From positions 1 through 37,788 of the forward strand of contig SVGL01000021.1 in NCBI GenBank assembly GCA_015056325.1: DNA of 37,788 nt, given 5' to 3'. Each line of letters opens with the position of its first letter. Position 1 is the stretch's first letter. This DNA is from Clostridiales bacterium (GTDB lineage Bacteria > Bacillota > Clostridia > Christensenellales > Aristaeellaceae). Below are positions 1 to 37,788 of the stretch, one piece after another. The notes beneath the pieces are model-generated. The model saw only the letters and a list, made by a program, of their open reading frames with translations, ran no database searches and was not told the origin of the DNA. The position numbers were made by a program, and so were the translations under genes.

Positions 1-1156
1 TGCGGTCGATCAGACGGGTGAAGATGTGGCCCTCGGTTTCCAGGCCCAGGGACAGGGGGGTGACGTCCAGCAGCAGCACGTCCTTGACCTCGCCGCCCAG
101 AACGCCGCCCTGGATGGCAGCGCCCAGCGCCACGCACTCGTCGGGGTTGATGCCCTTGAAGGGCTCCTTGCCGGTGACGCGCTTCACAGCGGCCTGCACG
201 GCGGGGATACGGGTGGAGCCGCCCACCAGGATGACCTTGCTGATCTCGTTGTAGGTCAGACCCGCGTCCTTCAGCGCCTTCTCCATGGGGGTGATGGTGG
301 CCTGCACCAGGTCAGCGGTCAGCTCTTCGAACTTGGCGCGGGTGATGGTCATGTCCAGGTGCTTGGGGCCGGTGGCGTCGGCGGTGATGAAGGGCAGGTT
401 GATGTTCACGGTGGTGGTGCCGGACAGCTCGATCTTGGCCTTCTCGCACTCCTGCTTGAGGCGCTGGGCCGCAGTCAGATCCTTGCGCAGGTCGATGCCG
501 TTCTCGCGCTGGAACTGCTCGGCCACGTAGTTGATCAGGCGATCGTCGAAGTCGTCGCCGCCCAGACGGGTGTTACCGTTGGTGGACAGAACCTCGAACA
601 CGCCGTCGCCGATGTCCAGGATGGACACGTCGAAGGTGCCGCCGCCCAGGTCGTACACCAGGATCTTCTGGTTGCCGTCCTTGTCCAGGCCGTAAGCCAG
701 GGACGCAGCGGTGGGCTCGTTGATGATGCGCAGCACTTCCAGACCGGCGATACGGCCGGCGTCCTTTGTGGCCTGGCGCTGGGAGTCATTGAAGTAGGCG
801 GGCACGGTGATGACAGCCTGGGTGACGGTCTCGCCCAGGTAAGCCTCGGCGGTCTCCTTCATCTTGGCCAGCACCATGGCGGAGATATCCTGGGGGGTGT
901 AGGCCTTGCCGTCGATGTCCACCTTGTAGTTGGTGCCCATCTCACGCTTGATGGAGATGACGGTGCGGGCGGGGTTGGTGACCGCCTGACGCTTGGCGAT
1001 CTGGCCGACAAGACGCTCGCCGTCCTTGGTGAAGCCCACGATGGAAGGGGTGGTGCGGTTGCCTTCCGCGTTGGGGATGACGACGGGCTGGCCGCCCTCC
1101 ATGACGGCGACGCAGCTGTTGGTAGTACCCAGGTCAATACCGATGATCTTGCTCAT
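1..1156 (-). CDS. dnaK: Molecular chaperone DnaK (Hsp70), 3' end cut by window
   Basis: ATP-dependent cytosolic Hsp70 chaperone that works with GrpE and DnaJ. The first 385 residues are present, essentially the nucleotide-binding domain. Hsp70 signatures are visible: IDLGTTNS near residue 7, [13 protein letters not shown] in the middle and [11 protein letters not shown] near residue 330. The region after the motif ISIKREMG runs straight into [14 protein letters not shown], so the roughly 23-residue insert of proteobacterial DnaK is absent, as expected in Gram-positive bacteria. The ATG at 1156 follows an AAGGAG ribosome-binding site. It is third in the hrcA-grpE-dnaK operon, separated from grpE by 185 bp that hold a palindromic repeat. 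The remaining substrate-binding domain, and any dnaJ, lie outside the window. Confidence 0.98.
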
Positions 1157-1217
1157 TGTTGTTTGTCTCCTTTTATATATGTTTGGGTGTTGATAGCTTG
1201 GTTTGTTCAGGGAAGGA

Positions 1218-1335
1218 CACCTCATCACCCGCTGCGGCGGGAGCTTCCCCTCAAGGGGAAGCCAAGGTTATCGCCGTCCCCAAGCCTTCCCCTTGAGGGG
1301 AAGGTGGCCGAGCGGACGCGAGGTCGGATGAGGTG
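1218..1335. repeat. Palindromic intergenic repeat between grpE and dnaK
   Basis: A 118-bp non-coding element bounded by a 9-bp inverted repeat: CACCTCATC at 1218-1226 and GATGAGGTG at 1327-1335. Inside are two near-identical hairpins, GCTTCCCCT/AGGGGAAGC at 1243-1262 and CCTTCCCCT/AGGGGAAGG at 1285-1304. It looks like the dispersed MITE-like palindromes found between genes in many gut Clostridia. It has no U-tract, so it is not an obvious terminator. It is transcribed in the heat-shock mRNA and could act there as a processing or stability element, which is inference. Confidence 0.75.
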
Positions 1336-1341
1336 GAATCC

Positions 1342-1896
1342 TCAATCGGCAACCACTTTCACCATCGCGGCGCGCAGCAGGTGGCCGTTCATGACGTAGC
1401 CCTTCTGGAACACCGCGCAGACGGTGCCGGGCTCGCCCTCGTCGGGGGAACCCTGCATCACAGCGTCCTCCAGGTTGGGATCGAACTTCTCGCCCAGGCG
1501 GTCGATGACGGTCACTCCCAGCTTCTCCAGTGCAGCCATCATCTGCTTGTGGGTCATCTCCACGCCGGTGCGCAGGGCGTCGCCCTCGGCGGCGGGAGCC
1601 ATCAGAGCGCGCTCCAGGTTATCCAGCACGGCCAGCATGGCGGTGGCCACGCTGCGCTGACCTTCTGCAAAGGCGTCACTGCGCACAGATTCATTGCGGC
1701 GGCGGAAGTTGTCAAAGTCCGCCTGGGTGCGCTGGGCCAGGGCGAGGTACTCCTCCGCCTTGGCAGCGGCGGCGGTCAGGGCCGCCACGTCGATCACTTC
1801 CGCCTCAGCGGCTTCTTCCACAACAGGCGTCTCGACGGTTTCGGGCTCCTGCTGGGTCATTTCCTGTTCGTTCATACGGCGTTTCGTCCTTCTCAT
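1342..1896 (-). CDS. grpE: Nucleotide exchange factor GrpE
   Basis: Exchanges ADP for ATP on DnaK; acts as a dimer in the cytosol. The 184-residue protein has the family layout: an acidic disordered N-terminus, a coiled-coil stretch with AQRTQADFDNFRRRNE, then the beta domain with GEKFDPNLEDAVMQ and a C-terminal hydrophobic strand. Two starts are possible. The ATG at 1896 has AAGGA 9 nt upstream. The ATG at 1875 has GAAGGA 11 nt upstream and gives the more typical acidic start (MNEQEMTQQEPE). I report the longer form. It lies between hrcA and dnaK in the CIRCE-controlled operon. Confidence 0.95.
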   Translation of the reverse strand: MRRTKRRMNEQEMTQQEPETVETPVVEEAAEAEVIDVAALTAAAAKAEEYLALAQRTQADFDNFRRRNESVRSDAFAEGQRSVATAMLAVLDNLERALMAPAAEGDALRTGVEMTHKQMMAALEKLGVTVIDRLGEKFDPNLEDAVMQGSPDEGEPGTVCAVFQKGYVMNGHLLRAAMVKVVAD

Positions 1897-1928
1897 GATG
1901 ATATATCCTTGAAATGTATTTGGGTAAC

Positions 1929-2972
1929 TTACTCCAGCTTCAGCGGCTCGTCCTCGCCGGTGCCGAAGAGCTCCGACAGCTGGCGGCCCATGGTGTTCAT
2001 GACCTCCAGCACGCGGGAGTACTGCATGCGGGTGGGGCCGATGACGCCGATGGTGCCCTGCTGGCCGTTGCCCGTGGTGTAGGTGGCGGTGACGATGGAG
2101 CAGTCCGCCATCTCCGGTACGCCGGTCTCGGGGCCAATGCGCACGGTGAAGCTCATCTCGCCCTGCTGGCCGATGATGTCCGCCAGGCGATCACGGGTTT
2201 CCATCAGGCTGAGGAAGGAACGGGCCTTCTCCATGTCCGCATACTCGGGGTAGCTGAGCATGTTGGACGTGCCGCCGATGGCCACATGGGGATGATTGGC
2301 CTGCTGCTGGGTGCTCATCACATCGCCGAAGCCCTCCAGGAGCTCCGCCTGATTCTGCATGCCCCGGATGATCTCCGGCATGCGTTCCACCGCTTCAGAG
2401 AGGGTCTTGCCCGCCAGCTCCCCGGTCAGCGTGCGGCTGACGGAGTAGAGCGCATCCTGATCCAGCTCCTCGCTCACGCGGATGACCGCATCCCGCACCA
2501 CGCCTGCGTCGGTGACGATGACCGCAAGGGCAGCGTTATCGCTGACCGACACCAGCTGAATGTTGCGGATACGCGGCTGCGTTCCGGTGGGAGGCAGCAC
2601 AACCGCGGTGTAGTTGGTCAGGCTGGACAGCACCTGGGCGGCGTGATCCATGACCTCTTCCAGCTGGCGTGTACGCCCCAGAAAGTGATCCCGCACCGCC
2701 AGCTCGTTGTCCGCGCGGAGACGGCCGGCCTTGAGCAGCTGATCCACATACAGGCGGTAGGCCTTGGCCGAAGGCACGCGGCCCGCCGATACATGGGGCT
2801 GATCCAGGTAGCCCAGCTCCTCCAGGTCGCTCATCTCGTTGCGGATGGTCGCGGAGGACAGGCCCATGTCGTACTTTTTCGAGATCGTGCGGGAACCAAC
2901 CGGCACGGCAGTGAGGATATAGTCGTCAATGATGGCCTGCAGGATACGGAATTTCCGCTCGTCCATGCCCAT
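1929..2972 (-). CDS. hrcA: Heat-inducible transcription repressor HrcA
   Basis: Represses class I heat-shock genes by binding CIRCE; activity depends on GroEL in studied Firmicutes. The 347-residue protein begins MGMDERKFRILQAIIDDYI, has the winged-helix motif VGSRTISKKYDMGLSSATIR near residue 27, and ends in the regulatory domain with GTIGVIGPTRMQYSRV. The frame is open further upstream, but the ATG at 2972 is preferred because it has GGGGAG 9 nt upstream and matches the family N-terminus. It is the first gene of the operon with the CIRCE directly in front, so it should regulate itself together with grpE and dnaK. Confidence 0.96.
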   Translation of the reverse strand: MGMDERKFRILQAIIDDYILTAVPVGSRTISKKYDMGLSSATIRNEMSDLEELGYLDQPHVSAGRVPSAKAYRLYVDQLLKAGRLRADNELAVRDHFLGRTRQLEEVMDHAAQVLSSLTNYTAVVLPPTGTQPRIRNIQLVSVSDNAALAVIVTDAGVVRDAVIRVSEELDQDALYSVSRTLTGELAGKTLSEAVERMPEIIRGMQNQAELLEGFGDVMSTQQQANHPHVAIGGTSNMLSYPEYADMEKARSFLSLMETRDRLADIIGQQGEMSFTVRIGPETGVPEMADCSIVTATYTTGNGQQGTIGVIGPTRMQYSRVLEVMNTMGRQLSELFGTGEDEPLKLE

Positions 2973-3048
2973 GCAACGCTTCTCCCCTTTCGCCCGTGAT
3001 GCCGCCCGGCACGACCTGTGCTTTCCGGCAGCTTGTTGACCATTTTTG

Positions 3049-3075
3049 TTAGCACTCACTCGAGGCGAGTGCTAA
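3049..3075 (-). promoter_or_regulatory. CIRCE operator
   Basis: Exact CIRCE inverted repeat: TTAGCACTC, a 9-nt spacer, then GAGTGCTAA. It begins just downstream of the -10 of the hrcA promoter, so HrcA binding would block transcription initiation and the element would also be in the mRNA leader. It matches the published consensus at every arm position. Confidence 0.97.
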
Positions 3076-3085
3076 CGACAGGGAT

Positions 3086-3114
3086 AATATACCCCGAATC
3101 CACTCTTTTGTCAA
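3086..3114 (-). promoter_or_regulatory. Sigma-A-type promoter of hrcA-grpE-dnaK
   Basis: On the minus strand: TTGACA (3109-3114), a 17-nt spacer, TATATT (3086-3091). The predicted start site near 3079 abuts the CIRCE. Confidence 0.88.
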
Positions 3115-3180
3115 TAGGAAAGTCAAAAAAATTTCTCAAAGGTCAAACTTTTCATCATTTTCTCATTTTTCTTCACAACG

Positions 3181-3204
3181 AAAAAAGGCCCCTATCGGAG
3201 CCTT
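3181..3204 (-). terminator. Intrinsic terminator after the YARHG-domain gene
   Basis: Read on the minus strand, AAGGCTCC, loop GATA and GGGGCCTT (with a G-U pair) form a hairpin whose 3' arm runs into a T run. It follows the stop codon at 3213 and separates this gene from the hrcA promoter. Confidence 0.75.
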
Positions 3205-3212
3205 ATACCGGA

Positions 3213-4100
3213 TCAATAATCCAGGTTTTCCAGCGGATCAGCGCTGCGGTTGATGTCCAGGCTGCCCACACGGATGAAGCCGCGGGCGGTCTTGCCGCCA
3301 ACATTAACCTCTACATAATCCCAGGCGGAGTTGTTGTAGAAGCGGGTCAGCCAGGTAACGCGGGTGCCAGGCTGCAGCGTGGTAATGGCGCTGCCGGTGC
3401 GGGCCGGATCGTCCGTCAGGGTGCAGCGCTGGTTGACCGTTGCGCTGGAGTAGGCAAACTGCAGGTACTGATCCATCGGCACGCCGCCGCGAATGTCCTT
3501 GGAGTTAATATAGCCCACACGCACGGAGCCATTGTTGGTTTCGTACATCATCAGCAGCCAGCCGCTCTCCCAACCGGCAGCGTAAACGGCGCCATTTGTA
3601 TTCACCATGGACTTGCCATTCGCGCCGCGCCAGGAAGAGGTGGAGGGAGCAGAGTACACCGCCAGTTTCTGGCCGGAGCGCAGCTCAATATACTCAAAGC
3701 CCTGCAGGGTGTCAAAGCCTGTGGTGAAAGCATCCCATATGGAGCGGCCATAGTCGTTGTAACGCTTGGAAGCGCGTACTTCCTTGATCAGCTCGTAGTT
3801 GTCCCACTCCACGCGGGTCAGCTGAGGATAGCAGTCCCGCTGGTTGTTGTAGGTGCCGTTGGGGCGATACCAGGGCTTGGTCCGGAAATAGTATTCATAC
3901 TCGCCGCCGGGTTCAAAATCATAGCCATGGCGGGCAAAAATCTCGTTGAACGCGTAACCAAGGGACTCATAGTCCCACTCCGCCACCTCGTCCCACGTCA
4001 GATGACGATGGTTGCTGTCCGGCAGGACGTACATGCGCTCCGCCAGCACAGCAGCAGGCAGCAGCAGCAGAACCAAAACAAGAGCCGCAAAACGCTTCAT
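3213..4100 (-). CDS. Secreted YARHG-domain protein with SH3-like region
   Basis: Predicted exported protein of 295 residues. Residues 1-20 are a signal peptide (MKRFAALVLVLLLLPAAVLA) with a cleavage site after VLA. Residues about 34-110 form a YARHG-type domain: NEIFARHGYDF at 52-62, then the YFRTKPWYRP motif. The C-terminal part has short beta-rich segments (KLAVYSAPS, GSVRVGYINS, ARGFIRVGSL) resembling bacterial SH3-like folds. YARHG domains are extracellular and of unknown biochemical function; cell-wall association is inference. The ATG at 4100 has AGGAGG 8 nt upstream. The gene stands alone with its own promoter and terminator. Confidence 0.8.
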   Translation of the reverse strand: MKRFAALVLVLLLLPAAVLAERMYVLPDSNHRHLTWDEVAEWDYESLGYAFNEIFARHGYDFEPGGEYEYYFRTKPWYRPNGTYNNQRDCYPQLTRVEWDNYELIKEVRASKRYNDYGRSIWDAFTTGFDTLQGFEYIELRSGQKLAVYSAPSTSSWRGANGKSMVNTNGAVYAAGWESGWLLMMYETNNGSVRVGYINSKDIRGGVPMDQYLQFAYSSATVNQRCTLTDDPARTGSAITTLQPGTRVTWLTRFYNNSAWDYVEVNVGGKTARGFIRVGSLDINRSADPLENLDY

Positions 4101-4127
4101 ATGTAAAACCTCCTTTGATTGATTCAC

Positions 4128-4156
4128 ATTATAGTGGAAGCACCTGGAATTGTCAA
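4128..4156 (-). promoter_or_regulatory. Promoter of the YARHG-domain gene
   Basis: Minus strand TTGACA (4151-4156), 17-nt spacer, TATAAT (4128-4133): a consensus sigma-A promoter, divergent from the trmL promoter. Confidence 0.9.
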
Positions 4157-4171
4157 GGCTGCCTTGGGGAC

Positions 4172-4200
4172 TTGCACAATCCGCCGCCAGATGGTACAAT
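4172..4200 (+). promoter_or_regulatory. Promoter of trmL
   Basis: TTGCAC (4172-4177), 17-nt spacer, TACAAT (4195-4200). Transcription should start near 4207, almost on the first in-frame ATG. That argues that translation starts downstream of that ATG. Confidence 0.75.
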
Positions 4201-4221
4201 ATCCCCATGGAGGTGGAGACC

Positions 4222-4743
4222 TTGTCCCTGAACATCGTTCTTGTCAACCCGGAGATCCCGCAGAACACCGGCAACATCGCCCGCACCTGTGCGGCCACCG
4301 GCGCGACGCTGCACCTCATCGAGCCCCTGGGCTTCTCCCTGGCGGATAAGTATCTGAAGCGCGCCGGGCTGGATTACTGGAACCTGATGACCTACAAGGT
4401 CTGGCCTGATATGGAGAGTTTCCTTTCCGCCCATCCGGACGCCCGGATGCACTTTGCCAGCACCAAGGCACCACGGGGGTATCACCAGGTGGAATACCGG
4501 GACGGGGACTTCCTCGTCTTCGGCTGCGAAACACGCGGACTTCCGGAAAACCTGCTGGAGAAGGTCTATGACCGGTGCGTGCGCATCCCCATGCGGCCAG
4601 AGGCCCGGAGCCTCAATCTGTCCAACTCCGTGGCGGTGGTGCTCTACGAAGCGCTGCGCCAGCTGGACTTCCCGGCCCTGAGCGCAGAGGGCGCCCTCAC
4701 CGGCCGCGAGGAGGCCGCCGCCCCCTGGCTGGATTACGTCTGA
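4222..4743 (+). CDS. trmL: tRNA 2'-O-methyltransferase TrmL (SPOUT family)
   Basis: Methylates the 2'-O of nucleotide 34 in certain leucine tRNAs using S-adenosylmethionine. The protein starts (M)SLNIVLVNPEIPQNTGNIAR, the family signature, and carries the knot motifs FGCETRGLPE and IPMRPEARSLNLSNSVAVVLYE that bind the cofactor. It has 173 residues with the TTG start at 4222, close to other TrmL proteins. That start is chosen because GGAGG (4209-4213) sits 8 nt upstream and the product then begins where homologues begin. The ATG at 4207 has no ribosome-binding site and lies at the predicted transcript end. I see no clear terminator before the next gene. Confidence 0.92.
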   Translation: MSLNIVLVNPEIPQNTGNIARTCAATGATLHLIEPLGFSLADKYLKRAGLDYWNLMTYKVWPDMESFLSAHPDARMHFASTKAPRGYHQVEYRDGDFLVFGCETRGLPENLLEKVYDRCVRIPMRPEARSLNLSNSVAVVLYEALRQLDFPALSAEGALTGREEAAAPWLDYV

Positions 4744-4822
4744 CAACAATACAACGCAGGATGGCAGGGTTTTCATCCCGTCATTCGTTTCATATGTGTA
4801 AAAACCAATTGGGAGGCTGCCC

Positions 4823-5350
4823 ATGACCACCAGACAGCGCCGAACCAGCGCAAGCCCCGGGAATTTTGCCATCGAGCAGGATGACGAGCGGGTCTATACA
4901 GAAGAAGACTATGCCGCCGAAGCGCCAGCATCCCCCCTGCCGGACGAGTGGGCCACCCGGCGCAACATATACGCACAGCCTGGCTGGACCGCCGACTCCG
5001 CATTGCCCGATGAATCCTTCGAGCCGGATGAAGCGGAAGACATCCCTACCGACGCCGAGCCGGACGAACGCGATGACTACATATCTGATGAAGAGTACCA
5101 GCCTCTTTTCTATCCCCATGGTGACTACACCGAGGACATTGACCCCCTCTCCGAGGAACTGCTGACCGAAGAGGAGCAGGCCGAGCTGCGCCGCAGCCGC
5201 TGGCAGCTGCTGGCCGGTCTGGCAGACTTCGCCGGCGTGATTCTCGGCACTGCTGCGATCCTGGTGATCGTGACGCTGCTGGTCAGTTTGCTCAACTGGC
5301 TGGTGGGCGATCTGTCCCAGTCCTTTATCCTGCTGCAAAAGAATTTCTGA
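4823..5350 (+). CDS. Hypothetical acidic protein with C-terminal membrane segment
   Basis: No family recognised. The 175-residue product is rich in Asp, Glu and Pro over residues 15-120 with little predicted structure. A short basic stretch (LRRSRWQLL) follows, then a hydrophobic segment of about 35 residues (near 130-165, AGVILGTAAILVIVTLLVSLL) that makes one or two membrane passes close to the C-terminus. This suggests a tail-anchored protein with a large acidic cytoplasmic domain. GGGAGG lies just upstream of the ATG. It sits 16 bp before the uracil-DNA glycosylase gene and is probably co-transcribed with it. Confidence 0.7.
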   Translation: MTTRQRRTSASPGNFAIEQDDERVYTEEDYAAEAPASPLPDEWATRRNIYAQPGWTADSALPDESFEPDEAEDIPTDAEPDERDDYISDEEYQPLFYPHGDYTEDIDPLSEELLTEEEQAELRRSRWQLLAGLADFAGVILGTAAILVIVTLLVSLLNWLVGDLSQSFILLQKNF

Positions 5351-5366
5351 TTCCGGAGGGATCCCG

Positions 5367-5957
5367 ATGGCTGAACTGACCTGGGAGGTTTTCCACCAGC
5401 AGGTGGCCGCTTGTGCCATGTGCCCGCTGCATGCGAATATCCGCCACAAGGTGCCTGGACAGGGGGATATCCATGCGCCGCTAATGTTTATCGGCGAAGG
5501 CCCCGGCCAGGTGGAGGACGAGGAAGGCCTGGCCTTCGTGGGCCCCGCCGGTCAGCTGCTGACGCGGATGCTCGCCGCCATCTCCCTCCCCCGCGACAGG
5601 GTGTACATCTGCAACATCGTCAAGTGCCGCCCGCCGAACAACCGTGTCCCGGAGGAAGCGGAGGCCAATGCCTGCAAGCTGCATCTGCGCAACCAGGTGG
5701 CCCTCGTCCGCCCGAAGGTAATCGTCCTGCTGGGCTCCACCGCCGCGAAGAACACCCTCGGCCCGGAGGTGCGCATCACCCGCGACCGTGGCCGCTGGTT
5801 CAATCAAAAGGGCACCTGGATGCTGCCCACCTACCACCCCAGCGCCCTCCTGCGCGACCCCGCAAAGAAGCGCGAGGCCTGGGAGGACATGCTCACATTG
5901 CGCGACAAGCTACTCGAGCTTGGCTTGTATTCAGATATTTACGGAGGCGCCGAATGA
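5367..5957 (+). CDS. Uracil-DNA glycosylase, family 4 type with Fe-S cluster
   Basis: Removes uracil from DNA to start base-excision repair. The 196-residue protein has the UDG-superfamily motifs GEGPGQVEDEEGLAFVGPAG (residues 43-62), NIVKCRPPNNR (83-93) and YHPSALLR near the C-terminus. Four cysteines, C16, C19, C87 and C103, are placed as in the [4Fe-4S]-binding family 4/5 enzymes. The GEGPG motif with Glu rather than Asp fits family 4. GGAGG precedes the ATG. The stop overlaps the start of the following GNAT gene (ATGA), indicating translational coupling. Confidence 0.93.
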   Translation: MAELTWEVFHQQVAACAMCPLHANIRHKVPGQGDIHAPLMFIGEGPGQVEDEEGLAFVGPAGQLLTRMLAAISLPRDRVYICNIVKCRPPNNRVPEEAEANACKLHLRNQVALVRPKVIVLLGSTAAKNTLGPEVRITRDRGRWFNQKGTWMLPTYHPSALLRDPAKKREAWEDMLTLRDKLLELGLYSDIYGGAE

Positions 5958-6499
5958 GAACCATTACATCCATGAAGCCCGAGTACCTGCTGCCCTCTCT
6001 GGAGCTTGTGGAGCAGGTATTCACCGAGCACGAAAATGCTGACGAGGGTAAGCTCGTCCGCGCGCTGGTAGAGGAGATCCGCAGCAAGAAGTACTACCTG
6101 CCCGAGCTGGAACTGCTGATGCTGGAGGACGGCGACGTGATCGGCTACGTCATGTTCAGCCGCTTCCATATCGAAGGCAAGTACGAGGACCGGCTGGTGC
6201 TGCTCTCCCCTGCCGCCGTCAAGACCAGCTGCCAGCGTCAGGGCATCAGCCGTGCACTGATTGAATACGGCTTCCGCAAGGCCGCGGAGATGGGCTTCAC
6301 CGCCGCAATGGTCGAGGGCAACCCGGCCAACTACCGCTCCCGCGGGTTTAACACCAGCGCCCGCCGCGGCATCGTGGCGGGTCCCAACATCCACCTGCCC
6401 CATGAGGACTGCCTGATGGTCGCCGAGCTGGTGCCCGGTGGTCTGGAGGGCATCCGCGGCGAAGTGGATTACGGCTTCTATGATATTCTGAGCGAATGA
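5954..6499 (+). CDS. GNAT-family N-acetyltransferase
   Basis: Acetyl-CoA-dependent transferase of unknown substrate. The 181-residue protein has the GNAT core: a strand with GYVMFSRFHI, the acetyl-CoA loop SCQRQGISRALIEYGFRKAAEMGF (residues about 95-118), and a C-terminal strand with NYRSRGF. Two further motifs, HEDCLMVAELVPG and the GEVDY tail, resemble the YhbS-like branch. The ATG at 5954 overlaps the stop of the glycosylase gene by 3 nt and has GGAGG 6 nt upstream. Linkage to the repair enzyme does not identify the substrate. Confidence 0.9.
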   Translation: MRTITSMKPEYLLPSLELVEQVFTEHENADEGKLVRALVEEIRSKKYYLPELELLMLEDGDVIGYVMFSRFHIEGKYEDRLVLLSPAAVKTSCQRQGISRALIEYGFRKAAEMGFTAAMVEGNPANYRSRGFNTSARRGIVAGPNIHLPHEDCLMVAELVPGGLEGIRGEVDYGFYDILSE

Positions 6500-6506
6500 C
6501 CATAAG

Positions 6507-6536
6507 GGCTCCCCTCGGCGGGGAGCCTTGATTTAT
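6507..6536 (+). terminator. Intrinsic terminator after the GNAT gene
   Basis: GGCTCCCC, loop TCGGC, GGGGAGCC, followed by a weak T-rich stretch (TTGATTTATT). It overlaps the -35 of the moxR promoter. Confidence 0.7.
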
Positions 6537-6556
6537 TGCCCGTTTCGGGGTATACT
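6528..6556 (+). promoter_or_regulatory. Promoter of the MoxR-DUF58-transglutaminase operon
   Basis: TTGATT (6528-6533), 17-nt spacer, TATACT (6551-6556); start site expected near 6563. Confidence 0.7.
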
Positions 6557-6611
6557 AAAATAGATGGCATATGTCGTCATGATTCGAGCGTATTTTCAGG
6601 AGGAAGAATGT

Positions 6612-7559
6612 ATGATCCAGCAGCCCCGGCGCATTATCGGCGCTCTGCTTGACAATATCAGCAAGGTGATCATCGGCAAGGAGGAAGCCGTGGAGTACGC
6701 GCTGATCGCGCTTTTGTGCAATGGCCATGTCCTGATTGAGGATGTGCCCGGCGTGGGCAAGACCACCCTGGCCTCCGCGCTGGCGAAGTCCCTGGCCTGC
6801 TCCTTCCGCCGTATCCAGTTCACCCCGGACCTCATGCCCTCCGATGTCACCGGCTTCACGCTGGTCAACTTCAAGACCGGCGAAATGGAGTTCAAGGAGG
6901 GCGCCGTCATGGCGCAGATGGTGCTGGCGGACGAAATCAACCGTACCAGCCCCAAGACGCAGTCTGCCCTCCTGGAGGTCATGGAGGAGCAGCAGGTCAC
7001 CGTGGACGGCGTGACCCATCCGCTGCCCAAGCCCTTCATGGTGCTGGCCACCCAGAATCCCGGCGAGTTCGTGGGCACCTACCCCTTGCCGGAGGCCCAG
7101 ATGGACCGCTTCTTCCTGCGCATTTCCATCGGCTATCCCACGGTGGAGCAGGAAATGGACGTGCTGGAGCGTTACTCCGGCGTGGTGAAGCCCATGGCGA
7201 CCATCGAGCCCGTCTGCTCCGGCCAGGACATCATCGCCCTGCAGGAGATGGTCAAGCAGGTGTACTGCTCCCCCGAGGTGCGCATGTATGTGGCGACTCT
7301 GGTGGCGGCCACCCGTCAGGAGCCCGCGCTGGCTCTGGGCGCCTCCACCCGCGCGGCCATCGCCCTCATCCACGGCGCGCAGGCCTGTGCACTGCTGGCC
7401 GGGCGTGACTACATCGTCCCCGAGGACGTGCAGCACATGGCCATCCCGGTGCTCAGCCACCGCCTGGTGCTCAGCCCGGAGAGCCGCATGAAGGGCGTCA
7501 CCGCCCAGAGCGTGGTCATGAAAGTGCTCAAGTCCACCCCCGTGCCGGTGAAGCTGTGA
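6612..7559 (+). CDS. MoxR-family AAA+ ATPase
   Basis: Cytosolic AAA+ chaperone-type ATPase. The 315-residue protein shows Walker A (DVPGVGKTTLA, about residue 44), Walker B (VLADEINR), sensor 1 (MVLATQNPGEF) and a sensor 2 region (STRAAIALIHGAQACALLAGRDYIVPEDV). This is the typical MoxR layout. The ATG at 6612 has AGGAGG 8 nt upstream. The gene overlaps the DUF58 gene by one base (TGATG). MoxR, DUF58 and transglutaminase-like genes in this order form a widespread conserved module. MoxR is thought to remodel or activate a partner complex; the client here is unknown. Confidence 0.95.
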   Translation: MIQQPRRIIGALLDNISKVIIGKEEAVEYALIALLCNGHVLIEDVPGVGKTTLASALAKSLACSFRRIQFTPDLMPSDVTGFTLVNFKTGEMEFKEGAVMAQMVLADEINRTSPKTQSALLEVMEEQQVTVDGVTHPLPKPFMVLATQNPGEFVGTYPLPEAQMDRFFLRISIGYPTVEQEMDVLERYSGVVKPMATIEPVCSGQDIIALQEMVKQVYCSPEVRMYVATLVAATRQEPALALGASTRAAIALIHGAQACALLAGRDYIVPEDVQHMAIPVLSHRLVLSPESRMKGVTAQSVVMKVLKSTPVPVKL

Positions 7560-8737
7560 TGAACATGCAGACGAAAGAACACATCCGCTGCCGCATCGCC
7601 CTGCCGGTGATCATCGCCGCGGCGCTGACGGTGGCGGCCCTCTCCACGGGGAGCACCGTCTTCCTGGCAGGCGCACTGCTGGTGTGGATGCTCCTGCTGA
7701 CCGGCTTCCTGGGCGTGTGGTGGGCGTCAAGGACGCTGACAGTCACCTCCCTGCTGACGGACACCACCGTCCAGCGCGGCGAGGACGTAGCCCTCGAAAT
7801 CGGCGTGCAGTACAGCGGCGTCATCCCCATTGCGCCGCCGTCGGTGGAGATCACCGCAGGCCCTGACCGTCCTGCCCAGACGCTGAAGCTCACCGGCATG
7901 CCCGGCAGGGAGCAGCGGCTGACGCTCCATTTCCACGCAGCCCATGTGGGCGTCACCAGCCCCGGCGTGAAACGGGTGGTCATCACCGATCTGCTGGGCA
8001 TGTTCACCGTAGAAAAGGCCCCAAAGGTTCAGGGCGGCGAGCTGATCGTGCTGCCGCTGCCCTTTGATGTGGGCGCGCTGACCTACGCTGCGGGTGATTC
8101 CGGTTCTGAGAGCATGGCCCGCGCCGCCGAGGACGTCACCAGCCCCTCGGATGTACGCGCTTATCAACAGGGCGACGCGATGAAGCGCATCCACTGGAAG
8201 CTCTCCATGCGCAAGCAGGAGCTGATGGTGCGCCACTTTGAGGCCCCTGTCATGCCCGACGCCCTGGTGCTGCTGGACTGCTCCAAGCCGCCTAAAACCA
8301 ACGACGACAACGCCCAGCTCGACCTGCGGGACGCGCTGCTGGAAACGGCAGCCTCCGTCATGCAGCAGAATATCCAGACCGATCACCCGGCGAAGCTCCC
8401 CATCCATGGTGACCACCCCATCGAATTGGATCGCGGCATGGGACTGCCGGTGATCTCCGAGGCCCTTGCCCGGGTGGACTTTTCCGCGCCGGACAAGTTC
8501 GACCGCATGCTGCAGCTGGAAATGCGCCGCATGCGCAAAGTAGGCTGCACGGTGGTCATCAGCGCGCGCCTCAACTCCCGCATGGTGGACGTGATGACCG
8601 CCATGCGCCGCATGGGGCCCACGATGCGTCTCTACCTTATCACCTTTGACCCAGACGACCCTGCAAAGCTCCCCCTGATCTCCAAGCTGCAGAGCGCGGG
8701 AATCGAGGTGTGCTACGTGACCCCGATCCGATTATAA
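7559..8737 (+). CDS. DUF58-domain membrane protein
   Basis: Function is not established for the family, which is always found with MoxR ATPases. The 392-residue protein has two N-terminal membrane segments (about residues 10-55, RIALPVIIAAALTVAAL and LVWMLLLTGFLGVWW). A beta-rich domain follows. Then comes the DUF58 core YQQGDAMKRIHWKLSMRKQE (around 200-220) and a von-Willebrand-like fold starting VMPDALVLLDCS, whose metal site looks incomplete. The ATG at 7559 overlaps the moxR stop; an in-frame GTG lies just before it. No strong ribosome-binding site is visible, consistent with translational coupling. Confidence 0.88.
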   Translation: MNMQTKEHIRCRIALPVIIAAALTVAALSTGSTVFLAGALLVWMLLLTGFLGVWWASRTLTVTSLLTDTTVQRGEDVALEIGVQYSGVIPIAPPSVEITAGPDRPAQTLKLTGMPGREQRLTLHFHAAHVGVTSPGVKRVVITDLLGMFTVEKAPKVQGGELIVLPLPFDVGALTYAAGDSGSESMARAAEDVTSPSDVRAYQQGDAMKRIHWKLSMRKQELMVRHFEAPVMPDALVLLDCSKPPKTNDDNAQLDLRDALLETAASVMQQNIQTDHPAKLPIHGDHPIELDRGMGLPVISEALARVDFSAPDKFDRMLQLEMRRMRKVGCTVVISARLNSRMVDVMTAMRRMGPTMRLYLITFDPDDPAKLPLISKLQSAGIEVCYVTPIRL

Positions 8738-8769
8738 GCCGTTATCTTCAATGAAAGGAGGAGTCCCCT

Positions 8770-11046
8770 ATGTCCGCGAAACTTCGTGCGTCAGCCTGCC
8801 GCGGGCTGATGGCATATTTGATGTCCCTGGGCATGACGCTGACGCTGCTGGGCGTGACGGGGCTGCTCCAACAGGGCTGGCTGGCAGCATGGACGCTCCT
8901 CGTGCTGACCGGCTGCCTGACACTTGCATCCCTCCACCGAAAAGCAGCGCTGGCTGCCGGCGGCGTGGCGCTCATCGCAGGCGCGATATGGCTGCCAGTC
9001 GGCGGTGCAGGAACCATCACCGAGGTCTTCCGGGCGCTGATGCTGCATATGTCCGGCCTGACGACGGCCCTGCCCATGGTCGCGACGGAGTTTGCCCTCC
9101 TGGGCTGCGTGCTGACCCTGGCGGCCAGCTGGTTCGTCACCCAGCGCAGTGCAGGGGCCTATCCGGCGCTGATCCTTCTGGTGCTGATCGCGGCGCTTTT
9201 ATGGCTGGGCAACCTGGCGGATTCGCTGATCTGTCTGCTGCCTGCAGCCTTTGTCTGCGTGACGCTTTTGCTGCGTGCCGGCGATGAACACACCAGCACC
9301 GCACGGGTGCTGCCCCTGGCGGCAGTAGTGACAGCCATCGCTTTCGGCGCCGCAGCAACGGGCGGGATGGTTTCTCCGCCGCTGAAAAAGGCAGCTGACA
9401 GTCTCCGCCAGCGCATCTACGATACCTTCTTTTACACCCAGCCCCGCGATGTTTTCACCCTGGCCAGCGAGGGATACTATCCCCAGGGGCTGGGCCAGCT
9501 GGGCGGCCCGGCGACGCCTCGGGAAGAGCCTGTCATGGCAGTCATCACCCCCCGCAAAACCTACCTGCGCGGCGTGGTGAAGAACATCTACACCGGCCGC
9601 ACCTGGCTGGAGGACATCGGCGGACGGCGATATCTGTGGACGGCTCCCCGCTTTGAGGAGCTGCGCACCACAGCCTTCGACCAGAACCTGCCCACCTTGG
9701 GAGAAACCGTAGAATCCACGCTGCTCAGCCCGCGCCTGATGCAGGTGCGGATGCTCCGGGACAGCGCGTCCACCATGTTCGTGCCCCAGCGCTTACGCAC
9801 CCTGACGGCGGAGGATCGTCTGACGCCCTATTTCAACCTGTCCAGCGAGGTCTTCGCTACCTCCAACCTGCAGCCCGGCGACGTCTGGACAGTGGAAGCA
9901 CCGCTCTTCACCTCCCAGGACAGCGGCATCAGGCAGCTGGTAGAGGCTGCCGCCGCTGCGGAGGATCCCAACTGGGCGACGGTGTGCGACCGCTACCTGC
10001 AGCTGCACGAGCAGATCGACCAGCGCGTATACGAGATGGCGACTCAGGCGACTGCCGGCATTTCGTCGCCCTACGACCAGGCAATCGCCCTTGAGCGCTT
10101 CCTGGCCAGCAATTTTGCCTACAACCTGGATGTACCCCTGCAGTCCCCCAACCACGATTTTGTGTCCTCCTTCCTCATCGAGGGCAAGGAGGGCTACTGC
10201 ACTTACTTTGCCTCTGCCATGACGGTCATGTGCCGCATGGCCGGGCTGCCCGCCCGCTATGTGGAGGGCTATGTGGCCTACCCCGACGGGGAGGGTCTGG
10301 CGGTGGTCACCGGCAAAGAGGGCCACGCCTGGACGGAGGTCTACTTCCGCGGCTTCGGCTGGGTGACCTTCGACGCCACACCCATCAGTGTCGAATACCC
10401 CGACGTTCCCCCGGAGGCCAGCGAAAACAGCGACTCGGCCCCGGAGGATGACGAGGAGCAGCCGCCCGAACCGGAGGAAACGCCCACCCCGACGCCGCCT
10501 CCTGCAGACATGCCCACGCCCACCCCGGAACCAGAAAGCGGCCCCGAATCCCCCGAGCCCACGCCTCAGCAGGGAGAAGCCCCCGGTCAGTCCGAGCAGG
10601 ACGGCCCCGAGCCCCCTTCCGGCAATCCCTGGGGATGGCTGTTGGCGCTGATGATCCTGCTTGCACTGGCCGCGCGAATCATTCTTGTACAGCCGGATGT
10701 ACAGGCGAAGATGCGTCAAACGGAGTTTGCCCGATGGCTGGTGTATACCCAGGCATCCTATGACGCCCTTCGCAGCCATGGCTTCATCCGGGATGCTGCG
10801 GAAACACCCGCTGCCTTTGCAGCCCGCGTGGACGAGCAGCGGCGGCTGCCCCTGTCCCTGGAGCCCTTCGCAGCCGCACAGAACCTGATGTTCTACGGCC
10901 ACGCTGCCCCCTATGAAGAGGAAACCGCACAGGCCAGGCGCACTTATGCCGCTCTGTACCGGACGCTGCCCCTTTGGCGGAAGCTGCACTTCCAGCTGCG
11001 CAGGATCTGCCTGCCCGCCCGTCTTTCCGACATTACCTGCAAATAA
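8770..11046 (+). CDS. Transglutaminase-like membrane protein (TgpA type)
   Basis: Large membrane protein with an extracytoplasmic transglutaminase/protease fold, 758 residues. N-terminal residues about 15-215 hold several membrane segments. The extracellular region contains the catalytic triad: C477 in EGYCTYFASAMTVMCRMAG, H519 in EGHAWTEVYF and D535 in WVTFDATP. A Pro/Thr/Glu-rich linker (around 550-615) leads to one more membrane segment (WGWLLALMILLALAARIILV) and a cytoplasmic tail with YDALRSHGF. AAGGAGG precedes the ATG at 8770. It is third in the MoxR module. Cell-surface protein crosslinking or cleavage is inferred from the triad; no substrate is known. Confidence 0.92.
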   Translation: MSAKLRASACRGLMAYLMSLGMTLTLLGVTGLLQQGWLAAWTLLVLTGCLTLASLHRKAALAAGGVALIAGAIWLPVGGAGTITEVFRALMLHMSGLTTALPMVATEFALLGCVLTLAASWFVTQRSAGAYPALILLVLIAALLWLGNLADSLICLLPAAFVCVTLLLRAGDEHTSTARVLPLAAVVTAIAFGAAATGGMVSPPLKKAADSLRQRIYDTFFYTQPRDVFTLASEGYYPQGLGQLGGPATPREEPVMAVITPRKTYLRGVVKNIYTGRTWLEDIGGRRYLWTAPRFEELRTTAFDQNLPTLGETVESTLLSPRLMQVRMLRDSASTMFVPQRLRTLTAEDRLTPYFNLSSEVFATSNLQPGDVWTVEAPLFTSQDSGIRQLVEAAAAAEDPNWATVCDRYLQLHEQIDQRVYEMATQATAGISSPYDQAIALERFLASNFAYNLDVPLQSPNHDFVSSFLIEGKEGYCTYFASAMTVMCRMAGLPARYVEGYVAYPDGEGLAVVTGKEGHAWTEVYFRGFGWVTFDATPISVEYPDVPPEASENSDSAPEDDEEQPPEPEETPTPTPPPADMPTPTPEPESGPESPEPTPQQGEAPGQSEQDGPEPPSGNPWGWLLALMILLALAARIILVQPDVQAKMRQTEFARWLVYTQASYDALRSHGFIRDAAETPAAFAARVDEQRRLPLSLEPFAAAQNLMFYGHAAPYEEETAQARRTYAALYRTLPLWRKLHFQLRRICLPARLSDITCK

Positions 11047-11049
11047 ATG

Positions 11050-11083
11050 AACCGCCCATCCAGCGTATGCCGGATGGGCGGTT
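11050..11083. terminator. Convergent hairpin terminator
   Basis: A perfect 12-bp stem, AACCGCCCATCC (11050-11061) with GGATGGGCGGTT (11072-11083), between two convergent genes. T-rich flanks are weak on both sides, but the position suits bidirectional termination. Confidence 0.75.
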
Positions 11084-11092
11084 TCATGTTGG

Positions 11093-12847
11093 TTATGCGG
11101 CGGGCGCCTCGGTGGGAGCCAGGGTTGGCGTGGGGGAAGGCGTGGGTGAAGTTGTGGGCATCGGAGTTGGCGTGGGCGTCGGCGCAGGCGTCGGTGTGGC
11201 CAACTCTTCGCGGTAGATCAGCCGAAGGGTACGCTCGTCCGCCTGTCCGGTCTGACTCAGGCCATTGGCCTTCTGGAATGCCTTGACGGCGTTCACCGTG
11301 CCATCCAGATAGGTGCCGCCGATGTGGCCGCTGTAATAACCCAGCTCGGTCAGCTTGCACTGCAGCCAGTAGACTTCCTCGCCCTTGGAATTCTTCTTGA
11401 GGGTCTTGAAGTCGCGGTAAGGGAGCGTTCCGGAGACGTACTCCGGGGCAGCGGTGGGCTCAGCAGTCTTGTAGGGCAGCATGGTATCGGTGTTCAGACC
11501 GGGAAGCTTCAGCGCGTGGCGCAGCTCCGGATCTGCAGGGAGCTTCTCTGTGATGGTAACCACCACGCCCTCGCCGCAGTTGTTGTAGATCCACTTGGCG
11601 TCGGCCACGGTCAGGCGGATGCAGCCATGGCTGGCGCGGCTGCCCAGCGCCTTGTAGCTCTTGACGGACAGATCCATGGTATTCACGGTGTTGTAAATGA
11701 CGCTGTGGAAGGCGATGGAACCGTTGATCTTCGTCCAGTACTGGGCATGGCCGCCCCACTTGGGGAAGTAGCACCAGCGGGCGGTGCGGCCGGAGAGCAC
11801 CCAGTCACCCACGTCGGAGGGTGCACTTTTGGTGCCGGTGGAGCACAGCATCTGGCGGACGACCTTGGTGTACTCGCCGTTCTCATCCAAACCGTAGACG
11901 GTGGTAACCTGGTTTTTTACATCCACGGTGATGGCATATGGGATGGGCGTGGGCGCCGGGGTGGGTTTGGGATCATCGTAGGCGCCGCGGACGTCCGGAT
12001 CGTTGAAGAGCACGTTCCAGGTGATTTCACCGATGACGCCGTCCGCCTCCAGGGCATTCTGCGTCTGGAAGGCCTTGACCGCATTGCGGGTGTTGCCCAG
12101 GAAGTTGCCGGAGATGTTGCCCTCGTAGTAGCCCAGGTCTGTCAACCGGCGCTGAACCTCCTTGACCGTCTCACCCTTTGACTCGTACTTGAGCTGCTTC
12201 TTGAAAGCAACGGTGGGCGCGGGGGTGAGGTAGATGGCGCCATCATCGGAGATGACGATCTGCTCCTCCATGCCAGTGGGGCCGGGGGTGGGCTCAGGCA
12301 GGAGGGCCTCGGCGGCCTCACGGGGGAGCGCATCCTCGGCATAGAGCAGCGTCAGGGTGTCCAGATCGGCGCTGCCGGTGGGTGCTTCCCCTGCGCAGCG
12401 CTGGAAGAGCGCCACGGCCTCCTGGGTGGCAGGCAGATAGGTGCCGGAGATCTTGCCGGTGAAGTAGCCCAGGGTCGTCAGACGGATTTGCAGCTGACGC
12501 ACATCTTCGCCCACAGAGCCCAGGCGCAGCGGCCGGTACTGGGCGGAGAAAATCATCTCCTGGGTCTCAGGATCCGCCTCGCCCGTCTGCAGCAGGGAGA
12601 AGTCGGACTGGAAGGCCTTCACCGCCGCACGGGTCAGATCGCCGTAGGAGCCGGTGATCTCACCGTCGTAATAGCTCAGCTGCTGCAGCTTTTCCTGCAG
12701 CTGGGTGATGGCGTCACCGGTCATGCCGTAGGTCAGCGTAGGATTCTCGATGACCACCTGGATGTTGTCGTCCTCCTGGGTGTCCGCCAGGGCGGGGGTA
12801 AGAAGCAGCAATGCAGCCGCCAGAAGGAGCGCAAGTCTGTATTTCAT
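11093..12847 (-). CDS. Secreted L,D-transpeptidase (YkuD) with four peptidoglycan-binding repeats
   Basis: Exported cell-wall enzyme of 584 residues. Residues 1-21 are a signal peptide (ending LTPALA). Peptidoglycan-binding domain 1 repeats lie at about 37-100, 107-170, 216-285 and 480-545; the repeated pattern is LTELGYYSGHIGGTYLDGT...AVKAFQ. The YkuD catalytic domain is at about 305-435 with SRASHGCIRL, and the nucleophile is C409. Such enzymes form 3-3 crosslinks in peptidoglycan. The tail from about 550 is a Thr/Pro repeat, perhaps spanning or anchoring in the wall. The ATG at 12847 has GAGGTG upstream. The catalytic domain lies between binding repeats rather than at one end. Confidence 0.94.
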   Translation of the reverse strand: MKYRLALLLAAALLLLTPALADTQEDDNIQVVIENPTLTYGMTGDAITQLQEKLQQLSYYDGEITGSYGDLTRAAVKAFQSDFSLLQTGEADPETQEMIFSAQYRPLRLGSVGEDVRQLQIRLTTLGYFTGKISGTYLPATQEAVALFQRCAGEAPTGSADLDTLTLLYAEDALPREAAEALLPEPTPGPTGMEEQIVISDDGAIYLTPAPTVAFKKQLKYESKGETVKEVQRRLTDLGYYEGNISGNFLGNTRNAVKAFQTQNALEADGVIGEITWNVLFNDPDVRGAYDDPKPTPAPTPIPYAITVDVKNQVTTVYGLDENGEYTKVVRQMLCSTGTKSAPSDVGDWVLSGRTARWCYFPKWGGHAQYWTKINGSIAFHSVIYNTVNTMDLSVKSYKALGSRASHGCIRLTVADAKWIYNNCGEGVVVTITEKLPADPELRHALKLPGLNTDTMLPYKTAEPTAAPEYVSGTLPYRDFKTLKKNSKGEEVYWLQCKLTELGYYSGHIGGTYLDGTVNAVKAFQKANGLSQTGQADERTLRLIYREELATPTPAPTPTPTPMPTTSPTPSPTPTLAPTEAPAA

Positions 12848-12889
12848 GGATGATGCACCTCATGCATGGTAAAATCAATATACATCAAT

Positions 12890-12918
12890 ATTGTAGCTTG
12901 TTGGAAGATGAAATGCAA
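12890..12918 (-). promoter_or_regulatory. Promoter of the L,D-transpeptidase gene
   Basis: Minus strand TTGCAT (12913-12918), 17-nt spacer, TACAAT (12890-12895). Confidence 0.75.
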
Positions 12919-12990
12919 GCCTTGTACAAGAATTTACAAATGCGACAAATGTAAAAACAAAGGGAATACAATGGAGGATATCAAAAAGGG

Positions 12991-13020
12991 TTGACAATGG
13001 CCCGGATGCTGTGTTATCCT
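12991..13020 (+). promoter_or_regulatory. Promoter of the met leader and metQNI
   Basis: TTGACA (12991-12996), 18-nt spacer, TATCCT (13015-13020) preceded by TGT as an extended -10. Transcription should start near 13027, giving a leader of about 375 nt before metQ. Confidence 0.75.
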
Positions 13021-13067
13021 CATTTCAACACCACGCCCGGTGGATCAAAGAGGATAGGAGAAGCGCA

Positions 13068-13154
13068 ATGATGAAGCAGCAGGCGATCATGATGTCCATG
13101 ATGATGCCCATGTGCATGTGCCGCATGAGCATGCTTCGCTGCGCTTTCAAATAA
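13068..13154 (+). CDS. Methionine-rich leader peptide (28 residues) of the met transporter operon
   Basis: A 28-codon frame with 11 Met codons (1, 2, 8, 9, 11, 12, 13, 15, 17, 20, 22) and 3 Cys codons (16, 18, 25); the core reads MMSMMMPMCMCRMSM. AGGAG (13056-13060) lies 7 nt upstream of the ATG, so it should be translated. It sits between a good promoter and a strong intrinsic terminator, ahead of metQNI. Its codons 23-27 overlap a segment that can pair with the terminator's left arm. This is the layout of amino-acid biosynthetic leader peptides such as trpL and hisL, here apparently sensing Met-tRNA (perhaps also Cys-tRNA). A Cu-binding Met/Cys peptide is a less likely alternative because it would not explain the RNA structures. 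Confidence 0.85.
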   Translation: MMKQQAIMMSMMMPMCMCRMSMLRCAFK

Positions 13155-13217
13155 ACGCTGACCGGTTCCAACAGGATTTCCGGTACCACGGCGGACAATG
13201 AGGAAGCTGCATCGGAG
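13134..13217 (+). promoter_or_regulatory. Predicted antiterminator pairing of the met leader
   Basis: CTTCGCTGCGCTTTC (13134-13148, leader codons 23-27) can pair with 13202-13217 (GGAAGCTGCATCGGAG). This gives 14 base pairs including two G-U, with one C/U mismatch and one bulged U. The second strand is the left arm and loop of the terminator, so the two structures exclude each other. A ribosome stalled on early Met codons leaves 13134-13148 free and favours this pairing (read-through). A ribosome reaching the stop at 13152 covers it and favours the terminator. Confidence 0.72.
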
Positions 13218-13239
13218 AGATGAGCTTCCTCTTTTGTTT
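13200..13239 (+). terminator. Attenuator (intrinsic terminator) in the met leader
   Basis: GAGGAAGCT (13200-13208) pairs with AGCTTCCTC (13223-13231). Past one bulged G, CATC pairs with GATG, closing a GGAGA loop; TTTTGTTT follows. It lies 46 nt after the leader-peptide stop and 162 nt before metQ. The stretch 13240-13401 shows no other recognisable element. Confidence 0.9.
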
Positions 13240-13401
13240 AACCTCCAAGACCTGCGGAAAGTGGTGATTTGGATGATCCGCTACACACATCGGGCCCGCC
13301 TCATGGCACAGTGCAACCGGGAGAGCAGACGAATGTGACCCATTCCTGCTTCCATGTTGCTGCGCATACACGTTCAATCAAATTTTTAAGGAGAGATCGT
13401 C

Positions 13402-14244
13402 ATGAAGAAGTTCCTGTCTCTGGTCCTGGCTGCCCTGCTGGTTCTGTCCTGTACTGCCGCGTTTGCCGATGGCATCAAGATCGCCGTGCCCAACGACCCC
13501 ACCAATGAAGGCCGCGCCCTGCTGCTGCTCCAGGCCAACGGCTACATCACCCTGGATCCCAACGCCGGCGTCACCGCCACCGCTGCTGACGTGATCGATA
13601 ATCCCCTGGGCATCGAGTTCGTCGAGGTTGAGGCCGCGATGGTTCCCAACATCCTGCCCGATGTGGACTACGCCATCATCAACAACAACTACGCCCTGGA
13701 CTTCGGCCTGAATCCCGTGGCCGATTCCCTGCTCATCGAGAGCGCTGATTCCCCCTATGCCAACGTGCTGTGCGTGAACGCCGGCAACGAGAATACCGAC
13801 GCCGCCAAGGCCCTGGCCGCTGCCCTGTACAGCCAGAAGGTTGCTGATTTCATCACCGCCACCTACAATGGCGCTGCTGTCTCCGTCGTGGCTGAGCCCA
13901 CCGATGGCTTCGATCCCACCGTGGATTACGCCGCCCTGGCCGGCACCACCATCACCGTGGCTGCTTCCCCCACGCCCCATGCCCAGATCCTGGCCGTTGC
14001 CGCTGAAATCCTGGCTGAGAAGAAGATCACGCTGGACGTGATCGAGTACACCGACTACGTGCAGCCCAACATGGCTGTTGCCGATGGCGATCTGTTTGCC
14101 AACTACTTCGCCCACATCCCCTACCAGGAGAACTTCAACGCCGAGAACGGCACCAACATCGTGGTTGTCGCTCCCATCCATGTGGAGCCCATGGGCCTCT
14201 ACGGCGGCCAGCAGGCCAACCTGGATGCGCTGAACGCCAAGTAA
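13402..14244 (+). CDS. metQ: MetQ/NlpA-family methionine-binding protein, circularly permuted
   Basis: Substrate-binding component of the methionine ABC importer, 280 residues. Residues 1-22 are a signal peptide; VLSC at 14-17 is a possible lipobox, and AFA at 20-22 an alternative signal-peptidase-I site. The family segments are in reversed order. Residues about 25-160 (KIAVPNDPTNEGRALLLL, LEAAMVPNILPDVDYAIINNNYA, ESADSPYANVL) correspond to the C-terminal portion of ordinary MetQ. A linker of about 20 residues follows. Residues 182-280 (ITVAASPTPHAQIL, VIEYTDYVQPNMAVADGDLFANYFAHIPY, EPMGLYG) are the usual N-terminal lobe, ending LDALNAK exactly where ordinary MetQ continues into DGxxVAVPND. 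AAGGAGA precedes the ATG. All family motifs are intact, so it probably folds and binds methionine. Confidence 0.9.
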   Translation: MKKFLSLVLAALLVLSCTAAFADGIKIAVPNDPTNEGRALLLLQANGYITLDPNAGVTATAADVIDNPLGIEFVEVEAAMVPNILPDVDYAIINNNYALDFGLNPVADSLLIESADSPYANVLCVNAGNENTDAAKALAAALYSQKVADFITATYNGAAVSVVAEPTDGFDPTVDYAALAGTTITVAASPTPHAQILAVAAEILAEKKITLDVIEYTDYVQPNMAVADGDLFANYFAHIPYQENFNAENGTNIVVVAPIHVEPMGLYGGQQANLDALNAK

Positions 14245-14260
14245 GCCAACGTCATCCATG

Positions 14261-14290
14261 CCGGCAGTCTGAAATACGGCTGCCGGTTTT
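14261..14290 (+). terminator. Hairpin with T-tract between metQ and metN
   Basis: CCGGCAG (14261-14267) and CTGCCGG (14280-14286) form a 7-bp stem with a 12-nt loop, followed by TTTT. Probably a partial terminator or stabilising stem that keeps metQ mRNA in excess over metNI, as is common for binding-protein genes. Confidence 0.6.
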
Positions 14291-14326
14291 CCCTGTATTA
14301 TCGGCACTCTATGGAGGAATCCACCA

Positions 14327-15358
14327 ATGATCGAATTGCGCAATCTATCGAAGTCCTTCGTCACGGCGGACGGGCCTGTGGACGCGCTCAAACACGTCAA
14401 CCTCACCATCAACAACGGTGATATCTACGGCATCATCGGCATGTCCGGCGCGGGAAAGTCCACCCTGGTGCGCTGCATCAACATGCTGGAGCGCCCCACC
14501 GAGGGCTCCGTGGTGCTGGATGGCCGCGACCTGGGTACCCTGAACAAGCATGAGCTGCGCCAGGTCCGCCGCCGCGTGACGATGATCTTCCAGGGCTTCA
14601 ACCTGCTCATGCAGCGTACCTGCGTGCAGAACATCATGCTGCCCCTGAAGCTGGCGGGCGTCAGCAAGGCCGAAGCCAAGGCCCGCGCACTGGCCCTGCT
14701 GGAGGTCGTGGGTCTGCCGGACAAGGCAAACTCCTATCCTGCCCAGCTCTCCGGCGGCCAACAGCAGCGTGTTGCCATCGCCCGCGCGCTGGCCACCAAT
14801 CCCGACGTGCTGCTGTGCGACGAGGCTACCTCCGCCCTGGATCCCAAGACCACCCATGCCATCCTGGGCCTGATTCGTGAGATCAACGCCAAGATGGGCA
14901 TCACCGTCATCGTCATCACCCATCAGATGAGCGTCGTGCAGGAGATCTGCAACCGCGTCGCCATCCTGGAGAACGGTGCGGTGGTGGAGGAGGGCGAGGT
15001 CGCAGACGTCTTCGCCAACCCCAAGGCCGAGGCCACCAAGAACCTGGTCTATCCCGAAATGGCCGACGCCAACGTTGCCCTGGGCGACAAGCACGGCCAG
15101 CGCGTGCGCATCATCTTCAACGGCGCCATTGCCGCCAACGAGCCGCTGATTGCCAAAATGGCCATGGAGGTCGGCATCGCAGCCAGCATCCTGGGCGCAT
15201 CCACCCGCGCTGTGGGCGACCGCGCCTACGGCTACATCCTGCTGGAGATCCCCGGCGGCCCGGATGAGCTGGCCAAGGCGGTCAACTTCCTCCGCCAGAC
15301 TCCCGACGTGACCGTGCAGGTCCAGGTTGACTATGCTCAGACGGAGGTGCACGCATGA
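14327..15358 (+). CDS. metN: Methionine ABC transporter ATP-binding protein MetN
   Basis: Cytoplasmic ATPase powering methionine import, 343 residues. Walker A is GMSGAGKST (K44), the Q-loop FQGFNLL, the ABC signature LSGGQQQR, Walker B VLLCDEATSALD and the H-loop ITHQM. From about residue 265 to 338 lies the MetN C-terminal NIL (ACT-like) domain, ending with LEIPGGPDELAKAVNFLRQ. In E. coli this domain binds methionine and shuts the transporter down (trans-inhibition). The ATG follows ATGGAGGAATCCACCA. The stop overlaps the metI start (ATGA at 15355). Confidence 0.97.
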   Translation: MIELRNLSKSFVTADGPVDALKHVNLTINNGDIYGIIGMSGAGKSTLVRCINMLERPTEGSVVLDGRDLGTLNKHELRQVRRRVTMIFQGFNLLMQRTCVQNIMLPLKLAGVSKAEAKARALALLEVVGLPDKANSYPAQLSGGQQQRVAIARALATNPDVLLCDEATSALDPKTTHAILGLIREINAKMGITVIVITHQMSVVQEICNRVAILENGAVVEEGEVADVFANPKAEATKNLVYPEMADANVALGDKHGQRVRIIFNGAIAANEPLIAKMAMEVGIAASILGASTRAVGDRAYGYILLEIPGGPDELAKAVNFLRQTPDVTVQVQVDYAQTEVHA

Positions 15359-16065
15359 ATCAGTTCGTGAGAGCCTTCCAGCCTGAGCGCCTTGCCGAGG
15401 CCTGGCAGATCGTCCAGCGGGACTTCCCCGAAGCCCTGTGGGAGACGATGTACGTCACCATCCTGTCCACGTTCTTTGCCATCGTGATCGGCCTGCCCCT
15501 GGGTATGCTGCTGGTCGCCGGCGACGCCAAGGGCATCCGCCCCATGCCCGCGCTGCTGATGAAGATCATCAACGTGGTGATTAACCTCCTGCGCTCCATC
15601 CCCTTCCTGATCCTGATCGTGGTCGTCATCCCGCTGACCCGCCTGATCGTGGGTACCTCCGTGGGTACGGTGGCGTCCATCGTGCCGCTGGTGGTGGCGG
15701 CGTTCCCCTTCGTGGCCCGTCTGGTGGAATCCTCCCTGCGCGAGGTGAACCCCAACATCATCGAGACCGCCCAGTCCATGGGCGCGACCCCGATGCAGAT
15801 CCTGCTGCGGGTGATGCTGCCTGAGGCGGTACCCTCCCTCATCACCAACTTCACCCTGGCGATCACGACCATCCTGGGCTACACCGCCATGTCCGGCGCG
15901 ATCGGCGGCGGCGGCCTGGGCAATATCGCCATCATGATCGGCTACAACCGCTACAAGTACGCGGTGCTTTACGCCGCGGTGATCGTGCTGGTCATCCTGG
16001 TGCAGGTCATCCAGAGCTTTGGCACCTGGCTGGCCGCCAAGTGCGACAAGCGGCTGAAGAAGTAA
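15355..16065 (+). CDS. metI: Methionine ABC transporter permease MetI
   Basis: Integral membrane permease, 236 residues, with about five membrane segments beginning at MYVTILSTFFAIVIGLPLGM. The EAA-type coupling loop is visible as ETAQSMGATPMQILLRVMLPEA (near residues 138-160); this contacts MetN. The segment SGAIGGGGLGNIAI is typical of the MetI branch. The start overlaps metN by four bases, so translation is coupled. A strong terminator follows immediately, making metI the last gene of the operon. Confidence 0.97.
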   Translation: MNQFVRAFQPERLAEAWQIVQRDFPEALWETMYVTILSTFFAIVIGLPLGMLLVAGDAKGIRPMPALLMKIINVVINLLRSIPFLILIVVVIPLTRLIVGTSVGTVASIVPLVVAAFPFVARLVESSLREVNPNIIETAQSMGATPMQILLRVMLPEAVPSLITNFTLAITTILGYTAMSGAIGGGGLGNIAIMIGYNRYKYAVLYAAVIVLVILVQVIQSFGTWLAAKCDKRLKK

Positions 16066-16071
16066 TATGAC

Positions 16072-16113
16072 AAAATCCCGCAGGGAGAGCGCTTCTCCTT
16101 GCGGGATTTTTAT
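16072..16113. terminator. Bidirectional terminator after metI
   Basis: AAAATCCCGCA (16072-16082) pairs with TGCGGGATTTT (16100-16110), with further pairing of GGGAGA and TCTCC inside. T runs follow on the plus strand and on the minus strand, so it serves both metI and the convergent XRE gene. Confidence 0.92.
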
Positions 16114-16118
16114 GCGGA

Positions 16119-16628
16119 TTATTGCAGCATTTCGTCGTAGAGGTGGTGCTCCACGTAGCCGTCGCGACGGTTGCGCAGGAAGACGGCCAGTCCCATGGAA
16201 ACCAGCGCGATGGCAAACGTCAGGTCCGTTCGGCGGATGCTGATGCTGAGCAGTATGCTGCCGCAGAGTATGCCCACCAGCAAAGCAATTGTCCGGCGAT
16301 GATCAGCCAGCCACTTTTCCTGCCAGTACTTTTTGCGCTCGAAGAGCTGGAAAACCGTGTTGTTCTGCAATGCAGCAGCCAGATTCTTCTCAGCGGCCTG
16401 GGGCAGGGTTTCCGGGGTGAGCCGCTCCCCGGCGACCAGCTCATTCATGCTCACGGCATAGAGATCCGACAAAACCTGCAGCATCTCCACCGGAGGCATG
16501 TAGGTCCCGGTCTCCCACCGGGAAATCGTCTTGCTGCTGATGTGCAGCTTTTCACCCAGCTGCTCCTGGGTCAGGCCCTGTTCTTTGCGAAGCTCCTGCA
16601 AAAAGGCGCCCATCTTGATCATGTCCAT
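16119..16628 (-). CDS. XRE-family regulator with C-terminal membrane segments
   Basis: Helix-turn-helix transcription factor of 169 residues. Residues about 7-62 form the XRE domain (LRKEQGLTQEQLGEKLHISSKTISRWETG, with the recognition helix in SSKTISRWE). After a linker come two hydrophobic segments (about 113-130, TIALLVGILCGSILLSI, and 136-152, FAIALVSMGLAVFL), so the DNA-binding domain is probably held at the membrane. The ATG at 16628 has AGGAGG 7 nt upstream. Frame extension upstream is not supported. It is divergent from uvrB. The signal sensed is unknown. Confidence 0.88.
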   Translation of the reverse strand: MDMIKMGAFLQELRKEQGLTQEQLGEKLHISSKTISRWETGTYMPPVEMLQVLSDLYAVSMNELVAGERLTPETLPQAAEKNLAAALQNNTVFQLFERKKYWQEKWLADHRRTIALLVGILCGSILLSISIRRTDLTFAIALVSMGLAVFLRNRRDGYVEHHLYDEMLQ

Positions 16629-16652
16629 GTGAATACCTCCTTTGATGGCTTC

Positions 16653-16682
16653 ATCATACCATTTCCGGGCAGGACATGTCCA
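16653..16682 (-). promoter_or_regulatory. Promoter of the XRE gene with palindrome at -35
   Basis: Minus strand TGGACA (16677-16682), 18-nt spacer, TATGAT (16653-16658), with TGG before the -10. The perfect 10-bp palindrome GGACATGTCC (16672-16681) covers the -35 and could be an operator, perhaps for the XRE protein itself (inference). Confidence 0.5.
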
Positions 16683-16731
16683 CCCCATAAACAGCGAATC
16701 GGGGAAAATGCAGGGATTTCCCCTGTTCCCC

Positions 16732-16760
16732 TTCACAAGCGAGGCGGGGTGTGCTATCAT
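16732..16760 (+). promoter_or_regulatory. Promoter of uvrB
   Basis: TTCACA (16732-16737), 17-nt spacer, TATCAT (16755-16760) with TGC as an extended -10. GAACAGCCATTC at 16765-16776, in the initial transcribed region, differs at one arm base from the Gram-positive LexA (DinR) core GAAC-N4-GTTC. Confidence 0.6.
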
Positions 16761-16800
16761 TACAGAACAGCCATTCTACTTATTGGAGGTGACCGCGCGC

Positions 16801-18828
16801 ATGTCCGACCTGACCGGCAAATTTGTCCTCAAAGCCCCCTACAAGCCCTCCGGCGACCAGCCCCAAGCCATCGAGGCCCTCTCCGCCGGCGTTCAGCAGG
16901 GCATGGACGCTCAGGTGCTGCTGGGCGTGACCGGCTCCGGCAAGACCTTCACCATGGCCTCAATCATTGAGAAGGTGCAGCGCCCGACCCTCGTCATCGC
17001 CCACAACAAGACCCTCGCGGCCCAGCTGTGCTCGGAGCTGAAGGCCTTCTTCCCCGACAGCCGCGTGGAGTACTTCGTCAGCTACTACGATTATTATCAG
17101 CCCGAGGCCTACATTGCCTCTTCCGACACCTATATCGAGAAGGACGCATCCATCAACGAGGAGATCGACCGCCTGCGCCACAGCGCCACCGCCGCCCTGC
17201 GCGAGCGCAAGGACGTGATCATCGTGGCCTCCGTGTCGTGCATCTACTCCATGGGCGACCCCAGCGAGTACGAGGGCCAGATGATCAGCCTGCGTCCCGG
17301 CATGGTACTGGAGCGCGATGACCTGCTCCGCCAGCTCATCGACATTCAGTATGAGCGCAACGACATTGAGTTCGCCCGCGGCTCCTTCCGCGTCCGCGGC
17401 GACGTGGTGGAGATCATCCCCGCCGGCATGAACGAGCATGGTCTGCGCATTGAGTTCTTCGGGGATGAGATCGACCGCATCTCGGAGATCGACGTGGTCA
17501 GCGGCCATGTACTCTCCAGCCTGGAGCACTGCGCGGTGTTCCCCGCCACCCATTATGCCACCGACAAAAGCCACCTGGAGGAGAACATCGCTGTCATTGA
17601 GCGCGACCTCAAGGAGGCCGTGGAACGCTTCACCCAAGAAGGCAAGTACCTGGAAGCGGAGCGCATCGCCCAGCGCACCAACTACGACATCGAGATGATG
17701 CGGGAGATCGGCTATTGCTCCGGCATCGAGAATTATTCCCGCTATTTCGACGGCCGTCAGCCCGGCGACGCGCCCTACTCCCTGCTGGACTATTTCCCCA
17801 AGGGATTCCTGTGCTTCATCGACGAGAGCCACGTCACCGTGCCCCAGATCCGTGCGATGTACAACGGCGACCGTGCCCGCAAGAATCAGCTGGTGGAGTA
17901 CGGCTTCCGTCTGCCGTCGGCTTATGACAACCGCCCTCTGCTGTTTGAGGAATTTGAGCAGCGCATCGGCCAGACCATCTACGTCAGCGCGACGCCAGGC
18001 CCCTACGAGCTGGGCAAAACCCGGCAAATCGTGGAGCAGATCATCCGCCCCACAGGCCTGCTGGATCCCAAGATCGACGTGCGCCCCGCCACCGGCCAGG
18101 TGGACGATTTGGTCAGCGAGATCAGCAAGGTCGTGAAGTTGGGGCAGCGCGTGCTGGTCACGACGCTCACCAAGCGCATGGCCGAGTCCCTCACCGAGTA
18201 CTTGCGGGGCATGGAGATGCGCGTGCGCTACCTCCACTCCGACGTGACCACCATGGAGCGCATGGAGCTCATCCGCGGGCTGCGGCTGGGCGAATTCGAC
18301 ATCCTGGTGGGCATCAACCTCCTGCGCGAGGGTCTCGACCTGCCGGAGGTGAGCCTTGTCGCCATCCTCGACGCGGACAAGGAGGGATTCCTGCGCTCGG
18401 AGACATCCCTCGTGCAGACCATCGGCCGCGCGGCGCGCAACGTGGACGGCCGGGTCATCATGTACGCTGACGTCATGACCGAGAGCATGATGCGGGCCAT
18501 CGGCGAAACCAACCGCCGCCGCGCCCTGCAGCAGGCCTACAATGAGGAGCACGGCATCACCCCGGAAAGCGTACGCAACGCCATCCACAAGGTGCTGGAG
18601 GTTACCAAGAAGGTGGAGGAAACCGCTCCCGCGCCCCTCACCGAGGAAGAACGCGCCGCCATCGCCAAGCAGATCGAGGAGCAGATGCTCTCCGCCGCCC
18701 GCGACCTGGACTTCGAGCGTGCCGCCAAGCTCCGCGACCAGCTGCTTGAAATGCGCGGCGAAGCGCCCCAGAAGAACGAAGTGCAGAAGAAGCGCCGCCG
18801 CACCCGAGAATCTACCCGCCACCATTGA
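16801..18828 (+). CDS. uvrB: Excinuclease ABC subunit UvrB
   Basis: Damage-verifying helicase-like subunit of nucleotide-excision repair. The 675-residue protein begins [24 protein letters not shown]. It has Walker A GVTGSGKT (K48), the beta-hairpin motif [11 protein letters not shown] used to clamp DNA, the DEAD-like CFIDESH box, helicase motifs [13 protein letters not shown] and [14 protein letters not shown], and [11 protein letters not shown]-terminal UVR domain (about 620-655, [29 protein letters not shown]) contacts UvrA and UvrC. GGAGG lies 11 nt before the ATG. No uvrA or uvrC is present here. The downstream phosphoesterase begins 23 bp later and is likely co-transcribed. Confidence 0.97.
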
Positions 18829-18851
18829 CCTTGCACATATCGGAGAAAAAC

Positions 18852-19589
18852 ATGCAGATCAACCACATCTCCATTCATTCTGAGCGCATCACGCAGCCGC
18901 TGACTTTTGCCGCCTGCCCCGACTTTCACAACGGGGATGTTGAATTGACGCTGGCGGCCTGCCGGGGCGCGGACGCCATCCTCATCGTGGGCGACCTCGT
19001 TGACCGCCACGATCACCGTACCAACGGCTTCGACAACGCTGTCCGCTTCCTGAACGAGGCTCCCGACGTGGCGCCGGTGTTCTATTCCATCGGCAATCAC
19101 GAGCGCAAGCTCAAGAACCTTGCGGATTACTGGCCCCATGTGGAAAAGAGCCGTGTCACCGTGCTGGATGACCGCTTTGTGGAATTCCACGGTGTGGTGC
19201 TGGGCGGCCTGAGCAGCATCCGCGTGGGCAAGAATGAGCACAAGCTGCCCCTGCAGCTGGTGGAGAAGAAGCCTTTTCTGCGGGCGATGTCGGAGCAGCC
19301 GGGCTTCAAGCTGCTGATGTGCCACCATCCGGAGTACTTCGCCGATGCAGTGTTAAACCGGGCTATCGACCTGACCATCGCCGGTCACGCCCACGGCGGA
19401 CAGGTGCGTATCGGCAAACAGGGCATCTATTCCCCGGGACAGTGGCTGTTCCCGAAGCTGACCAGCGGCTTCTACTACGATGACCGCCTGCTGGTGTCCC
19501 GCGGTGTCACCAACGCTACCTGGGCCCCGCGCATCAACTGCAGCTGCGAGGTCATCATGCTGCATCTGGAAGGAGTTTCTCATGCATAA
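18852..19589 (+). CDS. Calcineurin-like metallophosphoesterase
   Basis: Probable cytosolic phosphoesterase with a binuclear metal site, 245 residues, substrate unknown. The metal-binding blocks are present in order: PDFHNGD (in place of the usual D-x-H-x-G), VGDLVDR, IGNHER, MCHHPEYF and AGHAHGGQVR. The branch resembles YkuE-like enzymes but lacks their membrane or Tat signal. The ATG at 18852 is chosen because GGAG lies 7 nt upstream; a TTG further up has no support. It overlaps the next gene by 8 nt. Confidence 0.87.
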   Translation: MQINHISIHSERITQPLTFAACPDFHNGDVELTLAACRGADAILIVGDLVDRHDHRTNGFDNAVRFLNEAPDVAPVFYSIGNHERKLKNLADYWPHVEKSRVTVLDDRFVEFHGVVLGGLSSIRVGKNEHKLPLQLVEKKPFLRAMSEQPGFKLLMCHHPEYFADAVLNRAIDLTIAGHAHGGQVRIGKQGIYSPGQWLFPKLTSGFYYDDRLLVSRGVTNATWAPRINCSCEVIMLHLEGVSHA

Positions 19590-20358
19590 TGCCATTGAAC
19601 CCATCATCCGCCGCGCCGCCCGGCTGATGCTCGACTTTGCTGACCCAGCGGTGTACTCCAAGGGCCGCCATGCGGATTTCGTCACCGAGGGCGACGTGGC
19701 GGTGCAGAACTTCCTCATTGAGGAGCTGTCGAAGGCCTTCCCGACGGCCTGCTTCCTCGCTGAGGAAGGCGAGGACCAGCAGCTGACCGACAAATTCACC
19801 TTCATCATCGACCCCATCGACGGCACGACGAATTACTTCCGCCGCCGCAGGTGCTCGATGATCTCCATCGGCGTGGTGGAGGGCAAGCAGCCGGTGTTCG
19901 GCATGATCTACGATCCTTACCGGGATGAAATGTACTACGCCGAACCCGGCAAGGGCTCCTGGTGCAACGACGACCGCCTCCACGTGGCGGACATGCCCTT
20001 TGAGAAGGCGCTGATTGGCTTCGGCACCGCACCCTACTACGAGGAGCTGTTCGATGTCACGGGGCGTGCCTTCGCGGAGCTGCTGCCAAAGGTCGCGGAC
20101 ATCCGCCGCACCGGCAGCGCCTGCATGGACCTGTGTGATGTGGCTGCAGGCCGCAGCGACGGTCACTTCGAATGGCGCTTGCAGCCCTGGGACTACTGCG
20201 CCGCAACCCTCCTTGTGGAGGAGGCTGGCGGCCAATGCGGCAACATCCTGGGCGGGGCGGTGACGTATGACAAGGGAATCCCCCACATGGCCGCCAGCGC
20301 GCGGATCTTCGATCAGCTGCAGGAAACGCTGCAGACGATCTGGCGCGAAAGCCGCTGA
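19582..20358 (+). CDS. Inositol monophosphatase-family phosphatase
   Basis: Mg2+-dependent sugar or inositol phosphate phosphatase, 258 residues. The metal ligands E62 (AEEGED), D77 and D80 (DPIDGTTNYF) are present, as is the C-terminal WDYCAATLLVEEAGG (canonically WDxAAG). An RRRR run follows the DGTTNYF motif where many homologues have HG. AAGGAG lies 8 nt before the ATG, which overlaps the end of the phosphoesterase gene, so the two are coupled. It closes the uvrB transcript. The substrate cannot be assigned from sequence (inositol phosphate, fructose bisphosphate or 3'-phosphoadenosine phosphate are all within family range). Confidence 0.9.
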   Translation: MHNAIEPIIRRAARLMLDFADPAVYSKGRHADFVTEGDVAVQNFLIEELSKAFPTACFLAEEGEDQQLTDKFTFIIDPIDGTTNYFRRRRCSMISIGVVEGKQPVFGMIYDPYRDEMYYAEPGKGSWCNDDRLHVADMPFEKALIGFGTAPYYEELFDVTGRAFAELLPKVADIRRTGSACMDLCDVAAGRSDGHFEWRLQPWDYCAATLLVEEAGGQCGNILGGAVTYDKGIPHMAASARIFDQLQETLQTIWRESR

Positions 20359-20365
20359 CAATCTG

Positions 20366-20391
20366 AAAAGCTCCCCAAAGGGGAGCTTTTT
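20366..20391. terminator. Bidirectional terminator
   Basis: AAAAGCTCCCC, loop AAA, GGGGAGCTTTTT: an 11-bp perfect stem with T runs on both strands, between the convergent phosphatase and GerMN genes. Confidence 0.93.
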
Positions 20392-20392
20392 G

Positions 20393-21451
20393 TCAATCAA
20401 TTTCAATCACACCAGGATACTGCGCCATAACCTCATCCGCTGCGTTGACCCAGGTAGTCGCCGTCTTGGGCTCGGTATGGAAGGGCTGACCATCCACCAG
20501 GATGGACACCTTTTTTACCCCGGGGAACTGACTGGCAGTGAAAAGAATGGCCTGCACAGCCTGGTGTCCCCCGTCGGTGGTTTGAGCAATGGCAGCAAAC
20601 TCCTTGGTGAAATCAATGGTTGCCACGCCGTTCTTGACGCTGACGGACTTCACGCCGCATTTGCCGGGGATGGGGCATTCCAGACCGGAATCAGTCTTGG
20701 GACCCTTGGCCAATTCGAGAATGGCAGTGGGCAGATCCGCCGGTGAGAATACGGTGCGAGTCACAGGCACCAGCATACGACCGCTGGCAGAGGGAAAGTA
20801 GAGCTGCACCGCATCTGCATTGGCACTGTCCCCGAACGTGGCGACGGATTCCACGTTGACCGAGTCCTCCGTGAAAACACCGGAGACATCCGTGCCGTGA
20901 GTCAGCTTGGAACGTTTCTGTCCATCAAAAAGGAAGCTGACTTCCTCCACGGTTTCAAAGCCGCAGAGGGTGGCCGCCACACCCTGTACCATCAGGAGCT
21001 CCTCTTCGGCGGAGGCACAGTCAAGCGCCTCCTTGCTCAGGTCAACGCGGGCTTTCCCATTCGCAATGTCCAGGTCAAAGCTCACGCCCTCAGGGATGAC
21101 ATTGGTCAGCCCCATTCGCGCGGCGGCCAGGTCATTCTCAGAGGAAGCTACCATCAAGGAGAGCGTCGCCTTGGCAATACCATCCTGCATGGGGATTTTC
21201 CGCGTCACCGGTACCAGGTAGCCATCGCCGTCCTCATACCAGCAGACGGTGGATACCATCTCCACATCCGTCTGAACGGAGGTGGAGGCGCTGACCGGCG
21301 GGGTGTCGTAGACCATGGTGGTTGTGGCTTCCTCACCGCCGCGCAGGGCCAGCACCACCACCAGCGCTGCAGCGCCTACGATCAGCAGACGCTCCATATC
21401 CACCCGGCTGGGGAGCTTTTCTTTCCATTTCGTGATGTCGGGGAGTTTCAT
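20393..21451 (-). CDS. GerMN-domain protein (GerM-like)
   Basis: Membrane-anchored extracytoplasmic protein of 352 residues. A short cytoplasmic N-terminus (MKLPDITKWKEKLPSR) precedes one membrane segment (about 22-38, LLIVGAAALVVVLAL). Two GerMN domains follow, about 75-195 and 220-345. Each has the pattern YLVPVTRKIP / LVPVTRTVFS, then GVSFDLDIANGKARVDLSKE / GVKSVSVKNGVATIDFTKEF. B. subtilis GerM has the same two-domain build and acts in sporulation and germination. The family also occurs in non-sporulating species, so a spore role is inference. The ATG at 21451 has AAGGAGG 8 nt upstream. No convincing promoter was seen. Confidence 0.88.
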   Translation of the reverse strand: MKLPDITKWKEKLPSRVDMERLLIVGAAALVVVLALRGGEEATTTMVYDTPPVSASTSVQTDVEMVSTVCWYEDGDGYLVPVTRKIPMQDGIAKATLSLMVASSENDLAAARMGLTNVIPEGVSFDLDIANGKARVDLSKEALDCASAEEELLMVQGVAATLCGFETVEEVSFLFDGQKRSKLTHGTDVSGVFTEDSVNVESVATFGDSANADAVQLYFPSASGRMLVPVTRTVFSPADLPTAILELAKGPKTDSGLECPIPGKCGVKSVSVKNGVATIDFTKEFAAIAQTTDGGHQAVQAILFTASQFPGVKKVSILVDGQPFHTEPKTATTWVNAADEVMAQYPGVIEID

Positions 21452-21561
21452 ATCATCTGCCTCCTTGTCCGATGATTTGCTGATCAATGGTATGAATGAC
21501 GCGGACAGATTATGATACAGGAAACCTCCCCACCCGTGCCGGGTGCAGCGTCACGCTGCTC

Positions 21562-21590
21562 TTGCATTTCCCTTCCCCATCCGCTATAAT
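21562..21590 (+). promoter_or_regulatory. Promoter of rqcH
   Basis: TTGCAT (21562-21567), 17-nt spacer, TATAAT (21585-21590). Confidence 0.85.
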
Positions 21591-21623
21591 GGACAGGAAC
21601 ATCTGACGAAAGGAGGCCCCACC

Positions 21624-23366
21624 ATGCCCATGGACGGCCTCACCCTGGGCTTTGCCGCCAGGGAAATCAACGCCTGCATCGCCGGCGGACGCATCGACAA
21701 GGTCACCCAGCCCGAAAAGGACGCCATCGTCCTGCTGGTGCGCGCAGGCTCCACCAACTATAAGCTGCTCCTGTGCGCCTCGCCCAATAACGCTCGGCTG
21801 CACTTCACGGGTCAGAATTTCTCCAACCCCCTGGAGCCCCCCATGTTCTGCATGCTGCTGCGAAAGCAGCTGCTGGGCGGCCGCATCGCGGCAGTCAGGC
21901 AAATTGCCGGCGACCGCGTCATCCACATCGACATCGACACCGTGGACGAGATGGGCGACCACGTTACCCGCCGACTGATCCTGGAGATCATGGGCCGCCA
22001 TTCCAACCTGATCCTCGTGGACGGCGAGGGCAAAATCCAGGAGGCAGCGCGCCACGTCAGCTTCGACATGAGCCGCGTGCGCCAGGTGCAGCCGGGCCTG
22101 ACCTACCTGCCGCCCCCCGCCCAGGACAAGCTGAACCCGGTGGACGTGAACGCCGACAATCTCCTCGATTATCTCACCCGCGCCGGGGATGTACCGCTGC
22201 ACAAGGCCATCGCCGCGTCCGTCAGCGGCATGTCCATGGCGACCGCGAAGGAGCTGGCCTTCCGTGTGCTGGAGCGGGGCACGGATCGCTCCGATGATCT
22301 TCCCGCCACCGCCACTCGCCTCGCTGACCTCATCCGCCGTCTGCCGGAGATGACCGATCCCCGTGTCCTCATGGATGACGACGGTGACCCAGCCGACGTC
22401 TTCGTCTTCCCCTACCTGATGTTCCCGCTGGAAAACCAGGCCCCCGCGCCCACGGTCAGCGCCGCGCTGGAAAAGTACTTCGGCTCCCGTGACCGCCAGG
22501 ACCGCCTGAATCAGAAGTCCGCCAGCATGGTGAAGCTTCTCAAGACTCACATCGAGCGCTGCGAAAAAAAGCTGGCCCAGCAGGAGGAGGACCTCTCCAA
22601 CGCCGCCAAGCTGGAGGAGTACCGCCTCATGGGCGAGCTGATCAACGCCAACCTCTGGCAGCTCAAGAAGGGCCAAAGCGAGGCTCAGCTGCAGAATTTC
22701 TACAGTGAGGAGGGCGAGATGATCACCGTGCCGCTGGACATCCAGCTGACCCCGGTTCAAAATGCCCAGCGCTACTTCAAGAAATACCAGAAGGCCCGCA
22801 CCACCCGCGAAATGGCCGCCGAACAGCACGAAGCCACGTTGCAGGAGCTGAACTACCTGGAGAGCACCCTGCTGGACGTGGGCAAGTGCGTGGGTGAAAG
22901 CGAGCTGGAGGAGATCCGCCAGGAGCTGGTGTCCACCGGCTACGTCAAGAAGACCACCAATCGCCGTCAGCAGCGTGCCCTGCCCAAGTCGAAGCCCTAC
23001 CACTACCGGAGCGTCGACGGCATCGACATCTTCGTGGGCAAGAACGCCGCGCAGAACGAGCGCCTTACCGGCGACGCACGCCCCAACGAAATGTGGCTCC
23101 ACGCCAAGGACATGCCCGGCTCCCACGTGATCATCAAGGCCGAGGGCAGCATCCCGGACAGCACCCTGGCGGATGCCGCGACGCTGGCCGCGTGGTACTC
23201 CAAGGGGCAGCATTCCTCCATGGTGCCAATTGATTACACCCTCAAGCGCTACGTCAAGAAGATTCCCGGCGGCGCGACGGGCATGGTGACCTACACGGGT
23301 CAGAAGACCGCCTACATGACCGTCACCGAGGCGGACGTGAAGAAAATCGAGCTGGTCGAAGGGTGA
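21624..23366 (+). CDS. rqcH: Ribosome quality-control protein RqcH (NFACT family)
   Basis: Binds stalled 50S subunits carrying peptidyl-tRNA and recruits tRNA-Ala to add C-terminal alanine tails. The 580-residue protein has an NFACT-N domain (about 1-200) with D97-R98 in the GDRVIHIDI segment, the residue pair needed for Ala tailing in B. subtilis RqcH. HhH and coiled-coil regions follow (about 290-440). The NFACT-R domain at about 455-570 contains GIDIFVGKNAAQNERLT and NEMWLHAKDMPGSHVII. AAAGGAGG lies 7 nt before the ATG. Older annotations call this family fibronectin-binding protein FbpA. It is a single gene with its own promoter and terminator. Confidence 0.95.
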   Translation: MPMDGLTLGFAAREINACIAGGRIDKVTQPEKDAIVLLVRAGSTNYKLLLCASPNNARLHFTGQNFSNPLEPPMFCMLLRKQLLGGRIAAVRQIAGDRVIHIDIDTVDEMGDHVTRRLILEIMGRHSNLILVDGEGKIQEAARHVSFDMSRVRQVQPGLTYLPPPAQDKLNPVDVNADNLLDYLTRAGDVPLHKAIAASVSGMSMATAKELAFRVLERGTDRSDDLPATATRLADLIRRLPEMTDPRVLMDDDGDPADVFVFPYLMFPLENQAPAPTVSAALEKYFGSRDRQDRLNQKSASMVKLLKTHIERCEKKLAQQEEDLSNAAKLEEYRLMGELINANLWQLKKGQSEAQLQNFYSEEGEMITVPLDIQLTPVQNAQRYFKKYQKARTTREMAAEQHEATLQELNYLESTLLDVGKCVGESELEEIRQELVSTGYVKKTTNRRQQRALPKSKPYHYRSVDGIDIFVGKNAAQNERLTGDARPNEMWLHAKDMPGSHVIIKAEGSIPDSTLADAATLAAWYSKGQHSSMVPIDYTLKRYVKKIPGGATGMVTYTGQKTAYMTVTEADVKKIELVEG

Positions 23367-23380
23367 TTTCCCCACAAGAA

Positions 23381-23417
23381 AACCCGCTGTACGCGATGTA
23401 CGGCGGGTTGTTTTTTT
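23381..23417. terminator. Terminator after rqcH
   Basis: AACCCGCTGTAC (23381-23392), loop GCGAT, GTACGGCGGGTT (23398-23409) with one G-U pair, then GTTTTTTT. The minus strand also ends in TTTT, so it can serve the convergent ArsC-like gene. Confidence 0.9.
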
Positions 23418-23422
23418 GGGGG

Positions 23423-23770
23423 TCAACCTTCCTTAGCCCATGCGTCCCACACCTCCGGCTGATAGCCGATGGTGCACTTGTTTCCGTTGCGGACAATGGG
23501 GCTTTTCAGCAGCCAGGGGCACTCGATGATGTAATCCCGCAGTGCGCTGTCGAGGCTGCAATGAGCCGCCGGATGCTCGATAACCTTCTTGTCGTCCCGG
23601 TCGATCAAGCCGCTGAGACCCACGCCCTTGGCCATCACCTGCAGCTCTCGCTCGCCCAGCTTGTGCTTCTTCAGGTCCATCACCTGCACCTTGATGCGGC
23701 GCTCCTTGAAGTACCGCTCGGCCTTCTGCACATCGAAATTCTTCTTGCTGATGTAAAGCTGGATGTTCAT
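23423..23770 (-). CDS. ArsC/Spx-family thioredoxin-fold protein lacking the N-terminal cysteine
   Basis: A 115-residue ArsC/Spx-like protein. The opening MNIQLYISKKNFDVQKAERYFKERRIK matches the family, where the equivalent of N11 is normally the reactive Cys (KKCxT/S). The characteristic DLKKHKLGERELQ and the C-terminal LLKSPIVRNGNKCTIGYQPEVW are present. Arsenate reduction or Spx-type disulfide sensing through that Cys is therefore not possible. C70, C84 and C98 remain, but none is in the family's active position. AGGAGG is 8 nt before the ATG, which overlaps the dnaI stop by one base (TGATG). It is the last gene of the dnaD-dnaI operon; its role is unknown. Confidence 0.82.
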   Translation of the reverse strand: MNIQLYISKKNFDVQKAERYFKERRIKVQVMDLKKHKLGERELQVMAKGVGLSGLIDRDDKKVIEHPAAHCSLDSALRDYIIECPWLLKSPIVRNGNKCTIGYQPEVWDAWAKEG

Positions 23771-24741
23771 CACACATTCCTCCTGCGCACGTCGTCACCC
23801 GCAAACTGCACCAGCCTGCACTGGGTGTTGTTCATCAGCCGGGATGCGATGCGTTCGGTGTAGCGGCGGCGGAGCTCGTCCTCCATCAGGTTGGTGGAGA
23901 GAATCGTGCCCTTGCCCCGCAGCTGGCGCTCGTTGATCAGGTTGAACCACTGAGGGATGGTGATGTTCTCCATCAGGGGCTCCACGCCCATGTCGTCAAT
24001 CATGAGAACGTCGGCGTCCATGAGGGCGTCCAGGTCGTCCGTGTTGCCGGACATGTAGGCCTTGCGGGCAGTCTCCAGGAACTTATACGCGCTGATGACC
24101 AGCACATTCTGTCCCCGCTGGATGAGCCGCTTGGCCATCGCGTGCATGAGGTAGGTCTTGCCCAGGCCGCTCTGGCCCATGAGGAGCATGTCCTTCACCG
24201 GAACGGCGGGGTAATTCTCCGCGTAGGACTCGCAGGCCTTGCGGATGACGTTCATCAGGTCGCGCTGGGAATAGGTCTTGCCGGGCAGCTTTTCAGCCGA
24301 AAACACGTTCAGGTCGAAGGCCTCGAAGCTCTGCGCGGTACTCTCACTGAGGCCCATGCGCTGGTACATCCGCGCGTAGAAGGCCTGATTGAAGCACTCG
24401 CAGTTCTCCCGGATGACTTCGCCCACATAACCGGTGTCGCCGCAGAGGGGGCATTTACACACTGGGTCAAGGTATTTTTCGTCAAAGCCGTGCTGACGGA
24501 GCAAGCTGGTCAAACGCTTGTTGAGCACATCCATCTTCTGGGGGATGTCCTCCGCGCTGGCCTTGCCGTCCAGGATACCGCGCAGGGTGCCGAAAATCAG
24601 GTTCTGCCGGGCGTCCAGCACCTGGCCGATCTCCGGGCAGGCGGCTTCGGCCTGCATGCGGCGGAAGGCTTCCTCCCGCTGATTGGCTTGCTGGCGCTGC
24701 TCGTACTCCGCGTGCAGCTCCTGCAGGATGATATTACGCAT
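23770..24741 (-). CDS. dnaI: Helicase loader DnaI/DnaC-like AAA+ ATPase
   Basis: Loads the replicative helicase onto DNA during initiation and restart. The 323-residue protein has an N-terminal helical region, a zinc-binding motif CKCPLCGDTGYV...CECF (about residues 95-120), and an AAA+ domain with Walker A LMGQSGLGKTYL (near 195) and Walker B VLMIDDMG (near 250). NERQLRGKGTILSTNL is sensor 1, and the C-terminus carries the arginine-rich RRRYTERIASRL. Two starts exist: ATG at 24741 has AGGAGG 9 nt upstream, while the ATG at 24747 would be only 3 nt from it, so 24741 is used. It overlaps the end of the DnaD-domain gene. Confidence 0.93.
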   Translation of the reverse strand: MRNIILQELHAEYEQRQQANQREEAFRRMQAEAACPEIGQVLDARQNLIFGTLRGILDGKASAEDIPQKMDVLNKRLTSLLRQHGFDEKYLDPVCKCPLCGDTGYVGEVIRENCECFNQAFYARMYQRMGLSESTAQSFEAFDLNVFSAEKLPGKTYSQRDLMNVIRKACESYAENYPAVPVKDMLLMGQSGLGKTYLMHAMAKRLIQRGQNVLVISAYKFLETARKAYMSGNTDDLDALMDADVLMIDDMGVEPLMENITIPQWFNLINERQLRGKGTILSTNLMEDELRRRYTERIASRLMNNTQCRLVQFAGDDVRRRNV

Positions 24742-26224
24742 CGCCATTCTCCTCCTGCCACTTTCTCATCATTGCGTCCATCGCATCCTCGGTGTGGGCA
24801 TACTCGCGCTGGGTGTAGTTCTGCTGCTCGACGACCTTCGGGCCGCGGGCGGGAGCAGTCTGCACAGGCTGTTTCGCGAGGGTCTGCTGATGGTTCTCGC
24901 GCTCCTGCATGGCAGCCTCAACGGTGGAAATGCCTTTCTCGTGGAAGCGGCCCAGCACCGTATCCAGGTAGAGCATGGGCTTCTCCTTGCCGATGGCCCA
25001 TGCGGCGCACTGGGTCACGAAGCCCATGTCGTAGCCGTAGTTCTCCAGCCACTTCTTCGCCAGACGGCGATCGGCGGCGTTGGGCTTGACGGACACGCCC
25101 AGCACCTCATAGAGCATCAGCAGGAAGTCGTTCATATCATCGACCTGCTTCATGTAATGGGTCACGTCGTCGGCGGATTCCAGGCCGTTGCGCTTCCATG
25201 CCTTGAGGGTCGTCATCACGCCCTCGAAGTCCGCGCCGCGCTTGGCGCATTCCTTGCCCGCCATGAGGATGATATTGTCCGGGTACAGCGCTCGCATGTC
25301 GGCATAAACCGCCAGCGTGCCCTCGTTGATGGTCACATTTTGCAGCTTCATGACCTTGAGCAAGGCCTTGAGGGGCGCGGCTGCGTCCTTCTCCTCGCGG
25401 AGGACGGCCTCCACACCGGCAGTCTTCTGCTGGGCACGCAGGCGGCTCAGGATGCCGCCCAGGTACGCGAAGGTCGGCTCGCCCTTCACCGTTTCAGCGC
25501 AGGCAGCCAGGATGTCCTCCTGGGAGAAGCCCCAGTCCACATGCCAGGTGCGGTACATGGCCTGCTCGTCTTCGGAGGGAGCGCGGCGCTTGCCGAACCG
25601 GCGGATGACCGCCCGGCTGCCGTCCCAGACGGCCTTATCGCGGGTGAGGACGATCTCCGCGTCCTCCACCGTTTTCACTTCTTCCTCCGCCAGCATCGCC
25701 GCACGCTTTTCGATGGTCTTGATAGCCACGTTCTTGCCGTGCTGGGCGATCATCTCGCGGATGAGATACACCACCACCTCCGCGGGCAGACCCATTTCCT
25801 CCACCCACTCATAGCAGCGGCTCATCTCCGCGCCGTGAAGGCGGCGATCATTGCCGAAAAGCCCGTACACCGCGCTGGCGAAGGCCTCGTATTCATGATC
25901 CACCGGCACCGCACCACCGGTCATGGTCAGCTGCTTGATGCTGACATATCGGAAGGCCGGCGGGTTATCCGCAATGCGGCGGACAAGGCCCTTGCGCTCC
26001 CAGTGACGGTAGGCGGTGAGGATCGCATCCTCGGAAAGGGACAGCTCCCGCGCCATCTGCGCGATATCCATCGCCTGCTGGGGATGGTAGCACTGCATCA
26101 GGCCGTACAGGTAGACCCGCACCGCATCGCCGGTGGCATTGGGCAGATATTCAAGAATGAACTGGTTGTCCACCGGGGTCACACCGTAATAGGCGTACTG
26201 CTCGTCAAAGCCGAACATGGGCAT
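24734..26224 (-). CDS. DnaD/DnaB-like primosome protein
   Basis: Replication initiation protein of 496 residues. The N-terminal winged-helix region (about 25-110, GDAVRVYLYGLMQCY and LSEDAILTAYRHWERKGLV) is typical of DnaD and DnaB. Two DnaD-type C-terminal domains seem to follow: one around 205-280 (WHVDWGFSQEDILAACAET...AYLGGIL) and one around 395-455 (WLENYGYDMGFVTQCAAWAIGK...YLDTVLGRFHEKG). This recalls Bacillus DnaB. It precedes dnaI by overlap, so the operon encodes helicase-loading functions. The N-terminal winged helix and two-domain layout make a prophage DnaD less likely. AAGGAGG is 8 nt before the ATG. Confidence 0.88.
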   Translation of the reverse strand: MPMFGFDEQYAYYGVTPVDNQFILEYLPNATGDAVRVYLYGLMQCYHPQQAMDIAQMARELSLSEDAILTAYRHWERKGLVRRIADNPPAFRYVSIKQLTMTGGAVPVDHEYEAFASAVYGLFGNDRRLHGAEMSRCYEWVEEMGLPAEVVVYLIREMIAQHGKNVAIKTIEKRAAMLAEEEVKTVEDAEIVLTRDKAVWDGSRAVIRRFGKRRAPSEDEQAMYRTWHVDWGFSQEDILAACAETVKGEPTFAYLGGILSRLRAQQKTAGVEAVLREEKDAAAPLKALLKVMKLQNVTINEGTLAVYADMRALYPDNIILMAGKECAKRGADFEGVMTTLKAWKRNGLESADDVTHYMKQVDDMNDFLLMLYEVLGVSVKPNAADRRLAKKWLENYGYDMGFVTQCAAWAIGKEKPMLYLDTVLGRFHEKGISTVEAAMQERENHQQTLAKQPVQTAPARGPKVVEQQNYTQREYAHTEDAMDAMMRKWQEENGDA

Positions 26225-26258
26225 GCGGGAGGCCTCCTTGCTTCATGGGGTAACGTTT

Positions 26259-26287
26259 ATTATAGCATACTCGTGCCTTTTCGACAA
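26259..26287 (-). promoter_or_regulatory. Promoter of the dnaD-dnaI operon
   Basis: Minus strand TTGTCG (26282-26287), 17-nt spacer, TATAAT (26259-26264) preceded by TGC (extended -10). Confidence 0.82.
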
Positions 26288-26300
26288 GGGCGGCAGCATG

Positions 26301-26329
26301 AAAAAGCGCGTTCCCCTCCGGGAACGCGC
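26301..26329 (-). terminator. Terminator after the SH3-like protein gene
   Basis: Minus strand GCGCGTTCCC, loop GGAG, GGGAACGCGC, followed by TTTTT. Ten-bp perfect stem. Confidence 0.92.
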
Positions 26330-26337
26330 ATGTGTCT

Positions 26338-27402
26338 TCACTTTTCCAGCCGGTTGACTTCCACATAACCCACAAAGCCCTGGTATTCCACCTGCGCCCA
26401 CTGCTTCGTTTCGTCGATCAGGTACACCACCGTGCCCTCAGACAGTTCCGCCAGACGATGGCCGCTCTCCCGGGCCACCAGGCGCAGATACGCCTTGTGG
26501 GCCACCGCGATCTCCTGTGCATCCTCGCAGACGTCATACATTTCCAGCGCGCTGGTGATGACATAGCCCACCGTGCCCTCGGCAAACACCTTGGTGTACT
26601 TCTCGCTCTTGCCCAGCACCAACACGATACTGCCGGTCTTGAACTTCTTGATCACGCCGCCCTTGCCCTCATCACGGGCATAGACGGAGGCCACGCCGTT
26701 CTTGGGTGCGTAGATGCGTGCCAGAGGGTTTTCCGCCTCGCCCGCATCCCAGATGAGGGAGGAGGTAGGGACGGTCAGCTCCTCCCCCTCCAGGCGGACA
26801 GTGCTGTTCACCATGCCCGGCAGAACCATCTCCACCTCTTTGTCCGCTTCCTCCACCTTCATGGTGATGACCGGCGGGGTAAGGGGCTCCTCCTTGACGA
26901 TGACGATCTCGCCGTTTTCGTTTCTTTCGCCTCGCAGCCCCTGGCGCATGCCGTCAAGGAAGCCCTGAATCTGATCTTCAGAGTAGCCATAGGTAAGCAG
27001 ATTGTATCTCACCGCAGTTTCATCCCGCCAGGCCATGCCGGGGATACTGGTCTTTTCTCCGCTGGTGGAATAGATCGTCAGGCTGTTGCTGGTGTAGGTG
27101 CCCTTGTCGATCCAGCCCGTTTTTTCTCCGCCGCTCCAGAAGGTCACCATCGCCTTATCGTCCTTGGTCTGCATCAAACGGATGCACTTGGCGTTGGCCA
27201 GCGTGCCAATCGGCTCAAAGGTGTAGACCACTTCGCCATCCACATGCCAGGGTTGCATCAGATACAATGTGCTGGTACGGGTCATGCGCCATTTGCAGGT
27301 CTTGTTGAAGGTATTTTCGTCCACCACATAGGCCGCCCCCTCTGTCACCGGCAGCAGCACGAGCATCATCAGCAAACACAGCAGCCTCATCATTCGCTTC
27401 AT
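26338..27402 (-). CDS. Secreted protein with SH3-like domains
   Basis: Predicted exported protein of 354 residues, function unknown. Residues 1-23 form a signal peptide (MKRMMRLLCLLMMLVLLPVTEGA). The body has an N-terminal SH3-like segment (TRTSTLYLMQPWHVDGE...GWIDKGTYTSNS) and a central acidic region. Two more SH3-like repeats sit near the C-terminus (ASVYARDEGKGGVIKKFKTGSIVLVLGKS...GYVITSALEMYD and AYLRLVARESGHRLAELSEG...GYVEVNRLEK). Bacterial SH3 domains usually bind cell wall. The ATG at 27402 has AAGGAG 8 nt upstream. It resembles the YARHG-domain protein near 3.2-4.1 kb in its signal peptide (both start MKR) and SH3-like content. Confidence 0.75.
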   Translation of the reverse strand: MKRMMRLLCLLMMLVLLPVTEGAAYVVDENTFNKTCKWRMTRTSTLYLMQPWHVDGEVVYTFEPIGTLANAKCIRLMQTKDDKAMVTFWSGGEKTGWIDKGTYTSNSLTIYSTSGEKTSIPGMAWRDETAVRYNLLTYGYSEDQIQGFLDGMRQGLRGERNENGEIVIVKEEPLTPPVITMKVEEADKEVEMVLPGMVNSTVRLEGEELTVPTSSLIWDAGEAENPLARIYAPKNGVASVYARDEGKGGVIKKFKTGSIVLVLGKSEKYTKVFAEGTVGYVITSALEMYDVCEDAQEIAVAHKAYLRLVARESGHRLAELSEGTVVYLIDETKQWAQVEYQGFVGYVEVNRLEK

Positions 27403-27430
27403 ATGGATCGCTCCTTGCGGGTTTTCTTGT

Positions 27431-27459
27431 ATTATACAGCCAGTCCGCGCAAAAGTCAA
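27431..27459 (-). promoter_or_regulatory. Promoter of the SH3-like protein gene
   Basis: Minus strand TTGACT (27454-27459), 17-nt spacer, TATAAT (27431-27436). Confidence 0.85.
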
Positions 27460-27531
27460 CATATTTGTAACAATTTTCATCTTTTTGTAACCCTGTTTTT
27501 CTTGTCATACGCAGCTTTGCAAGTTCCCCCA

Positions 27532-27560
27532 TTCCCATTTCCCACATCTTGTGGTATAAT
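27532..27560 (+). promoter_or_regulatory. Probable promoter of the GH105 gene
   Basis: TATAAT (27555-27560) with TGG as an extended -10; a poor -35, TTCCCA (27532-27537), lies 17 nt upstream. The weak -35 might mean that an activator is needed. Confidence 0.6.
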
Positions 27561-27592
27561 GGCTGCAACAAATCCTCCGGGAGGTACATGAG

Positions 27593-28753
27593 ATGAATAT
27601 GATCGAGCGCTATGTGGAGCGTATGATGGCGGAATCCGCGCCGGACAGGCCCCTGTGGAACATCGAGAAGATCAAGGAAGGCAAGATCAACGGCTGGAAT
27701 TATATCGACGGCTGCATGATGATCGCCCTGCTGACCCTCCACCGCATCACGGGCGAAGAGCGCTACTACACCTTCGCCGAACGCTTCCTGGATCACTATG
27801 TGTTCGAGGACGGCAGCCTGCGCGGCTACAAGGAAGCTGACTACAACCTGGACAACATCTGCGAAGGCCGGGTGCTCTTTGATTTGTACCGCCTCTCCGG
27901 CAAGGAAAAGTACCGCCGGGCCATCGACACCCTGCGCGGCCAGCTGGAACGTCAGCCCCGTACCCACGAGGGCAATTTCTGGCATAAGCAGATCTACCCC
28001 AACCAGGTCTGGCTGGACGGCCTCTACATGGCGCAGGTCTTCTACACCCGCTGCACCACCGAGCTGGAGGACTGCGCCGGATATGAAGACATCCACCGCC
28101 AGTTCATGACTGTCCGCGAGCGCATGTACGACCCGGCAACGGGCCTCTACCGCCACGGCTACGACGCCAGCAAGACCGCATTTTGGGCGGACAAGGAGAC
28201 CGGTCTCTCCGCGAACCCCTGGCTGCGGAGCCTGGGCTGGTTCTCTGCGGCGCTGATCGACGTGACCGCCGAGATCGCCCCCGGCCACGAGGACTTCCGC
28301 AATGACATGGTCGCCATCGCCCAGGATCTGGCCCAGCGCCTCCTGCCCTACATTGACAAGAACACCAGCATGCTCTGGCAGGTTCCTAACCAGATCGGCC
28401 GGGAGGGCAACTACCCGGAAACCAGCGGCTCCGCCATGGCGGCGTACTTCTACTTGAAGGGCGCGCGGCTGGGCATGCTGGATGCCTCCTACGCCAAGGT
28501 GGGCGCGGAAATCTTCGGCGCGATCTGCAAGCGCTACCTGTCCGAGACGGAGGGCAAATTGAACCTGGGCGGCATCTGCCTGGTGGCAGGCCTCGGCCCG
28601 GAGAACAACCGCCGCCGCGATGGCAGCTACGAATACTACATTTCCGAGCCCATCGTGGAGAACGACGCCAAGGGCCTAGCGCCCTTCCTGATGTGCTACA
28701 CGGAGCTGCTGCAGTCCGGCATGGCGGATGAGGTGCTGGCAGGCCTCGAATAA
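27593..28753 (+). CDS. Glycoside hydrolase family 105, unsaturated uronyl hydrolase
   Basis: Cytosolic enzyme that removes unsaturated galacturonyl (or glucuronyl) residues from oligosaccharides made by polysaccharide lyases, 386 residues. The (alpha/alpha)6-barrel motifs of the YteR/YesR family are present: WNYIDGCMMIAL, PNQVWLDGLYMAQVFY with the likely catalytic acid D142, GLYRHGYDASKTAFWAD, NPWLRSLGWFSAALIDV and NYPETSGSAMAAYFYLKGARLG. No signal peptide, consistent with intracellular action. GGGAGG is 8 nt before the ATG. It stands alone, without neighbouring lyase or transporter genes, so the natural substrate (pectin or other) is open. Confidence 0.92.
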   Translation: MNMIERYVERMMAESAPDRPLWNIEKIKEGKINGWNYIDGCMMIALLTLHRITGEERYYTFAERFLDHYVFEDGSLRGYKEADYNLDNICEGRVLFDLYRLSGKEKYRRAIDTLRGQLERQPRTHEGNFWHKQIYPNQVWLDGLYMAQVFYTRCTTELEDCAGYEDIHRQFMTVRERMYDPATGLYRHGYDASKTAFWADKETGLSANPWLRSLGWFSAALIDVTAEIAPGHEDFRNDMVAIAQDLAQRLLPYIDKNTSMLWQVPNQIGREGNYPETSGSAMAAYFYLKGARLGMLDASYAKVGAEIFGAICKRYLSETEGKLNLGGICLVAGLGPENNRRRDGSYEYYISEPIVENDAKGLAPFLMCYTELLQSGMADEVLAGLE

Positions 28754-28762
28754 TGGCATACG

Positions 28763-28799
28763 AAAAGGGAGACGGTGCGTGCCGTCTCCCTTGTTTTTT
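28763..28799. terminator. Bidirectional terminator between GH105 and nfnB
   Basis: AAGGGAGACGG (28765-28775), loop TGCGTG, CCGTCTCCCTT (28782-28792), then GTTTTTT on plus; the minus strand continues into TTTT. Confidence 0.92.
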
Positions 28800-28803
28800 A
28801 CGC

Positions 28804-30192
28804 TTATTCCGCAGGGTGATCCTCCTGAATTGCCTTTGCAGCCTTCTTGCCCGCGCCCATGGCGAGGATGACGGTTGCCGCGCCGGTGACCGCGTCGCCG
28901 CCAGCATACACATGCGGCTTGCCGCAGCGGCCCATGTCGTCGGTGGTGATGCCGCCCCAGGTCTCGGTGGGGAGATCAGGGGTGGTCTTCTTGATGAGGG
29001 GGTTGGGGCTGTTGCCAATGGCCACGATGACCGTCTCCACCGGCAGGTCAAACTCGCTGCCCTCGATCACCACGGGACGGCGGCGGCCGCGGGCGTCAGG
29101 CTCGCCCAGCTCCATCTTCACGCAGGTCATGGCGGAAACGAAGCCGTTCTCGTCTCCCTTGATGGCGGTGGGGTTGGTGAGCATCAGGAAGTTGATGCCC
29201 TCCTCCTTGGCATGGTGGACTTCCTCGGCGCGGGCGGGCATTTCCTTTTCGGAGCGGCGGTACACGATGGACACCTCCGCGCCCAGACGCTTGGCGCAGC
29301 GGGCCGCGTCCATCGCGACGTTGCCGCCGCCGATGACAGCTACACGCTGGCCGACCTTCACTGGAGTATCCGCCTGGGGGAAGGTATACGCCTTCATCAG
29401 GTTGATGCGGGTAAGGAATTCGTTGGCGCTGTACACGCCGCACAGGCTCTCGCCGGGGATTCGCTGGAAATTCGGCAGGCCCGCGCCGGAGCCCACGAAC
29501 ACCGCGTCAAACTTGTCGTCATTGAGGAGCTCATCGATGGTCATTGCGCGACCCACGACGGCGTTGGTGACGATCTTCACGCCCAGGGCGCGGATGTTGT
29601 CGATCTCCTTCTGCACCAGCTTCTTGGGCAGGCGGAACTCAGGGATGCCGTACATCAGCACGCCGCCAGGGGTATGAAGGGCTTCATAAACCGTCACGTC
29701 CCAGCCAGCACGGGCCAGGTCGGCAGCGCAGGTCAGACCCGCAGGGCCGGAGCCCACCACAGCAGCGCGCTTGCCGTTCTTGGGGGCAGTCTCGGCAGAA
29801 ACATCGCCCTCGTTCATGGCCCAGTCCGCCGCGAAACGCTCCAGGCGGCCGATACCCACCGGCTCACCCTTGATGCCGCGGACGCACTTGCTCTCGCACT
29901 GGGTCTCCTGGGGACAGACGCGGCCGCAGATGGCAGGCAGGCCATTCTGGGTACGGATGATCTCATAGGCAGCCTGGAAATCTCCTTCCTTGATCTTGCT
30001 GATGAAGGAAGGAATCGGCACACCCACCGGGCAGCCGCTGACGCAGGGCGCATGCTTGCAGCTCAGGCAGCGGTCGGCTTCCTCCATGGCAATCTCGCGG
30101 GTGTAGCCCAGAGCGACCTCCTTGAAGTTGGCTGCTCGGAGGCCGGGCTCCTGCTCAGGCATTGGGTTCTTCTTCAGGCTCATGTTCGGCAT
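28804..30192 (-). CDS. nfnB: NfnB, NADPH-binding subunit of NADH-dependent ferredoxin:NADP+ oxidoreductase (GltD-like)
   Basis: Large subunit of the cytosolic electron-bifurcating transhydrogenase, 462 residues. The N-terminus has two [4Fe-4S] cysteine sets: CLSCKHAPCVSGCP (C42, C45, C50, C54) and CGRVCPQETQCESKC (C89, C93, C99, C103). Two Rossmann folds follow, VVGSGPAGLTCAADLARAG (FAD) and VAVIGGGNVAMDAARCAKRLG with YRRSEKEMPAR (NADP). AAGGAGGG is 8 nt before the ATG at 30192, one base after the nfnA stop. Alone it could be read as glutamate synthase small subunit (GltD). Pairing with nfnA and the absence of gltB favour NfnB. Confidence 0.9.
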   Translation of the reverse strand: MPNMSLKKNPMPEQEPGLRAANFKEVALGYTREIAMEEADRCLSCKHAPCVSGCPVGVPIPSFISKIKEGDFQAAYEIIRTQNGLPAICGRVCPQETQCESKCVRGIKGEPVGIGRLERFAADWAMNEGDVSAETAPKNGKRAAVVGSGPAGLTCAADLARAGWDVTVYEALHTPGGVLMYGIPEFRLPKKLVQKEIDNIRALGVKIVTNAVVGRAMTIDELLNDDKFDAVFVGSGAGLPNFQRIPGESLCGVYSANEFLTRINLMKAYTFPQADTPVKVGQRVAVIGGGNVAMDAARCAKRLGAEVSIVYRRSEKEMPARAEEVHHAKEEGINFLMLTNPTAIKGDENGFVSAMTCVKMELGEPDARGRRRPVVIEGSEFDLPVETVIVAIGNSPNPLIKKTTPDLPTETWGGITTDDMGRCGKPHVYAGGDAVTGAATVILAMGAGKKAAKAIQEDHPAE

Positions 30193-30193
30193 A

Positions 30194-31057
30194 TCAAACA
30201 CCCTCCTTTTCGGGGGCAGGTACTGTCTGCCGGCGGCAGGCATGGAGCTTCTCCTTCGCCTGCATCTCTTCGGGGCGGTACATGCGGCTGCGGGAGATGG
30301 CCTCGTCCCAATCGATGAGGTGACCGTCGAAGTCAGGACCGTCCACGCAGGCGAACTTGGTGACCCCGCCCACGGTGACGCGGCAGCCGCCGCACATGCC
30401 CGTGCCGTCGATCATGACGGGATTCATGCTGACGATGGTCTTGACCTCATAGGGCTTGGTCAGGTCGCACACGGCGCGCATCATGGGCAGCGGGCCGATG
30501 GCGATGACCTCGTCGTATTTTTTTCCTTCGGCGAGCTTCTGTTGGAGCGCCTGGGTGACGAAGCCCTTGTTGCCGTTGGAGCCATCGTCGGTCATGACAG
30601 TCAGCTCGGTGCAGGCAGCGGTCAGCTCGTCCTTGAGGATAATCAGCTCCTCATTGCGGAAGCCGACGATCAGGTCCACCTCACAGCCCGCCTCATGCAG
30701 GGCCTTGGCCTGGGGATAGGCAATGGCAACGCCCAGACCGCCGCCGATGACAGCAGCCCGCTTGACGCCCTCAGTGTGGCTCGGCTCGCCCAGGGGGCCC
30801 ACGAAGTCCAGCAGGGCCTCGCCTTCTTCGAGGGTGTCGAGCTTCTCCGTGGTGTAGCCGACCTTCTGGAAGATGATCGTCACCGTGCCCTTTTCACGGT
30901 CATAACCGGCGATGGTCAGCGGGATGCGCTCGCCTTCCTCGTCAATGCGGAAGATAATAAACTGACCAGGCAGCGCCTTGCGGGCCACCAGGGGGGCTTC
31001 GATTTCCATCAGCGTGACCGTGGGATTCAGCACGCGCTTCTTGACAATGGGAAACAT
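30194..31057 (-). CDS. nfnA: NfnA, NAD-binding FAD/[2Fe-2S] subunit
   Basis: Small subunit of NfnAB, 287 residues, related to dihydroorotate dehydrogenase electron-transfer subunits (PyrK) and SudB. It has an FAD-binding barrel (LPGQFIIFRIDEEGERIPLTIAGYD), the NAD-binding GGGLGVAIAYPQAKAL, and a C-terminal [2Fe-2S] loop MCGGCRVTVGG...FACVDGPDFDGHLIDWDEA. NfnAB couples NADPH, NADH and ferredoxin redox states in anaerobes. AGGAGGCGG precedes the ATG. Its promoter spacer carries a palindrome that may be an operator. Confidence 0.92.
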   Translation of the reverse strand: MFPIVKKRVLNPTVTLMEIEAPLVARKALPGQFIIFRIDEEGERIPLTIAGYDREKGTVTIIFQKVGYTTEKLDTLEEGEALLDFVGPLGEPSHTEGVKRAAVIGGGLGVAIAYPQAKALHEAGCEVDLIVGFRNEELIILKDELTAACTELTVMTDDGSNGNKGFVTQALQQKLAEGKKYDEVIAIGPLPMMRAVCDLTKPYEVKTIVSMNPVMIDGTGMCGGCRVTVGGVTKFACVDGPDFDGHLIDWDEAISRSRMYRPEEMQAKEKLHACRRQTVPAPEKEGV

Positions 31058-31094
31058 AAAGTTCCGCCTCCTGTTGAGCAGATATACAAAGCTT

Positions 31095-31124
31095 ATTGTA
31101 CTACAAGTTCCGCTTGTAATGCAA
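31095..31124 (-). promoter_or_regulatory. Promoter of nfnAB with palindromic operator in the spacer
   Basis: Minus strand TTGCAT (31119-31124), 18-nt spacer, TACAAT (31095-31100). The spacer contains TACAAG-N5-CTTGTA (31102-31118, a perfect 6-bp inverted repeat). A further CTTGTA lies at 31131-31136. Palindromes in slightly long spacers are characteristic of MerR-type control; no regulator gene is nearby. Confidence 0.6.
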
Positions 31125-31174
31125 GGGGCGCTTGTACTTTTGATGTGTTATCCGGGCCGCATGCCGCTCCATAC

Positions 31175-31206
31175 AAAAACCGCCGCACCCTCTCAGACGC
31201 GGCGGT
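31175..31206 (-). terminator. Terminator after the NlpC/P60-like gene
   Basis: Minus strand ACCGCCGC, 11-nt loop, GCGGCGGT, followed by TTTT. Eight-bp GC-rich stem. Confidence 0.88.
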
Positions 31207-31219
31207 ATCGTTTATGCAC

Positions 31220-32182
31220 TTAAATACCGTTGATGCGGAACCAGCAGAAGGAAGTGGCCGTATCCAGCTCCCACCAGATGGTCAGCGGGTAACCGTCCAG
31301 GTCGAAGCAGTGATAATAATGCATGGGATTATTCTCATCCGGCTCCGAAATGCCTTCCACCGGCACCTGATACGTGGCGGCATCCACCGGCACGCCGATC
31401 AGCGACACGCAAACGCCGCCATTGGGGATGTTGACGTTGTCGTAGTAGGAGTCATCTGCATGCTCGTCCAGATACTTCTGCATCCGGGGGCCGTACATCG
31501 GGTTGGGGCCGCAATGGATAACCAGCGTATAGTCCAGGTAATCCGCCAGCTCCGGAGCCATCTCCGCGGTAAAGCCATAGTCGCGCAGGGTTCCGATGAA
31601 CATCATCACATGGCGGCCGCCCTCCTTGGGCTTGACCACCAGCAGATCGCCCAGCTCCAGCGTCGCAGCCAGCTCCTCGTAGGGCGGCATTTCCTTGCCC
31701 TTACGGTGGGAGTAAACGTGGTTCTTCTTGGCGTACTTGCCGTACTCGTTGATCATGCCGCTCAGGGTGTCATGACGGGGCCAGCCCACCTCGTTGTAGA
31801 TCCAGCGGGTGTAGCCGGAGCAGTCCAGGCCGTAGAGGTAGACCTTGTTCTTGTCATAGAACTTGGTCTGCTCCCAGCAGGAGCGCTTGGCGTACTCCGG
31901 CGCACGGGAGAACAGATGCTGCTCGCCCTTGACCTTGTAGTCATAGGTGCCGCCGAAGAAATAGGGCAGACCATAGGCGAAGTGGGGCTCGACGTCCGCC
32001 CCGGTAATCTCGTTGTAGGCCTCCAGGAAGGGGTTGCCCTCCTCCAGCATGGAGAACGCTGCATCCAGCAGGGGATCCTGCTTGACCAGCTCTGCGTTTT
32101 CAGCTTCCTCGGCAAAGGCCGGGATGCTCATCAGACTCATCATCGCCAGCAAAAAGGCGAGAATCTTCTTGGTCAGTCGCAT
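31220..32182 (-). CDS. Secreted NlpC/P60-like cysteine hydrolase
   Basis: Probable exported cell-wall hydrolase of 320 residues. Residues 1-24 are a signal peptide (MRLTKKILAFLLAMMSLMSIPAFA). The NlpC/P60-like core has the nucleophile C121 in YGLDCSGYTRWIYNE and the His strand GRHVMMFIGTL after LELGDLLVVKP. The order Cys, then a GDL-type loop, then H-V fits NlpC/P60 or CHAP folds. An insertion precedes a third region with VIHCGPNP. The long C-terminal part (from about 250) with YYHCFDLDGYPLTIWWELD is unassigned. The ATG at 32182 has AAAGGA about 10 nt upstream. It has its own promoter and terminator. Confidence 0.78.
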   Translation of the reverse strand: MRLTKKILAFLLAMMSLMSIPAFAEEAENAELVKQDPLLDAAFSMLEEGNPFLEAYNEITGADVEPHFAYGLPYFFGGTYDYKVKGEQHLFSRAPEYAKRSCWEQTKFYDKNKVYLYGLDCSGYTRWIYNEVGWPRHDTLSGMINEYGKYAKKNHVYSHRKGKEMPPYEELAATLELGDLLVVKPKEGGRHVMMFIGTLRDYGFTAEMAPELADYLDYTLVIHCGPNPMYGPRMQKYLDEHADDSYYDNVNIPNGGVCVSLIGVPVDAATYQVPVEGISEPDENNPMHYYHCFDLDGYPLTIWWELDTATSFCWFRINGI

Positions 32183-32218
32183 AAGAATGGTTTCCTTTCT
32201 CAGTACAGGATACAAGTT

Positions 32219-32248
32219 ATTATATCACGTCCGCCGGGGTACAATCAA
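32219..32248 (-). promoter_or_regulatory. Promoter of the NlpC/P60-like gene
   Basis: Minus strand TTGATT (32243-32248), 18-nt spacer, TATAAT (32219-32224) preceded by TGA. Confidence 0.75.
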
Positions 32249-32329
32249 GCCCTTTTCACCCCCTGCCTGTATATTTTATCTATGTAAACCCTTCACCACA
32301 AATTTGTCGTTTTTTTCTCGTTTATGCCA

Positions 32330-32358
32330 TTGACTTATTTAATAGGAAGGACTACAAT
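32330..32358 (+). promoter_or_regulatory. Promoter of the mrp operon
   Basis: TTGACT (32330-32335), 17-nt spacer, TACAAT (32353-32358); start expected near 32365. Confidence 0.82.
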
Positions 32359-32408
32359 ACTGGCGGCCTGATTCATAGAATCCAGGCCAGTCTTAACGTG
32401 CATTAAGA
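32359..32408 (+). promoter_or_regulatory. Two palindromes in the mrp leader
   Basis: First, ACTGG + CCTGATTC (32359-32374) can pair with GAAT + CAGG + CCAGT (32378-32391), with a small internal bulge. Second, TCTTAA-CGTGCA-TTAAGA (32391-32408) is a perfect 6-bp inverted repeat. Both lie at or just after the transcription start, where operators or 5'-end stabilising stems are common. No T-tract follows either, so they are not terminators. Confidence 0.5.
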
Positions 32409-32429
32409 AACATCACTGGAGGGAACAGT

Positions 32430-32996
32430 ATGTACTTTCTTCTCTTTGGATTCTGGGTACTGCTCAACGGCAAATGGACGACCGAAATCGCCATCGTTGG
32501 CGTGATCGTTACAGTGGCCCTGTACGCCTTCATGTGCGCCTTTATGGATTACTCCCCGAAGAAGGAATGGCAGATCGCCAAGCGCTTCTTCAAAATCGCG
32601 GGTTACTTCTTCTACCTGGTGGGCGAGATCTTCAAGTCCGCCTGGGGGACGATGGTGCTCATCTGGTCTCCCGACAAGGAGATCGAGCCCCGCGTCACCT
32701 CCTTCCGCACCAGACTCCGCACTGACGCAGGCAAGGTGGTGCTGGCCAACTCCATCACCATGACCCCCGGTACCATCACCGTGGACGTGGAGGACGACCT
32801 GTTCCTTATCCACTGCCTGGACAATTCTTTTGATGTAGGCAACGATGGTTTTGAGATGGAGGACCGCATCATGGTCATTGAGGGAGGACATGCCTCCGCG
32901 CCCACCGTGAGCACGCCCGATGATGAGTCCCCCGCTGCGGAGGTTGCCCCCGTCATCTCCGAATCCGAAGAAAAGGAGGCCACCAAGGATGAATAA
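32430..32996 (+). CDS. mrpE: Mrp antiporter subunit MrpE/MnhE
   Basis: Membrane subunit of the multisubunit Na+(Li+,K+)/H+ antiporter, 188 residues. N-terminal membrane segments (YFLLFGFWVLLNGKWTTEIAIVGVIVTVALYAF; FKIAGYFFYLVGEIFKSAW) are followed by the MrpE cytoplasmic domain with LANSITMTPGTITVDVEDDLFLIHCL. The last 35 or so residues are an Asp/Glu/Pro-rich tail not usual in the family. Family members are near 160 residues. TGGAGGG lies upstream of the ATG. First gene of the mrp operon; it overlaps mrpF by 8 nt. Confidence 0.93.
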   Translation: MYFLLFGFWVLLNGKWTTEIAIVGVIVTVALYAFMCAFMDYSPKKEWQIAKRFFKIAGYFFYLVGEIFKSAWGTMVLIWSPDKEIEPRVTSFRTRLRTDAGKVVLANSITMTPGTITVDVEDDLFLIHCLDNSFDVGNDGFEMEDRIMVIEGGHASAPTVSTPDDESPAAEVAPVISESEEKEATKDE

Positions 32997-33309
32997 CGCC
33001 TACGAGATCCTCTACACCACCGCGCTGGTTGTGATCGGCCTGCTGGTCATCGCATGCCTGGTGCGTGCCGTGCGCGGCCCCCGCATCGCTGACCGCGTCA
33101 TCGCGGCCAACATGATCGGCACCCTGGTGGTCATCACCATCTGCATCCTGTCCTTCATGATGAATGAGGGCTACCTCATTGATATCGCCATGATCTACAC
33201 CATGCTGTCCTTCCTGGCCGTGGTGCTGCTGACAAAGGTCTACATGGGCATCTACCGCGAGAAACACCGTCAGGAACAGCTTCAGAAGGAGGCGGAGAAC
33301 CATGATTGA
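32989..33309 (+). CDS. mrpF: Mrp antiporter subunit MrpF/MnhF
   Basis: Small membrane subunit, 106 residues, three membrane helices (LYTTALVVIGLLVIACLV; VIAANMIGTLVVITICILSFM; MIYTMLSFLAVVLLTKVYMG). The conserved VRGPRIADRVIAANMIGT motif identifies MrpF. A basic C-terminal tail (YREKHRQEQLQKEAE) is slightly longer than usual. The ATG at 32989 has AAAGGAGG about 10 nt upstream and overlaps the mrpE stop. Confidence 0.95.
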   Translation: MNNAYEILYTTALVVIGLLVIACLVRAVRGPRIADRVIAANMIGTLVVITICILSFMMNEGYLIDIAMIYTMLSFLAVVLLTKVYMGIYREKHRQEQLQKEAENHD

Positions 33310-33682
33310 TATGATCCGTCTGATCGCCTGCATCCTGCTGACGGCTGCGGGCCTTTGCTGCCTGGTATCCGGCGTGGTGGGCGTGTTCCGTTTCAAGTAT
33401 GCGCTCAACCGCCTGCATGCCGCCGCCATCCTGGATACAGTGGGCATCCTGCTGATGCTGCTGGGCGTGATCGTCGCCACCGGCTTTACCCTCACCAGCG
33501 CGAAGCTCCTGGTGGTGATCGCTTTCCTGTGGCTGACCAGCCCCGTCGCCGGTCACCTGATCGGCCGCATGGAAATCACCATCAATGACGACCTGGACAA
33601 ATCCATGGCCGTTATCGACCGCGAAACCGTCGAGCATGAGAAGGATGCCGACATCCCCACCGACGAAAAGGAGGCCAACTGA
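33302..33682 (+). CDS. mrpG: Mrp antiporter subunit MrpG/MnhG
   Basis: Small membrane subunit, 126 residues. Three helices and the family motif GVFRFKYALNRLHAAAILDTVG (about 27-48) are present, followed by WLTSPVAGHLIGR. The C-terminus carries an acidic extension (about 30 residues). GGAGG precedes the ATG, which overlaps the end of mrpF by 8 nt. Confidence 0.95.
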   Translation: MIDMIRLIACILLTAAGLCCLVSGVVGVFRFKYALNRLHAAAILDTVGILLMLLGVIVATGFTLTSAKLLVVIAFLWLTSPVAGHLIGRMEITINDDLDKSMAVIDRETVEHEKDADIPTDEKEAN

Positions 33683-33683
33683 T

Positions 33684-33977
33684 ATGGAATTTCTCGGTAT
33701 CATCCTGCTGATTTTCATTATCGCCTGCGCCATCTCCGTGTCGGTGACCAAGAATTTGCTCACCGCCCTTGTCATCTTCATGGGCCAGAGCCTGGCGATG
33801 TGCATCATCTGGGTGCTGCTGGAATCCCCCGACCTGGCCATCACCGAGGCCGCCGTGGGCGCCGGCATCACCAGCCTGCTGCTGTTTGTGACGCTGAAAA
33901 AGATCCACGCCATCGACCTGCAGAAGACCGACGCTGCAAAGAAGGGAGTGACCGACCGTGGCGAAGATCAGGCCTGA
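33684..33977 (+). CDS. mbhD: MbhD-like subunit (separate C-terminal domain of MrpA)
   Basis: A 97-residue membrane protein with three helices (ILLIFIIACAISVSVTKNL; ALVIFMGQSLAMCIIWVLL; AAVGAGITSLLLFVTLKKI). The motif ESPDLAITEAAVGAGITSLLLF is the MbhD signature, which in classical Mrp operons is fused near the C-terminus of MrpA. Here it is a free-standing gene, as in hydrogenase-type (Mbh) complexes and many clostridial and thermophile mrp operons. AAAGGAGG is upstream of the ATG. The 3' end overlaps the next gene by 20 nt. Confidence 0.88.
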   Translation: MEFLGIILLIFIIACAISVSVTKNLLTALVIFMGQSLAMCIIWVLLESPDLAITEAAVGAGITSLLLFVTLKKIHAIDLQKTDAAKKGVTDRGEDQA

Positions 33978-34977
33978 TTATGAAAAGAGCCTGTTTGGCC
34001 GCTTCGTGACCTGGCTTAAGGGCGGTTCCACCCGCCTGGATGACGCCATGGCCCACGCCATGGACGACGAAGCGTCCCTCTCCCATGCGGAGGCCAACCA
34101 GATCGCCCAGAAGCATGAGGCGGACTATGAAGCCCGCCGCGCCGCCCTGGCCGAACGGGAAAAGTCCATGTACGTCCACATGCACTCCTGGGCCTCCAAC
34201 CAGGGCAAACGCATTTCCACCTGGTTCTACCGCATTGCGGCCGTGGTCATCTGCGTGTCGATCATCGTGCTGCTGGTGTCCACCGCAGCGGAGCTCCCGC
34301 CCTACGGTTCCCCCGACAACCCCGCCCACAACGAAGTTTCCCAGCGCTACATCGAACAGGGCATGCAGGAGACCGGCGCGGTCAACATCGTTGCCGGCAT
34401 GATCCTGGACTACCGCGCTTTTGACACCCTGGGCGAATCCAACGTGCTGTTCATCGCCGCGGTGACGGTGCTGATCCTGCTGCGGGTCACCCACCGCCCC
34501 GACGGCAAGCCCACCACCTCCCAGCTGGAGGCGGAGTGCGATGACCGCATGTACGAGCCCAAGAACGACCTGATCCTCCAGCACCAGGCCAGCTTCCTGG
34601 TGCCGATGATCCTCATGTTCGGCATCTACGGCGTGATGAACGGCCACATCGGCCCCGGCGGCGGCTTCGGCGGCGGTGCCATCATGGGCGCAGCACTGAT
34701 CCTGTACCTGAATGCCTTCGGCTTCAAGAAGACCGAGCGCTTCTTCACCTTCAAGACCTTCTCCATCGTCAGCGTGGCTGCGCTGAGCTTCTACGCCTGC
34801 TCCAAGGCCTACTCCTTCTTCACCGGCGCCAATCACCTGGATTCCTTCATCACCCCCGGTACCCCCGGCATGCTGTTCTCTGCGGGCCTCATCCCCTACC
34901 TGAACATCGCCGTGGGCATGGTGGTCTGCTGCACGATGTACGCCTTCTACACCCTGTTCAGAAAGGGGGATATGTAA
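33958..34977 (+). CDS. mrpB: MbhE-MrpB fusion subunit of the Mrp antiporter
   Basis: A 339-residue protein from a GTG start; AAGGGAG lies 9 nt upstream, inside the previous gene. Residues 1-90 are a charged, probably cytoplasmic region of no known family. About 92-180 is MbhE-like: a helix, then ELPPYGSPDNPAHNEVSQRYIEQ and ETGAVNIVAGMILDYRAFDTLGE. About 200-335 is MrpB/MnhB with DLILQHQASFLVPMILMFGIYG and HIGPGGGFGGGAIMGAALILY. In classical operons MbhE is the end of MrpA and MrpB a separate protein, so this is a domain rearrangement. Confidence 0.88.
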   Translation: MAKIRPDYEKSLFGRFVTWLKGGSTRLDDAMAHAMDDEASLSHAEANQIAQKHEADYEARRAALAEREKSMYVHMHSWASNQGKRISTWFYRIAAVVICVSIIVLLVSTAAELPPYGSPDNPAHNEVSQRYIEQGMQETGAVNIVAGMILDYRAFDTLGESNVLFIAAVTVLILLRVTHRPDGKPTTSQLEAECDDRMYEPKNDLILQHQASFLVPMILMFGIYGVMNGHIGPGGGFGGGAIMGAALILYLNAFGFKKTERFFTFKTFSIVSVAALSFYACSKAYSFFTGANHLDSFITPGTPGMLFSAGLIPYLNIAVGMVVCCTMYAFYTLFRKGDM

Positions 34978-34978
34978 G

Positions 34979-35530
34979 ATGTCGATCCTTCACAACTATG
35001 TGGAGATCGCCGCGATGATCCTGTTCGGCATCGGCTTTACGACGCTGCTGCTGCACCGCAACATGATCAAGAAGATCATCGGCTTCTCCATCATGGACTG
35101 CGCCATCTTCCTCTTCCTGGCTGCCAAGGGCTACATCGAAGGCCGCCGCGCCCCCATCGTGGAGAACGGCATCCAGTCCGTCGAAGCCTACATCAACCCC
35201 ATCCCCGCAGGCCTGGTGCTGACGGGCATCGTGGTGTCCGTGTCCGTTACCGCCGTCATGCTGGCGCTGACGGTACGCCTCTACCGCCGCTACCATACGC
35301 TGGACATCGACGAGATCACCCAGCGCTGCCGCATGGAGGACGAGCCGGACATTATCTCCATTGGAGATAATGCCGTGCGAGTCGAGGGGCAGCAAATGCT
35401 TGCATTTGCAACCCGAAGCCTCCAGCAGAGCGCAGCTCTGATGAAGGCCGAAAAGGAGGACGAGCCGGACATTATCAGCGTCGGCGAAGTCCCTGCTCCC
35501 GTCCTTCCCGGAAAGGAGGCGGCACAATGA
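34979..35530 (+). CDS. mrpC: Mrp antiporter subunit MrpC/MnhC with repeat-derived C-terminal insertion
   Basis: NuoK-like membrane subunit, 183 residues. Three helices lie within residues 1-105, including FGIGFTTLLLHRNMIKKIIGFSIMDCAIFLFLAAKG and INPIPAGLVLTGIVVSVSVTAVMLAL, which define MrpC. Family members are about 115 residues. The extra 60-70 residues contain EDEPDIIS twice, separated by a 40-residue interval that the DNA shows to be a hairpin-rich insertion (35335-35476). The reading frame is preserved. AAGGGGG is about 10 nt before the ATG. The stop overlaps the mrpD start by 4 nt. Confidence 0.92.
   Translation: MSILHNYVEIAAMILFGIGFTTLLLHRNMIKKIIGFSIMDCAIFLFLAAKGYIEGRRAPIVENGIQSVEAYINPIPAGLVLTGIVVSVSVTAVMLALTVRLYRRYHTLDIDEITQRCRMEDEPDIISIGDNAVRVEGQQMLAFATRSLQQSAALMKAEKEDEPDIISVGEVPAPVLPGKEAAQ
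35335..35476 (+). repeat. Palindromic element inserted in frame in mrpC, flanked by 22-bp direct repeats
   Basis: The 22-bp sequence at 35335-35356 recurs exactly at 35455-35476, an offset of 120 bp (40 codons). Between the repeats are three hairpins: CATTATCTCC/GGAGATAATG (35350-35372, 10-bp arms), GCAAATGC/GCATTTGC (35392-35409, 8-bp arms, with outer GGG/CCC) and CAGAGC/GCTCTG (35426-35440, with outer GCCT/AGGC at 35418-35448). Direct repeats plus stacked hairpins look like a mobile palindromic element that kept the frame open. Confidence 0.8.
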
Positions 35531-37035
35531 CCCATATGCATCTCTGGCAGTCGATTCCCTTCGCCTGCATCATCCTGCCACTGGGCTCTGCCGCTGTCAC
35601 CAGCGTCATGAAGCCCCGCATGGCCCGCATCTGGGCCACCAGCATCATTTCCATCGTAACCGTGCTGAGCGCCATCCTCACCGTCATCTACATGAACGGT
35701 GCGGAGACCTACACCTACATGATGGGTCACTATCCGGCGCCCTGGGGCAATGAGATCCGCGTGGGCACGCTGGAGGCCCTGACTTCCCTGGTGTTCTCCC
35801 TGGTGATGCTGCTGTCCCTGCTGGGCGGCATGAAGAAGCTGGACGAGCATCTCCCCCGGCAGAACCAGAACCTCTACTGCGTGGTTCTCCTGCTGATGAC
35901 CGCCGCCCTCATGGCCCAGGTCTACACCAACGATATCTTCACCGGCTATGTATTCCTGGAGATCATGACCCTGGCAGCCGGCGCGCTGATTGCTGTACGC
36001 AAGCGCGGCCGCACGCTGGTCGCCGCCGCACGGTACATGATCATGAACCTGATCGGTTCGGGTCTGTTCCTGCTGGGCGTCATCTTCCTGTACGATATCA
36101 GCGGCCATCTGCTGATGGAAAACATCGGCGAGGCGGTTAGCCACATCGCTCAAACCGGCGAGTATCGTCAGCCGCTGATCGTAGTGGTGGCGCTGATCAC
36201 CGTCGGCCTCTCCATCAAGTCGGCTCTGTTCCCCTTCCACACCTGGGTGCCGGATGCCTATGGCTTCTCCACCCCCACCTCCCAGGCGGTGCTGTCCAGC
36301 CTGGTCAGCAAGGGCTATATCTTCCTGCTGATCAAGATCATGTACCGCGTCATCGGCCTGGATGTGATCGTCCAGACCGGCATCACCGATGTGCTCTTCG
36401 CTTTCGCGCTGGTGGGCATGGTGATGGGCTCCCTTTCCGCCATCCGGCAGAATGACATCCGACGCATGGTGGCCTTCTCCTCCGTGGCGCAGATCGGCTA
36501 CATCTATATGGGCATCGGTCTGGGCACTGACGCGGGCATGATGGCCGCGATGTTCCACCTTTTCAGCCATACGCTGTGCAAGAGCATGCTGTTTCTGGCA
36601 GCGGGCGGCCTGGCGGACGCCAGCGGCAACTCCAAGATCTTCCGCGATCTGCGCGGCGCAGGCTACCGCAGCCCCATCGCGGGCGTGGCCTTCACCATCG
36701 GCGCGCTGAGCATGGTCGGTTTCCCCTTCCTGGGCGGCTTTGTAGCCAAGTTCAACTTTGCCCTGGCAGCCCTGGAGGCAGGCAGCATCTACGCTGTGCT
36801 GGTGCTGATCGTACTGGCCATCTCCACCGCGCTGAATACCGTGTACTTCCTGCGTACGGTCATCACATTGTACCGCAAGCCCCTTGAAACCGCCCATTAT
36901 CCGGTGGAAAAGGGCCAGCGCGGTCTGCTGTTCAACGTGTCCCTGGTGTGCTTCTCGGTGGCGAACGTGGTGCTGGGCATCTTCTCCCAGTCCATTGTGA
37001 ACGCCATCGTGAAGGGCCTCTCCACATTCGGTTGA
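35527..37035 (+). CDS. mrpD: Mrp antiporter subunit MrpD-like (NuoL/M/N family)
   Basis: Ion-translocating membrane subunit, 502 residues, about 14 helices. Family residues are visible: E145 in YVFLEIMTLAAGAL, K231 in SIKSALFPFHTWVPDAYGFSTPTSQAVLSSLVSKGYIF, and the second half with LFSHTLCKSMLFLAAGGLADASG and MVGFPFLGGFVAKFNF. These charged residues line the proton path in MrpD, MrpA and NuoL/M/N. It overlaps mrpC by 4 nt and is followed 15 bp later by a second subunit of the same superfamily. Mrp uses the proton-motive force to expel Na+; some anaerobes run similar modules with redox partners. Confidence 0.92.
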   Translation: MTHMHLWQSIPFACIILPLGSAAVTSVMKPRMARIWATSIISIVTVLSAILTVIYMNGAETYTYMMGHYPAPWGNEIRVGTLEALTSLVFSLVMLLSLLGGMKKLDEHLPRQNQNLYCVVLLLMTAALMAQVYTNDIFTGYVFLEIMTLAAGALIAVRKRGRTLVAAARYMIMNLIGSGLFLLGVIFLYDISGHLLMENIGEAVSHIAQTGEYRQPLIVVVALITVGLSIKSALFPFHTWVPDAYGFSTPTSQAVLSSLVSKGYIFLLIKIMYRVIGLDVIVQTGITDVLFAFALVGMVMGSLSAIRQNDIRRMVAFSSVAQIGYIYMGIGLGTDAGMMAAMFHLFSHTLCKSMLFLAAGGLADASGNSKIFRDLRGAGYRSPIAGVAFTIGALSMVGFPFLGGFVAKFNFALAALEAGSIYAVLVLIVLAISTALNTVYFLRTVITLYRKPLETAHYPVEKGQRGLLFNVSLVCFSVANVVLGIFSQSIVNAIVKGLSTFG

Positions 37036-37050
37036 TAGGAGGAACAAAAG

Positions 37051-37788
37051 ATGTCCATCCTGCTGCTTTTCCCGGTGCTGCTGCCCCTGCTGGCGGGCGC
37101 AGCCACCTGCTTTATCCCTGCCTTTGAGAGCGCTAAGCTCCGCAAGATTGTCACCATCGCTGTGCTGGTGATGACCGTGGCGCTGCTTGTGCCCGTGTTC
37201 TTCGCGGGCGAAACCACGCTGACCCTCTTCACCCTGTCTGACAACCTGCCCATCTTCCTCAAGACGGATATGATCGGCCTGATCTTCGCCGCCCTGATGG
37301 CCTTCGTGTGGGCGACGGCGGGCATTTACTCCTTCCCCTACATGGCCCATGAGGGCGGCGAGAAACGCTACTACGCGCTTTACCTGGCAACCCTGGGCGC
37401 GCTGATGGGCCTATGCTTCGCCGGCAGCATCATCACCTTCTACATGTTCTTTGAGGCGATGACCCTGCTGACCATGCCCATGGTCATGCACTCCGGCAAG
37501 AAGGACGCTGTGGCTGCAGGCATCAAGTACCTGATCTACTCCGTGCTGGGCGCGAGCCTGGTGCTGCTGGGCGTGTTCGTGCTCTCCCCCTATGTGAAGG
37601 ACTTCTCCTTCGCCGTGGGCGGCGCGCTGGACATGGCCAAGGTCGCCGGTCACGAGGGCCTGGTACTGACCTTCGCCTTCCTGATGCTGGTGGGCTTCAG
37701 CGCCAAGGCGGGTCTGTTCCCGCTGCATGGCTGGCTGCCCACCGCTCACCCGGCGGCGCCCTCCCCCGCGTCTGCGGTGCTGTCCGGC
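37051..37788 (+). CDS. Second NuoL/MrpA/MrpD-superfamily subunit, 3' end cut by window
   Basis: The first 246 residues of a multi-helix ion-translocating subunit. FYMFFEAMTLLTMPMVMHSGKKDA (about 131-154) holds the conserved Glu. GFSAKAGLFPLHGWLPTAHPAAPSPASAVLSG holds the conserved Lys and the family loop. AGGAGG is 8 nt before the ATG. Whether it is an MrpA lacking the MbhD/MbhE tail (which are separate genes here) or a second MrpD cannot be told until the 3' end is seen. Confidence 0.9.
   Translation, partial: MSILLLFPVLLPLLAGAATCFIPAFESAKLRKIVTIAVLVMTVALLVPVFFAGETTLTLFTLSDNLPIFLKTDMIGLIFAALMAFVWATAGIYSFPYMAHEGGEKRYYALYLATLGALMGLCFAGSIITFYMFFEAMTLLTMPMVMHSGKKDAVAAGIKYLIYSVLGASLVLLGVFVLSPYVKDFSFAVGGALDMAKVAGHEGLVLTFAFLMLVGFSAKAGLFPLHGWLPTAHPAAPSPASAVLSG

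Follow-up and report, generated by a model that had tools for sequence, protein, structure and literature searches.

Organization of the Locus

The window, a stretch of 37,788 nucleotides from a Clostridiales bacterium (contig SVGL01000021.1), carries on its forward strand an open reading frame (ORF) of 280 aa with an ATG start (13402-14244) that encodes a homolog of the methionine-binding protein MetQ. It is followed on the same strand by metN (14327-15358), encoding an ABC ATPase with a NIL domain (PF00005 and PF09383), and by metI (15355-16065), encoding the permease (PF00528). The best NCBIfam matches were ABC_MetN for the former (346.4 bits, below the cut-off of 499.7) and MetI for the latter (202.3 bits; cut-off 212). 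The Pfam domains support the original prediction for this DNA in placing metN and metI beside the metQ gene.

PF03180 was the only Pfam family to match the window MetQ at E ≤ 0.01, with 240.1 bits against a cut-off of 27, and the match is split over two stretches, the best of which aligns protein residues 21-161 with positions 94-234 of the 236-position profile. Alignment to PDB structures, a kind of check proposed with the prediction, gave a consistent picture: all 22 PDB sequences at E ≤ 0.01 aligned in two stretches, and in the three printed alignments, residues 182/183 to 269/277 lie on the N-terminal part of the PDB chain and residues 20-23 to 160/161 on its C-terminal part. Lobe-specific HMMs located lobe 2 at residues 23-160 and, after a 20-residue gap, lobe 1 at residues 181-277. 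Each lobe was placed once, which upholds the claim of a clean permutation, neither duplicated nor truncated. The lobe-2 segment (residues 23-160, 13468-13881), formerly the C-terminal part of the family and now first, is delimited by Pfam, the PDB alignments, the lobe HMMs, and a structure match; a linker of 20 residues (161-180, 13882-13941) joins the old C terminus to the old N terminus; and the lobe-1 segment (residues 181-280, 13942-14241), the family N-terminal part and now last, is delimited by Pfam, PDB, and lobe HMMs, all three features lying on the forward strand. Lobe 1 terminates in LDALNAK at the old inter-lobe joint, exactly where the cut had been predicted, and the swapped lobe order, the segment boundaries, and the linker of about 20 residues were likewise confirmed by Pfam, PDB alignments, and lobe HMMs. 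The order of lobe 2 before lobe 1 is opposite to that of the 103 distinct standard proteins compared, and because lobe 1 does not precede lobe 2, we assign the window MetQ to a permuted branch of PF03180 rather than to canonical MetQ.

The NCBIfam model for MetQ (TIGR00363) scores the window protein at 157.3 bits, under its cut-off of 228.85. Five standard-order relatives likewise fall below the NCBIfam MetQ cut-offs (179-217 bits), so the low score does not come from the permutation alone, and we dropped the permutation as its cause.

Distribution of the Permuted Genes

A colinear match of at least 258 residues was present in at least 108 of 300 genomes of the family, the window's own included, a number that counts the matches listed and to which group B (below) and standard-order genes do not contribute. 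Among the matches listed, 16 of 18 genomes of the genus have a colinear permuted match; in 14 of these 16 carriers of group A, the window's own group, the A gene is the sole match at E ≤ 0.001, with at most eight first-look candidates scored per genome. In the window's own genome (85% complete, 63 contigs), the window metQ is the only match. Permuted matches occurred in 7 of 248 genomes of the order (two of them outside the family), in 15 of 291 genomes of the class besides the window's own, from nine other families, and, at E ≤ 1e-45, in 2 of 299 genomes of the phylum besides the window's own. Two carriers within the family, G163 (3.39 Mb) and G185 (3.56 Mb), are each assembled as one contig.

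Scanning genome contigs of 533 relatives yielded 80 loci that were kept, 65 of which (L002-L066) are permuted, with an identical junction at 55-88% identity. Close relatives of the window species share the permuted order; the ordinary order in homologs had been named as an outcome that would overturn the prediction. In six pairwise comparisons with permuted relatives, dN was 0.08-0.19 and dS was 0.32-0.72; dN is well under dS in each, which indicates purifying selection on the permuted metQ. Many gut and rumen Clostridia carry a MetQ with swapped halves that, as judged from sequence, probably serves in methionine capture. The Campylobacter loci L067-L070, which at first resembled hits with a large gap, proved to be tandem pairs of standard metQ. 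Rumen metagenome-assembled genomes (MAGs) labelled Chloroflexi are among the 65 permuted loci: A-type metQ was found in L034, L038, L044, L047, and L051, labelled Chloroflexi, Anaerolineaceae, or Flexilinea, and L034 adjoins G163 of the window's family in the tree, suggesting transfer or a binning error.

Phylogeny of the Permuted Clades

Searching other genomes for the same lobe order, a step suggested with the prediction, recovered three separate permuted clades, A, B, and C; the permutation is no single oddity, and it extends further than the original prediction supposed. The distinct proteins number 97 for A, 15 for B, 7 for C, 1 for D (L242), and 103 of standard order. Group C was found only via a search of 148 genomes around Gemmiger, in which 59 genomes had a match and 9 of the 59 a permuted one (7 C and 2 A).

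A FastTree phylogeny of 177 rows, from which near-copies had been dropped out of 249, contained three changes of lobe order, with the warning that long branches meet at B and at L130. A more careful tree was built from 101 chosen rows (29 A, 11 B, 5 C, and 56 standard), leaving out two long rows, L242 and the standard protein of L121. In it A, B, and C each occupy one side of a branch (support 100/99, 100/99, and 100/100), and both the tree and the 5-95% range of 200 bootstrap trees give three changes of order; the bootstrap itself was unsettled (correlation 0.987). Trees of each lobe alone also gave three changes, few forks being resolved with lobe 1 alone (support for B 45). Rows with long enough partner proteins numbered 66 for a MetN tree, 78 for a MetI tree, and 76 for a tree of MetQ and MetI combined. 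The combined tree again has three changes, C is not a single clade in the MetN tree (two changes), and A is a single clade in the MetI tree only with L075 included.

The lobe models lie one residue apart in 101 of the 103 standard proteins, and A, B, and C are all cut at that point. Their linkers are mostly 20 residues in A (93 of 97 distinct proteins), 27-30 in B, and 14-15 in C, and by eye their sequences show no resemblance between the clades; within A, G169, Y176, and L179 are invariant in 52 aligned rows. Gene order in A is metQ-metN-metI in 85 of 97; it is unread in eight, where the fetched DNA ends nearby, and neither metN nor metI was found within the fetched stretch of the remaining four (L019, L020, L022, and L039). 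In C it is metN-metI-metQ in all seven, an order shared with the standard-order neighbors L227 and L219, to whose MetN and MetI those of C are near. The 15 B genes comprise 12 with metQ first, 2 with metQ last, and 1 unread, and the standard gene nearest to B, L244, has metQ last and encodes the MetN and MetI closest to those of B. Among the 103 standard genes, 49 have metQ last and 6 have it first, 4 have neither order, and 44 are unread. Linker lengths, operon order, and MetNI partners are independent marks that agree with the three clades. We read the separate clades, the different linkers, and the different MetNI partners as at least three independent permutations, and the trees suggest that MetQ was permuted independently at least three times, in A, B, and C, at the same joint.

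The highly divergent permuted gene L242 (2996-3934), with metQ last and a long branch, falls inside A in the FastTree run and is possibly a fourth permutation.

Tandem Genes and the A Linker Motif

Tandem standard metQ genes occur in L067-L070 and L252-L254. A three- or four-lobe fused intermediate was found in none of the 264 ORFs. Three long ORFs considered as such were rejected: L250 (1449-3188) has an SBP_bac_3 domain (Pfam) ahead of a standard MetQ, L251 (1370-3100) has, by eye, an N-terminal part like that of L250, also ahead of a standard MetQ, and the long ORF of L249 overlaps metI in a different frame. At L121 (4039-5934), a permuted B gene has a standard-order NlpA gene immediately 5′ of it, both on one strand.

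The motif DGFDxxVDYxALxG of the A linker is found at the N terminus of two standard-order proteins, L075 (5881-6774) and L199, and is absent from the other standard ORFs of the set (present in 3 of 96 rows, L198 being the same gene as L075). Both genes stand in the order metQ-metN-metI and have an A-like lobe 1 and an A-like MetN, and in lobe 2 they cluster with standard genes; the MetI of L075, the only one of the two tested, is also A-like. Grouping A with L075 and L199 was neither shown nor rejected by the AU test (p = 0.151). From their sequences, the two genes would be relics of the ancestor from which A arose or else have come about through recombination with A. Their mixed parts mean that recombination or reversal may have occurred, which could blur the count of permutations. 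The simplest route to the permutants would be fusion of tandem metQ copies, in which lobe 2 of the leading copy became joined to lobe 1 of the one behind it, with subsequent loss of the outer halves, and the A linker may descend from the N-terminal extension still present in the two standard-order genes.

Predicted Structure and Methionine Site

Structure prediction, also proposed at the outset, returned one confident model for the window MetQ (pLDDT 92.6), which matches lobe 2 of MetQ in its initial part and other binding proteins with two lobes over its entire length. Lobe 2 is 38-48% identical to the five best PDB chains. In Neisseria meningitidis MetQ (NmMetQ), methionine is contacted by R156, N213, and N238 in one lobe and by Y81, F98, H100, and Y103 in the other (PMC6739813). 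We equated R156 with R38 from the aligned ranges and placed the other contacts by motif and spacing, N213 corresponding to either N94 or N96. The residues R38, N94, N96, N121, Y219, F236, H238, and Y241 are invariant in all 97 distinct A proteins, and the mapped ligand residues are invariant in all seven C proteins as well. Group B has the same residues except for Thr at N96 (15 of 15) and Phe at Y241 (2 of 15); in D, N94 is replaced by Pro and Y219 by Trp. The conservation of these contacts makes a methionine site very likely for A and C, with B a less certain case and D a doubtful one.

Upstream Region

Upstream of the window metQ is an ORF of 28 aa that contains 11 methionines (MMKQQAIMMSMMMPMCMCRMSMLRCAFK; 13068-13154, forward strand), preceded by a promoter-like TTGACA-18-TATCCT (10 of 12 positions; 12991-13020, forward strand), a weak indication taken alone, with one found and a mean of 0.7 in shuffles. 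The leader ORF is followed on the same strand by a hairpin and then TTTTGTTT (13200-13239), which folding suggests is a putative attenuator terminator: the stem spans 13200-13231 (-20.7 kcal/mol), with one bulge and a T-rich tail. A terminator scan of the window using a different rule listed none at 13200-13239. Methionine-rich leaders, defined as ORFs of 8-60 aa within 450 bases upstream that start with ATG and contain six or more Met and 20% or more Met, thresholds that were chosen after the window leader was seen, were detected in 36 of 96 upstream regions of A, 6 of 15 of B, 0 of 7 of C, 0 of 1 of D, and 3 of 88 of standard genes, and in none of 2,070 dinucleotide shuffles. A hairpin with a T-run follows the leader in 45 of 45 under a loose rule with no shuffled control.

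Rfam at gathering score had no match in 10 sources that include the window, one match in a set of 15 sources, and none in a further 20; just upstream of the window metQ, Rfam gave no meaningful match. The single match is a T-box (RF00230) lying 5′ of a permuted A metQ (L063, 4983-5250), whose aligned specifier triplet we take to be AUG, the register being our own reading of T-box anatomy. Both the window leader and this T-box point to methionine. Amino acid biosynthetic operons of the his, trp, and leu type are controlled by leader-peptide attenuators. The region upstream of the window metQ resembles these in that a terminator-like hairpin comes after a short ORF enriched in codons for the cognate amino acid, and differs in that the codons are for methionine and the gene downstream is a metQ of Clostridia. 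The window operon is probably regulated by attenuation through a methionine leader peptide. Leader-peptide attenuators of hisS have been described in bacilli (PMC2965389); no description of a leader peptide for methionine was found in the literature searched.

Interpretation and Comparison with Known Systems

We consider it highly likely that the window gene encodes a working methionine-binding component of a MetNI importer that is permuted at the first inter-lobe joint, with at least three origins of such proteins and a probable leader attenuator at this locus. It is like known members of the MetQ/NlpA family (PF03180; N. meningitidis and Escherichia coli MetQ, 4k3f, and 4qhq) in both lobes, the ligand residues, and the metN and metI partners, and differs from them in having lobe 2 first, an extra linker, and a cut at the inter-lobe joint. 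The permuted MetQ would bind methionine between its lobes, close like ordinary MetQ, and dock on MetI. Judging from the lobe order and what is known of the Type II fold, the cut at the first joint would leave one covalent inter-lobe crossover instead of two.

No natural circular permutation of MetQ/NlpA was found reported in the open-licence literature searched, in line with the original statement, which knew of none for the family. A natural permuted binding protein of another kind has already been published: TpMglB-2 (Tp0684), a glucose-binding protein proposed as "Type Ic", a permutation also reported in Gram-positive gut bacteria and for which tethering was proposed as a reason (PMC4990184). 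TpMglB-2, too, is a naturally permuted binding protein of an ABC importer, but it is a Type I sugar-binding protein forming a single proposed subclass, whereas the window protein belongs to PF03180 and has a different cut. TpMglB-2 gains a fourth inter-lobe crossover, where the window MetQ should lose one, and its permuted part is only 13% identical to EcMglB (PMC4990184), whereas both parts of the window MetQ are clear homologs. TpMglB-2 was the one published natural permutation of a binding protein found, as judged from titles and the openings of abstracts; an imelysin paper also mentions circular permutation. Permuted MetQ is widespread in Clostridia and very probably recurrent, apparently at one site.

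That nearly all of the named permuted loci (65 of the 80 kept) are labelled MAG might favor a misassembly or binning artefact of metagenome data. We regard this as extremely improbable given the junction shared by 65 loci at 55-88% identity, the permuted gene in the single-contig genomes G163 and G185, the low dN/dS, and the constancy of the 20-residue linker (93 of 97), and misassembly of the window metQ was rejected on its conserved permuted orthologs. A permuted paralog that no longer binds methionine and has taken on another ligand or a sensor role would fit the Thr at N96 in all 15 B proteins together with MetN and MetI distant from those of the window, which mean that B may have a different ligand, as well as the scores of the window metN and metI under their NCBIfam cut-offs and the 4 of 97 A genes without nearby metNI. 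For A this sits poorly with the retention of all mapped contacts, with the A gene being the only match in its own genome (85% complete), and with the methionine-rich leader before the window metQ, and we think such a change of function unlikely.

We likewise find improbable a single ancient permutation whose scattered pattern arose by later reversals and lobe replacement through recombination. Pieces may indeed move, as the mixture of A-like and standard-like parts in L075 and L199 implies, and on MetQ alone the AU test did not reject A with C (p = 0.077). The same test rejected A, B, and C together (p = 0.0029), B with C (p = 0.011), and A with B (p = 0.032); with MetQ and MetI combined, using a quick tree and assuming that the two travelled together, it rejected A with C (p = 1.1e-119) and A with B (p = 4.3e-6). 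The linkers are also unlike in length and, by eye, in sequence, and C is nested among standard genes that share its operon order and have the nearest MetNI. The permutation may be a neutral accident that leaves the mechanism unaffected, a view we hold to be just short of evenly balanced: the ligand residues and, mostly, the linkage to metNI are kept, and linkers of 14-30 residues are able to connect the old termini. Against neutrality, the cut falls at one and the same joint in three clades, and nine further families of the class contain A, either of which may hint at an advantage and does not show one. A broader reading, to which we give an even chance, is that Type II MetQ has been permuted at least three times and perhaps four, counting L242, at the same joint, that the permuted proteins are a single-hinge subclass kept for altered opening or tethering, and that many A and B operons are run by attenuators. 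On the preferred reading, a functional methionine-binding protein cut at the first joint, these proteins are a natural experiment on the amount of covalent hinge needed by a Venus-flytrap protein, and the standard-order relatives, the tandem metQ loci, and the two genes with the linker motif are material for testing the duplication-fusion route.

N Terminus and Anchoring

The signal peptide of the window MetQ, read by eye, comprises residues 1-22 (13402-13467, forward strand) and ends AFA|DG. Cys17 fits a permissive lipobox only; close relatives, L003 and L004 among them, lack this Cys and keep AxA|D. The N termini of the 97 A proteins comprise 43 that fit the permissive lipobox, a pattern that also passes the window protein, 45 with an SPI-like AxA, 8 with neither, and 1 with no start called; clear lipoboxes exist in some A proteins, for example L023 and L035. 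Full stimulation of MetNI by NmMetQ requires lipidation (PMC8416018). The permuted MetQ proteins of L010, L012, L014, L016, and L102 have an N-terminal hydrophobic stretch resembling an uncleaved membrane anchor.
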